From positions 1-64,000 of IMG/VR virus record IMGVR_UViG_3300013126_002744: a stretch of 64,000 nucleotides of DNA. One strand, written 5' to 3'. Both the position numbers and the translations under genes were made by a program. This stretch comes from a virus. The notes under the pieces are model-generated. The model saw only the letters and a list, made by a program, of their open reading frames with translations. It made no database searches and was not told where the DNA came from. Shown piece after piece: positions 1-64,000 of this stretch. Positions within the stretch are counted from its first letter, which is position 1. Each line of letters starts with the position of its first letter.

Positions 1-441
1 AATGTGTCTACTGCACAAGACCTTGCTATTCTGACAAATGAAGCCAATAAACACTTGATTATTCAAGATTTTTCCACTTCACCGTCGTTTCAGGCAACGG
101 GATATTATAAGAACAAACAACGCAATATAACAATGAATACCACCAATAGACTAGTGATGGCTGCTAACTGGGATGTTGTGTTGCAAAAGACAGGCTTCAC
201 TAATGCTGCTGGCAACTGCATGGTGTTGATTACATCACTTGGTGCAAGACAAGTGATGATTATTGTATTAGATTCCACCGGCAAGGTTCACAGGGCTGCT
301 GATGTAGCAAAACTGAGGCATTATGCGGAGTTCAATTTCCCTCCTGATATCAACGATCTGAAAAAACTTGTGCCTTACAAGAAGGTTGCAAAGAAGACCA
401 AAAAGAAGAAAAAAGTCAAGGTACGGCTCCGCAAATCGTGA
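1..441 (+). CDS. PBP7-like D-alanyl-D-alanine endopeptidase, 3' part only
   Basis: The reading frame is open from base 1, so the gene starts upstream and only the C-terminal ~146 residues are present. They resemble peptidase family S11 (PbpG/DacA-like DD-peptidases): an N-x-STA-x-DLA helix start at the left edge, then NTTNRLV, then a KTGF box where the family has its conserved KTG motif, then a strand ending in LDS-x-GK. The S-x-x-K and S-x-N motifs lie outside the window. S11 enzymes cleave D-Ala-linked peptidoglycan peptides in the periplasm. The tail is strongly basic (a KKxKKKKK-type run). The stop overlaps the next gene by four bases (GTGA). A host-derived cell-wall hydrolase used in lysis or entry is an inference. 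The family call is fairly secure, the role is not. Confidence 0.75.
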   Translation, partial: NVSTAQDLAILTNEANKHLIIQDFSTSPSFQATGYYKNKQRNITMNTTNRLVMAANWDVVLQKTGFTNAAGNCMVLITSLGARQVMIIVLDSTGKVHRAADVAKLRHYAEFNFPPDINDLKKLVPYKKVAKKTKKKKKVKVRLRKS

Positions 442-833
442 AGCAGTTCTATACCTCATATTACGCCAAGAAGGGGCGTGATCCAAAAGCCGTTTCTATC
501 AGCGCGAAGGCTCCTGAGTATTTCAAAGGCAGGTGGTATCTCCACCTTGCTCCTTCTTGGGCTATAATCAACGCATATAAGTACCACGGGATGACCGAGG
601 AAGAATATGTGGATGCCTATTTGGAACTGATTATACACGAAAGACATCTGGATGCTGAGGAAGTCGTCAGCGATTTGGAAGATGGTTCTATATTATTGTG
701 TTACGAGCGTAGTGATGACTTTTGTCACCGGCACATTGCTGCTGAATGGGTTCAACGAGAGACTGGCGTGCTGGTAAAAGAGTGGGTTGAGGAGAAACCA
801 CGGACCGTTGCTGATGATGTATTGGAGTTCTAA
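438..833 (+). CDS. DUF488 family protein
   Basis: A 131-residue protein with a GTG start overlapping the previous stop (GTGA), which implies translational coupling. The C-terminal half carries the DUF488 signature: a hydrophobic strand LLCYE (C88, E90) followed by C96-H97-R98 and a helix. This pattern recurs in DUF488 proteins of bacteria and phages; the biochemical role of the family is not established. The N-terminal part has YYAKKGRDPKAVSIS and a W/Y-rich segment, as in family members that begin with a short strand and a PKAVxIS-like motif. Its 3' end touches a convergent homing endonuclease gene, whose stop codon overlaps this one. Confidence 0.75.
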   Translation: MKQFYTSYYAKKGRDPKAVSISAKAPEYFKGRWYLHLAPSWAIINAYKYHGMTEEEYVDAYLELIIHERHLDAEEVVSDLEDGSILLCYERSDDFCHRHIAAEWVQRETGVLVKEWVEEKPRTVADDVLEF

Positions 834-1564
834 ACGTAAGCCCACCCAAACCCACCGCATGTGATTTTGCGACCCACTACGCGACCTTTTGCTGCGTTCC
901 GTATTCCTGATGGACACCTATTTACTGAGGCGGCAGCAAGCGATAAGGAATCATATGTTTCCAATACCCTGTCGGTTTTGGGGTCAATTTTATTGACTTT
1001 TTTACGGTTATACAACTCGCTTGGACCTGAAACACGGGATTGTGCTATTAATGTGTTTGTATATGACCAAGCATATCCATACGCAGAGTTTGTCATATGG
1101 CGGCACGCAGACCCTATATTTACTTTAGCACTTTTTATTTCTGGGTATAGCGTTTCAGCAGCTTCTTTTACAGATGCGTAATGTCCAATCAATTGACCAT
1201 CAAGAGAGAACTGATACACAGGCTTACCAGATGGCGTGGGCGGGGATCCGCCCACGGAACACTTTCCGCCATCCCCACCATCTGTCTTGTTCATCAATAT
1301 TCCAGTTCCCAAATCCTTTCTGCCCCACCAAGCAATGAGACGACGTTCCAACGCTAGCGCCCCAACATTTGTTAGGTTTCGCTCCAATATTACGATATAA
1401 GTTCTATTGGACGGAAGAGGCACACCTTTCTTTGTTTTACTCGTGTGTGATAACCAAGCTCTGTGCCCTTTACCCTTACCAATGTAGTATGGGGTTCCTG
1501 CTTTTGCGGTGGATGAATCTTTTGATCTTACGTAGGCATAAACGTAATAAATATTGTCAGACAT
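830..1564 (-). CDS. GIY-YIG homing endonuclease with NUMOD-type repeats
   Basis: A 244-residue protein. Residues ~5-95 form a GIY-YIG nuclease domain: YYVYAY and TPYYIGKGKGHR replace the canonical GIY...YIG motifs, followed by an ERRLIAWWGR helix and a TDGGDGG loop typical of the Seg-like phage branch. The rest holds NUMOD1/IENR1-like DNA-binding modules, for example KPVYQFSLDGQLIGHYASVKEAAE, and a second one starting VNKIDPKTDRVLETYDSLSLAAAS and ending GGFGWAY. The start has a good GGGAG site. It is free-standing, convergent to the DUF488 gene and overlaps its stop codon by four bases. A CATAAATA late-promoter motif lies upstream. It is one of four homing endonuclease genes in the window. 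Confidence 0.9.
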   Translation of the reverse strand: MSDNIYYVYAYVRSKDSSTAKAGTPYYIGKGKGHRAWLSHTSKTKKGVPLPSNRTYIVILERNLTNVGALALERRLIAWWGRKDLGTGILMNKTDGGDGGKCSVGGSPPTPSGKPVYQFSLDGQLIGHYASVKEAAETLYPEIKSAKVNIGSACRHMTNSAYGYAWSYTNTLIAQSRVSGPSELYNRKKVNKIDPKTDRVLETYDSLSLAAASVNRCPSGIRNAAKGRVVGRKITCGGFGWAYV

Positions 1565-1637
1565 AATAATCTCCCTAAAAGATTGTTGTGTTTAGAGGCT
1601 CTGATGGATTCGCCGTCCATCAGTGTCTCGCTTATAG

Positions 1638-1645
1638 TATTTATG
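1638..1645 (-). promoter_or_regulatory. T4-type late promoter (CATAAATA)
   Basis: The minus-strand octamer CATAAATA lies about 75 bp upstream of the GIY-YIG endonuclease start. It matches the T4 late promoter TATAAATA at seven of eight positions and recurs in this window before structural genes. Confidence 0.6.
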
Positions 1646-1692
1646 GCTAATCCCTTGATTGACACCTATTTTTCACGAGATCCTTGCGTCTG

Positions 1693-1721
1693 TTGTCTTT
1701 ATACATCCAATCCTGTATAAT
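1693..1721 (+). promoter_or_regulatory. sigma70-like promoter of the clamp operon
   Basis: TTGTCT (1693-1698), a 17-bp spacer and TATAAT (1716-1721), about 25 bp before the clamp ATG. The -10 box is a perfect consensus. It suggests early or middle transcription by host RNA polymerase with its own sigma factor. Confidence 0.65.
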
Positions 1722-1746
1722 GTTACTATTATTATAGAGGTAGAGT

Positions 1747-2481
1747 ATGACAACTCCTAAACAGACGAAACTCACACCTGATATTCTTGGGTATTTTGAG
1801 ACCATTGTTGATGTAGCAAAAACTGCTGGTATTGACAACATTATCATCGAGAAGGACAAAGTTCGTGCGATTGATGATGATAAAACCGTAGTTATTTTCC
1901 AAGACAAAGATGTTCCTAAGCTCCCGTTTGGCTCCATTGGTCTAAACCGTATCGGAGTATTTGGTTCCCGTTATGACATCGCGAAGGCCGCAAAGGACTT
2001 TGAAGTGCTAGCAACAATTGACGATACTGCTGACGATGAGCCTTCATTTGTTCGCTCTCTGCTGTTGAAGGGCAAGGGTGTCAAGGTAGATTATCGCTGC
2101 GCCAATCCCAAAACAATCTCCGCTCCAAAGGCACTCAATGACACAATCACCCACAAGGTCAGGATGAATGGCGATGCTGTTCAGATGTTGACAAAGGGAC
2201 AGAGTGCTATGTCTGCCGATGAGGTAGCGTTTATTGGTGGTAAGAATGGTGTGACGCTCGAAATCAAAGATAACAATAGCGATGTGTTATCGTATGATAT
2301 CGCCGACACAGTAGAGTTGGAGAATGGACATAAGGTATTGGATTTTGTTCATCGTTACCCAATCAAAACAATCGTTCCGCTATTCAAGCAAAATCCAGAT
2401 GGGGATTTCTACCTGTCCTCCCGCGGAATGTTGAAGATTGCTGTCAATGGTATTACTGTGTTTGTGCTACCAAGGAGCTAA
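1747..2481 (+). CDS. 45: DNA polymerase sliding clamp (gp45-like)
   Basis: A 244-residue protein whose pattern fits the T4 gp45 clamp family (T4 gp45 is 228 aa): an N-terminal helix followed by alternating short strands, a central V-x-x-D strand set, and a C-terminal GDFYLSSRGMLKIAVNGITVFVLP segment that looks like the last clamp strand pair. In T4 the trimeric clamp tethers DNA polymerase and is also the mobile activator of late transcription, contacting gp55 on RNA polymerase. The presence of gp55 and late promoters here supports the call. ATG follows an AGAGGT site. It heads an operon with three small genes and RNase H. Divergence from T4 is high, so the call rests on pattern and context more than on identity. 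Confidence 0.65.
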   Translation: MTTPKQTKLTPDILGYFETIVDVAKTAGIDNIIIEKDKVRAIDDDKTVVIFQDKDVPKLPFGSIGLNRIGVFGSRYDIAKAAKDFEVLATIDDTADDEPSFVRSLLLKGKGVKVDYRCANPKTISAPKALNDTITHKVRMNGDAVQMLTKGQSAMSADEVAFIGGKNGVTLEIKDNNSDVLSYDIADTVELENGHKVLDFVHRYPIKTIVPLFKQNPDGDFYLSSRGMLKIAVNGITVFVLPRS

Positions 2482-2483
2482 TA

Positions 2484-2882
2484 ATGGATTTTTTCAATAA
2501 GAAACGCGTTGCTGCTCTTGAAAGCGAAATCAAACGGTTTGCTGATGCTCTTGGCGAAGAACGAGCACTAAGCCATTCACTTCAACAGCAGATCGATGAG
2601 TATAAAGCACAAGAAGAGGCAAACAAGCGAGACAACACAAAGCCCTGGTTTGAGATTACCAGTGATGGGTTTGATGAAGTTAAGGGCGTCAAGATTGCGA
2701 TGGACTGGAATGATGCATTTGTGTCATATCTCGAAGATTTGAATATTAAGGGCCCGACAGATGAGGCTGCTGTTCAACGATGGTTGGCGATGGTCAATCT
2801 TCACCTGATTGAGCAGCTGGAAAGTGATGCCATTGAGAATGATCCTCGCGGAACTGTAAAGGATGTGGTAGATGGATACTGA
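2484..2882 (+). CDS. conserved phage protein, unknown function
   Basis: A 132-residue acidic protein starting two bases after the clamp stop. Residues 1-50 form a likely coiled coil (KKRVAALESEIKRFADALGEERALSHSLQQ split over two helices). The rest has the compact motif PWFEITSDGFDEVKGVKIAMDWNDAF followed by a helical region with VQRWLAMVNLHLIEQLE. This W/D-rich block resembles short conserved proteins of T4-like phages with no known role, which is a recollection and not a search result. Its 3' end overlaps the next gene by 11 bases, consistent with a coupled operon. Confidence 0.8.
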   Translation: MDFFNKKRVAALESEIKRFADALGEERALSHSLQQQIDEYKAQEEANKRDNTKPWFEITSDGFDEVKGVKIAMDWNDAFVSYLEDLNIKGPTDEAAVQRWLAMVNLHLIEQLESDAIENDPRGTVKDVVDGY

Positions 2883-3177
2883 AGCGGAAGACGACACCAT
2901 CAACCAACCAGAAGCGCTTGTTGCGGCCGCTTACAGGGCAGCGGAGGGTGTGTGTGATGAACTTAAAACAATGGATATTGGCGACAAATCATTCGGACCA
3001 GCTTTTGCATCTCTACCAATGGTTGAAGCATTAAATATGGCTAAAGATTCTATCCGCAACCTCACCCCTGACGATGCTACCAATAAGCTCAGGGAGTTGT
3101 GCCTTGAGGTTGGGAGCAAAGCGTATCGCAGCAACGGCGATATTAGATCGATTGTCAATGAGGTGCTTGGAAAATGA
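2872..3177 (+). CDS. hypothetical protein in the clamp-RNase H operon
   Basis: A 101-residue acidic, helix-rich protein that I do not recognise. The start overlaps the previous gene by 11 bases and the end overlaps the next one by 4 bases (ATGA), so it is tightly embedded in the replication operon. No cysteine cluster, membrane segment or nucleotide-binding motif is visible. Confidence 0.75.
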   Translation: MDTEAEDDTINQPEALVAAAYRAAEGVCDELKTMDIGDKSFGPAFASLPMVEALNMAKDSIRNLTPDDATNKLRELCLEVGSKAYRSNGDIRSIVNEVLGK

Positions 3178-3467
3178 AAGTTGAAACCAAACGCAAGCGC
3201 ATTGATGCCAAACTAGCCAAGCTGCACGCTGAGTTAGTTGAACTAAAACAACAGTGCCATGATACAGGTCATGGCGGTGTTCTCACAGGCAAATACGGAG
3301 CCAATACAGGAAACTGGTCATCTACTGATGATTCATACTGGGTCGATTTTCACTGCCCCCTATGCGATAAGCGGTGGACAGAGGATCAAGATGATGTGTG
3401 GTTTGACCGTAACGATAAAGTAATGCGCACGAAACAAGGAATCTTTTTTACGAGAGTTAACAAATAA
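3174..3467 (+). CDS. small zinc-ribbon-like protein
   Basis: A 97-residue protein. The N-terminal 30 residues are basic and helical (KRKRIDAKLAKLHAELVELKQQC), followed by a glycine-rich stretch and a C-terminal HCPLCDKRW segment. C28, H32 or H33 and the CPLC pair could bind one zinc ion; this is inferred from spacing only. The start overlaps the previous stop (ATGA) and the stop shares one base with the RNase H start (TAATG). Confidence 0.75.
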   Translation: MKVETKRKRIDAKLAKLHAELVELKQQCHDTGHGGVLTGKYGANTGNWSSTDDSYWVDFHCPLCDKRWTEDQDDVWFDRNDKVMRTKQGIFFTRVNK

Positions 3468-4423
3468 TGGCTGGCTATAAATCAAAACCGAAACTACCTG
3501 ACCTGGCTTGTGACTGGGTTGTTTTTGACATCAGCAATATGCTGTTTCGCACATTCTTTGTTGCTCGCAACGGTGAGGATGATATCACACTCGCTGGGTT
3601 GGCATCTCACTCTGCTCTCGTGACACTGAACAAGTATTACAAGCAGTTCAAACCAAAGAAGGGTGTGGTGATGGCTTTCGACCGCTCGTCTTGGCGTAAA
3701 GAATATACCGCAAGTGATGATTGTCACCCTGCCACCAAACCATATAAAGGCAACCGCAGAAAGGATATGAGCCCTGCTCAACAAGCCAAGTATGCCAAGT
3801 TCATTGATCACCTTCGTGAGTTTGAAGCACTGATTTGTGAGCACACAACCATCGTGTCACTGGTTGAAGAAAAGTTGGAGGCTGATGATTTGATCGCTGG
3901 CTTCTGTCAAATCAACGAGGGAGATGACATCATTATCATCAGTGCTGATAGCGACTTGCTTCAACTGAAAAAACACGATGGTGTTTGTGTTGTCTCTCCT
4001 GCCAATGACAAAGAGCAGCAGTTGGATGAGTTTGACAATGACCCACTGTTTTATGTGTTCCAGAAGTGTATGCGAGGTGATCCCACCGATAACATTCAGA
4101 GTGCGTATCCACGATTGAGGAAGACGCGGATCCGTGAAGCGTACGACGATCCGTATGTTCGTGCAAACCTGATGAAGGAGACATGGACGGATGAGAAAAA
4201 AACTGAGGTGGTTGTTGAAGAGATGTTTAAGGAGAATCAAAAGTTGATTGACCTTGAAAAGCAGCCAAAGGACATTCGCGTCAAGATCCTAACTGCGGTG
4301 GATGAAGCAATGAGCAAGCAACGCAAGTTCTCAATGTTCCATATTTTGAAGTTCTGTGGAAAGTATGATCTGAAAAAGATCAGCGATTCAATAGACCAGT
4401 TTGTTCCAATGTTAAGCAGGTAA
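3467..4423 (+). CDS. rnh: RNase H, FEN1-family 5'-3' exonuclease (T4 rnh-like)
   Basis: A 318-residue protein of the length of T4 RNase H (305 aa), the enzyme that removes lagging-strand RNA primers. Acidic metal-binding residues sit in order: D21 in VVFDIS, D72 in AFDRS, E138-A-D140-D141 in the KLEADDLI helix, D161 and D163 in SADSDLL, and D205/D208 in GDPTDNI, the helix-hairpin-helix region of the FEN family. The catalytic carboxylate set therefore looks intact. The ATG overlaps the preceding TAA (TAATG). It is the last gene of the clamp operon and is followed directly by a bidirectional terminator. Confidence 0.93.
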   Translation: MAGYKSKPKLPDLACDWVVFDISNMLFRTFFVARNGEDDITLAGLASHSALVTLNKYYKQFKPKKGVVMAFDRSSWRKEYTASDDCHPATKPYKGNRRKDMSPAQQAKYAKFIDHLREFEALICEHTTIVSLVEEKLEADDLIAGFCQINEGDDIIIISADSDLLQLKKHDGVCVVSPANDKEQQLDEFDNDPLFYVFQKCMRGDPTDNIQSAYPRLRKTRIREAYDDPYVRANLMKETWTDEKKTEVVVEEMFKENQKLIDLEKQPKDIRVKILTAVDEAMSKQRKFSMFHILKFCGKYDLKKISDSIDQFVPMLSR

Positions 4424-4446
4424 AAAAGGGCCGAAGGCCCTTTTTT
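4424..4446. terminator. bidirectional rho-independent terminator
   Basis: Stem GGGCC / GGCCC with a GAA loop (4428-4440), flanked by an A run on the left and six T on the right. It serves the rnh operon (+) and the convergent membrane protein gene (-). Confidence 0.9.
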
Positions 4447-4834
4447 ATTGTGGTGCGTCTTCTGGTGTTGCATCAGGTTGTTTTGCTTTGGTGAATGAGT
4501 TAATACCAGCCCCACCAACCAAATAACCAAGATACATACCAAAAATGTCAAATGTCAGTTTGCCTGCGTCCGACATTCTGATAACAATCCATGTTGAGAC
4601 AATAACGCCAATCAGATACCCCAATTTGTACGGAGATGTTCTGTTGTTTTGTGAGTCAATGATTAGATGTTCCCAGTGAATTGGGCTCTTTGGGTTTTTA
4701 TCCGCCTTGGCAAATAACCAAACAAAAAACCCAAGAGTAAGCAACACAAACCAGGTGGCTCCACTAAACGGCATATTGGTTGCAACAGTGTTCAAAGCAC
4801 TCATTGCGATTTCCATAATATCTGCTCCTGTCAT
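4445..4834 (-). CDS. small membrane protein, holin candidate
   Basis: A 129-residue protein with one clear hydrophobic helix at ~25-43 (TWFVLLTLGFFVWLF) and one or two more at ~70-105 (LGYLIGVIVSTWIVI and FDIFGMYLGYLVGGAG), separated by a polar, charged loop. Size and topology fit a phage holin or other inner-membrane protein, but no diagnostic motif was found. The truncated cell-wall peptidase at the left edge gives weak contextual support for a lysis role. ATG at 4834 has a GAGGG site. An in-frame ATG at 4816 with GGAG also looks usable, so two start sites are possible. An AATAAATA late motif lies upstream. Confidence 0.75.
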   Translation of the reverse strand: MTGADIMEIAMSALNTVATNMPFSGATWFVLLTLGFFVWLFAKADKNPKSPIHWEHLIIDSQNNRTSPYKLGYLIGVIVSTWIVIRMSDAGKLTFDIFGMYLGYLVGGAGINSFTKAKQPDATPEDAPQ

Positions 4835-4845
4835 AATAGCATTCC

Positions 4846-4874
4846 CTCTATAATTCTCTATAATTCTCTATAAT
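4846..4874. repeat. three tandem copies of CTCTATAATT
   Basis: A 10-bp unit repeated nearly three times just upstream of the membrane protein gene. Each copy holds a TATAAT-like core on the plus strand. On the minus strand the repeat gives ATTATAGAG units ending next to the probable ribosome binding site. Confidence 0.85.
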
Positions 4875-4897
4875 ATGAATATGTTATTGTATAAGGG

Positions 4898-4905
4898 TAT
4901 TTATT
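4898..4905 (-). promoter_or_regulatory. T4-type late promoter (AATAAATA)
   Basis: Minus-strand octamer AATAAATA, about 64 bp upstream of the membrane protein start. It has seven of eight matches to TATAAATA. Confidence 0.5.
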
Positions 4906-4936
4906 TAAAGCGATAGGTCACCCCTCGAAAATGGGT

Positions 4937-4944
4937 TGTAAATA
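4937..4944 (+). promoter_or_regulatory. late-promoter-like octamer (TGTAAATA)
   Basis: TGTAAATA lies 42 bp before the 124-aa gene. It differs from the late consensus at position 2, so it is a weaker candidate. Confidence 0.4.
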
Positions 4945-4986
4945 TTTTCACCTTACAACACAACATTTAAACAAGGAGTTAGTGAA

Positions 4987-5361
4987 ATGGCACAAGTATC
5001 ATACCGTATTGAACAAAGTCGTGAATATCCACACATCGCGTGGATTGATCTACACCAGGATGGCATTCTTCATGAATGTGCAGTTCTAAAGCAAAATGCT
5101 GATGGCAATATTCTGTTTTTTGCAGTCAACAACCTGGATGAGATTGACCGCCGCCGTCTGTCAGGTATCCTGATGGATCGTAACGCAAACAATTTTGAAT
5201 TATGGGATCTAATGGCACAGAAGACCCTAGGCAATGGTGTTAACGCACTAGCATATTTCCACCAACTAGTCAAGGTCCTTTCACCATCAGGCAAGATCAT
5301 GGATCCAAAATCCGGTCAGGTTGGCGGCATTGCTGCACCATCAGGTCAAGCAGTAGCATAA
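4987..5361 (+). CDS. small conserved late protein, possible virion protein
   Basis: A 124-residue soluble protein that I do not recognise. It has a strong AAGGAG ribosome binding site, its own late-promoter-like octamer and its own terminator, so it is a single-gene unit, probably well expressed. The sequence has WIDLHQDG and a DEIDRRRLSGILMDRN helix, followed by a Gly/Ala/Ser-rich C-terminal tail (residues ~108-124) that is probably flexible. No signal peptide or membrane segment is seen. Monocistronic late expression suggests an abundant structural or decoration protein, which is inference only. Confidence 0.75.
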   Translation: MAQVSYRIEQSREYPHIAWIDLHQDGILHECAVLKQNADGNILFFAVNNLDEIDRRRLSGILMDRNANNFELWDLMAQKTLGNGVNALAYFHQLVKVLSPSGKIMDPKSGQVGGIAAPSGQAVA

Positions 5362-5391
5362 TACCAGAAGTTGTAAATCTCCTGATAATAA

Positions 5392-5422
5392 AAAAGCCGC
5401 TTATTCAGCGGCTTTTCTTTTT
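5392..5422. terminator. bidirectional terminator
   Basis: Nine-base-pair stem AAAAGCCGC / GCGGCTTTT (5392-5400, 5408-5416) with a 7-nt loop, an A run before it and a T-rich run after it. It separates the 124-aa gene (+) from the end of the baseplate block (-). Confidence 0.9.
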
Positions 5423-5428
5423 GCTCTT

Positions 5429-6649
5429 TTAGTATTGGGTTCGTCCAACAGATATTGTTAGCGTATACGTGATTGCTAGTGTGCGGTTCTTTGATTTTAA
5501 GATTGGACTGAAAATCAAATGAGTTAGCAGACGTTCACGCTCTGTTGATGGATTTGTTGGAGAGTTTTGGACACCAGCAATGTTACCTGTCACGGGTGTT
5601 TCCAATGTTGCACCGAGTGGCGGGTTTAGAATGCCGAGAAGGATGTCTGTTTCTGGACCCGATAAATCAACCGTTGATGCAACACCAGTTGTCGCGCTTT
5701 CAACGGCTAGGTATCCAAACGTTTGAGCGCCTGCGATGGATGGGAAGTTACCACCAGTGTTATCAGTGATCAACATTTTTGCGTAACCAGGCAATGCCGA
5801 AGTTCCACTACCAGTAAAACCCCAAGCTAGATCACTGGTGTTGATCGCTTCACACAGATCACCATAAAGAATCTGTTTGCCAACACCGCTGCCACCAGTT
5901 GAGGGTGTGGTGAACGTTAGGGTAATTGAATTACCACCATCAACGGAAATGTTGAATGAATATGTTGTTCCTGGTAATAGTCCTGTATCATCAATTGATG
6001 TCTTGTTTAACACGTTAATGTACTGGTACCCCGAGGTGTCAATCGCTGGGGCGCCTTGAGTGTAAAGACCAATTTCATCAAAGATGAAATCAGTTTCTGT
6101 GCTCTGTGCTGGTGCCAACGCATCTGTGCCAAACTGGCTACGTGGCTCATCGCCATTGATCGTACAAGTGATAATAACTTCTGTTTGAAGGCCTAATTCG
6201 CGGCTGCGAACGCCTGGGCCTGATACGTGCGGAACGGATACAGGATCTGATGCTGGAAAGGCCCCACCGCCTAGACGCACGCCTGTGTTCATATCTGCTG
6301 AACCAGGATCTGTACCAAGTAGCGTGTTCAGAACTGTTTGACCCTCATCAATGATTTCGGAATATGTCTCACGATAGATGCGGCTGTCCCAAGTTGCAAT
6401 ATCAGGTGCTTGTCCGTCGTTTGGTGTGCGATATGTAACCGTGCGAGCGGCATCAACAACAGTGCCACCATTGCCAAATGCAATGCGGTGAATGAAATAG
6501 TTGTGCTCGTTTGCTAGTGCGCGGGCAAAGACGCACGCAAGGTTTTGCGGATGAACAGCGTTTGTTTGATCTAAAAGAACATTGCCTAAATCATCAACAA
6601 TTTTGCAGTGTCCTAGTACGTTTACCGATAATTCTTGTTTGAGTGCCAT
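5429..6649 (-). CDS. tail or baseplate-associated structural protein
   Basis: A 406-residue protein rich in G, T, S and N with mostly beta-type segments, last gene of the long minus-strand baseplate block. The N-terminal ~60 residues (LGHCKIVDDLGNVLLDQTNAVHP, then a helix ending HRIAFGNGG) look like a conserved attachment domain. The middle contains TYSFNISVDGGNSITLTF, a fibronectin-like strand pattern also seen in the gp13-like protein at 48.9 kb. The C-terminus ends with a strand pair (LAITYTLTI). AGGAAA precedes the ATG and a GATAAATA late motif lies 25 bp upstream, so it can be transcribed alone. It could be a peripheral baseplate or fibre-linking protein. The exact T4 counterpart is unknown. 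Confidence 0.7.
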   Translation of the reverse strand: MALKQELSVNVLGHCKIVDDLGNVLLDQTNAVHPQNLACVFARALANEHNYFIHRIAFGNGGTVVDAARTVTYRTPNDGQAPDIATWDSRIYRETYSEIIDEGQTVLNTLLGTDPGSADMNTGVRLGGGAFPASDPVSVPHVSGPGVRSRELGLQTEVIITCTINGDEPRSQFGTDALAPAQSTETDFIFDEIGLYTQGAPAIDTSGYQYINVLNKTSIDDTGLLPGTTYSFNISVDGGNSITLTFTTPSTGGSGVGKQILYGDLCEAINTSDLAWGFTGSGTSALPGYAKMLITDNTGGNFPSIAGAQTFGYLAVESATTGVASTVDLSGPETDILLGILNPPLGATLETPVTGNIAGVQNSPTNPSTERERLLTHLIFSPILKSKNRTLAITYTLTISVGRTQY

Positions 6650-6673
6650 AGTATTTTCCTGAGTGTGATAATG

Positions 6674-6681
6674 TATTTATC
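6674..6681 (-). promoter_or_regulatory. T4-type late promoter (GATAAATA)
   Basis: Minus-strand GATAAATA, 25 bp upstream of the 406-aa structural gene. Confidence 0.65.
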
Positions 6682-6683
6682 TA

Positions 6684-6905
6684 CTATTCCATTCGGCGAA
6701 CAGCTGTTGTTAATGATTTAATAGTATTGTTGAATGCCGCGGGTTCAACACGAGCTCTCCCAAAATCGTATTCCTGAATATGATCATCTGACACATTTTC
6801 AAAAACAAACGTGCCCTTCATGCCAACCTTTTCTATTTTAGCAATTTCATAACCCATGAGGCGTAAGTATGATGCTAATACTATATCACTTGTTCTGTAT
6901 TCCAT
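6684..6905 (-). CDS. DUF5659-like small protein
   Basis: A 73-residue protein with the layout of DUF5659: an opening YRTSDIVLASYLRLMGYE, then KGTFVFENVSDD, and a final helix IKSLTTAVRRM. Function is unknown. These proteins are common in phages as short ORFs with the YRTSDL-type start. CGGAGAAAC precedes the ATG, and its own AATAAATA octamer stands upstream. It sits between two large baseplate genes. Confidence 0.8.
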   Translation of the reverse strand: MEYRTSDIVLASYLRLMGYEIAKIEKVGMKGTFVFENVSDDHIQEYDFGRARVEPAAFNNTIKSLTTAVRRME

Positions 6906-6931
6906 ATGTTTCTCCGTTATAACCGCGGTTA

Positions 6932-6939
6932 TATTTATT
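6932..6939 (-). promoter_or_regulatory. T4-type late promoter (AATAAATA)
   Basis: Minus-strand AATAAATA, 27 bp upstream of the DUF5659-like gene and just after the stop of the 1091-aa gene. Confidence 0.55.
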
Positions 6940-6942
6940 CCA

Positions 6943-9900
6943 TTACACCGTCTTTCCGTATTTTTTAGTTACCGTTGATGTGCTTTCATCGATTCCACCA
7001 ACATCAAAGTATTGTGTGTCAAACCCGGTTGGAATTACACTGTGAATAAATGTGTTTGTGGTCGCTGATGACACAGACATGTTGCTTGCAAACACTAGAT
7101 CACCATCAAATCCTGATGTGTCGTGGCTGGGGACATCATACCCAAAGTCACGAATAAATCCTGTGTATGGTTGGTTTTCTTCAATTTGTGCTGTTACAAA
7201 ATCAATATCATCCATTATAAATTCAAACTGGATATATTCATGAATGTTGGTAGCCGCATATAATAGCGATTGTTCCTTGCTTGGGCAAGAACGCTCTGTT
7301 AGAGAGCTCATCACATGAGAATCCAAATCATACGCCATTACACCATCGTAGGTTACGAACGTCGGTGATGTTGCATGCACCCGCTCATTTACATAAACTC
7401 GGGCTCGCGCACTTGATTCGTTTGTTGTGCGGATTATTGTGTATGTTCCATTATTACGCGAGTTAAACGTGTCTCTCACGGTGATGTGAGTGCCTGGAAC
7501 GTATATTTCATCTTGTGTTACTGTCAATATACCTGATCCAAATGTTGTTATGTCGACGTAATCTGTCCAATTGCGCGGTTTTCTAACTTTGGACAGCGCA
7601 AAAATGGATGGGGTATCCATCTCATTCTCAGATACGGTGCTCAGCGGTGGGACAACTGGAATAAAATAGTATTCTGCATCAAATACTAGCGGATCAGGTA
7701 ACCCATCTTTGTTGGCGTCAGACTCGCTTGTTGACACCTTAACCTTTGTGCCCTCAACCCATCGTGGTATGTCTGCTAGGTCTATCGAGACAGACAATAT
7801 ACCATCCGGTGACGATAAACGTGATATTTGTTTTGTTACATATACCTCAGTTGTTCCAGCGGTGTGTACGGTGGAAGCGACAGTATATTTTCCCCACCCC
7901 TGTTTGTTGGTGCTCGATGTAACATACACCGTTTCACCAACCTTGATGTCAACTTCACCTGATATTATCCATTTGTTTTCTGTTGAGTCAAATCCGGTGA
8001 TAGTATACGGTCTTGAGAATACAAACTGGTTTGCTGACAGAGAGGTAGTGGAGAATGATGCAGATTGGAACTCATTGGTTGTGTCGACCAAGAATGTATT
8101 GCTGACGCCGTATTGTGGATCTGCTGTGTCATCAATCTGTCCAACTGCACTGACAATTTTGAGTTCTTTTGGATTAGCATAATCCAATGACCACGAGTAG
8201 TTTGTTCGGGTGTAGTTGTGTATCCATTGTGAGCCGTCCCAACGTTGAGATACATTTGTAATCGGATGAACCCAGACCGCACCTACCGGAACATTGTCCA
8301 TTTCTGGTTCAAGAAGGCTATAAGTTATCAACGGTGCATAACGCAGTGTTCCTGTGCCAAATGCTTTGTAGCCGGCCGGTTTTTCTATATACCCATCAGT
8401 TGTTGTTGCTGTGGAAGGAATTGTTTCCAATACCGTGAGTATTGTTGTAGGGCCCGCGCCTGGCGTCTCTTCAACACCAACCACTGTGTATACACCATTT
8501 GCGTCCGTGTATACACCATTTGCGTCCACGTATCCACCAATTTTAATTTTGCCGCCAATTCCGAAGTATCGTGCACGATGTCCGTTGATTGTCCATGTGG
8601 TTGTTGTTTTAGCAATGATATCAAATTGGCTGTGAAACACAGGTTCAACAACTGGTATTATTGTTGTGCGACGGGATGGGTGTTGGATACGGCCCGATGC
8701 TGTTGCAGATGGTGGTATCGTCCCTGATACAACAACTGTGGTCACATACGGTTCAACAGTCGGCGGGATTGAATCTGCTGCAACAACATACATTCCATTT
8801 GCTGGACCATATTCGTTGTCAGACACAAACAAATGGTCTCCAGCACGGAAGCGTTCAGCATACTGCCCAGCGATTTTCCATTCATTTCCTGCAACTCCAA
8901 CAATCTCGTAAACTGGAATAATGGGACTCTGAAGGATGCCAGATGGTTGGGCCGATTGAGAGATTTCCTGTGATGGTTTTACTGTGATGATTGTAACATA
9001 TTGATTTTGCAAATATGTTTGATGTGGTTGAATTTTAACATCTAGCAACCTGCGAAGTTGTCCTGATGCTGTGGTGGCTTGTGGTATAGTTCCTGCAGCG
9101 ACTTCAATATCAACCGTGTAATAATTGACATCAACACCATTAACATTAATCGTTTGTACGGACACAGTTGTTACTGATACAACTTCATACGTCTTGTTTG
9201 ATTCATCAAAGTCGTTGTTGGTTACAGATATTGTTTCTCCGATTATTATTTCTGCTGGGTCAAGTGTGGTGATTCTCCATTTGTTATCATCCGCTTGGAC
9301 AGTTTCAATATTAAATTCAGGATACAAAGCTCGTTCAGTTGTATCAACAATGTAATACTCATTTGATGTTGGGTTGTTTGTGACACTGACGTGACTGCCT
9401 GATGGAAGCGTGTTTGTGTGTTGTCCAAGAACAATCCACTGCCCAGGATAAATTACCCAAGCATTGAGCGCATTTTCATCCAGAACATTTAAATCTCGTT
9501 CAATGCGGGATGGTCTGACACCAACTATGTTGAGGTCTGGGGTTTGATCAGGAATTTGATTACCATCAACACTGACACCAGGAACATATCCAGGATATGG
9601 TTGCTCTTTAACAGTGTATATTCCAGCACCTAGTTCGTTTGGTGATGTGTTGGCTATGATGATCTGCTCGCCAACTTGGAATTCATCAATGTAATCACCG
9701 TCAATAATCCAACTACCACCCGTGCCTGTTACAGCACCAACGATTTTATAATCTGGTGTTACTGTTAGTTGGATTGATGCCGCTGTTTTATTTGGAACAG
9801 TTTGTTGAGCAATTACGTGAACTGCTGTGCGGTATGGATCCGTTGGTTCAACAATTACCGAATTTAATGCATGATCAACAATGAATGTTTTTGAAGATGC

Positions 9901-10218
9901 ATCACTATACGTAACAAGGAATCTATCCCCTGCTCTGAATTTTTCTTGATGATGCCCTTGAATATACCAAACCCCACCAGCCCCGGCGGCAGTAACTTCG
10001 TTCACCACCTGATAGTAGCACGACTGAGCACCATGTTGTTGAGTAATATCGGTGTTCCATTTTTCACTGACCTTTACACGAACAGTTTCTTTGTAGATGT
10101 ATTCAATCAACACATCCATAATCTTGCTGTGGTATGGTTTGATGGTGTTAGTGTAACGGACGAGTCCTTCCGCCGCATCAATCTTGAATAGTGAATTAAT
10201 TAAGTTAGATTTTGCCAT
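6943..10218 (-). CDS. large repeat-containing baseplate protein
   Basis: A 1091-residue protein made largely of a repeated beta module of ~75-100 residues. Each copy has the order: W-x-I-x-G, a short turn, F/V-x-x-G-x-x-I/F-x-V, a G-x-YTV strand, and a closing I-V-x-x-xIP segment. Six copies can be followed between about residues 55 and 760. It begins with a helical KIDAAEGLVRYTNTIKPYHSKIMDVLIEY segment and ends with a non-repetitive region. A WDGSQW motif near residue 610 recurs in the gp13-like protein. It starts 6 bases after the 3318-aa gene with a weak ribosome site, so it is probably coupled. Its position after the gp6/gp7-type genes suggests an outer wedge or fibre-holder role, which is inferred. 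Confidence 0.75.
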   Translation of the reverse strand: MAKSNLINSLFKIDAAEGLVRYTNTIKPYHSKIMDVLIEYIYKETVRVKVSEKWNTDITQQHGAQSCYYQVVNEVTAAGAGGVWYIQGHHQEKFRAGDRFLVTYSDASSKTFIVDHALNSVIVEPTDPYRTAVHVIAQQTVPNKTAASIQLTVTPDYKIVGAVTGTGGSWIIDGDYIDEFQVGEQIIIANTSPNELGAGIYTVKEQPYPGYVPGVSVDGNQIPDQTPDLNIVGVRPSRIERDLNVLDENALNAWVIYPGQWIVLGQHTNTLPSGSHVSVTNNPTSNEYYIVDTTERALYPEFNIETVQADDNKWRITTLDPAEIIIGETISVTNNDFDESNKTYEVVSVTTVSVQTINVNGVDVNYYTVDIEVAAGTIPQATTASGQLRRLLDVKIQPHQTYLQNQYVTIITVKPSQEISQSAQPSGILQSPIIPVYEIVGVAGNEWKIAGQYAERFRAGDHLFVSDNEYGPANGMYVVAADSIPPTVEPYVTTVVVSGTIPPSATASGRIQHPSRRTTIIPVVEPVFHSQFDIIAKTTTTWTINGHRARYFGIGGKIKIGGYVDANGVYTDANGVYTVVGVEETPGAGPTTILTVLETIPSTATTTDGYIEKPAGYKAFGTGTLRYAPLITYSLLEPEMDNVPVGAVWVHPITNVSQRWDGSQWIHNYTRTNYSWSLDYANPKELKIVSAVGQIDDTADPQYGVSNTFLVDTTNEFQSASFSTTSLSANQFVFSRPYTITGFDSTENKWIISGEVDIKVGETVYVTSSTNKQGWGKYTVASTVHTAGTTEVYVTKQISRLSSPDGILSVSIDLADIPRWVEGTKVKVSTSESDANKDGLPDPLVFDAEYYFIPVVPPLSTVSENEMDTPSIFALSKVRKPRNWTDYVDITTFGSGILTVTQDEIYVPGTHITVRDTFNSRNNGTYTIIRTTNESSARARVYVNERVHATSPTFVTYDGVMAYDLDSHVMSSLTERSCPSKEQSLLYAATNIHEYIQFEFIMDDIDFVTAQIEENQPYTGFIRDFGYDVPSHDTSGFDGDLVFASNMSVSSATTNTFIHSVIPTGFDTQYFDVGGIDESTSTVTKKYGKTV
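8486..8527. repeat. exact 21-bp tandem duplication inside the 1091-aa gene
   Basis: Two identical 21-bp units, 8486-8506 and 8507-8527, each encoding DANGVYT. The duplication is in frame and inserts seven residues into one copy of the protein's beta module. It looks recent because the copies are identical. Confidence 0.95.
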
Positions 10219-10224
10219 ATTATT

Positions 10225-13200
10225 TTAGTCATCAAATTGCCCAGCAACATCAAGTATGCGGATGCCATGCAAAGCAAGCCAGGATGTTTTCATCAGTCCT
10301 TTATATTTAGACTGGGTCACCAACGCATCTGATAGCACATCAAACCAGATACCATTGGTGTGATATGAGTCAAATGTGTTGTAGATAAAATCGCACATCT
10401 CTTTGACTTGTTGCGGATCGCTCCAGAACACATCCTCTGTTGCTGGGAATACTTCGAAGAAATGGTTGATATCAACCGGCTTGAAGTTATGTGATGGATC
10501 TTGTAAGTAGCTCACGATTGTTGCTCGAGCATACTCAGGGTTGACAAAGATCTGGTCTTTACCAAATCCATAGCGAGTGCTTGTTCCATACGTCATATCA
10601 TAATGTTCACGCTCGAAAGATGGGACACGCTTGGTGAAGTCATCATACTTACAACCCATCAATGCTTCAGTCATCTTAACCCATAAATCTTGAGGGACAG
10701 CACCGATTTGTTCACGACGGAACATGAACCACTTCTCATGCTTATTCTTCACATTCATGTAGTTGTGATCCGTTTCCAAGGTATCACGCAGCGTTAAGTC
10801 ACGAGTGAATTCAACCACGTAACGGTCACCTTCATTGATGTATCCTGTGATTTGTGATAGCACTACCTTGCGATAGAATATTGAAGGCATGTATTGATGG
10901 TTGCTGTTGTACGCAATATACATGTCATCATCCCATCCAGTTTTTGCCCACGGTGGAACATCCCACCCCTGCATCCATAAATCATCCCGTGGATCTTGAA
11001 CAATCATGTATGGGGTTGGGTTAGCAGCAAGTTGGGCTGCTATTTCTGACGTTGACAAGCTGCTTCTGTCCGCTGGGTTGCGGGTTGTTGTGTTTTGGAC
11101 CCAGAAATAGTAATACAAATATGTGATGTTGTTGTATGTTCGAGTTGTTGTGCTGAACTCATACGTTTCAGTCCATTGCTCGAGAGTTACACCATCATCA
11201 GTTGTGTCTGGATCAAACTGCAGTTGTTCTTCGGTTAATACAGGAATTGGGCGAACAACATCAATGATGTCTTGCTCACGAATAATTGTCTGTGTGCCTG
11301 TTAAACTTATAGTGTTGTTTGCGAGGATCACATCGGTTAAAACAACGCTTCCGTTAACATATACACTGACGACATCACCAGTTTCCCAACGCTCATCTGT
11401 AACAACCAGTTCTGGCTCTCTGACGTTTGGATTGTCAACAAAGTTGTACTCAAGAGCAGCATACAGACGCTCACGGATTAGTGGCTTGCGAATCCAGTTA
11501 TCACTAAACGGTGGAACAATGTGAATCTGAACTGGAACTCCAGTCAGATCAACCACGTTTCCATCCTGATCTACAACAACAAACTCATTTGTTTGAATGT
11601 CATAGTTGAACACAGTGTATGTAAGTGTAACATCAACGCTATCAGGGAATGTGATGTTAGGATCAATAGCACTCATCATGAACACGCTTCCATCTTCATA
11701 CGTGTTGTTTGATGTATTCAGTTCAACCAGCCCCGTCGCTGGATTAACAATGGTTATTGTATCAAACTTTCTTGTGCGCTTAAACACGGTTTTTCTTGGC
11801 GTTCCAGTAACCTTTTCCGATTGTGGGATTGTGATGTCAGATGCTTGTGCGGCAACTGTTACATCCCACTCACTTGGAGCCACCAATGACTCAACCCATG
11901 TGTATACATCAACAGAGCTCCACTCAGGTCTCTTACCCCACTGGTAGATGCGTTGTTCAATGTCTGGTGTTAGCACATCGTCATAATACGGCAAATATTC
12001 AAGCGTTGATGTCTGCAACCATGTAGTGCCGACTTGTGGGAATGTCCATGGTGACATTAAGTTGTCAACCTGTGTTAGAGTGCTGCTGTAATGTGCTGGA
12101 TCTTCCGGATTCTGCAAATCAACATTGTGAATTGCTTGCGTTGAGTGAATTCCAAACGCTGGATGCCATAGCGGGACATCATCCAATTTTACGTGTGATT
12201 TTGTGTCCAACAGACGTGCTGGGGTGATCTTGTCTTCGCTTGGTTCAATTGTGAAGATGATCAGTTTGTCAGCAAAACCGTAGTGTGTGACATTACCACT
12301 CGTACCAAGCAGTGTTGTGCTGTCGACAAATATGTGCGTTGTCCAGTTTGGTTCCTGCTCTGTTCCATCGTTGACTAATTCCGATTTGATTACGGAATAC
12401 AATCCTGATACCTGATCAGTTGTCAATTTGATCTTATCGCCCGCCAAAAACACGTTTGCATACTGTGCGTCAAACCCCGTTTGTTCATTGGATGTGACAA
12501 TCAATTCGTTTCCTTGAATGGACGTAACAGTGTATGTTGTTGCTGCAAACTTAATAATCTCTGAATTCACACGAGAGTAACCATTTGCTTGTGCAACTTC
12601 ATTCATGATTTCTGTACGGTAGTCGATCAGATTTCCTGGTTGGTTCAAACGCTGGCGTAGGATACGAACACCTTCGCAGCGTTTTGGTAGTTTCATATAA
12701 CCGGTCATACCAACCATTGACACATCTGGACCGACAACATCAATCCATCCACCATCAATATACTGGCGAGTGTATATCACCGGAGTTGATGAGTGATTGA
12801 CGTGAATCCAGTAATCAAGAGTGTTCTCCCCATTCTTTGGATAGTATGTTTCTGTTGGTGTTGTTCCATCAGTCGTTGAATGTGTAACATATAGACGCGT
12901 CATAGTTGAGATAGATGCGTCCAGGAACAACGGTGACTGAATTTCTTCACGTTGTTGTGGGAAGTCCACCCAGCGATTGTTGTCACGGAATGACACTGTG
13001 TCAAATCCACGGCGAACGTCATCAATGATGCTCTTGTCAATATCCGTCGGTGTGGTAAACTTCAAACGGACGTCCGTTTTTGTACCATCGTCACCAAACA
13101 ACTTGATTTGTGGATAAATTTTTGAACGGCTCTCACCAAATTCAGCAATCTTGTATGCCCAGAATTCGTCAACTTTGGCGTCAACAAATTTCTTGCTGTT

Positions 13201-16200
13201 GATGTATGCTTTTACAGAGTTGATGGAACCTTTTGATTGGATCATGCCACGGTAGAACAAGAATTGTGATTTTGAATTCACATTCAATAAGTCGAGATAC
13301 GACATAACACTGTCATTGGAGAATGCTTCTACTGTTTGATCTGGATTGTAGCCAAGTAAATGACGAGCATATCGTGCTTCTTGAGTGCCTTCTGTCAGTT
13401 CAAATGCATCATAGTACTGACGCATATCTTCGATGCTGCCTTCAAAGTTTCGCTTGAATGCACCATCCGATAGATAATAACCTCCCAATGTTGGGCGAAG
13501 TGTGTAATCCGTCTTTTCAAAATAATCAAGATCAAATCGCTTGATGTATAAACCCAGGAACGGATCATATACAAGATCATCGCCAACCGTGTAATCATTG
13601 AACATGATGATGTGCTCATACCCCTCAACAAAGAAATGGCCACCGCCAATATGCAAATAATTGTATGGATCAACGAACCCAAATGGATACAGTTCAACGT
13701 CGTTAGGAATGCCTGCGCGCACAGATATGCGCGACATTTTATCTTCACGATATACGGTGATTTTGTCTGCTGTTAACGCTCTGCCATACTGATCGTACAG
13801 TTTCTGGCTGACACGGATGTCCGCGTATGGTCCAGTGATGATATTTGACAACATTCCTTGTGGTGTGCGAATCCATACGTTGTTTCTGATTGGATTGAGC
13901 TCAAAAGACGGGAATGTTTGTTCTCTAGTAAACAACGCAATGTGCATTATACCGCTACCCATTGTTGATAGATCAACAATTGTAGTTTCATCAACCCTGG
14001 TTGACACAGATAATTGGAATACCTGTGGGTCGGATGTTGTAACAAGATAGTACACTGTGTTACCAAACAACGGTTGTGGTAGTGTGCCTGTTGTTGTTAC
14101 AGCGAGTTTTGTACCTGATGTCCATGATGGAGCGGCTGTCGTAAACCGCAACGTATTTGCTGTCATATCATTGACGGTAAATTCATAACGGTCGTTGAGT
14201 TGCAGACGGGAGCGTCGGAGTCCATACGCCCAATCAATAAAGCGCTCCATTTCAACTTGCCATGATACCGGACGGCCTGTGTCTGTATCATATTCAACAA
14301 AGTCGTTTGAGTTGTTATAAACAACATTCTTGTCGTTTTGCAGTTGTGTGTAGCCATCGATCATGTTGACGAGTGTCTGCATCCCAACAATGGTTTCTGG
14401 TAGTGTTGCTGTACGGACATCCGCGAGGTTTGGCTCATAGTGAATCCAAAGATCTGTTGATGCACTATTGCCACCAAACACCTGGAATGATGATTTGATT
14501 TTACCGATTGTTATATCACCGATAGGATCACTGGTAATATCAACAGCAATGTTGACTTGCGCGTTGCTTGCTGTCGTCGCAAGTTTGATACGGCGATCAT
14601 CAACAACAATCACATAGTATGGTGTTTTATCTGCAATTGGATACGGTAGTGCTGATGTTGCTGACATCACTACAACATCACCAGTATTCCAATTGTGTGC
14701 ATAATCTGGAATGTCAATAACCCCGTCACGAATTGACGTTGCAACATTTTCAGCAACTTTAACGCGCGTCATATCATTCACAGCGTCAAACACAGCATTA
14801 ACTACCGTATAAACACCATCATTTGTTGATGAATTGGATACAGTTATTGCAACACCCTCCAAGAAGAATGGTGTCTGGTCGTGTCTGATTTCAAACGTGT
14901 TGATGGATGCTGTTACATCATCAATGTCAAATTGGAATGCTGTCAGTACATCCGTGTCACGATCTATCATAAATGGCCATATTTGAGGACCATAATACTC
15001 AATCGTTCGTGACACAGGAGCAAGTGCATCAACAACAATTTTCCATTTAGATTGGTTGTTGTATTGAATAATTGCTGGTGGTATCGACAGTATTGTCAAT
15101 TCAAACCCATCAACCCACTTTTCACTAATAACACCACTGTTTGCTAAGATAACACTATAATCCTTTTCAGTGACATCAAAGTTCTTGTTGAATATTTGAA
15201 GTGTGTTTGTGTCAATGATGCCTGCAGTCTGGTATGACTGTTTTGGCGACCAGTTCGTCCACATTTCACGGAAGCCAACGTTTGTGTCAAATCCTTTGAA
15301 CCTGTTGAAGTTGACATACCACTGATTTAATCCGTTTGTTTCATATACCTTATTTTTGTCGTATATGTCGCCATGGAACAGTGCATTTTTATGACTGTAC
15401 ACCTTTTTACCAATGACATCTACCTGGAGTCCACCAATCGTTACGTAATCTAATCCAAATGTTTGGTATAGGAATTTAGCAGGTTGCATTAAGAAAGCAA
15501 CAACCGCTTCATCATAAACATGCTCGCCAGAAATACTCCACTCCCATTCCGCTGGCCCATATTCACCAAATAGATAATCAGCATTTGGTGCAACAACCTG
15601 TGTTGAGAATACACGATACAGTGAACGCACTGTTGGGTGGATTGGTGCAACATTTGTGTTGTCATAGTATGGTGGTAGCAGAGTGTCAGGCTGATATCCG
15701 CCTGTTATCTCGCTGTCTGATATATTGACAGAAAAATAATTGTATGTTGGTAGCGAAACATTGTCCGCAGTTGGGTTGCCTGTGCTTACAATGCCATTGG
15801 GATATGCACAACCTGCAGGAACAACACCCGTTCTGATATTTTCCCACATGCCAATTTTTGCGGCATGGTTGTAAACCCATCTGCGAGTTCCTGTGATGTC
15901 AGCATAGTACCCATCCCACCATACAGGTTTTTCACCGTATCCTTGCAGTTTCCATGGTTCCAAATGCGGATAGGCAGTACCATACCACAACTCATAGACA
16001 GCTTGCCAACAGGAACGGGGTTCATGTGTAATGCCAGCACGTGGTGGTGTGTCTACCATACACTGTGCATAATTCCATGTAAAAGCGTCCGTTGCATTGT
16101 ATGTTGTGTTAACGAACGGTGTTCTGATGTTCTTTTTAACAACATATTCGTTAAAACGCTGTTTCATTCGACCATCAAACACTTGTTTTAGATCAACTGT

Positions 16201-19200
16201 TGAGGTTAAAGTACTGAAATCAAACTTCAACAACGGATAAGATGGCGTGGCTTGATATAGTTTTGTTTCGATATCCAGGAATAACGAACCCAACAAGTCG
16301 ACAAGATCAACCCGTTCCCATGACGTTGGTTGTTGAGTTTTTAGTTTGTATAGTGTATGATTACCACCACCAATGTGATACCAATACACCGGAAGAATAG
16401 AGCCAACCGGTTCTGTAGCGCTGATAACTGCTGATCCTGGAGATGCACTATTGTATTTCTTTATCATTACGCGGTAGATGCGATCCTGCTCAGCAAGAGA
16501 ATAGCTGACAACAGAGCTGTGCCCGTCATGATGACGAATGATAATTGATGTGCCATCCGAGACTATGTGCGGTCTGGTTGCGCGGGCCAACCCAATAATG
16601 GGTAGAGTGGCGATCCAATTAGGCATTCCAACCCCTGTTGTTGCGTCGTATGCTGTTGTGTCACCATACACTTTTGCAACATAATCATTTGTCACAAATT
16701 CCCTGATGCATCGTTCATTGATGCGTGGTTTCAATTGTTCAACACTGTAGCCTGATAACTCAATCAAGGCATCGACGATGTTTCCATTGAACAAATCACG
16801 CATAGTTACCATGTTTGCTGCATATTGCTCCTGCGCAAATTCGATAACACCAACTGGCGTCATTTCCGTAACATTAACTGCTGATATTAATGTGTCAAAT
16901 GCATCGTTGTGTTCTTTAATTGTTCCACCAACTCCGTAATCATAATCCTTTTGGTTTAGCGTGAATATCCCACCGTTTGTTAACCCAGGAATGCGCTCTT
17001 GCTGGGACACAATTGACGATAGGTGAGTAATCAGCTGGGAGTACAATATGGTTCTGTGATTTTCATGTTCTGGGTTGTTCTTCCATTGGGATATCACTTC
17101 CCAATCGCCGCGTGAATCTCCCTTTGCAAATTCTGTCGGGGTTGTTCCATCAGTGTAGGTGTATGGAGCTGCGTTCTGTTTTGCATCAACCCAATCTGGA
17201 ACATACTCAGGTGTGGTTGCCGATGTTTGCCAGATTGTTTGTAGTGTTGGGTCAGCGTTATTAACTGCAACGTCTTCAATGACGTTCCAAACATTATTGA
17301 TTGCGTCACGTTGATAGAATCCAAGAGTGGTAGGATTGACCCAAACACTCATGTGTTGGCCGCGCAGTTCTGTTGGTTCCGTTGCGCTGACAACAGGCTC
17401 ATAAGCAGCCATCCCTGTGAGTGTAACAGACACGATTGACTCAGCCCACGTTTTGCCATCCCATTTTTTAAGTTTTTGAGTCAGCGGACTATACCAGTGT
17501 GCTGGTTCGTTTCCTGTAATGTTGCGGTAAGCGTACATCACACCATTGTTCTCATCCACAAGGAATTGTTCAAATTGGTATTCTTTTCCGTCTGTTGAAG
17601 CAACAATTCTTCGCTGGGTTGAAGAATTTACTGGCTCATCAGGGCTTTCAACAAACCCAAATATAGGTGATGTCCCCACCAACTCACCAGTTACAACATC
17701 ATACATGTTGAATAGTGGGTATTGGTTAATTTTTGATTTTACTTGCTCTGTACGTTGATACTTGGTCAGTGGTTTGTATACAGGTTGTGCTCCTACCAAT
17801 ACAGCACTTTTAAACTCATTGTTGTCTTCTATCGTTCTGACGGGAATGCCGTACAGTCCCATATCCTTGTATGCGATTGGTGCAACTTCTATACGCACAA
17901 CATCATTGATTGTTAGCGGTTTGAAGAACTGAATAGCATATACATAGCTCACCTTTGCATTAACTTGTCCGATGGGGATGTTTACATTATCAACGACAGT
18001 ATAATCAGGTGTTATCGTGGACGGGGTTGTGAGCTCAGTGTAGGTACCATATTGGCGCACTCCATTTAAATATACACGTAGTTGGTTTTCCCCAGCAATA
18101 GCGTAGTACCCAGGGTGTTGTGGTTTAAAGTGGAATCTGTAATCCAAATTAACCTGGGTAATGTTGTTTATGATTGGGATAAACTCTTGATACGTGCTAG
18201 CAACAGTCACAGAACCTTCTGTTAAGGATATAGATTCAGTAGCTTGTTGGTTACCAATCTTGTAGTACGGATTGAGTTGTTGCGGAGCAGCAGCTTTCTG
18301 TGTGATGTTTTTAACATCAAGCATCCAGTGAACATGATATCCTTTCCATGAATCTCCGATGGATGTGCGGATAGGTTCAATGCGTGTGTACCGAGGTGCA
18401 TCCGGATCCGGAGGATTAGTTTCATACTCAAACACACCTGCCTCAACTGGTGCTGGGAAGTCAGTTTCTTCGATCTGAACAATCGTTACAAATTGTCCCT
18501 GTGTTAAATATTGCGGATCAGTTGGACCGATTTCACGATACCATGACCGCGTTGTTGTGAATATTTCTGATAGACCGTATTTGTCGACAATGCGGAATTT
18601 GTACCCAGCAGTGAATACACTTGTGTAATCAATGTCACGGTTTGCTGAGTTGAATTCTGAGCCAAGATAAATGAACCAAACCCCATCAATGTTGTTTGCT
18701 ATGTATGACTTAATTGGTTCCAATTCAAGGCGGGTAGGTGGTGTTGACACTGTGTCAAAAGTCTTGTCGTTCTCTCTTCTGTACTTCCATGTGTATGTGA
18801 CTTCTGTCCACTCATTCATCTCTGTTTGTGAAGAGTACTCTAGAATTGGGACTTGAGCACGGTAAGCCCCAACAAATGTCGTCAGTTCTGATTTGTGAAC
18901 CCACTTGTTTTGTGTGGTCCATTGGTTGTGTTCTTGTGGTAGACACCCAATTGATGCATCCCAACGTGCTGTACCGGTTGTTTCAATAAGAACTTCTGAG
19001 AAATTCTGCTGAACAACAATCCACGCAGTGTTTGTTTGGTTTCTCTGTTTTAATTGGTCTGCTGTCAGGTCATACCAAGTATCGCCCGCGACTGGTTGAT
19101 CACCGTTGTTGGTAATCCACTCAGCCTCCGTATCGAAACTGATATTTGCCAATAACTCTGTATTCCAGATTGCATCAGTTTGCTGGCCATCATCCCATTG

Positions 19201-20181
19201 TTTGGTGTCCCAACCACCTGTGTCACTCTCACACGTACAATTAACTTCTGCTTGATACACAGCCTGTTGGTCAACCAGCGAAATGTGACATGGGAACGAT
19301 TGTCCTGTGATAACCCATGCTGCTCCATTCCATGTGAATAGTTGAGATAGTGGGGTCGCTGGGTTTGTGCTATACTTGTATAGCCACTGTCCTGTGTATG
19401 CTGCCGGCGGATATGCTGGCTGATTATTAACATCTTCAACTTCAACAACCAAAGCAAGGTTTGGTGTGATGTAAATTACTGTCTCGTCAGCATCCCCATT
19501 ATAAACAGACGATAAAGTGGTCCATGTTTTATCTTCAAGATTGACGTTTGTTGTGCCTTTTGTTTTGAACACAAATCCTTCAACAAACACATCATCCTGT
19601 TTAGAGTTTATCACAAAAGCGTTCTGCTGGAAATCTATGCGTGTGATGTCCATCGTTTCACCGCGGCGAGCAAGAATGCCCTTGTACGCATTGAGCTTAC
19701 TTGTTACCTTATTGCATCGGTTTTCAATTGTGAAATGTTGCGGTGGTGTTTGACCAATCTCGGGCTTCCAGTAATAATCCGCATAGTTGATCAACATGTC
19801 GATGTTAACTGGTGGGATCCAATTAAACCGTTGTGTTGTCGCCCATTGGTCCAGGTTTGGGATGTCAACACCCATTAATTGCAATTGTTGTTGGAATCCT
19901 TTGAATGTTAGAACATATTCTTCTGTGCCAACACGCGAATACATTACTGGAGCGAGTTGGAATGCCTGACGGTGCGGAGATGGCTCTTGTAATTGGCGAT
20001 TTACGAGAGCATTTGGGTTACCTTGTCCAATATATCCAGCAACATGAGTCGTGTCATCCTTTGTTAGGAACTTGTTAAAAGATGCCTCCAGCATCGTTTC
20101 GTTGACGTCTGAACGATAAACTTCTGGAAGCAGGTCTATTAGATTAGTACGATTCTTGTCGTGATCAGAATTTGAAGCCAC
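10225..20181 (-). CDS. giant baseplate wedge protein (gp7 position), 3318 aa
   Basis: A single uninterrupted frame of 3318 codons from a GTG preceded by GAGGGATT. The N-terminal ~130 residues have the layout NLIDLLPEVYRSD, FNKFLTKDDT, FQLAPV and PPVNIDMLINYADYYW, which looks like a conserved attachment domain. The rest is mainly beta-rich, with copies of the G-x-YTV module found in the 1091-aa protein (for example near NDGVYTVVNAV) and W-Y/W-V-N-P units like those of the gp13-like protein (for example TWYDLTADQLKQRNQTNTAWIVV). The gene lies directly after gp6, where T4 has gp7 (1032 aa), so a wedge role is inferred from gene order. A CATAAATA promoter lies 32 bp upstream. Confidence 0.75.
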   Translation of the reverse strand: MASNSDHDKNRTNLIDLLPEVYRSDVNETMLEASFNKFLTKDDTTHVAGYIGQGNPNALVNRQLQEPSPHRQAFQLAPVMYSRVGTEEYVLTFKGFQQQLQLMGVDIPNLDQWATTQRFNWIPPVNIDMLINYADYYWKPEIGQTPPQHFTIENRCNKVTSKLNAYKGILARRGETMDITRIDFQQNAFVINSKQDDVFVEGFVFKTKGTTNVNLEDKTWTTLSSVYNGDADETVIYITPNLALVVEVEDVNNQPAYPPAAYTGQWLYKYSTNPATPLSQLFTWNGAAWVITGQSFPCHISLVDQQAVYQAEVNCTCESDTGGWDTKQWDDGQQTDAIWNTELLANISFDTEAEWITNNGDQPVAGDTWYDLTADQLKQRNQTNTAWIVVQQNFSEVLIETTGTARWDASIGCLPQEHNQWTTQNKWVHKSELTTFVGAYRAQVPILEYSSQTEMNEWTEVTYTWKYRRENDKTFDTVSTPPTRLELEPIKSYIANNIDGVWFIYLGSEFNSANRDIDYTSVFTAGYKFRIVDKYGLSEIFTTTRSWYREIGPTDPQYLTQGQFVTIVQIEETDFPAPVEAGVFEYETNPPDPDAPRYTRIEPIRTSIGDSWKGYHVHWMLDVKNITQKAAAPQQLNPYYKIGNQQATESISLTEGSVTVASTYQEFIPIINNITQVNLDYRFHFKPQHPGYYAIAGENQLRVYLNGVRQYGTYTELTTPSTITPDYTVVDNVNIPIGQVNAKVSYVYAIQFFKPLTINDVVRIEVAPIAYKDMGLYGIPVRTIEDNNEFKSAVLVGAQPVYKPLTKYQRTEQVKSKINQYPLFNMYDVVTGELVGTSPIFGFVESPDEPVNSSTQRRIVASTDGKEYQFEQFLVDENNGVMYAYRNITGNEPAHWYSPLTQKLKKWDGKTWAESIVSVTLTGMAAYEPVVSATEPTELRGQHMSVWVNPTTLGFYQRDAINNVWNVIEDVAVNNADPTLQTIWQTSATTPEYVPDWVDAKQNAAPYTYTDGTTPTEFAKGDSRGDWEVISQWKNNPEHENHRTILYSQLITHLSSIVSQQERIPGLTNGGIFTLNQKDYDYGVGGTIKEHNDAFDTLISAVNVTEMTPVGVIEFAQEQYAANMVTMRDLFNGNIVDALIELSGYSVEQLKPRINERCIREFVTNDYVAKVYGDTTAYDATTGVGMPNWIATLPIIGLARATRPHIVSDGTSIIIRHHDGHSSVVSYSLAEQDRIYRVMIKKYNSASPGSAVISATEPVGSILPVYWYHIGGGNHTLYKLKTQQPTSWERVDLVDLLGSLFLDIETKLYQATPSYPLLKFDFSTLTSTVDLKQVFDGRMKQRFNEYVVKKNIRTPFVNTTYNATDAFTWNYAQCMVDTPPRAGITHEPRSCWQAVYELWYGTAYPHLEPWKLQGYGEKPVWWDGYYADITGTRRWVYNHAAKIGMWENIRTGVVPAGCAYPNGIVSTGNPTADNVSLPTYNYFSVNISDSEITGGYQPDTLLPPYYDNTNVAPIHPTVRSLYRVFSTQVVAPNADYLFGEYGPAEWEWSISGEHVYDEAVVAFLMQPAKFLYQTFGLDYVTIGGLQVDVIGKKVYSHKNALFHGDIYDKNKVYETNGLNQWYVNFNRFKGFDTNVGFREMWTNWSPKQSYQTAGIIDTNTLQIFNKNFDVTEKDYSVILANSGVISEKWVDGFELTILSIPPAIIQYNNQSKWKIVVDALAPVSRTIEYYGPQIWPFMIDRDTDVLTAFQFDIDDVTASINTFEIRHDQTPFFLEGVAITVSNSSTNDGVYTVVNAVFDAVNDMTRVKVAENVATSIRDGVIDIPDYAHNWNTGDVVVMSATSALPYPIADKTPYYVIVVDDRRIKLATTASNAQVNIAVDITSDPIGDITIGKIKSSFQVFGGNSASTDLWIHYEPNLADVRTATLPETIVGMQTLVNMIDGYTQLQNDKNVVYNNSNDFVEYDTDTGRPVSWQVEMERFIDWAYGLRRSRLQLNDRYEFTVNDMTANTLRFTTAAPSWTSGTKLAVTTTGTLPQPLFGNTVYYLVTTSDPQVFQLSVSTRVDETTIVDLSTMGSGIMHIALFTREQTFPSFELNPIRNNVWIRTPQGMLSNIITGPYADIRVSQKLYDQYGRALTADKITVYREDKMSRISVRAGIPNDVELYPFGFVDPYNYLHIGGGHFFVEGYEHIIMFNDYTVGDDLVYDPFLGLYIKRFDLDYFEKTDYTLRPTLGGYYLSDGAFKRNFEGSIEDMRQYYDAFELTEGTQEARYARHLLGYNPDQTVEAFSNDSVMSYLDLLNVNSKSQFLFYRGMIQSKGSINSVKAYINSKKFVDAKVDEFWAYKIAEFGESRSKIYPQIKLFGDDGTKTDVRLKFTTPTDIDKSIIDDVRRGFDTVSFRDNNRWVDFPQQREEIQSPLFLDASISTMTRLYVTHSTTDGTTPTETYYPKNGENTLDYWIHVNHSSTPVIYTRQYIDGGWIDVVGPDVSMVGMTGYMKLPKRCEGVRILRQRLNQPGNLIDYRTEIMNEVAQANGYSRVNSEIIKFAATTYTVTSIQGNELIVTSNEQTGFDAQYANVFLAGDKIKLTTDQVSGLYSVIKSELVNDGTEQEPNWTTHIFVDSTTLLGTSGNVTHYGFADKLIIFTIEPSEDKITPARLLDTKSHVKLDDVPLWHPAFGIHSTQAIHNVDLQNPEDPAHYSSTLTQVDNLMSPWTFPQVGTTWLQTSTLEYLPYYDDVLTPDIEQRIYQWGKRPEWSSVDVYTWVESLVAPSEWDVTVAAQASDITIPQSEKVTGTPRKTVFKRTRKFDTITIVNPATGLVELNTSNNTYEDGSVFMMSAIDPNITFPDSVDVTLTYTVFNYDIQTNEFVVVDQDGNVVDLTGVPVQIHIVPPFSDNWIRKPLIRERLYAALEYNFVDNPNVREPELVVTDERWETGDVVSVYVNGSVVLTDVILANNTISLTGTQTIIREQDIIDVVRPIPVLTEEQLQFDPDTTDDGVTLEQWTETYEFSTTTRTYNNITYLYYYFWVQNTTTRNPADRSSLSTSEIAAQLAANPTPYMIVQDPRDDLWMQGWDVPPWAKTGWDDDMYIAYNSNHQYMPSIFYRKVVLSQITGYINEGDRYVVEFTRDLTLRDTLETDHNYMNVKNKHEKWFMFRREQIGAVPQDLWVKMTEALMGCKYDDFTKRVPSFEREHYDMTYGTSTRYGFGKDQIFVNPEYARATIVSYLQDPSHNFKPVDINHFFEVFPATEDVFWSDPQQVKEMCDFIYNTFDSYHTNGIWFDVLSDALVTQSKYKGLMKTSWLALHGIRILDVAGQFDD

Positions 20182-20212
20182 AGGTAATCCCTCACTATGA
20201 TGTTATAGTAAT

Positions 20213-20220
20213 TATTTATG
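20213..20220 (-). promoter_or_regulatory. T4-type late promoter (CATAAATA)
   Basis: Minus-strand CATAAATA, 32 bp upstream of the 3318-aa gene. Confidence 0.7.
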
Positions 20221-20251
20221 GCGAGGGACCCCAGAGATTTTACAGGGTATT

Positions 20252-23200
20252 TTATCCATTCAAGCGCAAGTTAGTTGCTGTAAATCCTGCAACAATGTCA
20301 ATGTCTTCAACACCAATGTCAGGATAAATGATTTCATCTTCTCGCGCGACTACCTGCAGTAAATCTCCAAACTGGCTGTTTTGTAATGTCGGAACAAGCA
20401 CAACAGAACTGATTTCTGTTGGTAGATCCATATGAATAGCTGATGCCAGTTCTGTGAAATAGAATGTTTCACCAAACTCAAACGCTGCAATATCAAAGAA
20501 GTTTCTGACTGTTGCAACAATCGCGCTCTTGATTTGATTATCCGTGTATGTGCTGTTAGCACTACGAATAACTTTGAATCGAGCCTGAAGTGCTGGTGTA
20601 GCTTTATCACCAAAGATCAGTTTGATCTTACCTGGATGCAAAACAACAGTATCCGATGCCATTTTATTGTCAAGGAGTTTGCCGTAGTCGTTACGTAACA
20701 TCAGAGGTGTGACTTGATCTGGTGGTAACGCCAGTGGGTCTTCCAACCAGCGCTTATAGCTGATGAAATAGCCACGGGTAATAATGAATATATCGATGAT
20801 GTTAGATGGTGATGGATCCACGAGTTGATATCGAGGTGAGAAATGGAACCACGAAAAGTTTAACTTATCACGGCCCAAATGGCGCTTCCACAATTTTCTG
20901 AATTCATATTGTTGTTGAGTGTCATTGTTGAGTAGGTACACTTCCCCTGCATCAATCAAATCATCAAACTTGCGGATTTCGTACATGTATGACACGTAAT
21001 CATCAACATATTCCAGCATATTTTCGATTGTGCTTTCAACAGGCGACCAAACATCACTTATTGATGATCTGTAGAAATACACATATTCATTCTCTGTGAT
21101 AGTCAAGTTGTATTCAACATTTGGTTGCAGATTCACCAATTTGACTGTAGCTGTTGGTTGACCAAATTTTAAATTGGTTCCATTCACGTCTGTTTCATAC
21201 CAACTGACGCCATCAAGATACTGGGTTGTTTGTGTCCACATGCTACCTTCACCCACATCTCTATACTCCCATACCTCGTGTATGTTGTTGACAGAGTCAT
21301 TTACGTAAACCGCCCAATGTTGTTCCGGAACAACCCCGGCGTCCAGCATCGTAATGTATGATACCGTAGGCTGCAACAGTTGGGCGTTAGGATTGGGTAC
21401 AGTGATGTGAGATATTACTGTGTGAATTTTGCCTGTTGAGGTGTCAATACATCGATCTCCTGTGACACCAAATGTTGCATTTATACCAGCCGTTACCGTC
21501 ACGCCTGAATCGTACGTCTCAATGTATACTTGTGATGGGTTAACTGGGTCCGCAATCACAGTTGCAACTGTGTATACTTTGCTGTCCGATGTTTGATAAT
21601 ATCTGTCACCAATCGCCCCAATTGTGCCACCAATCCCTGGTGTTGGTAAGGTTGCTACTATGCCATTCTCAACAACTGGTTGGAGTGTTAACGGGTTCAC
21701 GTGTTGAATGGCTGGTTGCCACGTCAAATGTGCGCTATACTGTGTGCCAAATTCGGTTGTTGGTGTGCCATCACTAACAGCAAACGTTGGACCATATAAT
21801 GTAACACCAGTATCCGAATCAATCACAGAAATATCACCCATTCCAGCAATATACTTAACCGGTAGAGTGACAAGTTGCTCATACGGTTCTGTTGCAGTTG
21901 TATTTGCCGGAATTGTTATGTGCAGTTTGGGGACAATGATGTCAGCAATACCCATATATTTGTCCGCATCCAATACATTTAAGTAGTCAGGGATATTGTC
22001 CTGGTTTTCGTCAATTGATATCACAGATACACGGTGAATGTCGTCTGTTCCAGCTTCAACACCCGACTCAATTATTTCTTGACCAAGAATGTTATAATTC
22101 CAATTGCGTTGCAGAATTCCGTCTCTGTTGCAATTTGTATTTGCTTGCAAGATGTTGATTGTGTCATCAGATGATCGTAAAGTGTCGTAATCCATAACGC
22201 GATCAGCATTATTGGTGTTCCAGAATGATGTTGTATTAGATTCAAACACAATGCGACGAGCTGCACGAGTTACATTGTATCGTTGATCTTGCTCTGTCTG
22301 TTGACGCACCTTGATGAGTGGATAGTTGATAAAGTTTGTTGGGTATGCATATCCGCTAACAGGTTCTTCAAAAAATGCCCATTCTGTTGTGTTTGGATTG
22401 GTGATAATGCTAGTGAATAATCCTGCATCACCAATCCCTGTTGCCTCTACCACTTGAATCGTTGATGTTGTAGCAAATGCTGAATCAATTGATGCTGAGG
22501 CACGAATAATGATGTCGCCGTTTGATAGCTCAGCGGTACAATTGTATGCCACCAGTGCAGCGTTAATTACATCCAGCAATTGACCAAATGTTTGTGGGAG
22601 TTGTGGTAGGATGGTGTTTTGTGTATCTGTTGTGACAAGGACGTCGACTGAAACGCCACTCGGCACTGTGAACCGTGCTCCGTATGTCGTGAACACACCA
22701 TTGTTGTGATATGCAATCGTTTTGTCAACCGAGCTTGCAAAACCATTAAAATTAATAATATGGTATCCACCAAAGTTTAACACTTGGTCTATAACCAAGT
22801 TTGTTTTTACAGCGTACCACTCATTGTTGAATGTATTAAAATACAAATCAGCTGACCTTAATGATGGTGGCGGTGTTAAGGATGTTGTAATTCTAGCTTT
22901 TTCTTCTGCTGTGAATACACGACGGATTTCTGTGTATGACACTCCAGCAGACACCAATTGTAAGAATACGTCAGTTGATGCAAGGAGTGGTTCAATATAT
23001 GTGGAGATTAACACGTTTGTTTCAACGCTTGGTGTGATTTGTGTCGTATCTTTGTCCTGTATGTAAAGAATGCCATCATCACCAAACATCTTTACGTTTT
23101 CATAAGTATTGGAGCTATCGTGCCATGTGATGTATTTGCTATCACCCGCAAATGTTCTATTAACTGCGCGAAGTTTCAAAATGGTTGGATTTTGACGCAT

Positions 23201-24565
23201 GTAGACATTATAGTCTTCACCGTTGACCATTCGGTCCTGTGTATAATACACAGATGGGGCGGTTTGGCGGACATGCTCTGTCGTTTCGGCAGCCGAAGCA
23301 TTTTGCAAAGAACCAATCAGTGTGATGGTGAATGTGAATGTTTGGGATTGGTTGTATATGTCCGTGTATGCAAAAGAAATTGGAATGTCAATGACAGAAG
23401 ACTGTGGTACTACTATATCTTCATTTAAAGATGTTCGTGCCCAAATGTCAAATGTGCCTTGTGGGATATCAGCAAACTCCCCATCGCCAAAAAGAATACG
23501 GACGCGATTATCTCCAACAGTCTCAACTTCATATTTGTTGCGTTTTGGGTTGGTGTTGAAAATAACATTCTGTGCATGAGCGATGTCAACCTCAACCCAT
23601 TCGCCATATTTACCTTCGACAGTTTCTCTTCTGTACGGAAGATTTGTTTCTTTAGCAACAATGTCCCCCGTGTCAGGATCAACAGCATTGACCCAAACAT
23701 CAGTATCATTTACGTTAGACAACGGAACTTCAAATATTTGATTTGGTGTGATCCCATCAAATGATGTTGTGAATTTTTGTAATGTTCCCTGTTTGGTGAA
23801 GCAGAAGAACCCGGTTGTTTCAGATCCATCGCCCAACCCATCAGAGCCATATAACAGAGTGAATTGTGCATTCTGTTGTGGACGGCGCTCAGATATGCCT
23901 GATACTGTACCCGTGTATGCATCGCCAACAGATTTTGCAACTGGTACTAGTTCCATTCCAACACTTTCACCATACATACTAGCCGAGTACGACATTATCC
24001 CTTGTGTTGTTTGTAGGGGGTATATTTCAAACAGCACATCTTGAATTTGAAATCGATCGGTTGCAACCACTGAACCAAACTCCTGGCTCAACACACGATT
24101 CATTACGAGAATAAATTGGTCTTTCCATGATGTGTTGGTTGAATCATTCCATCTAATTGTGCGACCAGCCAGATTAACACCATTTGAATCAATCAGTGTT
24201 TCTGTTGTTGATACTGATGTAATCTTTACAAGGCCGCGAGCTGGAAGTGGACGAGATACTTTGTATGATACAAGTTTTGCAAGTTTAAGAATAGAGTCCC
24301 GACGCTGTGCTGTGGATATGAAGTTTTCATGGGCGACAACATCCATGCGATACGCAAGGATTTCAGCAATGTATGCAAAAGATTCAACGATCGCAATTAG
24401 TTCAGAAGATTCAATGAAGTCATTAAATGTTTCTGGAAAGTATAATTTGAGGTAATCCAGAATACTCTGTTTTACAATGTTGTAATCAAATGCTGAAAAG
24501 TTTATGTTTGCAAATGCTACGTAAACTTTTTCCCAGCTTTCTGCACGAGATACCAATCTGCTCAT
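20252..24565 (-). CDS. 6: baseplate wedge protein gp6-like, enlarged
   Basis: A 1437-residue protein. Residues ~20-115 carry the gp6 signature: FDYNIVKQSILDYLKLYFPETFNDFIES, then a helix with AYIAEILAYRMDVVAHENFI, then a RDSILKLAKLVSYKVSRPLPARG block. The baseplate-J-type core follows (APSVYYTQDRMVNGEDYNVYMRQNPTILKLRAVNRT near residue 430) and the conserved end includes a KVIRS segment and FDIAAFEFGETFYFTELASAIHMDLP. T4 gp6 has 660 residues; the extra ~750 residues lie in the middle and are beta-rich. Gp6 forms the ring that joins wedges in the baseplate and triggers sheath contraction. Its ATG overlaps the gp25 stop (TAATG), with a GAGGAAG site. Confidence 0.9.
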   Translation of the reverse strand: MSRLVSRAESWEKVYVAFANINFSAFDYNIVKQSILDYLKLYFPETFNDFIESSELIAIVESFAYIAEILAYRMDVVAHENFISTAQRRDSILKLAKLVSYKVSRPLPARGLVKITSVSTTETLIDSNGVNLAGRTIRWNDSTNTSWKDQFILVMNRVLSQEFGSVVATDRFQIQDVLFEIYPLQTTQGIMSYSASMYGESVGMELVPVAKSVGDAYTGTVSGISERRPQQNAQFTLLYGSDGLGDGSETTGFFCFTKQGTLQKFTTSFDGITPNQIFEVPLSNVNDTDVWVNAVDPDTGDIVAKETNLPYRRETVEGKYGEWVEVDIAHAQNVIFNTNPKRNKYEVETVGDNRVRILFGDGEFADIPQGTFDIWARTSLNEDIVVPQSSVIDIPISFAYTDIYNQSQTFTFTITLIGSLQNASAAETTEHVRQTAPSVYYTQDRMVNGEDYNVYMRQNPTILKLRAVNRTFAGDSKYITWHDSSNTYENVKMFGDDGILYIQDKDTTQITPSVETNVLISTYIEPLLASTDVFLQLVSAGVSYTEIRRVFTAEEKARITTSLTPPPSLRSADLYFNTFNNEWYAVKTNLVIDQVLNFGGYHIINFNGFASSVDKTIAYHNNGVFTTYGARFTVPSGVSVDVLVTTDTQNTILPQLPQTFGQLLDVINAALVAYNCTAELSNGDIIIRASASIDSAFATTSTIQVVEATGIGDAGLFTSIITNPNTTEWAFFEEPVSGYAYPTNFINYPLIKVRQQTEQDQRYNVTRAARRIVFESNTTSFWNTNNADRVMDYDTLRSSDDTINILQANTNCNRDGILQRNWNYNILGQEIIESGVEAGTDDIHRVSVISIDENQDNIPDYLNVLDADKYMGIADIIVPKLHITIPANTTATEPYEQLVTLPVKYIAGMGDISVIDSDTGVTLYGPTFAVSDGTPTTEFGTQYSAHLTWQPAIQHVNPLTLQPVVENGIVATLPTPGIGGTIGAIGDRYYQTSDSKVYTVATVIADPVNPSQVYIETYDSGVTVTAGINATFGVTGDRCIDTSTGKIHTVISHITVPNPNAQLLQPTVSYITMLDAGVVPEQHWAVYVNDSVNNIHEVWEYRDVGEGSMWTQTTQYLDGVSWYETDVNGTNLKFGQPTATVKLVNLQPNVEYNLTITENEYVYFYRSSISDVWSPVESTIENMLEYVDDYVSYMYEIRKFDDLIDAGEVYLLNNDTQQQYEFRKLWKRHLGRDKLNFSWFHFSPRYQLVDPSPSNIIDIFIITRGYFISYKRWLEDPLALPPDQVTPLMLRNDYGKLLDNKMASDTVVLHPGKIKLIFGDKATPALQARFKVIRSANSTYTDNQIKSAIVATVRNFFDIAAFEFGETFYFTELASAIHMDLPTEISSVVLVPTLQNSQFGDLLQVVAREDEIIYPDIGVEDIDIVAGFTATNLRLNG

Positions 24566-24942
24566 TATACTTCCTCAAAAACAATGTTAAGTGTTAAGTC
24601 ATCAGTCATGTTCAATTCTTTGTAGAACAAGCGCAAACTGGCGACAATCATGTTGTTATCATAATCAGGCACAACGTTCATTTGCATCAATTCAACCCGA
24701 GGATCAAATCTAACCACTTCAAGTAAGTCTTCTTCGATAACCATTAAAGACATTTCATCAAGCGGTTCAAACGGCATATCAGGAATACGTGTACCAAACG
24801 TTGGCATCATCACGCGTTCACCCTTGCGTGTGTATATGTGATTGAGAAGGTCTAGTTTAACCAGCTCAATGTCCTTAATACCAAACGTTTTACTGTTTTG
24901 GTATTCATGCGAGCTAAATCCCTTATACAATCCAATGGCCAT
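24565..24942 (-). CDS. 25: baseplate wedge protein gp25
   Basis: A 125-residue protein, close to T4 gp25 (132 aa), of the GPW/gp25 family found in contractile injection systems. Seen: the opening LYKGFSSHEYQ, DIELVKLDLLNHIYTRKGERVMMPTFGTRIPDMPFEP (the EPR-type core, here as TRKGERVM...GT), and a C-terminal strand pair LTLNIVFEE. gp25 binds gp6 and gp53 and contacts the first sheath ring. The start has AAGGGA; a GATAAATA octamer is 25 bp upstream. It is followed without a gap by gp6. Confidence 0.93.
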   Translation of the reverse strand: MAIGLYKGFSSHEYQNSKTFGIKDIELVKLDLLNHIYTRKGERVMMPTFGTRIPDMPFEPLDEMSLMVIEEDLLEVVRFDPRVELMQMNVVPDYDNNMIVASLRLFYKELNMTDDLTLNIVFEEV

Positions 24943-24966
24943 CGGTAATCCCTTAAATAGTTATAC

Positions 24967-24974
24967 TATTTATC
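24967..24974 (-). promoter_or_regulatory. T4-type late promoter (GATAAATA)
   Basis: Minus-strand GATAAATA, 25 bp upstream of gp25 and reading into gp25-gp6. Confidence 0.7.
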
Positions 24975-24991
24975 GTATATACCCCATTGGA

Positions 24992-26347
24992 TTATCGCCG
25001 CCAGTACAACCCTCGTGTGATTTGTCTGCCCCGTTCAACCCGATTGACATTCTTGTCTTCATACTTGTACTCTGGTGTGTGGGTGTAATCATCTTTGGTC
25101 ATTACCCGTCCCCATGGCTCATGGTCAGGGACACGGTGCGTCCATTTTGCCTTGGTTGCAGGGGTTGCTGGTGGTCCATTGAAGTGGATGTTTGGTGATG
25201 CTGTTTGCACAAGATCGCCACCAGCCAAAAAGTTCATCTGAGCACCAGATGTTAGGTGCAATGTATCACCGGTTTTAACATGGAGCTGTTTTTGCGTTTG
25301 AATGTGGATGTTGTCGCCAGCATACATGTGAATTTGTTTTTTTGCATGTAGTCGGATGTCTTCATCAGATGTTAAGTTAATTCCTTGTTTCGCGCGCACA
25401 TTTACTTTATTGGTTGTGAAAATATCAATGTTGCCATTCTGGTCCATCTCAATCCAATTTTCACCCTTGGCTGTTGCAATGTAAATTCGCTCATTGGTGT
25501 CATCCATGATGATCTGATGACCTGAAGTAGTTCTGAACCGTATGCGGCAGTTTTCCATACGATCGTCCATTGATAACGAGTGGAATCCAGGTGATGTAAG
25601 AGAGTAAACCATGGAGTCTAAACACCGTTCAGTGAGCGTTGTTTTTAGATTTGGAGTTTGTCTATTGGTTTGATATCCTTGCCTACTCGTCCAGCCGTCA
25701 CTACTGACGTCCTTATCATCCGGTACTGAGCTCGCAGTGCTATTCAATACAGCCACATCAACTGCTGAAGCTGTGTAATCGGCAGCGCGGGTTTGCCATT
25801 CAAAGTTTGGTTTGCTCTTGTTACCAAACGCCTGCTTTGCATTTGAACTGAGCGGTTCTATTGGTTTTTCGGCGCTGGTGTACGGTCCACTTGGAGTAAT
25901 TGTATTATCTAATGATGGATGGTCATCGTACATGAATCTACCATGCGGTAGTGTGTGAGGAGTGAATTGATCGTATATAGACCCGATGTATACACGCTGG
26001 TTTGGATCGCTATCAATGCACATAATAAGGACTTGAGCCCCAACTTTTGGAACCGCCCACATTCCATATGCCACGCCCCCACGTGATTCCTCAATTCCAG
26101 GCCCCCGGGATCCGACTTGAGTTTGTCCTCCAAACGGCGATGAATACAACGTCCACGGCACGTCCTCCACTGGAGTGTCAAACGAGTCTCCCCACCGTGC
26201 ACAGATTGCTCTCACACGCCCCATTTGTTGAGGATCGTTGGTATCCACCACAATCCCAATGGTTACAGAATCCATTAGATTTTGTGTTGTTGATGACGCT
26301 ATTTTTGAATTTAATTCATTTCGTCGTAAAGATGTCAGTTTTGCCAT
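24992..26347 (-). CDS. 5: gp5-like baseplate spike protein without lysozyme domain
   Basis: A 451-residue protein. Residues ~28-150 form an OB-fold domain (SVTIGIVVDTNDPQQMGRVRAICARWG ... GMWAVPKVGAQVLIMCIDSDPNQRVYIGSIYD) as in T4 gp5 and VgrG. Residues ~270-400 have a run of short alternating strands (IRFRTTSGHQIIMDDTNERIYI, then INLTSDEDIRLHAKKQIHMYAGDNIHI) typical of the triple-stranded beta-helix needle. Between them there is a polar linker and no lysozyme domain, which T4 gp5 has at this place. The peptidoglycan-cutting domain is found instead in the neighbouring hub gene. The spike would be the membrane-piercing tip. AAGG precedes the ATG. Confidence 0.88.
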   Translation of the reverse strand: MAKLTSLRRNELNSKIASSTTQNLMDSVTIGIVVDTNDPQQMGRVRAICARWGDSFDTPVEDVPWTLYSSPFGGQTQVGSRGPGIEESRGGVAYGMWAVPKVGAQVLIMCIDSDPNQRVYIGSIYDQFTPHTLPHGRFMYDDHPSLDNTITPSGPYTSAEKPIEPLSSNAKQAFGNKSKPNFEWQTRAADYTASAVDVAVLNSTASSVPDDKDVSSDGWTSRQGYQTNRQTPNLKTTLTERCLDSMVYSLTSPGFHSLSMDDRMENCRIRFRTTSGHQIIMDDTNERIYIATAKGENWIEMDQNGNIDIFTTNKVNVRAKQGINLTSDEDIRLHAKKQIHMYAGDNIHIQTQKQLHVKTGDTLHLTSGAQMNFLAGGDLVQTASPNIHFNGPPATPATKAKWTHRVPDHEPWGRVMTKDDYTHTPEYKYEDKNVNRVERGRQITRGLYWRR

Positions 26348-26362
26348 TTGTTGAGCCTTGTA

Positions 26363-29305
26363 TTATTTGCTATGTCCTCGACCGTATGATGTTCTGGTTG
26401 TTTTTTTCTGATCACTGTCCGGTTTGGAATCTACACTACATGTTTCTGGTTCTTTGTCACCTGTTTGGCCCGGTTTACACATACTCTTATTTGAACCAAT
26501 AACTTCAGCACAAGGTGGTGATTTGTCAGATTGAGGTAGCGGTGTAGATGGCTGTTGCCCAGCTGCTTGAGCAGCAGCCAACTGCTCTTTTGTTTTTAAT
26601 CTGCCATGCATACGGCCAGCGATGATGCCACGGAACTCACAAGTTGTCATGTCCATATCTGGATTGTTAGTCTTCTTGCCATTTTCAATTGTTGTAAACC
26701 CATTGAGAGTTGCTATGTTTTTCCAATCATTGTAACCGAGCACATCCTTCATTGGTTGACATCCTTTAGCTGCCATCACTTTTCTGTACTTTGGATTGCC
26801 AAGCATGTGATTCATGTATATTGCTGTTGGTTGTTTGCTTCCAGCTTCTCTTGTCAGTTTAGCAGCAGCGATGGCGTTTTTAAGTGGATCGATTCTTGGA
26901 TCCGTTTGACCGCTTCTAACAGGAACGCGTTCGGCACTCAGTCCATTCCATGTTTTATCTACGATTTGAAACAGCCCTGTTGCCGTGCTGTTTGGATTTT
27001 TTGAGTTTGGATCAAACCCGCCCTTGTGTGGTCCTGATTTAATTTTTGCTGACTCTAAAGAAGCCATCATTGCTAGCGTTCCAGGACTTAATCCTTCTAC
27101 ATTTGCGGCTGTGTAAATTGCTTGCTGAACTTCCGGAGATGATTCAGAAAAACCGTTAACATTTTCTGGGGAGAAGTCCTCACCCATTAACAGCTCATCA
27201 ATCTGTGTGGGCGGCATTACCGGAATGGGTTGGGTTTTTGCACGCTGGGCGGCCTGTGACTTATTAATTTGATCTTGTTTTTGTTGTGTAGACGGTTGTT
27301 GTTGTGTAGACTGTTGGTGCTCACACTTAACTTCATTATCATAACACGATTTAACAGTTGTTGAAAACTCTACACTCTTAGTCTGCCGTTCTTTTGCATA
27401 GTCAAACGTATTGCTAGGCGGCATGCCAATCATGTTGAGATTTTGAATGAATTCGCCATCTTCAAACACGTGTTCAATACCAAGTATATAATAATAGTTA
27501 TTAAACCAAAACTGTTTGGCGTACGATTGTTTATAATCCCCACCAAACAACCCTATATCGTCGTTGTTTGAGGGCATCATGATGTTTACTCTTGCATACC
27601 CAGGAATATATCCCCAATCAAATGTGTGCATTGAAACATTTTGTTTTCCAGCAAGACTTGGGTGTGTTGTCACCGTTGATGTTTGGAGCAGCTGCAGATT
27701 CCCTGTAATTTTCATATTCACGTCTAGCACTTCAAGGGATGAGTGCTTTGTCATGTTATATACACTTCCTGCAGTGTCTGCGTGGTTATGCGTTGATTGG
27801 TTCATTGGTAATTCAAGTTTTGTGCTAAAGAATACAGGCATGTCAACTACTGTATCTCTATTCTTATCAGACTTTAAACGCTGCTGCATTTCGTGAATAG
27901 AGCCTATGTTTGGGATGGTTACGTACGGAGGTAATGGCTCACCTTGTGTTTTTAGTGAATTTGACAATGTTGCAATTTGCAGATATGCCAACCCCATGTT
28001 TACTTTCATATCAAACTCGAGAATATCAATGTTTTTACCTGTGTACATATAATCAAATTCGATCGTATTCTTGGCTAACAAATCAGCGTTACTGGCATCA
28101 ACCGACAACAGTTGCTTAGGTGCTGGATATGGTACTATTCTATACGTAACAACATATGATGGATTGCTGTTGTCTTTGCTTGGGTTTAACGTTTCAAGGC
28201 TCGTGTGAATTTTATACTGCATTACCGTGTGTTCTGGTAGTACTCTCCCGTCAGCCATGGTATATGGAGCTTCTATACCTTTTTCTGTAGTGCCGTCAGC
28301 TTTCACACGGTTGCTAAGCTGCATCATCATGTGAAGAGCGGATTCAAGACTTACATCCGTTCCTGTTGTATTCTTACTAGCTTCGCTACACTCACCTTTA
28401 TCTTTTGTAACTGATGTATTACCGTCAAATGTATATCGAGAATTGGCGTAGTATGGATCCAATTCAATTCTGTATTCAACTTTTTTCAGGGCAGAAACCA
28501 ACTGCTCTGGTTTGTAGTTGAGAGCCAACTCTGCTTTGGCTGTTTGTTCAACAACACATCTATACATCTTCTCATAATTACTGTTCACCTGTTGTTGAAG
28601 GTTGTTAACAACTTCTGATAATGTTTTCCCCACTAAATTAGGGCTTTTGACCATCTTATCGTACTGTGGCAGACGTGTTACACCATTGGACATTGCAACG
28701 AAAGATAATGTATATTGTCCGCCCGCTTCTGTGAAAGTGCCTGTAGCATCAACTACAACAAACATGATTGGTGATATTGTTGGTATGGTTTCTATTTGAT
28801 CTTGATCATTAATTCCAACAAAAAAAGTTTTCAATACAAAAGTAACGTGCGCAGCATCTTTTCCGAGAGCTACACAACACTGTGTTATCGTGTCAAGAAA
28901 TGTTATGCCTTTGGGTTCGGATATTTCTATCGATCCTTCAACTGCAAGAGATGTGTATCTGTCGTTATTTACCGCACCCGCGGCGGTATATGTCTGAAAC
29001 GCAACACGTGTAATTGCAAAGCTAGCATCAGTTGAGCCGTTTATCAATACACAATATTGTTTTAATGGATCGTCTTTACCGTCTTGGGTTTTTAATGTTT
29101 TTGGAGACCATGGTCCAAGATAGTCATTAGCGTATTCAGATGGTGAAGGATGTAACCATGTGTCTACAATATTTCTGTTTTCTACGGCGAGAGCTGTAGC
29201 CGTTTCAGATGAGTTACATACAGCTAACACATGATAGTAGCTGTATGATTTGAATTTTGCTAGTGGATTCTCATGAATCTCATTTCCAACTTTGATCTTT
29301 GACAT
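26363..29305 (-). CDS. baseplate hub protein fused to a lytic transglycosylase domain
   Basis: A 980-residue protein. The first ~640 residues are beta-rich, lie where T4 has the gp27-type hub gene, and end with a segment rich in N, Y and F. Residues ~650-690 are a Q/S/T-rich linker. Residues ~720-850 resemble a soluble lytic transglycosylase/lysozyme fold: SSPEVQQAIYTAANVEGLSP, the catalytic Glu at about residue 748 in MMASLESAK, TGLFQIVDKTWNGL near 775, and PLKNAIAAAKLTREAG followed by YMNHMLG. The tail is Cys- and Lys-rich. It would cleave glycan strands as the tail crosses the periplasm. It starts 3 bases after gp53, with no clear ribosome site, so coupling is likely. The gp27 label is inferred from position; the enzyme domain is well supported. 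Confidence 0.85.
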   Translation of the reverse strand: MSKIKVGNEIHENPLAKFKSYSYYHVLAVCNSSETATALAVENRNIVDTWLHPSPSEYANDYLGPWSPKTLKTQDGKDDPLKQYCVLINGSTDASFAITRVAFQTYTAAGAVNNDRYTSLAVEGSIEISEPKGITFLDTITQCCVALGKDAAHVTFVLKTFFVGINDQDQIETIPTISPIMFVVVDATGTFTEAGGQYTLSFVAMSNGVTRLPQYDKMVKSPNLVGKTLSEVVNNLQQQVNSNYEKMYRCVVEQTAKAELALNYKPEQLVSALKKVEYRIELDPYYANSRYTFDGNTSVTKDKGECSEASKNTTGTDVSLESALHMMMQLSNRVKADGTTEKGIEAPYTMADGRVLPEHTVMQYKIHTSLETLNPSKDNSNPSYVVTYRIVPYPAPKQLLSVDASNADLLAKNTIEFDYMYTGKNIDILEFDMKVNMGLAYLQIATLSNSLKTQGEPLPPYVTIPNIGSIHEMQQRLKSDKNRDTVVDMPVFFSTKLELPMNQSTHNHADTAGSVYNMTKHSSLEVLDVNMKITGNLQLLQTSTVTTHPSLAGKQNVSMHTFDWGYIPGYARVNIMMPSNNDDIGLFGGDYKQSYAKQFWFNNYYYILGIEHVFEDGEFIQNLNMIGMPPSNTFDYAKERQTKSVEFSTTVKSCYDNEVKCEHQQSTQQQPSTQQKQDQINKSQAAQRAKTQPIPVMPPTQIDELLMGEDFSPENVNGFSESSPEVQQAIYTAANVEGLSPGTLAMMASLESAKIKSGPHKGGFDPNSKNPNSTATGLFQIVDKTWNGLSAERVPVRSGQTDPRIDPLKNAIAAAKLTREAGSKQPTAIYMNHMLGNPKYRKVMAAKGCQPMKDVLGYNDWKNIATLNGFTTIENGKKTNNPDMDMTTCEFRGIIAGRMHGRLKTKEQLAAAQAAGQQPSTPLPQSDKSPPCAEVIGSNKSMCKPGQTGDKEPETCSVDSKPDSDQKKTTRTSYGRGHSK

Positions 29306-29308
29306 ATA

Positions 29309-29650
29309 TTATGTTTTTGATATTGCTGAATATCGTGTGTTCAATAATTCCGTCATTACACGTGTTTTTGTAGGGAGAATTAATTTTGTCCCTTCAACAA
29401 ACTCTGTGTTAACGTCTATAATATTGTTATATTGTAATATTAACCATAGTAGCGTTGATTGCCCATACAGGTCATACGCTAACAAGTCTGGTCGTTTAGC
29501 GTATTTACTTGTTATTGTTATCGACATATCCGATTCTGATGAGGGTAAATTTGCTCGATCCCACCAACCAAGCCTGTTTCCGAAATCAACAGTGCCCCCA
29601 CCGTATGAGTATCGACCATTACTTACATTGTTTGATTTTTTGACTGCCAT
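29309..29650 (-). CDS. 53: baseplate wedge protein gp53-like
   Basis: A 113-residue protein with the gp53 pattern: an aromatic start (RYSYGGGTVDFGNRLGWWDRA), then YAKRPDLLAYDLYGQSTLLWLILQYNNIIDVNTEFVEG split over helix and loop, and KLILPT at the end. The RPDLLAYDLYG...LWL...N.I.D.....G..L.LP order is the LysM-like core conserved in gp53 of T4-type phages (T4 gp53 is 196 aa, so this is a short version). In T4 it clamps adjacent wedges together. AGGAAAAACC precedes the ATG. Confidence 0.85.
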   Translation of the reverse strand: MAVKKSNNVSNGRYSYGGGTVDFGNRLGWWDRANLPSSESDMSITITSKYAKRPDLLAYDLYGQSTLLWLILQYNNIIDVNTEFVEGTKLILPTKTRVMTELLNTRYSAISKT

Positions 29651-29661
29651 GGTTTTTCCTA

Positions 29662-30705
29662 TTAGAATTGAACTAATTGTCCTTTCTTAAACATGCTCAA
29701 TGAAAACTGCTCATATCCTTTGGGCGAATGTGTTTCAGCCAATTCAATACGAACTGACATTTTGACAGGAAACGGCTCACCTGATGGAGAAGCTGGAATA
29801 TAATCAACATCATCTGGATAATCAATGCCTAGCGAGGTTATTACTACAGGCAGCTTTTTGAGGTTTATCTGTCCATCAACCATCGTCATGCGATCCTCTG
29901 ATGAATTTCTGTTGTTTGTGTATGCGTACAAATATAACACGTCAGGTGGAGCTCCTAGCATACTCGTGCGATCATCAATTGTTCCATTATTTGATGCAGC
30001 ATCCCACCCATTGCTTGTCATATCAGAACGGGTGAACCCATCTGTTCCACTTCTGATACCAAAATACGGCATCGTCCATCCACGCAACAATTGCAAGTAC
30101 TTCATGTTCTGTCCGGCTTGTTCAACATTGCGTGATATCAATTGTGCAGTAAGTGAAAATGTACGTGAGTTTGTTCGTTTGTAAACTTGAATACTGCCTG
30201 GCATATGTACCGGTGTGACTGGGGCGTAATCGACGGTGCGAGATTCCGATAAAACGGGTGATGCCTCAAATATGACGTACTGTGTTGGAAAATTACGGAC
30301 GGCGAACAGTCTGACCTTATACCCAAACTTTCCTTGGTCCTCTTCATTTTGAGGCACTTGTGTTGTGAGATTTGCCCCACCTTGCATGTAATCTTCATTT
30401 GGATTACGCACAACAGATGTTGGCATGTTTGTCTGGCTCATGTTTGGTGCTGTCATGCCACTATAATTTGCAGCACTTGTGTCAACAGACCCATACTGTG
30501 CGGTGGTCATAAACGACGGTGCAGCAGGGCCAGTATAATCAGCAGCACTCCCACCAAGCGGATTGACCGATCTGGTTATGTTGGCGTTGACCGGAGATAT
30601 AGCACTTAATGCTTGCTTCGATGTTGTGCGAGATGCAGCGGCGCTACTATCCAATATAGAAGGTATTGATGTTGCGGGTGTAGGTTTAAATTGTTCACCA
30701 GCCAT
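29662..30705 (-). CDS. baseplate tube-cap/initiator protein (gp48/gp54-like)
   Basis: A 347-residue protein. Residues 1-110 are S/A/N/P-rich and low in complexity. The rest has a tail-tube-like beta fold: YKVRLFAVRNFP, SIQVYKRTNSRTFSLTAQLISRN, LRGWTMPYFG, and the conserved PVVITSLGIDYPDDVDYIP found in gp48/gp54 homologues of T4-like phages, followed by a strand ending MSVRIELAE. These proteins seat the first tube ring on the hub. It is the first gene of the minus-strand baseplate block, with AAGGAAAG and an AATAAATA promoter 30 bp upstream. gp48 versus gp54 cannot be settled by eye. Confidence 0.8.
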   Translation of the reverse strand: MAGEQFKPTPATSIPSILDSSAAASRTTSKQALSAISPVNANITRSVNPLGGSAADYTGPAAPSFMTTAQYGSVDTSAANYSGMTAPNMSQTNMPTSVVRNPNEDYMQGGANLTTQVPQNEEDQGKFGYKVRLFAVRNFPTQYVIFEASPVLSESRTVDYAPVTPVHMPGSIQVYKRTNSRTFSLTAQLISRNVEQAGQNMKYLQLLRGWTMPYFGIRSGTDGFTRSDMTSNGWDAASNNGTIDDRTSMLGAPPDVLYLYAYTNNRNSSEDRMTMVDGQINLKKLPVVITSLGIDYPDDVDYIPASPSGEPFPVKMSVRIELAETHSPKGYEQFSLSMFKKGQLVQF

Positions 30706-30734
30706 ATGCTTTCCTTAAACACAGTTTGATATGA

Positions 30735-30742
30735 TATTTATT
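30735..30742 (-). promoter_or_regulatory. T4-type late promoter (AATAAATA) of the baseplate block
   Basis: Minus-strand AATAAATA, 30 bp upstream of the first baseplate gene. It lies four bases from the -35 box of the divergent gp55 promoter. Confidence 0.6.
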
Positions 30743-30745
30743 GCG

Positions 30746-30774
30746 TTGACCTATGTTGCCAAAATGTGTATAAT
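30746..30774 (+). promoter_or_regulatory. sigma70-like promoter of gene 55
   Basis: TTGACC (30746-30751), a 17-bp spacer and a perfect TATAAT (30769-30774). It reads towards gp55, 41 bp downstream. It is the best sigma70 match in the window and fits early or middle expression of the late sigma factor. Confidence 0.85.
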
Positions 30775-30814
30775 TTATTACTAACCCTCGCATAATATAA
30801 CAATAAGGTTACGT

Positions 30815-31384
30815 ATGACAACAACTAAACCACCAAAGAAAGCCGTATATCTAACAAACAAAGAACTTTTAGCAGAAGTAATCAACGCCAAATCAAAAGG
30901 TGTCATGACCGACAAGCTAGCAGGCATGTTGATGATGTTAACACGCAAATATGCTAAAAAAGGTAATTTTGTCAACTATACTTACAACGAGGATATGGTC
31001 AGTTATGCGCTGATGATGCTCGTTCGCACATGGAATAGTTTCAACCCCGAGAAGTCAAACAACCCGTTTGCATTCTACACCCAATGTATTAAAAACTCCT
31101 TTGTCCAATACCTCAATCAAGAAAAACGGCAGCGCAACATCCGTGATGAATTGTTGGTTGCTCAAGGCATGAACCCATCATATGGGTTTGGAGATGGCAC
31201 ATCACGTGCTGGGGGTGGTGTGGAAGACGAGGAAGATTTCGAAGCAACACAGAAGGTTGCTCAGGAAATTCTCAAGGGTATTGACAAAGTTCCGACAGCA
31301 GACCAAGGTGAGGTTATTGATTTGTCTGATGATGGATCAGGTGCTGCAGATTCATCAGGACCAGTAGACGATACCCAAAATTGA
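30815..31384 (+). CDS. 55: late-transcription sigma factor gp55
   Basis: A 189-residue protein (T4 gp55 is 185 aa). Seen: YLTNKELLAEVINAK at the start, like the NNKELLQAI start of T4 gp55; then VNYTYNEDMVSYALMMLVRTWNSFNPEKSNNPFAFYTQCIKNSFVQYLNQEKR split over sigma region 2-like helices, where T4 gp55 has the same order (Y...W..EMI..GI......FD..K..NP.AY.TQ...N.FVQ...KE+). It directs host RNA polymerase to TATAAATA promoters. The C-terminal third is acidic and probably disordered; T4 uses its extreme C-terminus to bind the clamp, but no clear hydrophobic clamp peptide is seen here. AAGG precedes the ATG. Confidence 0.9.
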   Translation: MTTTKPPKKAVYLTNKELLAEVINAKSKGVMTDKLAGMLMMLTRKYAKKGNFVNYTYNEDMVSYALMMLVRTWNSFNPEKSNNPFAFYTQCIKNSFVQYLNQEKRQRNIRDELLVAQGMNPSYGFGDGTSRAGGGVEDEEDFEATQKVAQEILKGIDKVPTADQGEVIDLSDDGSGAADSSGPVDDTQN

Positions 31385-31411
31385 CACAAAAACATTTTTA
31401 TTGTTATAGGG

Positions 31412-32350
31412 TTAAGAATACCTCCATATGAATCCACCAGCTGTCTTGTTACAATGTTTGGATGAACACACTCTGAGTATGTGAGCGTGTCCAATCCCAG
31501 TCACCCGCGACGCTTCAGCAACCGACACGTACTCGTTTACAAAACCACCATCAAGTGTCATTTGCTGAACTTTGCGATTTTTGTATCGAATATCAACATG
31601 GTTGTCTGGATGATAAACATCACCCTCGTATCGCCATGCAAAACCACCACTGTGTTTTACTTTACCCCTGCACGCCCCTGATATGGTGCGCACATCAAGT
31701 CCAATGCTTGTGGCTGCGTGTGTAACTGACCAATGTATCCGTACAAGTTCACCTGTTGTGGGATTATATTGACACACCCGCTTGTGATCACGATAATCCA
31801 AAACTTTGATGTCCTCGCCTTCGTACGTCCAAAGGAACCCACCAGACGAAACACGCTTTCCTTTGCAACACTGTGTTATGTATCCACGGTTTGCTGCAGG
31901 CACTAGTTCTGCAGCCCTCTTTGCAGAGGGATATGTTGCTATGAAATCGCCATCTAATGTGTATTGCGATACTGGTAGCCCTTTGTTTTTTGATAGCTCA
32001 TGACCCCGCTTCCACGATCTAAGATCATCCGACCATCCTGATACACCATCGCCCCCATCAGTTAGGTTACACAGTATTCCTGTTGCTAAGTCCAACCTTC
32101 CGTGCAGAGCTATAAGTTTACGTTCTGTATGAAGTGCTTCATTTTCTGTTAAATTTACACGAGTTTTTGCATATACAGGTTTTAGACCCTCCTGTTCCAG
32201 TTCTTTAAATTTTTGCTTGAGTAAATGGTTGCATCTATTACTGTTTCTGTTGATCCAATGATCATACATCCGACGGTTTTTGCCTTTACCAACATACATC
32301 GGTTGACCTGTTCTTGGATCTATTATATAATACACATAATAATCATTCAT
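31412..32350 (-). CDS. GIY-YIG homing endonuclease with three NUMOD1-like repeats
   Basis: A 312-residue protein. Residues 1-100 are the GIY-YIG domain (YYVYYIID ... PMYVGKGKNRRMYDHW, then ERKLIALHGR and TDGGDG). After it come three repeats of the form V-x-QY-x-LDG-x-F-x-x-Y-x-S-x-x-AA ... GGF-x-W-x-Y, at about residues 127-178, 188-240 and 258-311, which are DNA-binding NUMOD1/IENR1 modules. It is inserted on the opposite strand between gp55 and gp47, ending 28 bp from the gp55 stop. A CATAAATA motif lies 37 bp upstream of its start. Same architecture as the endonuclease at 0.8-1.6 kb. Confidence 0.92.
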   Translation of the reverse strand: MNDYYVYYIIDPRTGQPMYVGKGKNRRMYDHWINRNSNRCNHLLKQKFKELEQEGLKPVYAKTRVNLTENEALHTERKLIALHGRLDLATGILCNLTDGGDGVSGWSDDLRSWKRGHELSKNKGLPVSQYTLDGDFIATYPSAKRAAELVPAANRGYITQCCKGKRVSSGGFLWTYEGEDIKVLDYRDHKRVCQYNPTTGELVRIHWSVTHAATSIGLDVRTISGACRGKVKHSGGFAWRYEGDVYHPDNHVDIRYKNRKVQQMTLDGGFVNEYVSVAEASRVTGIGHAHILRVCSSKHCNKTAGGFIWRYS

Positions 32351-32386
32351 ATATTTACCCTTTGTGTTAGCTTTATTACCTAAATG

Positions 32387-32394
32387 TATTTATG
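32387..32394 (-). promoter_or_regulatory. T4-type late promoter (CATAAATA)
   Basis: Minus-strand CATAAATA, 37 bp upstream of the homing endonuclease start. Confidence 0.65.
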
Positions 32395-32439
32395 ATGCTA
32401 ACCATATTTGTACCAAAAAAATTAAGGAAATGCGTGTAA

Positions 32440-33483
32440 ATGAGTAAACTTAACCGTGCAATTGCGATGACAGATATACACTGGGGGGCAAAAAGCAACA
32501 GCGAGGTACACAATCAGGATTGTTTGGATTACATAGATTGGTTCTGCACCCAAGCAAAGAAGCACAAAGCAGACCATGTAATTTTTATGGGTGATTGGTT
32601 TGAGAACAGGAATGCTCTTAATGTGTCAACCATGACATACGCATATCAGGGTGCAAAAAAATTAAATGACTTAAACATTCCTGTGTATTTCATCATCGGT
32701 AACCACGATTTATACCATCGTCACACGCGAGAGATTTTTTCAACTTTACCATATAAAGAATTCAGCAATTTTACAATCATTAACGAACCAACCATAATTG
32801 AAGACGTTGAAGGCAACCCACTAGTGTGTCCCTTTTTGTTTCACAATGAGTATCCTGCTCTTGCTGAATTTTTATCAGCAGCGTCGTGGTGGGGACATTT
32901 TGAATTTAAAGGGTTTATTGTGACTGGATACAGCATTCAGATGCCTACTGGACCTTCACACACCGATTTCCACGGGCCAAAAATATTTTCCGGGCACTTT
33001 CACAAGAGACAAATTACTGATAATGTTACGTATATCGGAAACGTTTTTCCAACCAATTTCAGTGATGCAGGTGATAATAACAGAGGGTTAGCGTTGTATG
33101 ATCACACAGCACAAAAAACCGAATTTATCAATTGGGCTGATTGTCCAAAATACACAAAGGTGAGGCTGACCGACATTCTGGACGATACAAAGATCGTTCA
33201 TGCTAACTCCCGCATCAAGTGTATCATTGATGTACCAATCTCGTATGAAGAGAGCACATTCCTGCGCCAAAAGTTTATTGATGATTTCCAACTAAGGGAG
33301 TTTTCCATGGAAGAAAGCCAAGACATTGTTGAGGCACTGAAAGATACAGAAATCGATATTGATGCAGAGAGCATCAAGTTGGATAGTGTTGATGATTTGG
33401 TTGTCCAGATGATCAATAGTATTGACACCCCTCACATTGAGAATGATATGCTCACACAGATTTATCAGCAACTGAAGGTATAA
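32440..33483 (+). CDS. 47: recombination endonuclease subunit gp47 (SbcD/Mre11-like)
   Basis: A 347-residue protein (T4 gp47 is 339 aa). Metallophosphoesterase motifs in order: D12-x-H14 in MTDIHWG, GD52-x-x-E-N-R near 51-57, GNH89D90, and GHFHKRQ near residue 185-190. With gp46 it forms the Mre11-Rad50-type complex that resects DNA ends for phage recombination-dependent replication. AAGGAAA lies before the ATG. It is followed after 2 bases by gp46, as in T4. No clear promoter was identified upstream; the inserted endonuclease separates it from gp55. Confidence 0.95.
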   Translation: MSKLNRAIAMTDIHWGAKSNSEVHNQDCLDYIDWFCTQAKKHKADHVIFMGDWFENRNALNVSTMTYAYQGAKKLNDLNIPVYFIIGNHDLYHRHTREIFSTLPYKEFSNFTIINEPTIIEDVEGNPLVCPFLFHNEYPALAEFLSAASWWGHFEFKGFIVTGYSIQMPTGPSHTDFHGPKIFSGHFHKRQITDNVTYIGNVFPTNFSDAGDNNRGLALYDHTAQKTEFINWADCPKYTKVRLTDILDDTKIVHANSRIKCIIDVPISYEESTFLRQKFIDDFQLREFSMEESQDIVEALKDTEIDIDAESIKLDSVDDLVVQMINSIDTPHIENDMLTQIYQQLKV

Positions 33484-33485
33484 TA

Positions 33486-35258
33486 ATGGCAACAGTCCGC
33501 TTCCACAGCGTATCACTACGCAATTTTCTATCATACGGTAACAACACTACAGTCATTGAACTTGACAACACAGGCACCACACTAATTGTCGGTGAAGACC
33601 TTGACAACACCACCAACGGCCAAGGTGCTAATGGTGTTGGTAAATCGAGCATCATCAACGCTGTTGCGTATGCGATGTATGATAAACCAATCTCAAATAT
33701 TTCCAAAGATAATCTTGTCAATAACATAAACAAGAAGAACATGGAGGTTGCTGTTGATTTTACAGCACCAAATGGCAAGCGCTATACAGTCAAACGCACA
33801 AGAAAAACAAAGGCTGGGGCGGCTGGCAATGCTGTATTCATTTTTGAGGACGGTAAGGATGTCACACCAGATAGTGTGAGCAACGCCAATGAGTTTATTG
33901 AAAAGCTGATTGGCATTCCATACGAGCTTTTTGTTCGTATTGTTGTGTTCAGTGCTTCGCATACTCCATTCTTGGACCTGCCGACAACGTCTCATTACGC
34001 AGCAAACCAGAAGGACATCATTGAAGAGTTGTTTGGTTTGACGATGCTCACCCAGAAGGCCGAGCGGTTGAAGGAGATGATTAAGGACACAGAGGGTCGG
34101 TTATCCACCAATGAGTTGAAAATCAGGGCATTAGAGCAGGAGCGAGAGCGGTTTGAAGCTCAACTTGAGTCCGCTAAAAAGCGAGTGTTGAACTGGGAGT
34201 CTCAGAATGACGAGACCATTGCCGAACTTGAAGCAAAACTCGAATCCGTAGGTGATGTTGATGTTGAAGAGCAGCAACGCATCCATGCTGAAGTGAAAGA
34301 AGCCAAAAAGGAGCTCAATGCTGCCCTTGAACTACAGCGGGAGGTTGAAACCCAAATCAAAGCACTGAAGAAGCAGCAAAAGGAACTGCTTGCTAATCTT
34401 GCTCATTTGAGGGATGATAAGTGTCCGTATTGTTTGCAAGGGTTTAGTGGGGGTGATAAACTGGAAGAAACAGAAAATTTGTTAATGGAGATCAGCGACA
34501 ATTTGGGGTCATTAACCACCGAAGCTGAAGCCATAGCCGCTTCCATTTCATCTATTACACACAAACACAACGAGCTCAAAGGCAGGATTTTATTTACCAA
34601 TTTAGAAGAACTTTTAACAACAAAGAACCAGAGTACCCAAATCCTGGCAAAGATTGAAGAGCTGAAAGCAGCGACCAATCCATACATTGAACCACTAGAT
34701 GAGCTGAATGCGATGGCTGTTGATGAGGTGGATTATACTGAGATCAACAAGATCACAAAGGAACTTGAACACCAGAAGTTCCTGCTCAAGCTGCTGACAA
34801 AGAAGGATAGTTTTGTCCGTAAAGCGCTACTGAATAAGAACATTCCGTTCCTGAACCAAAAGTTGGCAGGATATTTGACTACCCTTGGGCTGCCTCACAA
34901 GGTTGAATTTACACATGAAATGACCGCAAGTATCAGTCAATTTGGTCACGAACTTGACTTTGGTAATCTGTCAGCTGGTCAGCGTGCGCGCGTTAATCTT
35001 GCTCTGTCATTAGCGTTTCGTGATGTGCTGCAAAATATGCACACCAAGGTTAATATCTGCATGTTGGATGAAGTACTAGACCATGGTTTGGATGGTGTTG
35101 GTGTCCAGGCTGCAGTGAAGATGTTGAAGAGAATGGCCCGCGATGAAAAGCTGAGTATGTTTGTGATTACACACCGCGAGGTCGATACCGCGTTTGATCA
35201 CACACTAACCATACAACTGTCTAAGGGCTTCTCGTATGTGAAACAAGAGGATAATTGA
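33486..35258 (+). CDS. 46: recombination endonuclease subunit gp46 (SbcC/Rad50-like)
   Basis: A 590-residue ATPase (T4 gp46 is 560 aa). Walker A GANGVGKSS at 47-55; long coiled-coil arms at about 190-300 and 325-440; a zinc hook CPYC at C313-C316; the ABC signature LSAGQRARVNLALS near 495; Walker B ICMLDEVLDHGLD near 515-525; and a switch histidine in FVITHRE near 560. It is the ATPase partner of gp47. The ATG follows gp47 after two bases and the stop overlaps the next open frame, so gp47-gp46-resolvase form one operon. Confidence 0.96.
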   Translation: MATVRFHSVSLRNFLSYGNNTTVIELDNTGTTLIVGEDLDNTTNGQGANGVGKSSIINAVAYAMYDKPISNISKDNLVNNINKKNMEVAVDFTAPNGKRYTVKRTRKTKAGAAGNAVFIFEDGKDVTPDSVSNANEFIEKLIGIPYELFVRIVVFSASHTPFLDLPTTSHYAANQKDIIEELFGLTMLTQKAERLKEMIKDTEGRLSTNELKIRALEQERERFEAQLESAKKRVLNWESQNDETIAELEAKLESVGDVDVEEQQRIHAEVKEAKKELNAALELQREVETQIKALKKQQKELLANLAHLRDDKCPYCLQGFSGGDKLEETENLLMEISDNLGSLTTEAEAIAASISSITHKHNELKGRILFTNLEELLTTKNQSTQILAKIEELKAATNPYIEPLDELNAMAVDEVDYTEINKITKELEHQKFLLKLLTKKDSFVRKALLNKNIPFLNQKLAGYLTTLGLPHKVEFTHEMTASISQFGHELDFGNLSAGQRARVNLALSLAFRDVLQNMHTKVNICMLDEVLDHGLDGVGVQAAVKMLKRMARDEKLSMFVITHREVDTAFDHTLTIQLSKGFSYVKQEDN

Positions 35259-35277
35259 TACCCCTTCTCTATCCACC

Positions 35278-35285
35278 TGTAAATA
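35278..35285 (+). promoter_or_regulatory. late-promoter-like octamer (TGTAAATA)
   Basis: TGTAAATA lies 23 bp before the preferred ATG of the resolvase gene. It has one mismatch at position 2 from the late consensus, so it is a weak candidate. Confidence 0.35.
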
Positions 35286-35308
35286 CAGGATATTGGATGG
35301 AGAGGGTA

Positions 35309-35830
35309 ATGAATTTATTTTTAGGGATTGACCAAAGTTTTACCAGCACTGGAATATGTGTTATTGATGAAGATGGTGTGGTGAAGCACCACGAAACAAT
35401 AAACACTAGCGATCAGAACGGGGATATATTTGCAAGAGCAAATGTCATTCTTGAGCGTATTGAGTGCTTAGTTTTAGATCATAGTCCCAGAATGATTGGG
35501 ATTGAAGGGCTTGCATTTAGTAAGTTTGGTAATGCAACGCGTGACTTAGCTGGGCTCCAAATGGTGATTGTTGCTGGAATGCGCAGGAAGAATAACAGGT
35601 GGAATGATGATTTAGTTATTGTTTCACCGAACCTTTTGAAAAAGTATGCATCAGGCTCCGGTAGTGCTGATAAGGATAAGATGTATGAAGCATTACCTGA
35701 GGATACAAAGGTAGTTTTTGCAGGTTATAAGAAAACAAAAGGTCGGAGCGATGTAGTTGATGCGTTTTGGCTTAGCAAATTTATTTTAGACATATATAAG
35801 AAGACACATGAAGCTAACCGACCTGGTTGA
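35309..35830 (+). CDS. RuvC-like Holliday junction resolvase
   Basis: A 173-residue protein from the ATG at 35309, which has GGAGAGGG upstream. A longer frame from a TTG at 35255 adds an unlikely N-terminus. RuvC-type RNase H fold: GID8QSFTSTG at the first strand, E66 in IGIEGLAF, a KKYASGSGSADKDKM helix (residues 111-125) as in phage RuvC homologues, and D148/D151 in GRSDVVDAFWL. The catalytic acidic set is complete. It would cut branched recombination or replication intermediates before packaging. In T4 that job belongs to endonuclease VII (gp49), an unrelated fold. It lies directly downstream of gp46. Confidence 0.85.
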   Translation: MNLFLGIDQSFTSTGICVIDEDGVVKHHETINTSDQNGDIFARANVILERIECLVLDHSPRMIGIEGLAFSKFGNATRDLAGLQMVIVAGMRRKNNRWNDDLVIVSPNLLKKYASGSGSADKDKMYEALPEDTKVVFAGYKKTKGRSDVVDAFWLSKFILDIYKKTHEANRPG

Positions 35831-36350
35831 AATGCTAACACCCGGTACTGTCAATATTGATTGGCATGACGATGTAGGTGTGTTTGTAGTCGGTAATACA
35901 TCTTTTGATGCTACCGTAAGACCGGCTAGAAAAGATGAAAGTCAGACATTCATTCCATTTTTCAACACAGTGCCAAATGTGGGCAACATTGATTATGGTG
36001 CTACAGGTCCTGATGGGATCAGAACGCAAGACATAACAGGACAGACAGGCAAGCAAACCGCACTTGTTTATTCTGGTGCGGCTGATGTTGTGAGAGAGTT
36101 GATTCAACGATACAATTACGAAATTTTGTTATTGATTGCTAAACAAACATCAAGCCCCACTAATTATGAGGATAGAGTTAACCACTACTCACGAATGGCG
36201 TATTATGCCGCAAAGAAGTTTGGGATGATGGATATGTGTTTAGCATCACAACCATCATTCACTGTATATGTAATATTTAAACCAGAACACTTAAACAATT
36301 TGACAAAAGTAAAACATCATTTAGAACAACAACACAACCAGACAAATTAG
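35808..36350 (+). CDS. hypothetical protein after the resolvase
   Basis: A 180-residue protein that I do not recognise, overlapping the resolvase end by 23 bases. It starts MKLTDLVEMLTPG, followed by strands around GVFVVGNTSFDATVRP, a polar loop with DYGATGPDGIRTQDITGQ, and a C-terminal helix-strand region (VNHYSRMAYYAAKKFGMMDM, then FTVYVIF). No metal or nucleotide motif is evident. Operon position after gp46 and the resolvase suggests DNA metabolism, but the short N-terminal leader also resembles those of candidate packaged proteins elsewhere in the window. Confidence 0.7.
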   Translation: MKLTDLVEMLTPGTVNIDWHDDVGVFVVGNTSFDATVRPARKDESQTFIPFFNTVPNVGNIDYGATGPDGIRTQDITGQTGKQTALVYSGAADVVRELIQRYNYEILLLIAKQTSSPTNYEDRVNHYSRMAYYAAKKFGMMDMCLASQPSFTVYVIFKPEHLNNLTKVKHHLEQQHNQTN

Positions 36351-36352
36351 AT

Positions 36353-36643
36353 AACCCTAATTTACCAAAAATAATTTTTCAGACAATAGGGTCAAACAAA
36401 GACCATAACTAGAAACGCACACGGACATACCCTAACTGCCGTGAGAGTTGGAACAGCGCTATGCGTTCGAGCCATCAGGATGATACCTGTAAAGTTATGC
36501 CTAGCTTGGGAGTAAAGCCTCCTTTATTCATTAATTCTCGCGTTTGGTGCGGTCGTATGGCTGATTGCACAGGTACGCTGGGTGATTGTTACCCTTAAAC
36601 CTTGTGCCAGCGGGCATAGAGCTGTATATTATTATAATAAAAG
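36353..36643 (+). ncRNA. candidate structured RNA of unknown class
   Basis: The stretch 36351-36712 has no credible gene. Plus-strand pairings that I can trace: 36354-36359 with 36387-36392 (6 bp); CACGG 36420-36424 with CCGTG 36439-36443; CAGG 36476-36479 with CCTG 36486-36489; GGAG 36509-36512 with CTCC 36519-36522; and a nested rod in which TATG 36556-36559 pairs with CATA 36615-36618, GCTG 36560-36563 with CAGC 36608-36611, GCAC 36567-36570 with GTGC 36604-36607, AGG 36571-36573 with CCT 36600-36602, and GGGT 36580-36583 with ACCC 36591-36594. It ends in a strong terminator. No tRNA, tmRNA, RNase P or group I intron core was recognised. Boundaries are approximate. Confidence 0.5.
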
Positions 36644-36693
36644 AAAAACGCTATATAATTGCGAGTGAAACGAGCAAATTATATAGCGTTTTT
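36644..36693. terminator. long hairpin terminator
   Basis: Arms 36644-36662 and 36674-36693 pair over ~19 bp with a single bulge (outer part AAAAACGCTATATAATT against AATTATATAGCGTTTTT). A/T runs at both ends make it bidirectional. It closes the RNA-rich stretch on the plus strand and the gp26-like operon on the minus strand. Confidence 0.9.
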
Positions 36694-36712
36694 GTGTAGC
36701 TATTGTAACAGA

Positions 36713-36940
36713 CTAATAAACCGGATGCATCCGTTTGCTTTCTTGCTCTAACCGCTCAGATATAAACTCACTGATCATCTGTCGCTCAGCAAATGACATA
36801 TTCATCATGTCACGATAACTGATAGAGCCTCTCATAAAATAGACCAGTTGAATAATCGATTTTGTCATGGTATTCACATCTCGTCTAAGATTGTTGAACA
36901 TGTTAATGATGTCCTGTTGAGAGCCGGTTTTTAGCGTCAT
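36713..36940 (-). CDS. small hub-assembly / tail-chaperone-like protein (gp51 position)
   Basis: A 75-residue, helix-rich protein: a polar start, then IQLVYFMRGSISYRDMMNMSFAERQMISEFI and a charged C-terminus. The YFMRGSISY-x-x-x-x-x-MS-x-x-ER pattern resembles the C-terminal partner of tail assembly chaperones and short proteins that follow gp26 in T4-like phages (T4 has gene 51 after gene 26). Its ATG overlaps the gp26-like stop (ATGA) and lies in the -1 frame. The preceding U8 run would allow a -1 frameshift fusion. Either separate translation by coupling or a fusion product is possible. Confidence 0.75.
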   Translation of the reverse strand: MTLKTGSQQDIINMFNNLRRDVNTMTKSIIQLVYFMRGSISYRDMMNMSFAERQMISEFISERLEQESKRMHPVY

Positions 36941-37722
36941 GAAAAAAAACTTACAGGGTTTGCACTGAAGGGCATTTCAATTTCAGCACCACAATCTTTA
37001 CATACTGCACTGGCTTTAAACTCAACCCCCCAATCAGATACTCTGTCGATCGAATCTGATAATGTTCGCACCCACCCGGCTGGTAAGGCTCTAACCCACT
37101 CATCAATCAACCGTTTGTCTTGAATGCCGTCAACACTCTCAATCATATCAACCAACACCTTAATCATACTATTTTGCATTGAAGCCAGAGCATCTTCATC
37201 TTGCTGACCAAGATTCTGATTCAGCTCTAAAATAGTCTGAAACGTAGTAGGCTTTAATCTAACAGTTTGTCCATTAGCCAAAGTGTTGGTATACACACTA
37301 GTGATGGTGGTTGGATCAATCGATTTGGCTTGCCTTAAAATAGTTTGCAGAGAGGTTTTGTACTCGTGCTCTCTTGCTTCTGCGCAGTTGTGAGTGAAAG
37401 TCAATGTGATATCCGGTCCATATGTGATAACACGCAGACATGTTATCAAATAATCTACGTCTTTCGATAGCAATTCTCTGGGTTTAACAATTTGAGGAAT
37501 GCAGCGCTTGAATACCTCATCAACAGCTTTCCCTGATAGCAGCATATCAGGTGTTTTGAATAGTATCTCGTCAAAGGCTGTCATCGGATACACATGTACT
37601 TCACCATCAGCTACATCATCTGTTAATTCTCCGTTGGTGTAAAATAACCCCTGGGATGGAAGTCTAAATGTTTCACCTGGGATTTGAAGTCGTTGTAACA
37701 ACGGGTTTGAATGATCTGACAT
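36937..37722 (-). CDS. 26: baseplate hub assembly protein gp26-like
   Basis: A 261-residue protein from the ATG at 37722, chosen for the AAGGAGA site 9 nt upstream; a longer frame to 37749 lacks one. Conserved T4 gp26-type (T4_baseplate) features: PGETFRLPSQGLFYTNGEL, then GEVHVYPMTAFDEILFKTPDMLLSG, a CIPQIVKPRELLSKDVDYLITCLRVITYG helix-strand block, and a C-terminal CKDCG pair. T4 gp26 (208 aa) takes part in hub assembly and is absent from the final particle. The gene ends ...TTT TTT TCA TGA, with a T-run next to the stop and the next ATG overlapping. It is divergent from the tape measure gene. Confidence 0.85.
   Translation of the reverse strand: MSDHSNPLLQRLQIPGETFRLPSQGLFYTNGELTDDVADGEVHVYPMTAFDEILFKTPDMLLSGKAVDEVFKRCIPQIVKPRELLSKDVDYLITCLRVITYGPDITLTFTHNCAEAREHEYKTSLQTILRQAKSIDPTTITSVYTNTLANGQTVRLKPTTFQTILELNQNLGQQDEDALASMQNSMIKVLVDMIESVDGIQDKRLIDEWVRALPAGWVRTLSDSIDRVSDWGVEFKASAVCKDCGAEIEMPFSANPVSFFS
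36941..36950 (-). promoter_or_regulatory. candidate -1 ribosomal frameshift site (U UUU UUU)
   Basis: The minus-strand mRNA reads G UUUUUUUU C AUGA at the end of the gp26-like gene. In its frame the codons are AGU UUU UUU UCA UGA, so U UUU UUU is a canonical X-XXY-YYZ heptamer six bases before the stop. A -1 slip enters the 75-aa frame without a stop and would give a fusion of about 336 residues. Confidence 0.5.
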
Positions 37723-37756
37723 GACACTGGTCTCCTTATAATAGCACATCTTATAT

Positions 37757-37764
37757 TATTTACT
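37757..37764 (-). promoter_or_regulatory. late-promoter-like octamer (AGTAAATA)
   Basis: Minus-strand AGTAAATA, 35 bp upstream of the gp26-like ATG. It matches the late consensus at six positions and is back to back with the tape measure promoter. Confidence 0.4.
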
Positions 37765-37787
37765 ATTAAAAACAAGGTGGAACCCAC

Positions 37788-37795
37788 TATAAATA
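37788..37795 (+). promoter_or_regulatory. T4-type late promoter (TATAAATA)
   Basis: Perfect TATAAATA, 29 bp before the tape measure ATG at 37825. Confidence 0.8.
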
Positions 37796-37824
37796 ATGTA
37801 TACGCACACAAGGGTAAAAACCAA

Positions 37825-40719
37825 ATGGCTAGCATGACAGACGCACAACTCCAACAAATACTATCAGCACTAAACACGATAGTCAACAGACTCGGCAGCG
37901 CAGCTGGGGCCATCGACGGCGTAAAAACAAGCTCGCAACGTATAGTAAGAGACATGGAAATGGCCGGAAGATCGGCAGCCAATTTATCTGCCGATCTAAA
38001 AAAATTAACATCTGCTAGCGAGGATGAATTCAAAACCAGAAGACAATCGGATCGTGTCATATCCAACTTCAATGATCGAATGTCCAAGCTATCAAACGTT
38101 GTCCCAAACACGTCTAAACATTTGGTTGATCTGGCTGCTGCCGCTCAAGATCAGATAGAGCATTCCAAGAAAATCCAACAACAAGCGGATAAAGAGATAC
38201 AGGACAATATAAGCAGACAAAGTGAACTTCGTCATGAAATATCACTCAATGAAACAGCATATCGTGCAGGCACTGTTGCAATACAAGCAGCAACAACGTC
38301 ATTTGATACTGCAAAACAAGCGCATGAAGCCGCAGTTGGCAATTTAGCAGCAGCACAGGATAGAGTGACTGAACTTATGCGTCAGTCAGAGATTGCACAG
38401 GCAGCAGGGAAACAACACCAAGCTCGAACTTTAGCACAAGCTGCACAGACCATAAATGCAACGTTAATGACTCTCAAACAACACGTTGACACAACTGCTG
38501 TAGCACTAACAACACAACAAAACAACCTGGATAATCTTAACGCAATACATGGCGAGGCTATCAAAAAAGGTGATAGCCTCGCCAAAGAGCTGAACGACCT
38601 CCAAGAAGCTGTTGTTGATACTCGAAAAATATACATCGATGCAGCTGCTCATGAGAAAGATATGGTGAAAGTGCGTGAGGAAAGCATCCAAAAAGCAGCA
38701 AAATCAGCAATGACGGTGTCCAATGCACTCAATATAGCAAAAAATAAACTGATGAGCTGGTCTCAATCGCTAGGAACGGCAGGAAAAATAGCAGTCGGTG
38801 CAGCTGCAACGCTAGCATACCAGGGTCAAAAAGCTGAAATTGCTCGTGGTCTAAACACCAATGCCCCGGGAACAGCGGTGTCATACACAGAAATGGCATC
38901 GATGGGTATGACGCCAGCTGAGTTTGCAGAGTTGTCGGGCGAATACAGGCATGCTATGCTATCGGCTGGTGGGCTGAGTGACAGTGTCAATTTGATCAAA
39001 CAATCGCAAGAAGAGCTAAAGCATGTAATTCCAGATCTCAAGGATCAAACTAAGTTTGCAGCTGATAATCTCAACTTGATGTCACGTGTTGGTATTAAAC
39101 CAAACACTAAAAATATAAGCCTCATGAATGAAGCACTCGCCAAAAATATAAAAATATCTGGTGAGACAGGCGAACAGTTTATGGGCAACATCCGGGACAT
39201 TATTGAAGACGAAAGCATGATGACTCGCATGCGAATGGCAAGTTCTGAGGACGAACGTCAATCCATTCTCAAAAACACACAACAACGCTATGCCGAACTC
39301 AAAGCGATGGGTATGACAACTGAGCAAGCGAAAGCTGCATCCAAAGCTCTCAACAAAATGGCAGCAGAAGGGCCTATGGAACGTCTTAAAAAGAGTGTTA
39401 TGTTGACAGCAACAATGGGTGCAATGGGCATGTCAGGGGCGGACCGCATGGGTGAGCTCTATAGAAAAGGCACCCGTCGCAATGCTCAAGAAGAACGCGA
39501 GTTCCAAAAAGGAATGTCAACACTAAGCAACGAAATGTCGACAGCTGTTGCAGGTTTTGATACCATGGCCTTTGCCACAGAAGCACTGGGACAAAAAACA
39601 GGATTTAATGCAGAAACCCTGGCAGACTTAAACACCAAATTTGCTGAGACAGTGGGTGAAAATATCAAACCGGCTGCAGACAAAATGGAACTAGCATCAA
39701 CTGAAATGGTTAATGCTGTACACTTGTTTGAGACTGCAACGAGTCAAATAGCAAACAACCCTTGGGTGCAGCTCGGTATTGGTGTTGGCGCTTTAACGGC
39801 AGCAGTGGCTGCTAATACAATAGCTTCAGGCATAAACACCATTGCATTACTCAAAGGTGGATTATCCAATCTAAAAGACTGGTTCAAAGGTGGTGGCCCT
39901 GGTGGAACTGCTGCAGCAAAGGCCACAGCTAGCCGAGCAGGCATTGCTGCTCAACTTGCTGGCACATCACCAGCATTGGCGAGGGCAGGGGCGGTAGCAT
40001 CATCAAACAAACTAGCACTAGCGGGAGCTGGGTTAAAGACAATGGGTCCATTGGCTGCTATTGGTGGAGTGATTAGTGGTGGTATGAACTACTTAGAAAC
40101 CGGCAAAGCTGGAGAAAGCGTTGGTGCTGGACTAGGAGCAACCGCTGGTGGTCTGGGTGGAGCTGCAATTGGTTCTGTTGCTGGTGGCATTGTTGGTTCA
40201 CTGGCTGGTCCTGCAGGGACAGTTATTGGTAGCTGGCTTGGTGGCGCAATTGGAGGGTGGTTTGGTGGATCAAAAGGCGAAGATTTGGGCAAATCAATAG
40301 GTGCATCATTTGATGAAGACAAAACCAAAAAACCCATTGAAGATTCAATGGCAAAAGTTCAATCAGAAACAGCAAAGATAATTGATGATAAAACCCAGCA
40401 AGCAGTAGAAAATGCAAAACTAGCAACCGTAAAAGATGCAATGTCAACAACTGCAACGGACACACAAGAGGGTGGAGCCAGAGCGGAAACTGAAAAAGCA
40501 ATTACAGCTCAAACGCTTTCTATTGAACAGCAACTGAGAAAAATGGACGAAGCAAACAATCACCTCAAAGTTGTTGCAGACAATGTACCAACTCTGGTGG
40601 AAATAGCTAATAAACAACTGCTTGCTATGTCACTAACAGAAAAGGAAAAGGGCGATCCAAACAGAATTGGTCGCATCCGCCGCGACTCAGGGTTCGGTGC
40701 AACATACCAGTATCTATAA
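37825..40719 (+). CDS. tail tape measure protein
   Basis: A 964-residue protein. The ATG at 37825 follows AAGGG and lies 29 bp after a TATAAATA promoter; a GTG at 37777 is in frame but lies upstream of that promoter. Residues 1-290 are alpha-helical and Ala/Gln-rich with heptad character. A central region holds helices with KIAVGAAATLAYQG and several MGM-T-E-A-type repeats. Residues ~640-690 are hydrophobic (LGIGVGALTAAVAANTIASG), and ~740-840 form a Gly/Ala-rich membrane-like stretch (GGLGGAAIGSVAGGIVGSLAG). This is the standard make-up of a tape measure (T4 gp29 role): it sets tail length and is released on infection. Its C-terminus ends basic and aromatic. Confidence 0.85.
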   Translation: MASMTDAQLQQILSALNTIVNRLGSAAGAIDGVKTSSQRIVRDMEMAGRSAANLSADLKKLTSASEDEFKTRRQSDRVISNFNDRMSKLSNVVPNTSKHLVDLAAAAQDQIEHSKKIQQQADKEIQDNISRQSELRHEISLNETAYRAGTVAIQAATTSFDTAKQAHEAAVGNLAAAQDRVTELMRQSEIAQAAGKQHQARTLAQAAQTINATLMTLKQHVDTTAVALTTQQNNLDNLNAIHGEAIKKGDSLAKELNDLQEAVVDTRKIYIDAAAHEKDMVKVREESIQKAAKSAMTVSNALNIAKNKLMSWSQSLGTAGKIAVGAAATLAYQGQKAEIARGLNTNAPGTAVSYTEMASMGMTPAEFAELSGEYRHAMLSAGGLSDSVNLIKQSQEELKHVIPDLKDQTKFAADNLNLMSRVGIKPNTKNISLMNEALAKNIKISGETGEQFMGNIRDIIEDESMMTRMRMASSEDERQSILKNTQQRYAELKAMGMTTEQAKAASKALNKMAAEGPMERLKKSVMLTATMGAMGMSGADRMGELYRKGTRRNAQEEREFQKGMSTLSNEMSTAVAGFDTMAFATEALGQKTGFNAETLADLNTKFAETVGENIKPAADKMELASTEMVNAVHLFETATSQIANNPWVQLGIGVGALTAAVAANTIASGINTIALLKGGLSNLKDWFKGGGPGGTAAAKATASRAGIAAQLAGTSPALARAGAVASSNKLALAGAGLKTMGPLAAIGGVISGGMNYLETGKAGESVGAGLGATAGGLGGAAIGSVAGGIVGSLAGPAGTVIGSWLGGAIGGWFGGSKGEDLGKSIGASFDEDKTKKPIEDSMAKVQSETAKIIDDKTQQAVENAKLATVKDAMSTTATDTQEGGARAETEKAITAQTLSIEQQLRKMDEANNHLKVVADNVPTLVEIANKQLLAMSLTEKEKGDPNRIGRIRRDSGFGATYQYL

Positions 40720-40751
40720 CTAGTGGGTAAATTATACGCACAGTCGCCCAC

Positions 40752-40759
40752 GATAAATA
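40752..40759 (+). promoter_or_regulatory. T4-type late promoter (GATAAATA)
   Basis: GATAAATA, 31 bp before the portal ATG. Confidence 0.65.
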
Positions 40760-40790
40760 ATAAACACAAACGAGTACTCAGGATAATCTA

Positions 40791-42437
40791 ATGGCAAAGT
40801 TTTCTAACTATTTCAAGGTTGTTACGCCCAAACCAGGCGTAACAACAATGACCGACAACCAGAATATTGGTGATCAGGGTGTATACGCAAATTACACTTG
40901 GTACCAACGCCTCATTCAAGGTTCGGCATCTCGTATCACCAGATATCGTGAATATGATTTAATGGACAATGATGTCGAAATTGCACGGTCACTAGACACT
41001 ATTGCAGAAGAAATGATTGGGTCAGACCCTAATGAGGATATGCCTTTGGTCCTCAACATCATTTCTGAAAAACAAGAAAACATTCCAACAAGCACAGTTA
41101 TGACCCTTAAATCTGCACTACGGTATTGGAGTGATTTACACGACTGGCAAAACCGATTGTTCAAGATTGCACGAATTACTGTAAAGTATGGAGACTGCTT
41201 TTTTATCCGTCACAAAGAAACACAAAAATGGGAATACACCCACCCAAAGACTGTTGTAGCCGCCATTGTTGATGAGCGAGACATGACACGTGTGATGGGG
41301 TGGCAAATCCGCAGAGAAGCAAAAACACCAAACTCTCCATACAACGCTCCTGTCGGACAATTTGGATCATACTCAAACGAGCTCGTTGACACATACTCCG
41401 CAGATGAAGTAATCGTATTCTCTCTAAACGATGATATATCAGACACAGCACCATTTGGCGAATCTGTTTTGCGTGCTGTGTACCGAGCACAAAAACAAAA
41501 AGAATTGCTAGAAGATGCTATTCTAATCTACCGTATACAACGCGCGCCAGAACGTCGTGTATTCTACATTGACGTGGGTAAGATGCCTCCACAGCGCGTC
41601 AAGTCATACCTTGAAGGCATCAAAAATGAGATCAGACAACGCAAGATCCCTACAGCAGGTGGCGGGGTAGACCAGGTTGATTCGGTCTACAATCCCCAAT
41701 CAATGAGTGAAGATTTCTTCTTTGCACAACGTCCTGATGGCCGTGGATCTAAAGTGGAAACACTGCCTGGCGGGCAAGGTCTTGGCGAGCTTGCTGACCT
41801 CGAATACTTCCAGTGGAAGGTTTTCCGTGGCTTGCGTATTCCTTTATCGTACATGCGTGAAGGAACAGATGGATCAACAATCAATGACGGTAAGGTTGGT
41901 ACAGCGTACATTCAAGAATTGCGTTTTGCTATGTACATTAAACGTCTGCAAGGGTTTATTGCGCGTGTAATGGACAAAGAATTTAAGCGATATCTGCGCA
42001 ATGTTGGGATCAATGTTGATCCAGCTATCTTCAATGTTTCGCTACCAGAGCCAGAAAATTTTGGTATATATCGTCGTCAGGAACTTGACAATAGCCTGCT
42101 AACAACATTCCAGAATGCAGCGGGTATTGAGTTTTTATCACCACGCTTTACAATGAAGAAATACCTGCAACTCACCGATGAGGAAATTCTCACAAATGAG
42201 CGCTTGCGTCGTGAAGAATTGGGGCTTGATCCCAATGGTGGCCCTGAAGACCTTCCGCAAATTTATGGACCACCTCCTGAAGAAGGAATGGGGGGACCAG
42301 GCATGGTAGCTGGAATGCCTGGAATGGATCTGGGAATGGGACCAGGCATGGAGAGTGAAGCTGGAATGGGTGGGGCAGAATCTGAAATGGGTGCTGCTCC
42401 AGGAGGCCCCGAAACTGGCGGAGCTCCACCCGTCTAA
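40791..42437 (+). CDS. 20: portal protein gp20
   Basis: A 548-residue protein (T4 gp20 is 524 aa). Portal features: RYREYDLMDNDVEIARSLDTIAEEM near the start, IARITVKYGDCFFIR, a central VFRGLRIPLSYMREGTDGSTINDGKVGTAYIQE segment, and a helix ending FARYI-type wing residues (FIARVMDKEFKRYL). The last ~60 residues are Gly/Met/Pro-rich with repeats of GMGGPGM type, probably disordered. The dodecameric portal sits at one capsid vertex, nucleates the prohead and is the DNA channel. It is first in the conserved order 20-67-21-22-23. Confidence 0.95.
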   Translation: MAKFSNYFKVVTPKPGVTTMTDNQNIGDQGVYANYTWYQRLIQGSASRITRYREYDLMDNDVEIARSLDTIAEEMIGSDPNEDMPLVLNIISEKQENIPTSTVMTLKSALRYWSDLHDWQNRLFKIARITVKYGDCFFIRHKETQKWEYTHPKTVVAAIVDERDMTRVMGWQIRREAKTPNSPYNAPVGQFGSYSNELVDTYSADEVIVFSLNDDISDTAPFGESVLRAVYRAQKQKELLEDAILIYRIQRAPERRVFYIDVGKMPPQRVKSYLEGIKNEIRQRKIPTAGGGVDQVDSVYNPQSMSEDFFFAQRPDGRGSKVETLPGGQGLGELADLEYFQWKVFRGLRIPLSYMREGTDGSTINDGKVGTAYIQELRFAMYIKRLQGFIARVMDKEFKRYLRNVGINVDPAIFNVSLPEPENFGIYRRQELDNSLLTTFQNAAGIEFLSPRFTMKKYLQLTDEEILTNERLRREELGLDPNGGPEDLPQIYGPPPEEGMGGPGMVAGMPGMDLGMGPGMESEAGMGGAESEMGAAPGGPETGGAPPV

Positions 42438-42468
42438 AATAAAAACCCCGTGAAGACAAGGGTATATC

Positions 42469-42476
42469 AATAAATA
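42469..42476 (+). promoter_or_regulatory. T4-type late promoter (AATAAATA)
   Basis: AATAAATA, 53 bp before the acidic core protein ATG. Confidence 0.5.
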
Positions 42477-42529
42477 TTAAACAGGTTTTAACAAACCGGT
42501 GAATCTTTTTGCAAAAAGGAGCAATTATT

Positions 42530-42775
42530 ATGACTAAAGAAATGAAGCAGTACCTCGAGACAGTTGTCACATCTATCGTTAATGAAGATGCTGATTCTGC
42601 TAAAGAAGCATTCCACGAATACCTACGCCTGAAGACACAAGAAGTTTTGGGTGAAGCATCATCATGTTCTGAAGATGAAGAAGAATGTGACGAAGAATGT
42701 GACGAAGATGAAGGTTCTGGATCCGGTGAAGAAGGTTCTGGATCCGGTGAAGAAGACGAGAAGAAAGAAGACTAA
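42530..42775 (+). CDS. acidic prohead core protein (gp67/gp68 position)
   Basis: An 81-residue protein from the ATG at 42530 with AAAAGGAG upstream; an in-frame TTG at 42509 is less likely. The N-terminal half is helical; the C-terminal half is extremely acidic (DEEE and ECDEECDEDE runs) and contains two exact copies of a 21-bp unit (42710-42730 and 42731-42751) that encode EGSGSGE. Size, charge and position between portal and protease match T4 gp67/gp68, small core proteins that are cut up by gp21. Four cysteines within the acidic stretch are unusual. An I-V-N-E site precedes DADSA. Confidence 0.8.
   Translation: MTKEMKQYLETVVTSIVNEDADSAKEAFHEYLRLKTQEVLGEASSCSEDEEECDEECDEDEGSGSGEEGSGSGEEDEKKED
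42710..42751. repeat. exact 21-bp tandem duplication in the acidic core gene
   Basis: Two identical 21-bp copies encoding EGSGSGE, in frame. They lengthen a flexible acidic linker. Confidence 0.95.
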
Positions 42776-42802
42776 TACAGTCCTCTCTTAAAGGAGAATA
42801 TT

Positions 42803-43438
42803 ATGACAACTCCAATTCTGCTCGTTGAAGAACTAGCCCCTGAACAAGCACACATGATTCAAGAGTCATCAGCCGATGGCAAAAGCATGTGGTTGAATGG
42901 CGTTTGTATGATGGCCGAAAAGCAAAACCGTAACGGTCGTACATATCGTCGTTCTGAGCTTGAAGAAGCTGTTAAGAATGCTCAACAGCGCATCAAAGAA
43001 TGCAATGGTATCTTTGGTGAACTTGACCACCCTCAAACACTACAAATCAACTCTGATCGCATCTCTCACGTCATCACAGAAATGTGGATGAATGGTAATG
43101 ATGCATACGGTAAAGCAAAACTAATCAATACACCAATGGGTAACATTGCTCAGGAACTTCTACGTTCTGGTGTTAAGATTGGTGTATCAAGCCGTGGAGC
43201 TGGTAACGTGAATGAGAGTGGTGAAGTTCAAGGCTTTCAGTTTATCACATATGATATTGTGGTAACACCGTCGGCCCCCAATGCCTATCCAGGTCTAGTT
43301 TACGAATCGCTACAGAACAAGCAAGGCCAAAAAATCATGACGTTAGCTGAACAAGTCCGTCACGATCCAGCCGCTCAAAAATACTTCAAGAAAGAGATTA
43401 TGAGATGGCTAAATGAGGGGCTATTTGCTAAGAAATAA
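42803..43438 (+). CDS. 21: prohead protease gp21
   Basis: A 211-residue protein, nearly the same length as T4 gp21 (212 aa), peptidase family S80. Seen: AEKQNRNGRTY, then GELDH76P with the catalytic His, and KIGVSS130RGAG with the catalytic Ser on its strand, in the order expected. The enzyme matures the prohead by cutting scaffold, capsid and internal proteins at [LI]-x-E sites. The C-terminal segment (VRHDPAAQKYFKKEIMRWLNEGLF) would be the assembly-directing helix. AGGAG precedes the ATG. It is followed by a hairpin terminator and a separate late promoter for the scaffold gene. Confidence 0.95.
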   Translation: MTTPILLVEELAPEQAHMIQESSADGKSMWLNGVCMMAEKQNRNGRTYRRSELEEAVKNAQQRIKECNGIFGELDHPQTLQINSDRISHVITEMWMNGNDAYGKAKLINTPMGNIAQELLRSGVKIGVSSRGAGNVNESGEVQGFQFITYDIVVTPSAPNAYPGLVYESLQNKQGQKIMTLAEQVRHDPAAQKYFKKEIMRWLNEGLFAKK

Positions 43439-43448
43439 AGAAAAATTC

Positions 43449-43482
43449 AAAAAGTGGGGGACATAAAACTCTCCCATTTTTT
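43449..43482 (+). terminator. rho-independent terminator after gene 21
   Basis: About ten base pairs, AAAAAGTGGG against CCCATTTTTT (with one G-T pair), loop of 14 nt, ending in a T run. Confidence 0.75.
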
Positions 43483-43534
43483 GCGGCTGAACATCTGCGC
43501 GTAAGACGTTTTGCTGTTATATCCCGCAGGGGAT

Positions 43535-43542
43535 CATAAATA
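43535..43542 (+). promoter_or_regulatory. T4-type late promoter (CATAAATA)
   Basis: CATAAATA, 37 bp before the scaffold ATG. Confidence 0.75.
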
Positions 43543-43579
43543 AATTTACGCGTAGAAACATCAATTTAAGGAGATTAAG

Positions 43580-44524
43580 ATGGATGAACTACTAAAGAAA
43601 CTACTCGAGGCTGAAGTTCTTACAGAAGAAACAAAGTCTGAAATTGAATCTGCTGTCAAAAAGCAGATCGAAGAAACAATAGCAAATGCTCGTGAAGAAG
43701 CCACAGCTCTAGTTACTGCTGAACTAAATGAACAGTGGATTGCTGAGCGCGAAACTCTAATCGAAGCTCTTGATGCTAAGATTACAGAAGCTCTAACAGA
43801 AGAAGTTGGTGAACTAAAAGCTGACATCGAGCGTTTCCGCGACCTAGAAGCTGAACATGCTGAAAAGCTAGTTGAAGCCAAGGCTGAAATGGCTGATCAA
43901 CTAAAGAGCGACCTAGCACAACTAATTGAAAAGCTTGACGCGTTCCTGGAAGTTCGTCTATCTGCCGAGCTCGAAGAACTACGTGAAGACTTCGATATTG
44001 TTAAGAAACAGCAATTCGGTAAGACAGTGTTTGAAGCATTTGTTGCAGAATTTAAAAAGCACTATGCTGGTGATGATTCTGTTGAATCCAAGCTAAATGA
44101 AACAGAACAACGTCTTGACGATGCTCTAACAGCTCTCGAAAATGCTGAGAAGAAGGCAGCTAGACTAGAGCGCACAATGAAGCTAGAGTCAGTGCTTAAG
44201 CCACTATCTGGCCGTTCACGTGAAGTTATGGAAGCAATTCTAAAGAACGTTGAAACAACAATGCTTGAAGAAGCATACAAGACATACGTCGGTCGCGTCC
44301 TAAAGGAAACGACAGAAGTAGAAACTTCAGAGAAGGAAGAATCAGTACTAGCTGAAGGTGAAGTAAAGCCTGAAGTATCAGGCGTAGCAAAGAGCGGTGA
44401 TGATGCTGCACTAGCAAGCGAGCAGAAGAATCTAACAGAAGCTGAAGCTGCTGCTGAAACAGCAACACCAACAATCACAGAGAGCGAAAAGCTCCGTTTA
44501 CGCCGTCTAGCAGGCTTAGTTTAA
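43580..44524 (+). CDS. 22: prohead core scaffold protein gp22
   Basis: A 314-residue protein (T4 gp22 is 269 aa), almost wholly helical, rich in E, K, A and L, with coiled-coil heptads from ~1-130 and ~170-240. The segment LKPLSGRSREVMEAILKNVET with a following YKTYVGRVL resembles the conserved C-terminal part of gp22-type scaffolds. The tail (245-300) is acidic and carries several [LI]-T-E sites (NLTE-A, TITE-S), as expected for a substrate destroyed by gp21. Leucine is written mainly as CTA and CTC, a bias shared with gp23. It has AAGGAG before the ATG and lies between the protease and major capsid genes. Confidence 0.93.
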   Translation: MDELLKKLLEAEVLTEETKSEIESAVKKQIEETIANAREEATALVTAELNEQWIAERETLIEALDAKITEALTEEVGELKADIERFRDLEAEHAEKLVEAKAEMADQLKSDLAQLIEKLDAFLEVRLSAELEELREDFDIVKKQQFGKTVFEAFVAEFKKHYAGDDSVESKLNETEQRLDDALTALENAEKKAARLERTMKLESVLKPLSGRSREVMEAILKNVETTMLEEAYKTYVGRVLKETTEVETSEKEESVLAEGEVKPEVSGVAKSGDDAALASEQKNLTEAEAAAETATPTITESEKLRLRRLAGLV

Positions 44525-44560
44525 TAAAGCTAGTTAATTTTAATCTAAGGAGATTTACAA

Positions 44561-46012
44561 ATGAATGAAATGTTCGAAAACTGGTCCGAAGTTAAGGACG
44601 CTCTACTCGAAGGCCTAGACAGCCAGAAGAAGCAGATCGTTGGTACACTTCTAGAGAACCAAAAACAACACATCCTAACAGAATCAGCAGCTGCTGGCGC
44701 TGTTCAAGCTCACGACATCGCAGGCTTCCGCAAGATCCTAATCCCGATGATTCGTCGTATTATTCCAGGTACAATTGCTACTGAAATCGTTGGTGTTCAG
44801 CCAATGCAAGGTCCAGTTGGTCTAGTTTACACGATGCGTTACCGCTACGGTGAAGGCGTCAATGTTCCTGCAGCTGGTACAGCTGGCAACCCATGGGGTG
44901 CAAACCCAGTTGGTAACGATGGTACACTAAACGCTGGTGATGAAATGTTCGGCAACAACCCAGTTCTACGTCAGTTCTACTCTGGCGCAGCTGGTGCTGC
45001 TGTTGGCACACCTGCTGACCAACCAGCCGGTTCTTCTGGCATTGCTAACGCAGCTGCTGCAGAAGCCGGTATTGACGCTGATGCATCACGTGGTGCATGG
45101 CCATCAAGCCTACCAGCATACAACTCCTCACTATACGGTCCATACCCAGGTGCTGGCGTTGATGCAATTGGTAAGCAATACGCTGGTCGTCTATACGGTG
45201 GTTCCGGTTCCTACATTGAAGGTTCAGGTGGCCGTACAGTTAAGCTAGAAGTTATCAGCCAAGCTGTTGAAGCTGGTACACGTAAGCTACAAGCTGGTTG
45301 GACAGTCGAAGCTATGCAGGATCTAAAGTCCCAGCATGGTCTAGATCTAGAAAGCGAGCTAACACAAGTTGTTTCTGCTGAAATCGTTCAGGAAATCGAT
45401 AGCGAAATTCTATCTGACCTAATCGCTCTAGCAGGTACAGTTTCTTCATACGACTACGCTACAGTTGGTGCAGGTCCTGGTTATCAGCCAGCCTACCTAG
45501 GTGACCGTTTTGCTAACCTAGGCATCACAATCAATGCAGTTGCAAACGAAATCGCACGTAAGACACGTCGCGGTCCAGGTAACTTCATCGTTGTGTCCCC
45601 AATGGTTGTTTCAATCCTACAATCTGCTGCTAAGTCAGTATTTGCACCAGCAGTTGCAGGTTCCTTCAAGGGTCCAAACAACACAATGCTAGTTGGTACA
45701 CTAAACGGTACAATCAAGGTTTACTCATACCTCTGGAATCAAACACAGGGTGTTAACCTAGGTGGTACTGGTGCTGACACTATCCTTGTTGGTTACAAGG
45801 GTGGCAACGGTGAAACTGACACTGGTTACTTCTACTGCCCATACATCCCACTGATGTCAAGCGGTGTTGTTATCAACCCAGTAACATTCCAGCCAGTCGT
45901 CTCCATGATGACACGCTACGGTAAGACAGCATTTACACAGAGCGAAACATCTCTGGGTAATTCTGCCGACTACTACGGAAAGATCAACGTAAGCAACTTC
46001 ACATTTGCTTAA
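44561..46012 (+). CDS. 23: major capsid protein gp23
   Basis: A 483-residue HK97-fold capsid protein (T4 gp23 is 521 aa). Seen: the amphipathic N-terminus, RKILIPMIRRIIPGTIATEIVGVQPMQGPVGLVYTMRYRYG, a long Ala/Gly-rich insertion at ~125-200, WTVEAMQDLKSQHGLDLESELTQVVSAEIVQEID, and a C-terminal VISPMVV-like region (NFIVVSPMVVSIL ... GTLNGTIKVYSY). The N-terminal ~41 residues end in H-I-L-T-E41, a likely gp21 cleavage site before SAAAGAV. Codon use is strongly biased (Leu CTA, Thr ACA), as for a very abundant product. AAGGAG precedes the ATG. A UUCG-loop terminator follows. Confidence 0.96.
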   Translation: MNEMFENWSEVKDALLEGLDSQKKQIVGTLLENQKQHILTESAAAGAVQAHDIAGFRKILIPMIRRIIPGTIATEIVGVQPMQGPVGLVYTMRYRYGEGVNVPAAGTAGNPWGANPVGNDGTLNAGDEMFGNNPVLRQFYSGAAGAAVGTPADQPAGSSGIANAAAAEAGIDADASRGAWPSSLPAYNSSLYGPYPGAGVDAIGKQYAGRLYGGSGSYIEGSGGRTVKLEVISQAVEAGTRKLQAGWTVEAMQDLKSQHGLDLESELTQVVSAEIVQEIDSEILSDLIALAGTVSSYDYATVGAGPGYQPAYLGDRFANLGITINAVANEIARKTRRGPGNFIVVSPMVVSILQSAAKSVFAPAVAGSFKGPNNTMLVGTLNGTIKVYSYLWNQTQGVNLGGTGADTILVGYKGGNGETDTGYFYCPYIPLMSSGVVINPVTFQPVVSMMTRYGKTAFTQSETSLGNSADYYGKINVSNFTFA

Positions 46013-46036
46013 TTAGATCTGGCAGTTATGTCAAAT

Positions 46037-46066
46037 AAAGAAACCCGCTTCGGCGGGTTTCTTTTT
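46037..46066 (+). terminator. strong terminator after the major capsid gene
   Basis: Twelve-base-pair stem (46037-46048 with 46053-46064) closed by a TTCG tetraloop, followed by T5. Confidence 0.95.
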
Positions 46067-46090
46067 ATCCCTATATCAGGCGTATTCTTG

Positions 46091-46098
46091 TATAAATA
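46091..46098 (+). promoter_or_regulatory. T4-type late promoter (TATAAATA)
   Basis: Perfect TATAAATA, 23 bp before the HbpS/GlcG-like gene. Confidence 0.85.
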
Positions 46099-46121
46099 GT
46101 ATATCGAATGAGGAAAATGTA

Positions 46122-46610
46122 ATGAAACTGATTCAAAAAGTATCTAATAAGACACTAACAGAAGCTCGCCAAGATAAACCCAATGAGCTGGATTTTGATT
46201 TAGCAATGAAAATCATTAACCGTTGTGTATCGGAATCAAAAACACTAGACTGCTACATGAATATTGCTGTTGTTGATTGCACAGGACGTCTCAAAGCATT
46301 TGCTCGCATGGATGGAGCTTGGTTGGGTTCAATTGAGATTGCGCAATCAAAAGCATTTACAGCAATTGCGTTCAGTGGTGATGAAGACAAACAAGGACCA
46401 TTACCAACCGATAAACTTGCTGATATGTCGCAACCAAAAAAGGATTTGTTTGGCATTCAAAACACAAATTCAAATGATGGTGTAGTGATATTTGGTGGTG
46501 GTGTTCCACTATACATTAACGGCAAGCTGGTTGGTGCTGTTGGTGTTAGTGGTTCATCAGTTGAGAATGATATAAAGGTTGCACAAGCAGGTGCTTCTAT
46601 TGTAGAGTAA
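46122..46610 (+). CDS. HbpS/GlcG-family (DUF336) protein, candidate internal virion protein
   Basis: A 162-residue protein. From residue ~25 it follows the HbpS/GlcG fold: a helix with CVSESKTLDCYMNIAVVDCTGRLKAFARMDGAWLGSIEIAQSKAFTAIAF split over strand and helix, then LADMSQPKKDLFGIQNTN, GGGVPLYINGKLVGAVGVSGSS and DIKVAQAG. Bacterial members bind haem or act near glycolate metabolism; a phage role is unknown. The first 14 residues (MKLIQKVSNKTLTE) precede the conserved domain and end in L-T-E-A, like a gp21 cleavage site. It has its own perfect late promoter directly after the capsid gene. GAGG lies before the ATG. Confidence 0.85.
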   Translation: MKLIQKVSNKTLTEARQDKPNELDFDLAMKIINRCVSESKTLDCYMNIAVVDCTGRLKAFARMDGAWLGSIEIAQSKAFTAIAFSGDEDKQGPLPTDKLADMSQPKKDLFGIQNTNSNDGVVIFGGGVPLYINGKLVGAVGVSGSSVENDIKVAQAGASIVE

Positions 46611-46614
46611 CAAA

Positions 46615-46947
46615 ATGAAACTGTCATTTAAACAATATTTGGAAAGCAAGGAACAACTTCGCAAAGCTGTCGAGAATGTGCCTATCACTATTAACGAATA
46701 CGAAGTGATCCACTACTGCTCACTCCCTCTCGGTGAATATGAAGAGGATAAGGTGCTAGTTGGACTGAAACCAAAGCAAAAGGTTGTGGTGGAATGGAAA
46801 TATGATACGCTTGACGAGCCAACTCCACTAAATATTAAGATACAAGGCGCACAAGACATTGATGAGGGTGAACAGTTCCAGACATTCTGGGCTAGTAACA
46901 AACTTCAAAAATGGCTACGCAGACACACGAGGGCATCAAAATGCTAA
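46615..46947 (+). CDS. hypothetical late protein with short leader
   Basis: A 110-residue protein that I do not recognise, 4 bases after the HbpS-like gene with no strong ribosome site, so probably coupled. It begins MKLSFKQYLESKEQ, similar in style to the MKTYQEFIAEA leaders of T4 internal proteins. The body is strand-rich with VVVEWKYDTLDEP and a basic end (KWLRRHTRASKC). An I-N-E site lies at residues 26-28. It overlaps the next gene by 7 bases when that gene starts at 46941. Confidence 0.7.
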   Translation: MKLSFKQYLESKEQLRKAVENVPITINEYEVIHYCSLPLGEYEEDKVLVGLKPKQKVVVEWKYDTLDEPTPLNIKIQGAQDIDEGEQFQTFWASNKLQKWLRRHTRASKC

Positions 46948-47540
46948 AACTGATTAAAGAAGCACAAAAGACAAACGAAGATGTGAGCATTATTGTAGAA
47001 AACTGCACAAAATATGGCGTGTCTAAAGACCTATTAGAAAGTCTTGACGGACTAATGACGCAATATGCACGCGACATCAACGGCGGCCAAATGCGTCAGT
47101 TTGATTATGGTAACGTGTCAGAACTAGCAAACATTTTTGCATTTGCAGAGTTGCTTGGAGCGATGGGAAATAAAACAACAGATCCTGGTGCAGCCCGCGC
47201 TATTATAAACCTGTACAGAAAAGCAAAACCCGGTGTTGAACAGACAATCGTCAATTTGATTTACAAAATTATTGACCATCTGGATCCTGGCATCCAACAA
47301 CAATTCAAACAAAATGCAAATAGTTGGGGCAACATGCTCTCTCACACACTTAGAAGCCCAACCCCGGAAAATATGAAGGAAGTTGCTAGCGCATTGGTTG
47401 GAACTGCAGCTCGTCTAAACACAGCTATGAGACAGTTTGAGCAAAATCACACAGATGTAATTACGAAGCACCGTATTCAACAAACTAATGCTATGAAGCC
47501 AGCAATGGCTCCACAACAACGCCCGGTACCACGCCGTTAA
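46941..47540 (+). CDS. hypothetical helical late protein
   Basis: A 199-residue protein from the ATG at 46941, chosen for GAGGG 7 nt upstream; a longer frame from 46911 lacks a site. It starts MLKLIKEAQ, with an I-K-E-A motif at residues 5-8 that resembles a prohead protease site. The body is mainly alpha-helical (NIFAFAELLGAMG, ARAIINLYRKAKPGVEQTIVNLIYKIIDHL), and the C-terminal ~25 residues are P/Q/R-rich. There is no known family. Its stop is followed directly by a sigma70-like promoter for the next operon, so it ends the late unit that begins at 46091. Confidence 0.7.
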   Translation: MLKLIKEAQKTNEDVSIIVENCTKYGVSKDLLESLDGLMTQYARDINGGQMRQFDYGNVSELANIFAFAELLGAMGNKTTDPGAARAIINLYRKAKPGVEQTIVNLIYKIIDHLDPGIQQQFKQNANSWGNMLSHTLRSPTPENMKEVASALVGTAARLNTAMRQFEQNHTDVITKHRIQQTNAMKPAMAPQQRPVPRR

Positions 47541-47550
47541 AAACTTTTTG

Positions 47551-47579
47551 TTGACTTTTGGGTGAAAATGTTGTACAGT
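47551..47579 (+). promoter_or_regulatory. sigma70-like promoter inside the late region
   Basis: TTGACT (47551-47556), a 17-bp spacer and TACAGT (47574-47579), about 38 bp before the ATG at 47618. No TATAAATA motif is present here, so this small operon looks early. Confidence 0.65.
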
Positions 47580-47617
47580 GCACCCATCAATCAAAGAACC
47601 GCAAAAAGGAAATAGCC

Positions 47618-47827
47618 ATGTTAGCAATGATGACCGCACTGACCGCACCGTGGAGCCTCTACACAGAAGTACGCATCACCGATCCTGTGAAGAAGGTGTT
47701 GGGTCAGCCGACATCGTATGAACTAATCGCCAAGGGCATCAACGATTGTGTGGACATGAACAAACTCCAACAGGCTAATGACCGTCTGACCCTTGCACTG
47801 CTGCGCATGCAAGCTCGTGATAACTAA
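47618..47827 (+). CDS. small hypothetical protein, probably early
   Basis: A 69-residue protein from the ATG at 47618 (MLAMMTALTAPW), chosen for AAAAAGGAAA upstream; the longer frame from 47558 starts inside the promoter region. It has no recognised domain. The last 25 residues form a likely helix (NKLQQANDRLTLALLRM). It shares a promoter with the next gene. Confidence 0.6.
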   Translation: MLAMMTALTAPWSLYTEVRITDPVKKVLGQPTSYELIAKGINDCVDMNKLQQANDRLTLALLRMQARDN

Positions 47828-47858
47828 AACTCCCTCAACCTCCAAAAAAGGAAAACAT

Positions 47859-48461
47859 ATGCAACTCACCCCAACCATCACTAATGGTGTCAAGCTCTTT
47901 GTCCAACTGACTGCACTTCGTAGCGATCCCCTTGAGGCAAAATGGGTACGAGATGAAGACGATCTCCGCATCGCACTATCTCAAATCGCTGATGAGATGA
48001 AGTACACCAAGTCCATGCTTGGCAAGAAAATGTACAAGACGCGTGACGCAGAAGGGTTTGACTTTGTGGACGACGTCAAACGAGCAATCGAAGAAACACT
48101 ACTCGTTGGTGAAGATGAACGCGACACAAGGTTGATGCGTAAGAAAAATCTCACCATGTACCATCTGGTTCTTGAGCCAGTAATTGAGTGGATCGGCACT
48201 CTATCTCATGCTGATGCTATTCAGTTTGCACGAGAATACACTGATGCTGTATACGAACATGTTGCAACAGTAAATGTCAACACCCACTTTGATGACGCCG
48301 TGGTTGCAAAGTCTATTGTGAAGAGTATGGTAAAAGAGCGCGAAGAAGCTCGTAAAGCAACACTGCTTGCTCAACGTAGGGGCCGACGCAACAAGAAGAA
48401 AGAAGATGAGTTGATGAAGGAATTTGCGGAACCGACAGAAGAAGATATCGATTTAGAATAA
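47859..48461 (+). CDS. hypothetical helical protein, probably early
   Basis: A 200-residue protein from the ATG at 47859 with AAAAAAGGAAAA upstream; a longer frame from 47793 overlaps the preceding gene and has no site. It is charged and mainly helical. Residues 150-200 are very basic then acidic (RKATLLAQRRGRRNKKKEDELMKEF, then EPTEEDIDLE), which suggests nucleic acid or RNA polymerase contact, inferred from charge only. It is followed by a bidirectional terminator. Confidence 0.75.
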   Translation: MQLTPTITNGVKLFVQLTALRSDPLEAKWVRDEDDLRIALSQIADEMKYTKSMLGKKMYKTRDAEGFDFVDDVKRAIEETLLVGEDERDTRLMRKKNLTMYHLVLEPVIEWIGTLSHADAIQFAREYTDAVYEHVATVNVNTHFDDAVVAKSIVKSMVKEREEARKATLLAQRRGRRNKKKEDELMKEFAEPTEEDIDLE

Positions 48462-48464
48462 CAC

Positions 48465-48487
48465 AAAGGCCCTTATGGGCCTTTTTT
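48465..48487. terminator. bidirectional terminator
   Basis: Eight-base-pair stem AAAGGCCC / GGGCCTTT with a TTAT loop, followed by a T run. It lies between the plus-strand operon and the convergent acetyltransferase gene. Confidence 0.92.
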
Positions 48488-48857
48488 ATTGCGGTTGGCG
48501 GATCATCTTCCTGCCGCTAAACACAAAACCGTAACGAGAATACCATTTCACTAATGCAGCCTTGTTGGCATCATCAGCAGGTGCGGGCATTAGCAATAAC
48601 ACCGTTTGTGTTTTGTCTGCTATGTCCACCAGCTGTTGCATGACCTTTGTTCCATTACCAGCTCCTCGCATGTCAGGATAAGTGTAGATTGTGCTAATGT
48701 ACACATCGGTTGCTGACAATGGCACCAACTCAACAGAAGTGCCTGGCATTGCGTGGAACGTCCTGTCGTTAGAACTGCCACCCCAGGCATCAGCAGCTGC
48801 ATTCATAAAATCAACCGCAGGGGATGGAGCTGTATTTAAAATCTCAAATAGTTTCAT
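48486..48857 (-). CDS. GNAT-family N-acetyltransferase
   Basis: A 123-residue protein from the ATG at 48857. The acetyl-CoA binding motif A is clear: a strand TDVYISTIYTY followed by R-G-A-G-N-G-T-K and a helix with VMQQLVDIAD, then a strand VLLLMPAP and WYSRYGFVFSG, the usual C-terminal strand-helix pair of GNAT enzymes. The substrate is unknown. The start begins MKLFEIL. The GATAAATA octamer is only five bases upstream of the ATG, which would place the transcript start at or very near the initiation codon. A longer frame to 49049 overlaps a divergent gene and has no signals. Confidence 0.8.
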   Translation of the reverse strand: MKLFEILNTAPSPAVDFMNAAADAWGGSSNDRTFHAMPGTSVELVPLSATDVYISTIYTYPDMRGAGNGTKVMQQLVDIADKTQTVLLLMPAPADDANKAALVKWYSRYGFVFSGRKMIRQPQ

Positions 48858-48862
48858 GGATA

Positions 48863-48870
48863 TATTTATC
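48863..48870 (-). promoter_or_regulatory. T4-type late promoter (GATAAATA) abutting the ATG
   Basis: Minus-strand GATAAATA ends five bases before the acetyltransferase ATG. With T4 late-promoter geometry the message would be leaderless. Confidence 0.55.
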
Positions 48871-48898
48871 AACAACAGCATCAGCAAAGCATATATGA

Positions 48899-48906
48899 CA
48901 TAAATA
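48899..48906 (+). promoter_or_regulatory. T4-type late promoter (CATAAATA)
   Basis: CATAAATA, 24 bp before the gp13-like gene and divergent to the acetyltransferase promoter. Confidence 0.75.
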
Positions 48907-48930
48907 CTTGACATTGTATGGAGTTGATAG

Positions 48931-51900
48931 ATGACCTCACCGCTAGATATACGCACAGACGCCCCAGGCCTGCTTCGCACAGAAGCAATGTCCATGTCGA
49001 TTAAGTTTGATAGAACAGGACCCACAACAGGCCGCATAACGTGGAACATTCCAAGACCAGCAGCAGGGTGTGCTGCAGATGATCAGGCATACTGTGGTAT
49101 CATTGTTACGATTGACGGGACGGCAAACAATTCTACAAAGCTGCCTGTAAACGGCACTGTATACAATTCAGACCCCACCGCTGACGGTAACCTTTTTGCT
49201 GGTGACACCATTGGATCATCAAAGGTTGTGGGAGCATTCTACCACGATAGAACCACCACTTTCATGGATATTTCTGGATTGACAGAGAATGGAGCATACT
49301 TTGTATCGGGCTTCCCTGTTGATTGTGAGAACAGATATTATCGTGAAGGCATCCATGCATATTCACTAAACTACCAGCAAGATGGCACACAACCGACAAG
49401 CGGTACACAGGTTGTCATCCTAAACCCAGCAGCAAGCAGTAATGGTGGAGTAGAACCAACGGATGTTACAGGTCTTGTGTCTGGCATCACCTACACATTT
49501 AAGATTAGACAAGGCCTTGTCCCTAAACCTAATCGACCATTAAGTTCACAAGAGTGTGTACCTACACCGTTCTCGTATACGATAACGATTGCGGGCGATC
49601 GAGCTCAAACATACCAAGACCTGCTCAACACAATCAACACACAACTTCAGCTAGTTGACAATCCACCTCAAGGTCCAAATCCTCCAAACGCTGGCGCTTA
49701 TTATTATGACTCAGTAAACCAGAAACTGTATCTATGGGATGGCACTCAACACACTGAACAACTCGTCATCATCCAAGCAACTGCACCAAACACGGTTGTT
49801 CTTGGAACATACTGGTACGACACTACATCAAATATTTTATCAGTATACGATGGCACAGCGTGGTCAACTGTGAATGTAATATCATTTAGCCGGAATCCTG
49901 CAAGCCCCAATTGTGAAACCACCTACTGGTTTGATGGAACAAACGGATATACATGGAACGGCAACGCATGGTGTCTGCATAATATTTTCACAGGTCCTGT
50001 TGATCCGTCAATGTGGCAACCAGCGCCATGCGGATCATTTTGGTACAATGATGTTGAGTTTGAACTGTGGGCATGGGACGACACACAAGAAATGTGGAAA
50101 TCAACCAATGCAGTTCAACACACGATTGCTCCAAACACAATCCCATCAGGAACACACCATTATGACGTCACGGATCCTGCTGCACCGTTGCTGATTATAG
50201 ACACAAATGGGTCTTTTTGGTTCAACACGACTACAAGTAAACTGAATCATTATGGCATTCAAATCGATCCAATAACATCTAACACATTACCGGGTGAAGC
50301 GGTGGGGTGGATTGAAGTTTCAACCGCTCGTATAACAGAAGTTGAGCCAACACTAACAGTCATAGCTGGAACGTTGTGGTACAATCCATCAACAATGGTG
50401 CTGAAGCAACGCAATGTTGGGAACACAGCATGGACCGCTTTGGATGTAATTGTATATGACACAGACCCAACGCTGGTTGCATATTGTTCAAACTGGTGGA
50501 ACACAGCAAATGATCAAATGTATGTTTGGGATGGGGTCAACAACACATGGAATCAAGTTGCAAACTTCTGGCAACAATCAGAAGACCCAACAACACCACC
50601 TTCATTTGCAGAAAACGACCTGTGGTACGATCCAACAACCGGTAAATTGTATTATTGGCAGAACAATTGTTTCATAGAAACAGAATATTTGTTGTATCCA
50701 ACAGATCCACGCACAACAATTCCTAATGGAACCGTGTGGCATGACACAATCAATGACTTGTGGTTTGTAAAAACACCAACGAGCTGGAACCCAATCGACA
50801 TCACGTTTTCAAACACAGATCCAACCACCCTGTCTGCCGGAACTTTGTGGATTAACACCAGTGCAAACAGTAGTTTGCAGATGTGGAATGGGGTTGCATG
50901 GGTGGCACTAACATACTCAAATCAACCATTAACACCAACGACAGGAATGCAATGGTTTAACACAACAACAAACAAGCTAATGACGTGGAATGGTGCAAAT
51001 TGGTCGTTTGCTACACCTAAACTACTTGCAGAATTCAACTGTAATGGTAACTTGATTTTTACAGATACATCTGTCGGCAGTCTGTCATGGACTAGCATTG
51101 AAAATGTGGACCTATTCAGCTCGCTGGCGGTTGGATTTAGAATTGACAATCCCAATCCTGGCTCTGATGGTGTTTCATCTGAACCGTTATATCAAGAGAT
51201 TGGTATTGGCACAGACGGCACAAATGACGAGCGTTTACAACTGATGACAGAAATCAGATACGCGCTCGGGTATCCAACTGTGGATGTGGAACTGGCACCA
51301 GAACAACTAATGCAATGTATTGATTTAGCACTGCAAACACTGCGTGAGCATTCTTCTATCTGTTACACGCGTGGGTTTTTCTTCCTGAACATTCACAGTG
51401 AAACACAAAAATACCTATTGACCAACAAAGTGTCCGGTATGCACAAAATTGTGGATATTAACGGTGTCCACCGTTTGACATCTGCATTCTTGTCGTCAGC
51501 GCACGGTGCTGGTGTATACGGACAAATAGTGCTGCAACATCTGTACAACATGGGAACCTTTGATTTGTTGTCATATCACATCATGACAGAATACACAAAA
51601 AACCTTGAAATATTGTTTGCAGGTCGCATTACATATACATGGAATGAACAAACTCGAGAATTGTGGCTGCATCACAGATATCCATTTGCTGAGCGAATGG
51701 TTTTAATTGATGCATCCGTTGAGCGCACAGAGCAGCAGATCATATCAGATCGCATCTGCCGTCCGTGGATTCGCAAATGGGCAACAGCAGAAGCACAGAT
51801 GATGTTGGCTAACACACGTGGCAAATTCTCCACACTACCAGGTGCTGGTGGTGGCGTTACCCTAAATGCTTCAGATCTCCGTCAACAAGCGACAACAGAC

Positions 51901-51987
51901 AAGGAACAATGTATGGCAGAAATATTTGACTTTGTTGTGGATAACCCCGAAGAGTGGGGTGTGCAAAGTTCGTTTACCTTCGGGTAA
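48931..51987 (+). CDS. gp13-like neck protein with a large repeat-rich N-terminal extension
   Basis: A 1018-residue protein. Residues ~756-1018 resemble the T4 gp13 neck protein (309 aa): NDERLQLMTEIRYALGYPTVDVELAPEQLMQCIDLALQTLREH, then a strand GFFFLNI, KIVDINGVHRL, and a conserved helical end with KWATAEAQMMLANTRGKFS. The N-terminal ~240 residues have fibronectin-like strands (GRITWNI; TYTFKI). Residues ~250-710 hold about 11 units of ~40 residues with the core G-x-x-WYN/D-x-x-T-x-K-L-x-x-W-(D/N)G-x-x-W. gp13 helps seal the filled head and joins it to the tail; the repeats would project from the neck. GGAG precedes the ATG. Genes 14 and 15 follow. Confidence 0.75.
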   Translation: MTSPLDIRTDAPGLLRTEAMSMSIKFDRTGPTTGRITWNIPRPAAGCAADDQAYCGIIVTIDGTANNSTKLPVNGTVYNSDPTADGNLFAGDTIGSSKVVGAFYHDRTTTFMDISGLTENGAYFVSGFPVDCENRYYREGIHAYSLNYQQDGTQPTSGTQVVILNPAASSNGGVEPTDVTGLVSGITYTFKIRQGLVPKPNRPLSSQECVPTPFSYTITIAGDRAQTYQDLLNTINTQLQLVDNPPQGPNPPNAGAYYYDSVNQKLYLWDGTQHTEQLVIIQATAPNTVVLGTYWYDTTSNILSVYDGTAWSTVNVISFSRNPASPNCETTYWFDGTNGYTWNGNAWCLHNIFTGPVDPSMWQPAPCGSFWYNDVEFELWAWDDTQEMWKSTNAVQHTIAPNTIPSGTHHYDVTDPAAPLLIIDTNGSFWFNTTTSKLNHYGIQIDPITSNTLPGEAVGWIEVSTARITEVEPTLTVIAGTLWYNPSTMVLKQRNVGNTAWTALDVIVYDTDPTLVAYCSNWWNTANDQMYVWDGVNNTWNQVANFWQQSEDPTTPPSFAENDLWYDPTTGKLYYWQNNCFIETEYLLYPTDPRTTIPNGTVWHDTINDLWFVKTPTSWNPIDITFSNTDPTTLSAGTLWINTSANSSLQMWNGVAWVALTYSNQPLTPTTGMQWFNTTTNKLMTWNGANWSFATPKLLAEFNCNGNLIFTDTSVGSLSWTSIENVDLFSSLAVGFRIDNPNPGSDGVSSEPLYQEIGIGTDGTNDERLQLMTEIRYALGYPTVDVELAPEQLMQCIDLALQTLREHSSICYTRGFFFLNIHSETQKYLLTNKVSGMHKIVDINGVHRLTSAFLSSAHGAGVYGQIVLQHLYNMGTFDLLSYHIMTEYTKNLEILFAGRITYTWNEQTRELWLHHRYPFAERMVLIDASVERTEQQIISDRICRPWIRKWATAEAQMMLANTRGKFSTLPGAGGGVTLNASDLRQQATTDKEQCMAEIFDFVVDNPEEWGVQSSFTFG

Positions 51988-52025
51988 CCCTAATACAAAA
52001 AAGTTGTGTGAAATCCCCTCTCGTC

Positions 52026-52033
52026 CATAAATA
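52026..52033 (+). promoter_or_regulatory. T4-type late promoter (CATAAATA)
   Basis: CATAAATA, 18 bp before the homing endonuclease at 52052. Confidence 0.75.
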
Positions 52034-52051
52034 CTATCATAGGAGAATGAT

Positions 52052-53008
52052 ATGGACGAGAAAACACAACACTTCATAAACAGAGCCGTTGCAAAACATG
52101 GGGACAAATATGACTACACCCAAGTTGTATACAAAAACACTCATACAAAAGTAACCATAATATGCAAGGATCATGGAGCATTTGATATCCGTCCAAATGA
52201 CCATCTGCGAGGATTTGGTTGCACTGTGTGTTCAGGTAAACGGCCGCCCCTAACACATGATCAAGTCATTCAGCGGATACGATCAATCCACGGTGACAAA
52301 TATGATTGCTCCAACGTGGTGTTCCAGACAATAAACCATGACATAACTCTCATATGTCCAGAGCATGGAGATTTTACAATCAAACCAAAATCTATTTTTC
52401 TACAACAAGCGGGATGTAACAAGTGTGCATACCACATGAGAGGAAATTCACGACGAAAAAGTATTGATCGGTTTATATCAGAAGCCACTGCAATACACGG
52501 CAGCCGCTACGACTATTCACACATAACTGAATACAAAAACAACAAAACTAATTTGCCTATAATATGTCCCACACACGGTGTATTTTTACAAACAGCGACA
52601 TCACACATAACACAAAAATCAGGGTGCCCTTTGTGTAACACAGGGAATGGCAAAGGTGGATACACACATGCGTTTTTTGATCACAACCCTGACAAAAAGT
52701 CGCTGCCGGGAGTATTATACGCCGCTTACTTCACAAATGGTAAAGAGCAGTTCATCAAGATTGGCATTACGGCAAAAACAACTGGACACCGTTTTAATAG
52801 AAGTGAATACAAAGGTATGACAATAGAGGTATTACACGAGTGTTATATGCCATTATATGATGCATTCTGTATAGAGCAAGATGTTATAGCCAAATTAAAA
52901 GACCACAGGTTTTATTCCAACACTGCATTTTCAGGTCACACCGAATGCTTTCGTAACACACCTGATGTTATAACCGAAATACAAAATATCTTCATAAATA
53001 AAGACTAA
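52052..53008 (+). CDS. homing endonuclease-like protein: three DUF723-type zinc repeats plus GIY-YIG-like domain
   Basis: A 318-residue protein. The first ~205 residues contain three repeats of the form F-x-x-x-A-x-x-x-HG-x-(K/R)YDYS/T-x-V ... I-x-C-x-x-HG-x-F ... GC-x-x-C, at about 8-62, 75-128 and 142-198; these match the DUF723 motif found next to phage homing nucleases. Residues ~220-300 look like a divergent GIY-YIG domain (GVLYAAYF ... FIKIGITAKTTGHRFN, and a catalytic-type Glu in CIEQDVI). It is inserted between the gp13- and gp14-like genes on the coding strand, with its own CATAAATA and GGAG. It probably spreads between phages by cutting at the uninterrupted junction, which is inferred. 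Confidence 0.85.
   Translation: MDEKTQHFINRAVAKHGDKYDYTQVVYKNTHTKVTIICKDHGAFDIRPNDHLRGFGCTVCSGKRPPLTHDQVIQRIRSIHGDKYDCSNVVFQTINHDITLICPEHGDFTIKPKSIFLQQAGCNKCAYHMRGNSRRKSIDRFISEATAIHGSRYDYSHITEYKNNKTNLPIICPTHGVFLQTATSHITQKSGCPLCNTGNGKGGYTHAFFDHNPDKKSLPGVLYAAYFTNGKEQFIKIGITAKTTGHRFNRSEYKGMTIEVLHECYMPLYDAFCIEQDVIAKLKDHRFYSNTAFSGHTECFRNTPDVITEIQNIFINKD
52993..53000 (+). promoter_or_regulatory. T4-type late promoter (CATAAATA)
   Basis: CATAAATA inside the last codons of the endonuclease gene, 36 bp before the gp14-like ATG. It would restore expression of the downstream neck gene. Confidence 0.6.
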
Positions 53009-53035
53009 CATCACAGGAATAATCAGGACCGCCGT

Positions 53036-54583
53036 ATGGCAAACAACAAATGTAATCCACCACCAAACTTCACATACTGCCGTCCATGGGACATGTCGGC
53101 AAGTGGTGACTCATCGTTTATGGATCAGCAAAACCAGGAACAACTGCAAATTGCAGGCGCACAGGTGAATGTGTTTAAACTGCTTGGTGTGCATGAGCAA
53201 ACAGATTTGATTGATTTGGCAAAGAATGGCACGCCAATATCTGGCGGAGATGCTCCTAACTATACCTCAACTTATGCATTCCAAGCAACAAGAACAGAAT
53301 GGCGATCAAAGCAAACTGGACTAGCAGCCATTCTTGCATCCGCATACATTGGTTACGACTTTGGTATTATCAGAATCACAACAGGACGCCAACGCTATGG
53401 GATTGACGCTGACATCCGCCATATGATCACAACAATCCGCATTAAGCAGAGCAGCAACGCCAATATGCGTGTAACCAAAGCCAGAGTGGAACGATCCCAG
53501 GATGGGACAAAATGGTTCGGTGTAGCAATTGTAAACCTACCGAATAATGACAGTTTAAACACTATACACTTCAAACATTCTGTGACAAACAGATACTGGA
53601 GATTACGGCCGCTAGACTTCACAGGCGGCGAATGTGATAGTTGGGGTGTTCAGGCGTTGGAAATGCACGATTATTCTGCAACAGATCTGAAGAATATAGA
53701 AGACAAAATATTCTTGGAAAATCGTGACAGAGATTATGACAAAGATGCAATACTGCTAAAGGGATTTTATCAGTTGCTGAGCCCTCAAACAGAACTAACG
53801 CGCTTTGGCATTGAAATTCCATCCGCAACATACAACATCAAAGTAAATTTTAATAGCACTGTTGCTTTGTTGGGGCGGCCCTTGGTCATCGGTGATATCT
53901 TGGAGCTACCAAGTGAAACGCAATACACCCCAGATTTGAAACCAGTCAAGCGCTATCTTGAAGTGACAGATGTGACATGGGATGCCGACACATACACCCC
54001 AGGATGGCAACCACTCATGCAACTAGTTACAGCACAACCTGCCTTGGCTAGCCAAGAAACACAAGACATCTTTGGAAAACTTGCAAAGAGTATTGACAGT
54101 TCAGGTTTATTTGACCAAGATGATGGTAATCACACAAAATGGCAGGATTTTACTGCGGTTAATGAAGAGATATCACAACAGGCACTCAATAGTGTTCCTG
54201 AGCGAGGCAGTGAAGGATCCAACACCGTTCGTGAATTTACAAATGAAGAAGTTGCACTAGCTCAAGCTGCTGGACATCCGCACATCACCAAATTTGGATT
54301 GAACCCCAAAGGATTGTACGTGGAAGATGCCATTCCATCTAACAATGCACCGTACACAGAAGGTCCAGATTATCCACAAACACCAGCAGACGGTGACTAC
54401 CACAGATTGACGTATGTAGGACTGGCACAAAACGTTCCAGCACGGCTATATCGCTGGTCAACCAAAAAAGATCGGTGGGTTTACATGGAAACTGATCGTC
54501 GTCAACAATATAACAATCAACGTGCTCTACTGGATGAGTACCTGGTAGCACCAGGCAAAGTCGGTGAGGATGATATTAAATAA
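53036..54583 (+). CDS. 14: gp14-like neck protein with a discoidin-like insertion
   Basis: A 515-residue protein, twice the size of T4 gp14 (256 aa). Residues ~230-355 fit gp14: a helix-strand block with FGIEIPSATYNIKVNF, then GRPLVIGDILELPSETQY, and YLEVTDVTWDADTYTPGWQPLMQLV, the motif order of the gp14 beta-core. Residues ~95-215 resemble an F5/8-type C (discoidin) fold: IRIKQSSN, VERSQDGTKW, NRYWRLRPLDF and WGVQALEM. Such folds often bind glycans. The C-terminal ~150 residues are polar, with a final WSTKKDRWVYME segment. gp14 joins the head completion complex. AGGA precedes the ATG. Position between gp13- and gp15-like genes supports the call. Confidence 0.72.
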   Translation: MANNKCNPPPNFTYCRPWDMSASGDSSFMDQQNQEQLQIAGAQVNVFKLLGVHEQTDLIDLAKNGTPISGGDAPNYTSTYAFQATRTEWRSKQTGLAAILASAYIGYDFGIIRITTGRQRYGIDADIRHMITTIRIKQSSNANMRVTKARVERSQDGTKWFGVAIVNLPNNDSLNTIHFKHSVTNRYWRLRPLDFTGGECDSWGVQALEMHDYSATDLKNIEDKIFLENRDRDYDKDAILLKGFYQLLSPQTELTRFGIEIPSATYNIKVNFNSTVALLGRPLVIGDILELPSETQYTPDLKPVKRYLEVTDVTWDADTYTPGWQPLMQLVTAQPALASQETQDIFGKLAKSIDSSGLFDQDDGNHTKWQDFTAVNEEISQQALNSVPERGSEGSNTVREFTNEEVALAQAAGHPHITKFGLNPKGLYVEDAIPSNNAPYTEGPDYPQTPADGDYHRLTYVGLAQNVPARLYRWSTKKDRWVYMETDRRQQYNNQRALLDEYLVAPGKVGEDDIK

Positions 54584-54598
54584 TGAGAAGATAACAAC

Positions 54599-55369
54599 AT
54601 GCCTATTCCAAATCAAGCATACTGGTATAACAACCAATTAAAACGTTACATTGTTCAATTTATGGCAATATTCTCTGGACTCCAAGTAAAGATTGGCAGA
54701 AATGAACAGACGGGACAAGACGCACTAATCCCTGTAACAATCCATTATGGGAACCACGATCGTGTGGTTGCATCCCTGATGGCCGAAAACACACAAAACA
54801 AACCAATCAGACTGCCGTTGATGACGGCTTACATGCAAAATCTCGATCTTGCAAGCGATATGTACCACGGCATGGGTGTTGAGCGCAGGAACTCATACGT
54901 GCCTACAGGAGGTCTGTTACCAAATGATGTCGAAGTGGTTCATCAACGTGCACCCATTCCATACAGAATGACAGTACAACTAGGCATTTACGCCAGCAAC
55001 ACTGATCAGCACTTTCAAATACTGGAACAAATATTAATGCTGTTTGATCCCCAGATGACAGTGCAAACCAGTGATGGACCATTTGACTGGACACGGTTGA
55101 CAACAGTCAAACTGACAAGCGTCAGCATCGATCAACAACACCCCATTGGAACAGATCGTAGAATCATTCAAAGCACCCTGATGTTTGAAATGCCTGTGTA
55201 CCTCGGCTCGCCTGCAGATGTCCGTAAAGACTTTATCAAGACGATTAACGTGCGTATAGGCACCATCAACAATGCTATTGTCGAAAGTGGGGATATCGTT
55301 GCTGCTTTGGACGATCTTGGAATCGATTATGATGCCTGGGCCGATGGAGCTGATATTGGGTTTCAATAA
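54599..55369 (+). CDS. 15: tail sheath stabiliser / tail completion protein gp15
   Basis: A 256-residue protein (T4 gp15 is 272 aa). The start YWYNNQLKRYIVQFMAIFSGLQVKIGR corresponds to YFYNSSFRRYATLMGDLFSNIQIKR in T4; further on IPVTIHYGNHDRV, RLPLMTAYMQNLDLA, PIPYRMTVQLGIYASNTDQHFQILEQILMLFDPQ and a late TLMFEMPVYL strand all follow gp15 order. gp15 forms the hexameric ring that caps the tail tube and sheath and docks to the neck. GAGAAG lies before the ATG. Confidence 0.93.
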   Translation: MPIPNQAYWYNNQLKRYIVQFMAIFSGLQVKIGRNEQTGQDALIPVTIHYGNHDRVVASLMAENTQNKPIRLPLMTAYMQNLDLASDMYHGMGVERRNSYVPTGGLLPNDVEVVHQRAPIPYRMTVQLGIYASNTDQHFQILEQILMLFDPQMTVQTSDGPFDWTRLTTVKLTSVSIDQQHPIGTDRRIIQSTLMFEMPVYLGSPADVRKDFIKTINVRIGTINNAIVESGDIVAALDDLGIDYDAWADGADIGFQ

Positions 55370-55374
55370 CCAAT

Positions 55375-55388
55375 CATAAATATAAATA
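55375..55388 (+). promoter_or_regulatory. two overlapping T4-type late promoters
   Basis: CATAAATA (55375-55382) and TATAAATA (55381-55388) overlap by two bases, 34-47 bp before the LamG protein gene. A doubled late promoter suggests high expression. Confidence 0.75.
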
Positions 55389-55421
55389 TAAACATTATTT
55401 ACTATTTTTAAGGAGCGTCTC

Positions 55422-57014
55422 ATGAGCATTCGATTTTCTACAATTTCCAACTCAGCTACTGTACAACTAGCCACCTCTGTTAACCCAGTAGATGAAGGCA
55501 GTTCATCAGTTGTCACACTAACAACAACCGGCATTCAGAACGGGCAGGCTATTCCATATACAATCTCCGGGGTCGGTATCACATCAGATGATATTGGCGA
55601 GGCACTGACAGGTAATTTTGTGGTTCAAAATGGAACAGCAACTAAAACACTGAATATTGCAGCCGATTTAACAACAGAAGGGCAAGAAACATTAACGCTG
55701 TCACTAGGCAGCCAGTTCAATAGCACTAACGTCAGCTTGACTGTTAATGACACAAGTCTAACACCGGTATCTGGTGATATGTATTACGATAACGTTGTTG
55801 CATTATTACACTTTGAAAACAACGCGTTGGATGTTAAGGGACACTCTTTCCCAGCAACATCAATATCATACAGCACATCATCCAAATTTGGCACTTATGC
55901 AGCCCAATTTGGTGGTAATACTTCTGTCGTAACATCAACACACAATGATTTTATTGTAGGAACCGGTGATTTCACAATTGAAATGTGGATTAACACACCA
56001 GGATATGCAGGTGACGTTGGTGTGTTTCACCTAGCAGCTTCATCCACTCCAAACAATACTGGTATCGGCATGGCACACGTATCAGGCAATCAATTAGCAA
56101 TGGTGTACGGAAACAACTATTACCCAGTAGCATCAACGTCACTGACAGCCAATACATGGCACCATATTGCGGTAGTGCGTACATCTGGTACGGTTAAAAT
56201 GTATCTTGATGGCGTACAAAAATACTCAGCTGCACTAGCAACAAACTTCTCTGCGGAAAATGTGCTGAAAGTTGGTGGTTACTACAACAATAGCTATGGT
56301 TGGAATGGCAAGATCGACGATTTCCGCTTCACAAAGGGTGTTGCTCGCTACACATCAGCATTTACAATTCCAGCAGCTGCATTCCCAGACACAAAGAATG
56401 AGAACGTTGATCCATTCTTCAACAATGTTGCTCTATTAATGCACATGGACGGAACCAATGGAAGCACGACATTTACAGATTCCTCATCAACCAACAAAAC
56501 ACTAACATCTAATGGTGCTGGGGCTGTTATCAGCACCGCACAATACAAGTATGGCACTGCTAGTGGATCGTTCAGTGGCAACAGACTAGCAACAACCCAA
56601 TTCCTAATTGCAAACACTAATGAAGATTTCACTCTCGAAGCGTGGGTGCGTCCGTCATCTTTCGGGTCATTTAACCAAATCGTGTATGGTGGCGTTGTTA
56701 ATAGTCAGTTCTTAATCAGAAGTAACAGATTTGAATGGTACCCACTTGGTATTGTTTCGCCAGCGACAATTACTCTAAGCAACTGGCACCACATTGCTAT
56801 ATCAAGAACAAACAACGTGGTTCGTATATTCGTAAATGGGCAGAGTGGTACTCCTGTTACCCAGTCATCGATTGCATACGGACAATTCATTGGAGCTGCT
56901 GATAATGCAGAAATGTTTTACGGGTATATGGATGATCTCCGCATCACAAAGGGTGTTGGTCGGTATATTGCAAACTTCACTCCACCAACACGCGCTTTTG
57001 CTGATAATGCTTAA
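55422..57014 (+). CDS. Calx-beta plus double LamG surface protein
   Basis: A 530-residue protein. Residues ~10-112 have a Calx-beta-like repeat (VNPVDEGSSSVVTLTTTGIQNGQ, then TTEGQETLTLSL). Residues ~122-325 and ~335-528 are two LamG/concanavalin A-like domains, each with the order VALLHFE/MHMDG ... FTIEMWI/FTLEAWV ... WHHIAVVRTS/WHHIAISRTN ... FNGKIDDFRFTKGVARY-type end. These jelly-roll domains usually bind sugars or protein surfaces, so a virion decoration or receptor-contact role is likely. Two overlapping late promoters and AAGGAG suggest an abundant protein. Its last 38 bases overlap the convergent homing endonuclease gene. Confidence 0.85.
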   Translation: MSIRFSTISNSATVQLATSVNPVDEGSSSVVTLTTTGIQNGQAIPYTISGVGITSDDIGEALTGNFVVQNGTATKTLNIAADLTTEGQETLTLSLGSQFNSTNVSLTVNDTSLTPVSGDMYYDNVVALLHFENNALDVKGHSFPATSISYSTSSKFGTYAAQFGGNTSVVTSTHNDFIVGTGDFTIEMWINTPGYAGDVGVFHLAASSTPNNTGIGMAHVSGNQLAMVYGNNYYPVASTSLTANTWHHIAVVRTSGTVKMYLDGVQKYSAALATNFSAENVLKVGGYYNNSYGWNGKIDDFRFTKGVARYTSAFTIPAAAFPDTKNENVDPFFNNVALLMHMDGTNGSTTFTDSSSTNKTLTSNGAGAVISTAQYKYGTASGSFSGNRLATTQFLIANTNEDFTLEAWVRPSSFGSFNQIVYGGVVNSQFLIRSNRFEWYPLGIVSPATITLSNWHHIAISRTNNVVRIFVNGQSGTPVTQSSIAYGQFIGAADNAEMFYGYMDDLRITKGVGRYIANFTPPTRAFADNA

Positions 57015-57735
57015 TTGTCTCAAGACGTTTCCTTCTCACATCAACATCATTAGCAGTGCATTTGTTTGAACAGTGAGAAGGAAAAGTTCCGTCGAACCTC
57101 CCGCCCACTCTCATCTTTAAAATGTTGCCACAACCACACAATGGTTGATGACTGACATTATCCAAAAGGCAACGTAAACGGACCTTTAAACTAGCGTTAT
57201 AGCGAAGAAATTTGGTATATTCCAACAATGCTTGAATAAGGTTTGGATTGAACAACAGTCTGTCATTATACCTTGGGCTGATCCGTTTTGTCTTTGTAAT
57301 CACCCCATAATTCATCATTGCAAGCAGTAGTGTGTTTCGTGTTAATGGTAGTTGCATTTTCTGAGGTGGAATATTGACAGGTTGTGTTGATGAACTGCTG
57401 TTTGACAACGGTTTAGGCCGCCGAGTTCTTGGTTTGTGTGGACTGTGTCCGATGCCAGCTCCACCTTTTCTCATATTATATCCATTCGGCATCATGGTAT
57501 TGAACACCTCAATGTAGTGTTGTTCCAACCGTTTGGCGTCATAAAGGGTTAATCCTTCCTCAATCACCTCATGTTTAAAACTATCCCACCCAAATTTCTG
57601 GACTGCAATACTGAACGCTCTCTTCGAAGATTTGCTTATTTTATGCTCTCTGTGGCGTTTTGGTTGGTCCTTGGTAACACCGATGTACGACTTACCTTCA
57701 GGACTTGTGTGTTTGTATATCAAATAATTTTCCAT
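56977..57735 (-). CDS. GIY-YIG homing endonuclease with C-terminal cysteine cluster
   Basis: A 252-residue protein. Residues 1-95 are a canonical GIY-YIG nuclease: LIYKHTSPEGKSYIGVT, R27-x-x-x-H, a helix with FGWDSFKHEVIEEG, the catalytic E in RLEQHYIE, and NGYNMRKGGAG. The linker is Ser/Pro-rich. The C-terminal part has CGCGN and HCSNKC, a probable zinc-binding DNA-contact module. It lies on the opposite strand between the LamG gene and the sheath gene, and its last ~13 codons are written inside the LamG coding sequence. A CATAAATA motif is just upstream. Confidence 0.92.
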   Translation of the reverse strand: MENYLIYKHTSPEGKSYIGVTKDQPKRHREHKISKSSKRAFSIAVQKFGWDSFKHEVIEEGLTLYDAKRLEQHYIEVFNTMMPNGYNMRKGGAGIGHSPHKPRTRRPKPLSNSSSSTQPVNIPPQKMQLPLTRNTLLLAMMNYGVITKTKRISPRYNDRLLFNPNLIQALLEYTKFLRYNASLKVRLRCLLDNVSHQPLCGCGNILKMRVGGRFDGTFPSHCSNKCTANDVDVRRKRLETIKHYQQKRVLVE

Positions 57736-57740
57736 AATAT

Positions 57741-57748
57741 TATTTATG
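57741..57748 (-). promoter_or_regulatory. T4-type late promoter (CATAAATA)
   Basis: Minus-strand CATAAATA ending six bases before the endonuclease ATG, so again a nearly leaderless message. Confidence 0.6.
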
Positions 57749-57799
57749 ATAACAAATTGTACAGGTCCATTTAATATTTCGTGTGCAGCTGCACCCTTT

Positions 57800-57807
57800 C
57801 ATAAATA
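57800..57807 (+). promoter_or_regulatory. T4-type late promoter (CATAAATA)
   Basis: CATAAATA, 38 bp before the tail sheath ATG. Confidence 0.8.
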
Positions 57808-57845
57808 CTCTCACCATACATAACTAACTTTTCAGGAGACATATT

Positions 57846-59594
57846 ATGGCAAGTTTAATTTCCCCAGGTGTATCCGTTACAATCACGGATGAATCCTTTT
57901 TCATTCCAGCGGCCGCTGTTACGGTACCGTTGATTTTCATTGCAACAGCAGATGAAAAGAAGCAAGCGCCAGCTGGCTCTGGTACAGCCGCGGCACAACT
58001 AGACGCAGCCGGCACATTTGAGTCTGGTGTTGTCCGCACTGTGACATCACTTAAACAATCCGTTGCACTATACGGTATTCCAACATTCTTGGTTGATACA
58101 GCAGGCAACCCACAACACGGTGACGTCCGTAATGAATACGGTCTATTTGCACTAAACCAGTTCCTCGGAGTTGGTAACCGCGCATACGTTGTTCGTGCAA
58201 ACGTCAATCTAAACGACAACCAAATTGATATCCGCAACATGTGGGACGTCAAGATGCAAGAAGCATCATACGTTCTTGAGAACCTGTGTAATTCGTTCAT
58301 CAATGAATATAATCTAGCCAATGGTTACACCCCAGCCAACCCATCATACAAGCGCACGGTCAGCAAGACAGAAATGTCGTCGCTAGTTGCTCAAGCAACA
58401 TCTGCAGTTTGGGCGATGTTCTCATTCAAGAACATCGATGATGAGTTCTTAAACAACCAATCAGCTGCTCCGTTTGACGTATATGCTAATGGATTCAACC
58501 AACCATCAACTGGTGTGTATGAAGGGGTTGAATACATTCTAACACAATGGGAGCTGTTGCAATTGGGTTCGGTAGTCAACACACAGTGGACGCCAGAAGA
58601 AGCTGGTAATACACTGGTTGGTGCTGCTGATCAATTCAAGTACACAATGGAATTTGTTAATGGTACATCACTGGGTGCTAACGATGCCGCTCGCCGCGTT
58701 GCTGTTGTAACAGCACTACAAGCAGCAATCAATAGCAACACTGACATCCGTTCTGAAACATACGAATACAACTTAATCCTCTGCCCAGGCTTCCCAGAAG
58801 TTGCAGATGAGCTTGTAAATCTGTGTGTTGACATCAATGAAGAAGCGTTTGTTCTATCTGACACACCATTCAACATGGATCCAGACCAAGTCGTTACATG
58901 GGCTGCTACATCCAACCGCCAGACATCACGCAATGTTGCATACTACTACCCACACGGTTATGCATCCAACCTAGATGGTGCTAACGTGATGTGTGCAGCA
59001 TCTGGTGTTGCTCTTCGCACAATCACGTACAGCGATGAAGTGTCTGAACTCTGGTTTGCACCAGCCGGTACACGCCGTGGTATGGTATCAGGTGTTACAA
59101 CAGTTGGATACGTATCTGGCACACTAGGTACAGCAACAACATTCAATGAGGTTGCTCTAAACCAAGGCCAGCGTGACAATCTGTACAAGTACTTCACAAA
59201 CATCAACCCAATCGTGTTCTTCCCAGGCCGCGGTTTGATTGTTTGGGGTCAGAAGACTTCTGCACCAGATGCATCAGCACTAGACCGCATCAATGTTATG
59301 CGTCTAATGATGTACATCAAGCGTCAATTGCGTAAGAATACAATGTCATTTGTGTTCGAACCAAACGACAAGCTAACTCGTGACAACCTCAAGGCTGTTG
59401 TGGATAGCTTCCTCGGCGATCTGATTGTTAAGCGTGGTCTATATGACTTTGCTACTGTGTGTGATGAATCAAATAACACACCAGACCGCATTGACCGCAA
59501 TGAGTTGTATATTGATGTGGCTCTAAAGCCAGTGAAGGCAGCTGAATTCATCTACATCCCAATTCGTGTGGTGAACACGGGTGCTACAATCTAA
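57846..59594 (+). CDS. 18: tail sheath protein gp18
   Basis: A 582-residue protein (T4 gp18 is 659 aa). It starts with the sheath signature SPGVSVTITDESFFIP, followed by a protease-resistant central region, and ends with the conserved C-terminal domain: RDNLYKYFTNINPIVFFPGRGLIVWGQKT, then RINVMRLMMYIKRQLRKNTMSFVFEPND, and LYIDVALKPVKAAEFIYIPIRVVNTG. The sheath contracts to drive the tube through the cell envelope. CAGGAG lies before the ATG. Codon choice shows the same CTA (Leu) and ACA (Thr) preference as the capsid gene. Confidence 0.96.
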   Translation: MASLISPGVSVTITDESFFIPAAAVTVPLIFIATADEKKQAPAGSGTAAAQLDAAGTFESGVVRTVTSLKQSVALYGIPTFLVDTAGNPQHGDVRNEYGLFALNQFLGVGNRAYVVRANVNLNDNQIDIRNMWDVKMQEASYVLENLCNSFINEYNLANGYTPANPSYKRTVSKTEMSSLVAQATSAVWAMFSFKNIDDEFLNNQSAAPFDVYANGFNQPSTGVYEGVEYILTQWELLQLGSVVNTQWTPEEAGNTLVGAADQFKYTMEFVNGTSLGANDAARRVAVVTALQAAINSNTDIRSETYEYNLILCPGFPEVADELVNLCVDINEEAFVLSDTPFNMDPDQVVTWAATSNRQTSRNVAYYYPHGYASNLDGANVMCAASGVALRTITYSDEVSELWFAPAGTRRGMVSGVTTVGYVSGTLGTATTFNEVALNQGQRDNLYKYFTNINPIVFFPGRGLIVWGQKTSAPDASALDRINVMRLMMYIKRQLRKNTMSFVFEPNDKLTRDNLKAVVDSFLGDLIVKRGLYDFATVCDESNNTPDRIDRNELYIDVALKPVKAAEFIYIPIRVVNTGATI

Positions 59595-59618
59595 TATCAG
59601 ATTGCAAACACACTAGAC

Positions 59619-59645
59619 AAAGGGGCAGGCAACTGCCCCTTTTCT
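59619..59645 (+). terminator. terminator after the sheath gene
   Basis: Ten-base-pair stem AAAGGGGCAG / CTGCCCCTTT with a GCAA loop, followed by a T-rich run. Confidence 0.93.
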
Positions 59646-59685
59646 TTTGCACAAGGCAAAAATTGGTGTAAAATCATATCCGTTT

Positions 59686-59693
59686 TATAAATA
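59686..59693 (+). promoter_or_regulatory. T4-type late promoter (TATAAATA)
   Basis: Perfect TATAAATA, 38 bp before the tail tube ATG. Confidence 0.85.
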
Positions 59694-59731
59694 CTTCCGT
59701 ACACAATTTTCGTTACTAACAGGAGTACAAT

Positions 59732-60316
59732 ATGTCAACAATTAACGATATCGGAATTCCAGGTGTAGGGACAGGTATCCTACAACCTAAACAAAACAAC
59801 AAGTGGAGAATCACCTTCCAGAACATGGGTGCTGGGGCTGACAGTCAGCCAGTATCAATGCAGGCTGTGTCTATCGTCCGCCCAACAGTATCTTTCAACA
59901 AGGTTGAATTGCACCGTTACAACTCTGTATCCTACATCGCTGGTAAGCACAAATGGGATCCTGTTGATCTGGTTATTGAAGATGATGTTACAGGTTCAGC
60001 ATCTGCTATCCTACAACAACAACTTCAAACACAACAATGGTTGATTGGTTCTGAGGGTCAGTGGCTAGCTTCTGCCGGTGAAGGATCAATTTACAAGTTT
60101 GCAACCGTTCTGGACATGATGGACGGTAACGATCAAGTTATTGAAACATGGACACTAGAAGGCTGCTGGCTAGAAAATGTTAAGTATGGTGACCTAACAT
60201 ATGAAAATGCTGATGCAGTAAAGATCACAATCACAATCAGCTACGACCACGCTCGTCAATTGCTTGGTGGTTATGCACGTGGTCCAGGCATTGCAACGGG
60301 TGGTGCTGGTACTTAA
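59732..60316 (+). CDS. 19: tail tube protein gp19
   Basis: A 194-residue protein (T4 gp19 is 163 aa). Tube-fold features: NNKWRITFQNMG, a core strand VELHRYNSVSYIAGKHKWDPVDLVIEDDV, then ATVLDMMDGNDQVIETWTLEGCWLENVKYGDLTYENADAVKITITISYDHA. The ETWTLEGCW-x-x-x-x-YGDL-x-Y-x-x-AD-x-x-x-I-x-I-x-I-x-YDHA end is typical of gp19. It forms the inner tail tube. CAGGAG lies before the ATG. It stands in a single-gene unit with its own promoter and terminator. Confidence 0.96.
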   Translation: MSTINDIGIPGVGTGILQPKQNNKWRITFQNMGAGADSQPVSMQAVSIVRPTVSFNKVELHRYNSVSYIAGKHKWDPVDLVIEDDVTGSASAILQQQLQTQQWLIGSEGQWLASAGEGSIYKFATVLDMMDGNDQVIETWTLEGCWLENVKYGDLTYENADAVKITITISYDHARQLLGGYARGPGIATGGAGT

Positions 60317-60340
60317 TACGTCCGGTCCTCGAACCAATCG

Positions 60341-60370
60341 AAAAGGCGGCTTTGGTCGCCTTTTCCTTTT
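60341..60370 (+). terminator. terminator after the tube gene
   Basis: Stem AAAAGGCGGC / GTCGCCTTTT (one G-T pair) with a TTTG loop, followed by a T run that directly abuts the next late promoter. Confidence 0.92.
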
Positions 60371-60378
60371 TATAAATA
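60371..60378 (+). promoter_or_regulatory. T4-type late promoter (TATAAATA)
   Basis: Perfect TATAAATA, 25 bp before the next gene and immediately after the terminator T run. Confidence 0.85.
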
Positions 60379-60402
60379 CTATAAACAACCCCAGGGGATA
60401 AC

Positions 60403-61932
60403 ATGGCGGATCCAAGATCTTATATCAGTAAAAAAGTTGGTAAACCTGCAAAGTCGATATCAACATCAAATGCAATTGAAGCGATATCTCAGGCCCGCCG
60501 CGTGCTCAATGGTAAAAATCCAATTGCATCACGAGTGGGAGCTGGTCTGAAAGCGCTTGTTGCAATATCAAAAGCGATTGGAGCAGGTGGAAAACTGCCA
60601 GTATCAATCGATGATGTCCCTTCCAATGTTAAATGGGTTTTACAACAAGTTGGCATCAACACCCAGGCTATATTCAAAGTTGCACAATTCAACAAAGGTG
60701 TCGCAGCTGCTGGTGAATCTGCAGCCCAAGCGGTCTTTGGTAAAGTATCATCAGGCACATTCACAACAAATGACATTCCAACATATCAACCACCCCTGGA
60801 ACGGTTGAACACGTTGGACCAATCTGTGTATACGCCAAAACTGCCTCCAATGAGAGAAATCACGGTGTCTCCGTACGCAATGGATCTGTTTGCATTTGCA
60901 CCAAAGTACAAGTTTTTATTTGTCGTCCAGTTTACATTTAATGACCCATACATGCAAGACTCACACTTTCAGAAACAATTTGCTTTTGTAGTTAAGAAAT
61001 CCACAAGACCTGGTGTCAAATACAACATGGAAGATGTAAATTACTACAATTTCAGAACCAAAGTTGTAACAAAGGCAGAACTTGAAGAAATGTCCATGAC
61101 ATTTTATGATGATGGGAAAAACAATGCAAATGCATTTTATACTGCATACACCAGGATCATGAGTCCAATATTAAACTATTCTGATCCAAGCCAGGTATTA
61201 AATCTTGAAGCACAAGGATTAACTAAAGACCACTTTAACAGCACTATGGACGTGCCTGGAATCATTGGTGCAATGCCTTACACAAATCAAAACTCAAGCT
61301 CAACTGGCCCGCTGGCAAAATCCAACAAAACAATTATCAACAATATAAGATTGTTTCAAGTGTATGACTATGGACAGAAGGTTAACATATTCACATTCTA
61401 TAGTCCAAGATTGACGTCACTAGACCTTGATGACGTTGATATGTCAAACAGCGAAATAAATTTGATGGACATCAAATTTAACTACGAGTCGATGTATGTT
61501 GACCTAGCCAGAGATATGAAGGAAGTAAATCTAGAAGACTTGACGAACCAAGGGTTGTATCCATTGCGATACAATGGGGATGGTTCAGCTACGGGCATGG
61601 ATACAGCAACAATGGGTGAAGGTGTGTTTTCAAACCAACCAATGCCAACCGGTAACATTGGTAGTGTTAATGCTATTGGTGATGAGTTTATCCACCCAGA
61701 CATGGGTGTTGTGAACACAACACCAAAATATGAAGACCTGACACCACCCCAACCAAACTTTGGAACATCTGGTGGATGGGCACCAAACATGCCGAGTGGA
61801 AACTCGGTTCCTGGAAACCGGGCGATTGACATAGCAAGTGTATCCCCTGATTTTAAACCCATAAGTACTTCACAGGGACAGAATTATACGGTAGAGGAAT
61901 CGCCAACAAGTATGTTTGGAACGAAGGGATAG
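60403..61932 (+). CDS. tail-tube-fold structural protein (gp54/gp48-like candidate)
   Basis: A 509-residue protein. Residues 1-130 are helical with an A/G/K-rich N-terminus. Residues ~155-370 have a tube-like fold: YKFLFVVQFTFND, a FAFVVKKSTRPGVKYNMEDVNYYNFRTKVVTKAELEEMSMTFYDD block, a helix TAYTRIMSPI, and FQVYDYGQKVNIFTFYSPRLTSLDLDDVDMSNSEINLMDIKFNYE. The RPGV...NFYN...TFYDD order is like gp19/gp54-type proteins. The last ~130 residues are G/P/N/T-rich and flexible. It could be the second tube initiator (gp54, with the 347-aa protein as gp48) or a tube-associated protein; the tube fold itself is the firmer part. AGGGG precedes the ATG. Confidence 0.7.
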   Translation: MADPRSYISKKVGKPAKSISTSNAIEAISQARRVLNGKNPIASRVGAGLKALVAISKAIGAGGKLPVSIDDVPSNVKWVLQQVGINTQAIFKVAQFNKGVAAAGESAAQAVFGKVSSGTFTTNDIPTYQPPLERLNTLDQSVYTPKLPPMREITVSPYAMDLFAFAPKYKFLFVVQFTFNDPYMQDSHFQKQFAFVVKKSTRPGVKYNMEDVNYYNFRTKVVTKAELEEMSMTFYDDGKNNANAFYTAYTRIMSPILNYSDPSQVLNLEAQGLTKDHFNSTMDVPGIIGAMPYTNQNSSSTGPLAKSNKTIINNIRLFQVYDYGQKVNIFTFYSPRLTSLDLDDVDMSNSEINLMDIKFNYESMYVDLARDMKEVNLEDLTNQGLYPLRYNGDGSATGMDTATMGEGVFSNQPMPTGNIGSVNAIGDEFIHPDMGVVNTTPKYEDLTPPQPNFGTSGGWAPNMPSGNSVPGNRAIDIASVSPDFKPISTSQGQNYTVEESPTSMFGTKG

Positions 61933-61935
61933 CAG

Positions 61936-62373
61936 ATGGCATATAAGTACAAGCAAGGATACTACACACCAAAACACCCAGAAAAGTACATTGGTGACGT
62001 CAACAAAATTATCTACAGGTCGAGCTACGAACTGGAAGTTAATCAGTTTTTTGACAACAATCCTCGTGTACTAAAGTGGGCCAGTGAAGAGATTGCTATT
62101 CCATACTTTAACCCTGTGAAACACAAACTAGCAAATTATTACCCTGATTATTATGTTGAATATGTTACCAGAGATGGGGAAATAATCAAAGAGATCGTCG
62201 AAGTAAAACCCAAGCAGCAAACGACCAGATCATACTCACGCAACACTAGAACCAAACTATACGAAGATTTGACACTGGCTGTGAATACAGCCAAGTGGAT
62301 GGCGGCACAAGAGTGGTGTGAAAAACGCGGACTAAAGTTCCGTGTCATCACGGAACGCAGCATTTTTAAATAG
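61936..62373 (+). CDS. 4: head completion protein gp4
   Basis: A 145-residue protein (T4 gp4 is 150 aa). The start (GYYTPKHPEKYIGDVNKIIYRSSYELEVNQFFDNNPRVLKWASEEIAIPYFNPV) follows T4 gp4 (KYRGDPKKITYRS-W...LDKNPEI-AWGSE-A-IPYF). Then YYPDYYVEY ... EIVEVKPKQQ gives a PD-(D/E)xK-nuclease-like layout, and VNTAKWMAAQEWCEKRGLKFRVITE matches the conserved end. gp4 stabilises packaged heads, and its fold suggests trimming of DNA ends. The ATG is 3 bases after the previous stop, with AAGGGA inside the end of that gene. Confidence 0.93.
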   Translation: MAYKYKQGYYTPKHPEKYIGDVNKIIYRSSYELEVNQFFDNNPRVLKWASEEIAIPYFNPVKHKLANYYPDYYVEYVTRDGEIIKEIVEVKPKQQTTRSYSRNTRTKLYEDLTLAVNTAKWMAAQEWCEKRGLKFRVITERSIFK

Positions 62374-62383
62374 TGAGAACATC

Positions 62384-62824
62384 ATGAAAGTCATCAAGAA
62401 AGAAAAGATTATTGAACATCCGCTCGAAGAAGAGTTTGACATCGAACCGGGCACTACCATAGCAGAAGTATCCGAAGTCATTCCATCAGAAGTTATCCAG
62501 GTTGCTGGGTATGATGAAAAAGATGATGAGATTGAAGAGAAACTGGAAGAAATCTATGCCGTAGCCATGAGCAATGTGGAACTAGTGGCAGACGAAATGG
62601 ATCGCGTCGAAGGCAAATACAAGGCTCGTGTTGGCGAAGTTACAGCAACAATGTTGAGTGTTGCTCTCGGGGCTGTCCGTGAAAAATCATTACTCAAGCA
62701 GCACAAAGATAAACTTGGTGTAACTGCTGCGGCAGCGAGAACGCCAAACACCGTAAATCAAAACTTAATTGTTGCGGACAGAAATGAAATTCTCAGGTCG
62801 TTGCTCAGTAAAGAGGATAAATAA
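62384..62824 (+). CDS. putative small terminase subunit (gp16-like)
   Basis: A 146-residue protein from the ATG at 62384 (MKVIKKEK); a longer frame from 62342 overlaps gp4. The first 50 residues are acidic. From ~residue 60 two long helices (EKLEEIYAVAMSNVELVADEMDRVEGKYKARVGEVTATMLSVALGAVREKSLLKQHKDKL region) look like the central oligomerisation coil of gp16-type small terminases, and the end NQNLIVADRNEILRSLL resembles their C-terminal VFVGSTxELxxLL strand-helix. T4 gp16 has 164 residues. gp16 regulates DNA packaging with gp17; no gp17 is seen in this window. The call is by pattern only. Confidence 0.55.
   Translation: MKVIKKEKIIEHPLEEEFDIEPGTTIAEVSEVIPSEVIQVAGYDEKDDEIEEKLEEIYAVAMSNVELVADEMDRVEGKYKARVGEVTATMLSVALGAVREKSLLKQHKDKLGVTAAAARTPNTVNQNLIVADRNEILRSLLSKEDK
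62816..62823 (+). promoter_or_regulatory. T4-type late promoter (GATAAATA)
   Basis: GATAAATA overlapping the gp16-like stop, 26 bp before the last gene. Confidence 0.6.
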
Positions 62825-62849
62825 AAGACTGTTTGCTTGGACAACAACT

Positions 62850-64000
62850 ATGAAATATTACAAAATTGAACCTGCTAAATCGCTGAAGGACTACCTGAAC
62901 GAAAGTGCGTTGTCAATCAATGACTTGTTCAAACCAGCAAATGCTGCTGTTATCCGCGCTGGGTACAGCGATCGTATTGATCCTCTGATTGCTATGATCA
63001 AACAATCAATGGAGACACCCATTACATTATCAAATGGTCAAACAGCATCGTTCAATGATGAAGATAACCAACAAATTCTTCAAATCCTGGCATCCAAAGA
63101 TGCTGACACCATTCGTGCAGCGCTTCAACGCAAAAAGCCGTTCATTGACACACAAGGTGTTCCACACGCAATCACAGATTTTGAAAAGACGGCTGAGTTT
63201 GGTGGAGGTGGTGGAGCTAACGCCGGCGCCGCCCAAACTGCAGTTCAAGAAGTCGGTCAGGCAGTGGTGCTAGGTTTGATGAATGTACTCGGGACTAACC
63301 ACCTCGAATTATCAGACTTGACAGAAGAAAATCTAATGAAAGGTGCGCGCACCGTTCAACCGGATGCTACTGGACAGGTTGGCGAAATCTTCCAGCTGAT
63401 CAATTCGGACAAGAAACAATCGTGGGGTGTTACATTCATTGCTAGTGCTAATGCGCTAGCAAAATCAGGTCTCAAACTATCGGATAAAGAATTCCACCGC
63501 GGTGGTCCATGGGTTGAACATCTCGCAAAGGTGTGGAGTGCTGCTAATAAAGCAAAGCAACCAAAACCATTTGACAATATTAACAAATGGTCTCCAGCAG
63601 ATATCTGGATTGTAAAGCCAGGCATTGAAGCCCCAACTGTGAATTCTCTTGAAGAACTAAACAAATGGTTGTTGGAGCAGTATCATGCTGGCACAGTATA
63701 TGGTGTATCTCTGAAAAAGACATCAGCCAACCCAACAGTTCATGTGTATAATATGGATCCTGTAAAAGAACAAATCAAGGCTGTGGTAAAGGAATTGATT
63801 GTATCTCGACAAAACGGCCTTCAGAATTTGTTCAGTAGCAAAGGATCCCGTATGACATATCAAGCGGAAATGGCACACATCCCGCTATCAGCATATTATA
63901 GACTGTTTGAAGATGGTCGCGAAGAAGTTCAGTACCGTCAGTTCAACTCTGGTGGCAATATTGCTGGGGAGATTGCCGGCAAACACGCTGCTCACGGTAA
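62850..64000 (+). CDS. large unknown protein, incomplete at window end
   Basis: An open frame from the ATG at 62850 to the end of the window (383 full codons, no stop). It begins MKYYKIEPAKSLKDYLNESALSIND, with L-N-E-S at residues 16-19, similar to a capsid-targeting leader with a gp21 site. Then comes a helical region, a segment FEKTAEFGGGGGANAG (residues ~109-124) followed by a helix, and WSPADIWIVKPG near 250, then a strand VYGVSLKKT. The K-T-x-E-FGGGGG and WSPADIW blocks look like recurring phage motifs, but I do not recall a function. It could be an internal or injected virion protein, given its late promoter and leader. Confidence 0.75.
   Translation, partial: MKYYKIEPAKSLKDYLNESALSINDLFKPANAAVIRAGYSDRIDPLIAMIKQSMETPITLSNGQTASFNDEDNQQILQILASKDADTIRAALQRKKPFIDTQGVPHAITDFEKTAEFGGGGGANAGAAQTAVQEVGQAVVLGLMNVLGTNHLELSDLTEENLMKGARTVQPDATGQVGEIFQLINSDKKQSWGVTFIASANALAKSGLKLSDKEFHRGGPWVEHLAKVWSAANKAKQPKPFDNINKWSPADIWIVKPGIEAPTVNSLEELNKWLLEQYHAGTVYGVSLKKTSANPTVHVYNMDPVKEQIKAVVKELIVSRQNGLQNLFSSKGSRMTYQAEMAHIPLSAYYRLFEDGREEVQYRQFNSGGNIAGEIAGKHAAHG

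Follow-up and report, generated by a model that had tools for sequence, protein, structure and literature searches.

The question raised by this locus is whether a gp26-like gene and the short reading frame overlapping its stop codon are two genes or one gene that is read in two ways. The locus lies on the minus strand of the window, by which we mean the whole 64 kb stretch of DNA analysed here, a portion of a 68.8 kb IMG/VR record. The closest named relatives of the window are the jumbo phages XacN1, RAS14, PA5oct and the RaK2 group. In our view, with a probability of roughly 0.9, a -1 programmed frameshift at this junction would yield both a short (TAC-N) and a long (TAC-NC) tail assembly chaperone in a T4-related jumbo phage. 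We infer the occurrence of slippage, its rate and the chaperone function from sequence, conservation, selection, homology and predicted folds. The features to which the argument refers are listed below.

37749..36937, minus strand: predicted TAC-N, the gp26-like tail assembly chaperone in its short form (270-aa ORF, PF12322).
36943-36949, minus strand: slippery heptamer U_UUU_UUU, one codon (UCA) ahead of the 0-frame UGA.
36942-36949, minus strand: T8 run enclosing the heptamer, the sole A/T homopolymer of eight or more bases in the window.
36940..36713, minus strand: downstream ORF of 75 aa in the -1 frame, with an ATG start.
36713..36943, minus strand: predicted TAC-C, the -1 extension making TAC-NC, 76 codons (FMTLK...HPVY, then stop).
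36937..36940, minus strand: ATGA overlap, the ATG of TAC-C lying over the stop of TAC-N; coupled reinitiation is also possible.
37777..40719, plus strand: divergent neighbour encoding a probable tape measure protein of 980 aa (phrog_167, E 2e-15).
36645..36692, no strand assigned: perfect inverted repeat of 16 bp in A/T-rich surroundings, 20 bp beyond the TAC-C stop and between convergent genes; from its sequence, likely a two-way terminator.

The preliminary description of this junction was exact when the minus strand was re-read: the gp26-like gene ends GTA AGT TTT TTT TCA TGA and the -1 ORF overlaps its stop through ATGA. A ribosome that slips by -1 would next read TTC ATG ACG and remain in an open frame over 76 codons, so that a fusion would be formed without meeting a stop, as had been claimed. 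The starts of homologues align with the methionine at residue 10 (MSDHSNPL) of the gp26-like ORF, which places the likely start of TAC-N at ~37722 and its length at 261 aa. From this start the TAC-NC fusion is 336 aa long, in agreement with the ~336 aa first proposed; counted from the start of the longer ORF it is 345 aa. The ORFs of the window contain about 60 heptamers of the form X_XXY_YYZ in frame. Of these, U_UUU_UUU is the one that adjoins a stop codon and leads into a long -1 ORF; an A_AAC_CCU located 12 bases further upstream in the gp26-like gene gives access to the same -1 frame. The T8 run is the single A/T homopolymer (T8/A8) of eight or more bases observed in the 64 kb, against 7.9 expected from dinucleotide shuffles.

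Under the frameshift reading, the majority of ribosomes would terminate at UGA to give TAC-N of ~261 aa. A minority would slip one base back on U_UUU_UUU, with both tRNA-Phe re-pairing, and would read on through the -1 frame to give TAC-NC of ~336 aa. By analogy with gpG/gpGT of phage lambda, many copies of TAC-N and few of TAC-NC might then coat the adjacent tape measure protein, with the C-terminal domain recruiting tail-tube subunits.

The junction was read in 14 phages, in related viral contigs and in 81 cyanophage-type loci (S-PM2 among these). A nucleotide search for relatives among phages found none, and scanning viral contigs with one protein at a time, that of the window or that of XacN1, gave no match. 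The non-redundant set comprises 36 representatives sharing less than 70% identity, 34 of which keep a Phe-Phe pair near the C-terminus. T_TTT_TTY is found at the junction in every one of these 34, and the heptamer is present in 81/81 cyanophage-type loci, all with the -1 phase. The conservation of the T run and of its reading phase in relatives, which the preliminary description had named as a check, extends down to ~23% protein identity. At the codon before Phe-Phe eight amino acids are represented (S, N, D, H, A, Y, R and T), but the third base is T in 34/34 (background 0.52, binomial p 2.8e-10), and the first Phe codon is TTT in all 34 (background 0.59, p 1.6e-8), both p-values ignoring shared ancestry. 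For this reason a null was also drawn from the family itself, with 244 well-filled codon columns. Just two of these, the codon before Phe-Phe and the first Phe codon, end in T throughout the alignment; the next-best column does so in 79%. From this comparison of sequences we conclude that the T run at the junction is not due to chance.

A few loci depart from this pattern. Two that are close to the window, L021 (TCT TAT TTT ATG) and L025 (GTA CTT TTT TCA), are missing the full heptamer and have an open -1 frame; the shift in these is consequently either of the single-tRNA type or absent. In the cyanophage S-SCSM1 (L017, 3170-3374) T_TTT_TTC is kept, but the -1 frame is closed, and it is the +1 frame that holds the downstream ORF. 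Given that the 81 cyanophage-type loci are all in the -1 phase, this exception is likely to be an error (possibly an indel). We also note two loci, L020 (Cygsa01, 2780-2985) and L074 (Det7, 1510-1705), where ATT TTC replaces the heptamer and a C-domain-like -1 frame is open across the junction; another type of slip, or a start codon, may be used there.

In 33 of the 34 relatives the -1 frame itself runs for 50-84 codons without a stop, and it encodes a recognisable homologous family among them. It is under purifying selection (pN 0.14 versus pS 0.68), and the part that precedes any start gives a pN of 0.25 versus a pS of 0.69, values that come from a small sample. In 15 relatives ATG, GTG and TTG are missing from the first ten -1 codons after the slip, and in PA5oct they are missing from the whole of the -1 frame. 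With no usable start near the junction in these 15, reading the -1 frame as one protein needs a frameshift, and its beginning is readable solely by ribosomes arriving from the upstream gene. TAC-C is predicted by AlphaFold2 (AF2) to be a helical domain (pLDDT 88.5). The preliminary description had pointed to an ER-rich, chaperone-like helix in the second ORF; its helical character is borne out by the prediction, but is a weak argument by itself.

Both routes could operate side by side, with frameshifting producing TAC-NC and reinitiation producing some free TAC-C. The ATGA overlap makes reinitiation possible in the window, and the heptamer and AUGA occur together in the window, Phosso, Atu_ph07 and others. 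Many relatives, however, are unable to make free TAC-C, and we consider this combination unlikely. To our knowledge no role has been described for free TAC-C. Very unlikely is the stricter proposal of two distinct genes, in which coupled reinitiation at AUGA starts translation of the second ORF and the T run is incidental. A gene of its own for the second ORF would be accommodated by the overlap in the window and by the ATG that about twelve of the 34 relatives have among their first three -1 codons. The proposal is opposed by the 15 relatives that are start-less in the first ten codons, by conservation of the -1 frame even before the start and by retention of the heptamer at sites where solely nucleotide identity could matter. 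Slippage of the polymerase on T8, adding or dropping bases in the mRNA to create the fusion, seems highly improbable. No A/T run in the window is longer than T8, but 29 of the 34 relatives have just six T followed by C, which is short for transcriptional slippage and is the reason that we disfavoured this candidate; the phase-specific conservation fits tandem tRNA slippage instead. A chance run of T, or a miscounted base at T8, has a negligible probability. Homopolymers in single metagenome contigs are prone to error, but site and phase are repeated across independent genomes, among them those of cultured phages, and this refutes the proposal at the family level.

The identity of the short form is consistent with the frameshift reading. 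The gp26-like protein matches PF12322 (T4_baseplate) with an E value of 1.7e-10 and 41.4 bits, compared with a gathering score of 24.5, and also matches phrog_150, baseplate hub. A profile search of the PDB by sequence returned designed proteins only, with E>0.1. The AF2 model of the short form (pLDDT 89.6) has as its best Foldseek match in the PDB the HK97 tail assembly chaperone 2ob9 (probability 0.84, E 0.31). In VIA-align this pair gave a Z of 6.1 and an rmsd of 5.4 over 101 aligned residues, and 3klu (YqbN), which we take to be a prophage chaperone relative, gave a Z of 6.8; these two structures stood above the other rows of the comparison. The models are suggestive of a TAC-N fold, at a level below clear significance. 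Foldseek gave no significant match for the C-domain alone. In RaK2 the gene corresponding to the divergent neighbour is annotated as tape-measure-like, and in Flavobacterium phage immuto a PF12322 gene lies between the tail tube and tape measure genes. The protein encoded at 37777..40719 is the probable client expected of the chaperones; this neighbour and the modelled fold suit a tail assembly chaperone. The proposal of a programmed -1 frameshift analogous to gpG/gpGT was favoured by every comparative test.

A strong stem is found a few bases past the slip site in 13/34 relatives (p<=0.03). In the window no strong stem was found directly past the slip site, nor was the relatives' conserved stem matched; a 117-nt fold at the junction is weakly better than shuffled sequence (z -2.1). 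In four loci (L004, L008, L053 and L054) GGCTCTT just past the slip site pairs with AAGAGCC ~60 nt downstream, and from its sequence this long stem, within the first 70 nt after the slip, is a candidate stimulatory structure. Rfam and tRNA scans gave no match.

Comparison with other phages indicates where this arrangement belongs. Lambda gpG/gpGT and P2 gpE/gpE+E' likewise consist of a short chaperone and a -1 extended form encoded near the tape measure gene. They differ from the window in that the chaperone gene is just upstream of the tape measure gene, whereas in the window the two are divergent, and the U_UUU_UUU slip site is a further difference. For a chaperone locus of Vandenendeviridae and Andersonviridae (PMC12846349), the openness of the -1 frame has likewise been used to argue for a -1 extension at a run of T, but the motif there is GTTTTT and the phage families are not that of the window. 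A 2016 review of recoding treats T4 as the exception to conserved G-T frameshifting (PMC5009743).

The preliminary description had named no earlier account of a frameshift in the T4-type gene 26-51 pair. In PMC12846349, however, Vladimirov, Gautam & Davidson (2022, Virology 566:9-15) is the reference given for -1 slippery sequences of the poly-T type in the TAC-N genes of T4-like phages, and PMC10885494 lists the title of that study among its references. For T4-like phages the mechanism is thus already known, and the present locus adds a new example in a jumbo lineage. Our literature search found no paper naming RaK2-like phages for a chaperone frameshift; one may exist.

It had also been supposed that T4 has a 26-51 pair of the kind seen here. 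We rejected this adjacency: in T4 genes 26 and 51 are separate and divergently transcribed, with no frameshift, and the adjacent layout comes from cyanophage annotations. T4 gp26 and gp51 are both PF12322 proteins (215.6 and 177.5 bits, respectively), like the window protein. The cyanophage -1 extension and the C-terminal tail of gp51 are homologous (hhalign probability 97); the jumbo extension matches this tail weakly (probability 16 alone and 70 as fusion). From these sequence relationships T4 appears to use two genes to make its short and long forms. In the account of Vladimirov, Gautam & Davidson, T4 gene 26 is reportedly TAC-N and gene 51 TAC-NC, and other T4-like groups reportedly use frameshifting. 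The two-gene solution of T4 can now be set beside its frameshifting relatives. The same reading would explain, as one frameshifted tail assembly chaperone, the gene pairs that jumbo phage and cyanophage genomes often carry under the names 'baseplate hub' and 'hypothetical protein' or 'hub assembly catalyst', and the family offers a large natural comparison set for constraint on slippery sites.

A sister clade of PF12322 was represented by 82 loci, reduced to 30 representatives. At L062, L063, L155-L234, L235 and L236 the junction has a conserved TTT (T/C)TT TGG CCT and the C-terminal domain is in the +1 (or -2) frame, an arrangement shared by Microcystis phage Mel-JY01 and immuto. Against a background of 0.38, the base before the run is T in 0/30 representatives. 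This reverses the pattern of the -1 clade and avoids the U needed for a -1 slip. The variants CUU_U and, at one locus (L164), TTC TTT T favour +1 over -2, and a +1 programmed frameshift is probable on this sequence pattern. We lean towards the view that the route to the long form in PF12322 has switched at least twice, among -1 slippage at U_UUU_UUY (jumbo phages, cyanophages and the window), probable +1 slippage at YUU_U (UUU UUU UGG CCU) in the sister clade and two genes in T4.

Two other regions of the window may be mentioned. Positions 36351-36644 comprise ~290 bases without a listed long ORF; this segment has no Rfam match and folds slightly better than shuffled sequence (z -1.6). An ORF at 31412-32350 resembles, by eye, a homing endonuclease of the GIY-YIG type and has repeated C-terminal motifs.

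Follow-up and report, generated by a model that had tools for sequence, protein, structure and literature searches.

The short genes lying next to the major capsid gene of an uncultured T4-like phage raise the question of whether their products are internal head proteins, packed into the prohead and cut there by the phage's own gp21 protease. The earlier note on this DNA had proposed this for several proteins with short leaders ending in [LI]-x-E followed by A or S. The window analyzed here comprises 64,000 nucleotides of a 68,783-base IMG/VR virus record (IMGVR_UViG_3300013126_002744), for which gene calls and starts were made mechanically. A T4-type head block, with gp67-like, gp21, gp22 and gp23 genes, was recognized in the window by Pfam, PHROG and position. 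By capsid protein, the closest isolate was found to be Xanthomonas phage XacN1, with 67% across 83% of the length, followed by Stenotrophomonas phages CM1/RAS14 (55%). The features concerned are the following:

42530–42775, + strand: gp67-like acidic core protein, 81 aa, pI 4.1 (placed before gp21, acidic tail; relatives in 39 loci)
42803–43438, + strand: gp21-type prohead protease, Peptidase_S77, with its own site MIQE21/S22 (Pfam 5e-27, PHROG 1e-57)
43580–44524, + strand: gp22-type scaffold in which several [LI]xE sites occur (assigned by position and acidic composition; relatives in 77 loci)
44561–46012, + strand: major capsid protein gp23, cleavage site ILTE41/S42 (Pfam Gp23, 1e-96)
46122–46610, + strand: EfgA/HbpS-like accessory protein (DUF336, PF03928), leader MKLIQKVSNKTLTE/A (Pfam 7e-35)
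46615–46947, + strand: p110, conserved head-locus protein with the CTS-like start FKQYLESK (homologues in 53 loci)
46941–47540, + strand: p199, fast-evolving basic helical protein, pI 9.3 (alignment A3 of 17)
48486–48857, − strand: GNAT acetyltransferase, 123 aa, slot-type start MKLFEIL (Pfam Acetyltransf_1 above cut-off)
62850–64000, + strand, continuing to 64364 in the record: 504-aa protein, CTS-like leader SLKDYLNE18/S19 (PHROG_1462, 1.5e-40)

The gp67-like name is our assumption, from resemblance to T4 gp67. The motif positions listed in the earlier note were all confirmed, namely TLTE14-A (46122), LIKE7-A (46941) and YLNE18-S (62850), as were ILTE41-S in gp23 and NLTE-A and TITE-S among the seven motif matches of gp22. 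When the first 25 residues of the 54 called genes of the record were searched for [LI]xE[AS], four matched, those of gp21, gp22 and the 46122 and 46941 proteins, with the 62850 ORF as a further carrier provided that the start given for it in the earlier note holds. All four fall within the nine-gene head block at 42530–48461 (p about 4e-4, by our own arithmetic). The total of four is unremarkable alone (shuffles 1.8 ± 1.3, p about 0.11), and internal 25-aa windows matched in 23 of 753 cases; it is the placement of the N-terminal motifs in the head block that is unusual, and not their count.

The rule described for T4 gp21 is L/I-x-E, and in T4 IPIII residues 4 and 7 serve targeting and residues 8 and 10 processing (PMC9026906). 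The preference of the clade's protease is readable from its own predicted substrates: the aligned gp23 proteins of relatives retain the Glu, in the context [LI]xE/[TSANE], and around residue 21 most gp21 sequences of the clade share an aligned site of their own, [IVLM]xE/[STAE]. T4 served as a control for the bare N-terminal motif, which matched 21 of 255 called genes there; eight of these are, as we take it from position and sequence, known head proteins, so that the bare motif alone would be right about four times in ten (~40%). The strict CTS pattern, [FYW]xx[FYW][LIM]x(1,2)E, matched three of the 255 genes, presumably IPII, IPIII and 61.1 (again by position and sequence), and MK[LIV]xE starts matched none of the 255. 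Gene 61.1 of T4 (18966–19130, L329), which has the CTS-like start MKTFKEFIKED, encodes a protein of unknown function.

The first of the capsid-adjacent products, at 46122, had been labeled HbpS-like. The best solved relative was found to be EfgA (6BWS/6C0Z, 7e-28), a far closer match than the HbpS of Streptomyces reticuli (3fpv, 8.5e-7), an extracellular heme sensor of the same Pfam family, PF03928, and the HbpS name was dropped on these values. EfgA is a formaldehyde sensor that modulates translation, with K57, S114 and D121 implicated in formaldehyde binding (PMC8153426). By hand mapping these correspond to K77, S143 and D150, which are invariant in alignment A4; they are common across DUF336 and not diagnostic within it, and a formaldehyde-binding role here is putative. 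The phage-borne protein differs from EfgA in an 8-residue insert after F84 and in a leader of ~20 residues (MKLIQKVSNK-TLTE/A), the core starting at about residue 21. The leader is, judging from the homologues, an add-on to the EfgA-like core: most of 80 bacterial homologues lack it, some 53 of the 79 in the alignment showing at most two residues before residue 22, and in the AlphaFold model residues 1–20 are predicted to be disordered (mean pLDDT < 50), with a value of 89 for the next block. A search of viral contigs with the single protein gave no match, whereas a search with the alignment gave nine loci, mostly cyanophage-like, and the cyanophage-like DUF336 genes with readable starts begin at the core. 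The DUF336 genes L338–L341, L343 and L344 are leaderless and have no adjacent capsid gene in the stretches read. No PF03928 or EfgA-like orthologue was present in 21 related records.

The EfgA-like protein is the best candidate cargo in this phage, and packaging and cutting of it are, on balance, slightly favored. The disordered add-on leader with LTE14/A15 agrees with what the earlier note had claimed for this protein; the likeness to the T4 targeting signal is incomplete, I4 and V7 standing where IPIII has aromatics at positions 4 and 7. These missing aromatics also lend weight to an alternative that we regard as unlikely, although it is a serious one, in which p199 and p110 genuinely belong to the head and the EfgA-like gene is a metabolic or stress gene acting outside the virion, with an incidental extension. 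A single copy is known in the clade, the DUF336 genes of cyanophage-like contigs lack leaders, and a few bacterial homologues also carry N-terminal extensions, all of which suit that alternative. Against it stand the perfect gp21 site shortly before the core, the MKL start resembling that of many genes in the same position of relatives, and the location of the leaderless phage homologues, none of which has a capsid gene as a neighbor within the stretches read.

The next gene product, p110, bears directly on the suggestion that the whole interval is a cassette of cleaved proteins. F5, Y8 and K12 are invariant in alignment A2, and nearly all relatives' p110 proteins have a start like [ST]FKxY[LIVW]x[SG]K. 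This start has the CTS spacing F-x-x-Y-L, but Ser or Gly takes the place of the cut Glu, which counts against the whole interval as a cleaved cassette. It may be that p110 is a resident that docks without being cut.

For p199, the start at 46941 is credible, with GAGGG upstream of it and no such element upstream of 46911. The cut site that had been proposed, LIKE7-A8, was not borne out, as Glu7 is poorly kept among the 17 family members, and LLE33/S34 is the likelier site. In a family with a mean column identity of 26%, E33 is the sole column above 90%, with Glu in 16 of the 17 members; around it, P3 is mostly L, I or V and P1' mostly S, G, N or A. In the AlphaFold model (pLDDT 84), E33-S34 falls in a linker that joins an N-terminal helix to the main bundle. 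A fold search gave no PDB match below E 0.001, and a single-protein search with p199 recovered its own contig only. These features suggest that p199 is probably a head protein, internal or of the core, that undergoes processing at E33, and its start may dock it on the prohead. Position 4 of p199 is L, with no aromatic at that targeting position. Alternatively, E33 might be kept for structure, for instance as a helix cap, rather than as a protease site; in the model a helix begins next to it, and a conserved hydrophobic helix follows. We consider this improbable but worth weighing, since the most conserved column of so divergent a family is placed in a linker and has neighbors that fit the preferences of the clade protease (small P1', mostly aliphatic P3).

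Two further candidates were considered. The 62850 ORF sits between the terminase small and large subunits, and its start is uncertain, an ATG with a better ribosome site being present at 62784. In its product (pI 8.9), P4 is Y and P7 is L. A distant homologue from cyanophage S-SCSM1, which has a different N-terminus, bears a virion-protein annotation, and cyanophage homologues match mainly from residue 130 and have other N-termini. The true start of the GNAT gene is probably the internal ATG at 48857; the GNAT found in the corresponding place of a relative (L074/L270) aligns from residue 1 and begins MKLYQLFEN, which supports this start, and a longer version of the ORF, to 49049, runs antisense into the neck gene.

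The order gp21, gp22, gp23, p110 and neck gene (a PHROG head-tail adaptor) is kept among relatives, and between gp23 and the neck gene the content of this slot varies from phage to phage. The strict CTS pattern was found in 7 of 54 accessory slot families, compared with 7 of 833 genes elsewhere in the relatives' genomes (p 5e-6), and [LI]xE[ASG] within 25 residues in 10/54 and 44/833, respectively (p 9e-4); both patterns derive from the T4 literature and the earlier note. MK[LIV]xE starts were found in 14/54 slot families and 18/833 genes elsewhere, a class defined post hoc from these data, for which the p value of 4e-10 is descriptive. Examples of slot leaders in relatives include MISFKQFLAE/A, MKPTFIEFLIE/A and MSLPTFKEFLFE/A. 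A further 15 p110-bearing contigs added leaders such as MFTFKDYLITE/A and MITFREFLLKE/A, the CTS genes of these contigs appearing to belong to families already seen. Enrichment was absent in 39 more distant contigs (1/19 new slot families vs. 17/110), where by our reading the slot holds mostly peptidase/endolysin-like or unrelated genes; the leader pattern is therefore that of the near clade and not of all such phages. The central proposal of packaging and gp21 cutting through a shared motif is supported in part: it gains from the leader enrichment in the slot of near relatives, an enrichment that did not recur in the distant contigs. Pfam assigned little function to most of the leader-bearing slot proteins of relatives. 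Two side observations concern gene content around the head genes. In XacN1 and RAS14 a second insertion site is present, where an island of ~20 accessory genes separates gp21 from gp22 (L083 2232–10759, L084 3317–10736) and from which the XacN1 lipase ORF279 was found in virions (PMC5852040). In the window, the ORF at 52052–53008, among the neck genes, has a 'HGDKYDYTQVVYKN' motif and resembles a capsid-slot ORF of another locus (L262, 3718–5277); it is possibly a mobile endonuclease-like gene.

In the weakest of the alternatives, accessory genes simply collect in the slot as a hot spot and are expressed late along with the head operon; their products act in the infected cell, and their leaders reflect chance or an N-terminal bias of late genes. 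This alternative draws on slot content that looks mobile or unrelated (e.g., a large zinc-ribbon family), on the leaderless slot chitinase/endolysin of XacN1 and RAS14, on the distant contigs and on the weak predictive value of the bare motif in T4, but is judged rather improbable in view of a leader frequency of 46% in the slot and 9% in other head/tail genes of the same loci, the 24 leaders observed against 3.1 ± 1.6 in residue shuffles (a union including the post hoc class), and the confinement of the strict pattern in T4 to what we take to be IPII, IPIII and 61.1.

Virion data from related T4-like phages show that products bearing a CTS, or encoded next to the capsid gene, can form part of the particle. 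The NMNAT of S-SCSM1 was detected in virions by MS, and the accessible text of that report does not mention a leader or N-terminal cleavage (PMC9602691). Its sequence starts MKSFLQFLKE/A, with T4 CTS spacing (L173 2568–3797). This T4-like phage enzyme, with exact CTS spacing and virion detection, is a close parallel, but a different enzyme at a different locus. The NMNAT/NadR of S-CREM1 (L177 2554–3687) starts MKRYTNFLSE-A, also with T4 CTS spacing. The chitinase ORF272 of XacN1 was found in virions (PMC5852040); it is encoded between gp23 and p110, in the equivalent slot, and has no leader, which means that a leader is not required for virion entry from the slot. ORF272 may be carried differently from leader-tagged proteins.

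Compared with IPI, IPII and IPIII of T4, the proteins studied here share a short leader ending in [LI]xE before a small residue (E14 of the EfgA-like protein, E18 of the 62850 product if its start holds, and E7 of p199), the presence of a gp21-type S77 protease and a gp22 scaffold in the same phage, the variability of the cargo, the basic character of p199 and, in relatives, leaders with T4 spacing (as in MISFKQFLAE/A). The layout of the EfgA-like leader recalls that of the T4 protein MKTFKEFTSTTTPVSTITE/A (MKTFKEF...STITE/A), which we take to be IPI, but lacks its aromatics. The differences are that the cargo adjoins gp23 here and lies at a distant locus in T4; that the aromatic pair of positions 4 and 7 is absent from the EfgA-like protein and not complete in p199 (L4) or the 62850 product (L at P7, Y at P4), whereas some slot genes of relatives have it; that the EfgA-like protein is acidic (pI 5.2), unlike the T4 internal proteins; and that a second type of start, MK[LIV]xE, is common here, unlike in T4.

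The reading that we prefer, and hold to be reasonably probable, is that of a capsid-adjacent, hypervariable cargo slot, the products of which would carry docking leaders cut by gp21 and would be injected. The docking, cleavage, packaging and injection that we infer here would proceed as follows. In this T4-like giant-phage clade, the region downstream of gp23 would serve as the slot; short N-terminal leaders would dock the slot proteins on the prohead core; gp21 would cut behind the Glu in [LIV]xE; and the released proteins would remain inside the head and enter the host together with the DNA at injection. The cargo in this phage would comprise the EfgA-like protein, cut at E14/A15, and possibly the GNAT enzyme, with p199 alongside as a conserved basic internal protein, its main cut at E33/S34 rather than E7/A8. 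A bolder and doubtful extension of this reading would be a dedicated payload bay next to the capsid gene, its content exchanged rapidly, in which newly arrived genes would turn into head cargo by gaining a short leader of one of at least two types (the T4-type FxxFLxE and the new MK[LIV]xE), with p110 (FKQYLxSK) as an uncut resident dock, and a payload that injects an EfgA-like, translation-modulating sensor.

The observation made in the earlier note matters more than a single genome could reveal, since near relatives show the pattern again at the same address. If the preferred reading is true, the virion cargo of uncultured giant phages would be readable from sequence at one conserved address, and many unknown capsid-adjacent genes would become testable injected effectors or counter-defenses. 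The internal-protein system of T4 would be extended to a broad clade, and a set of packaging tags would be gained. With the EfgA-like cargo, the phage would then deliver a relative of a sensor by which host translation is halted.
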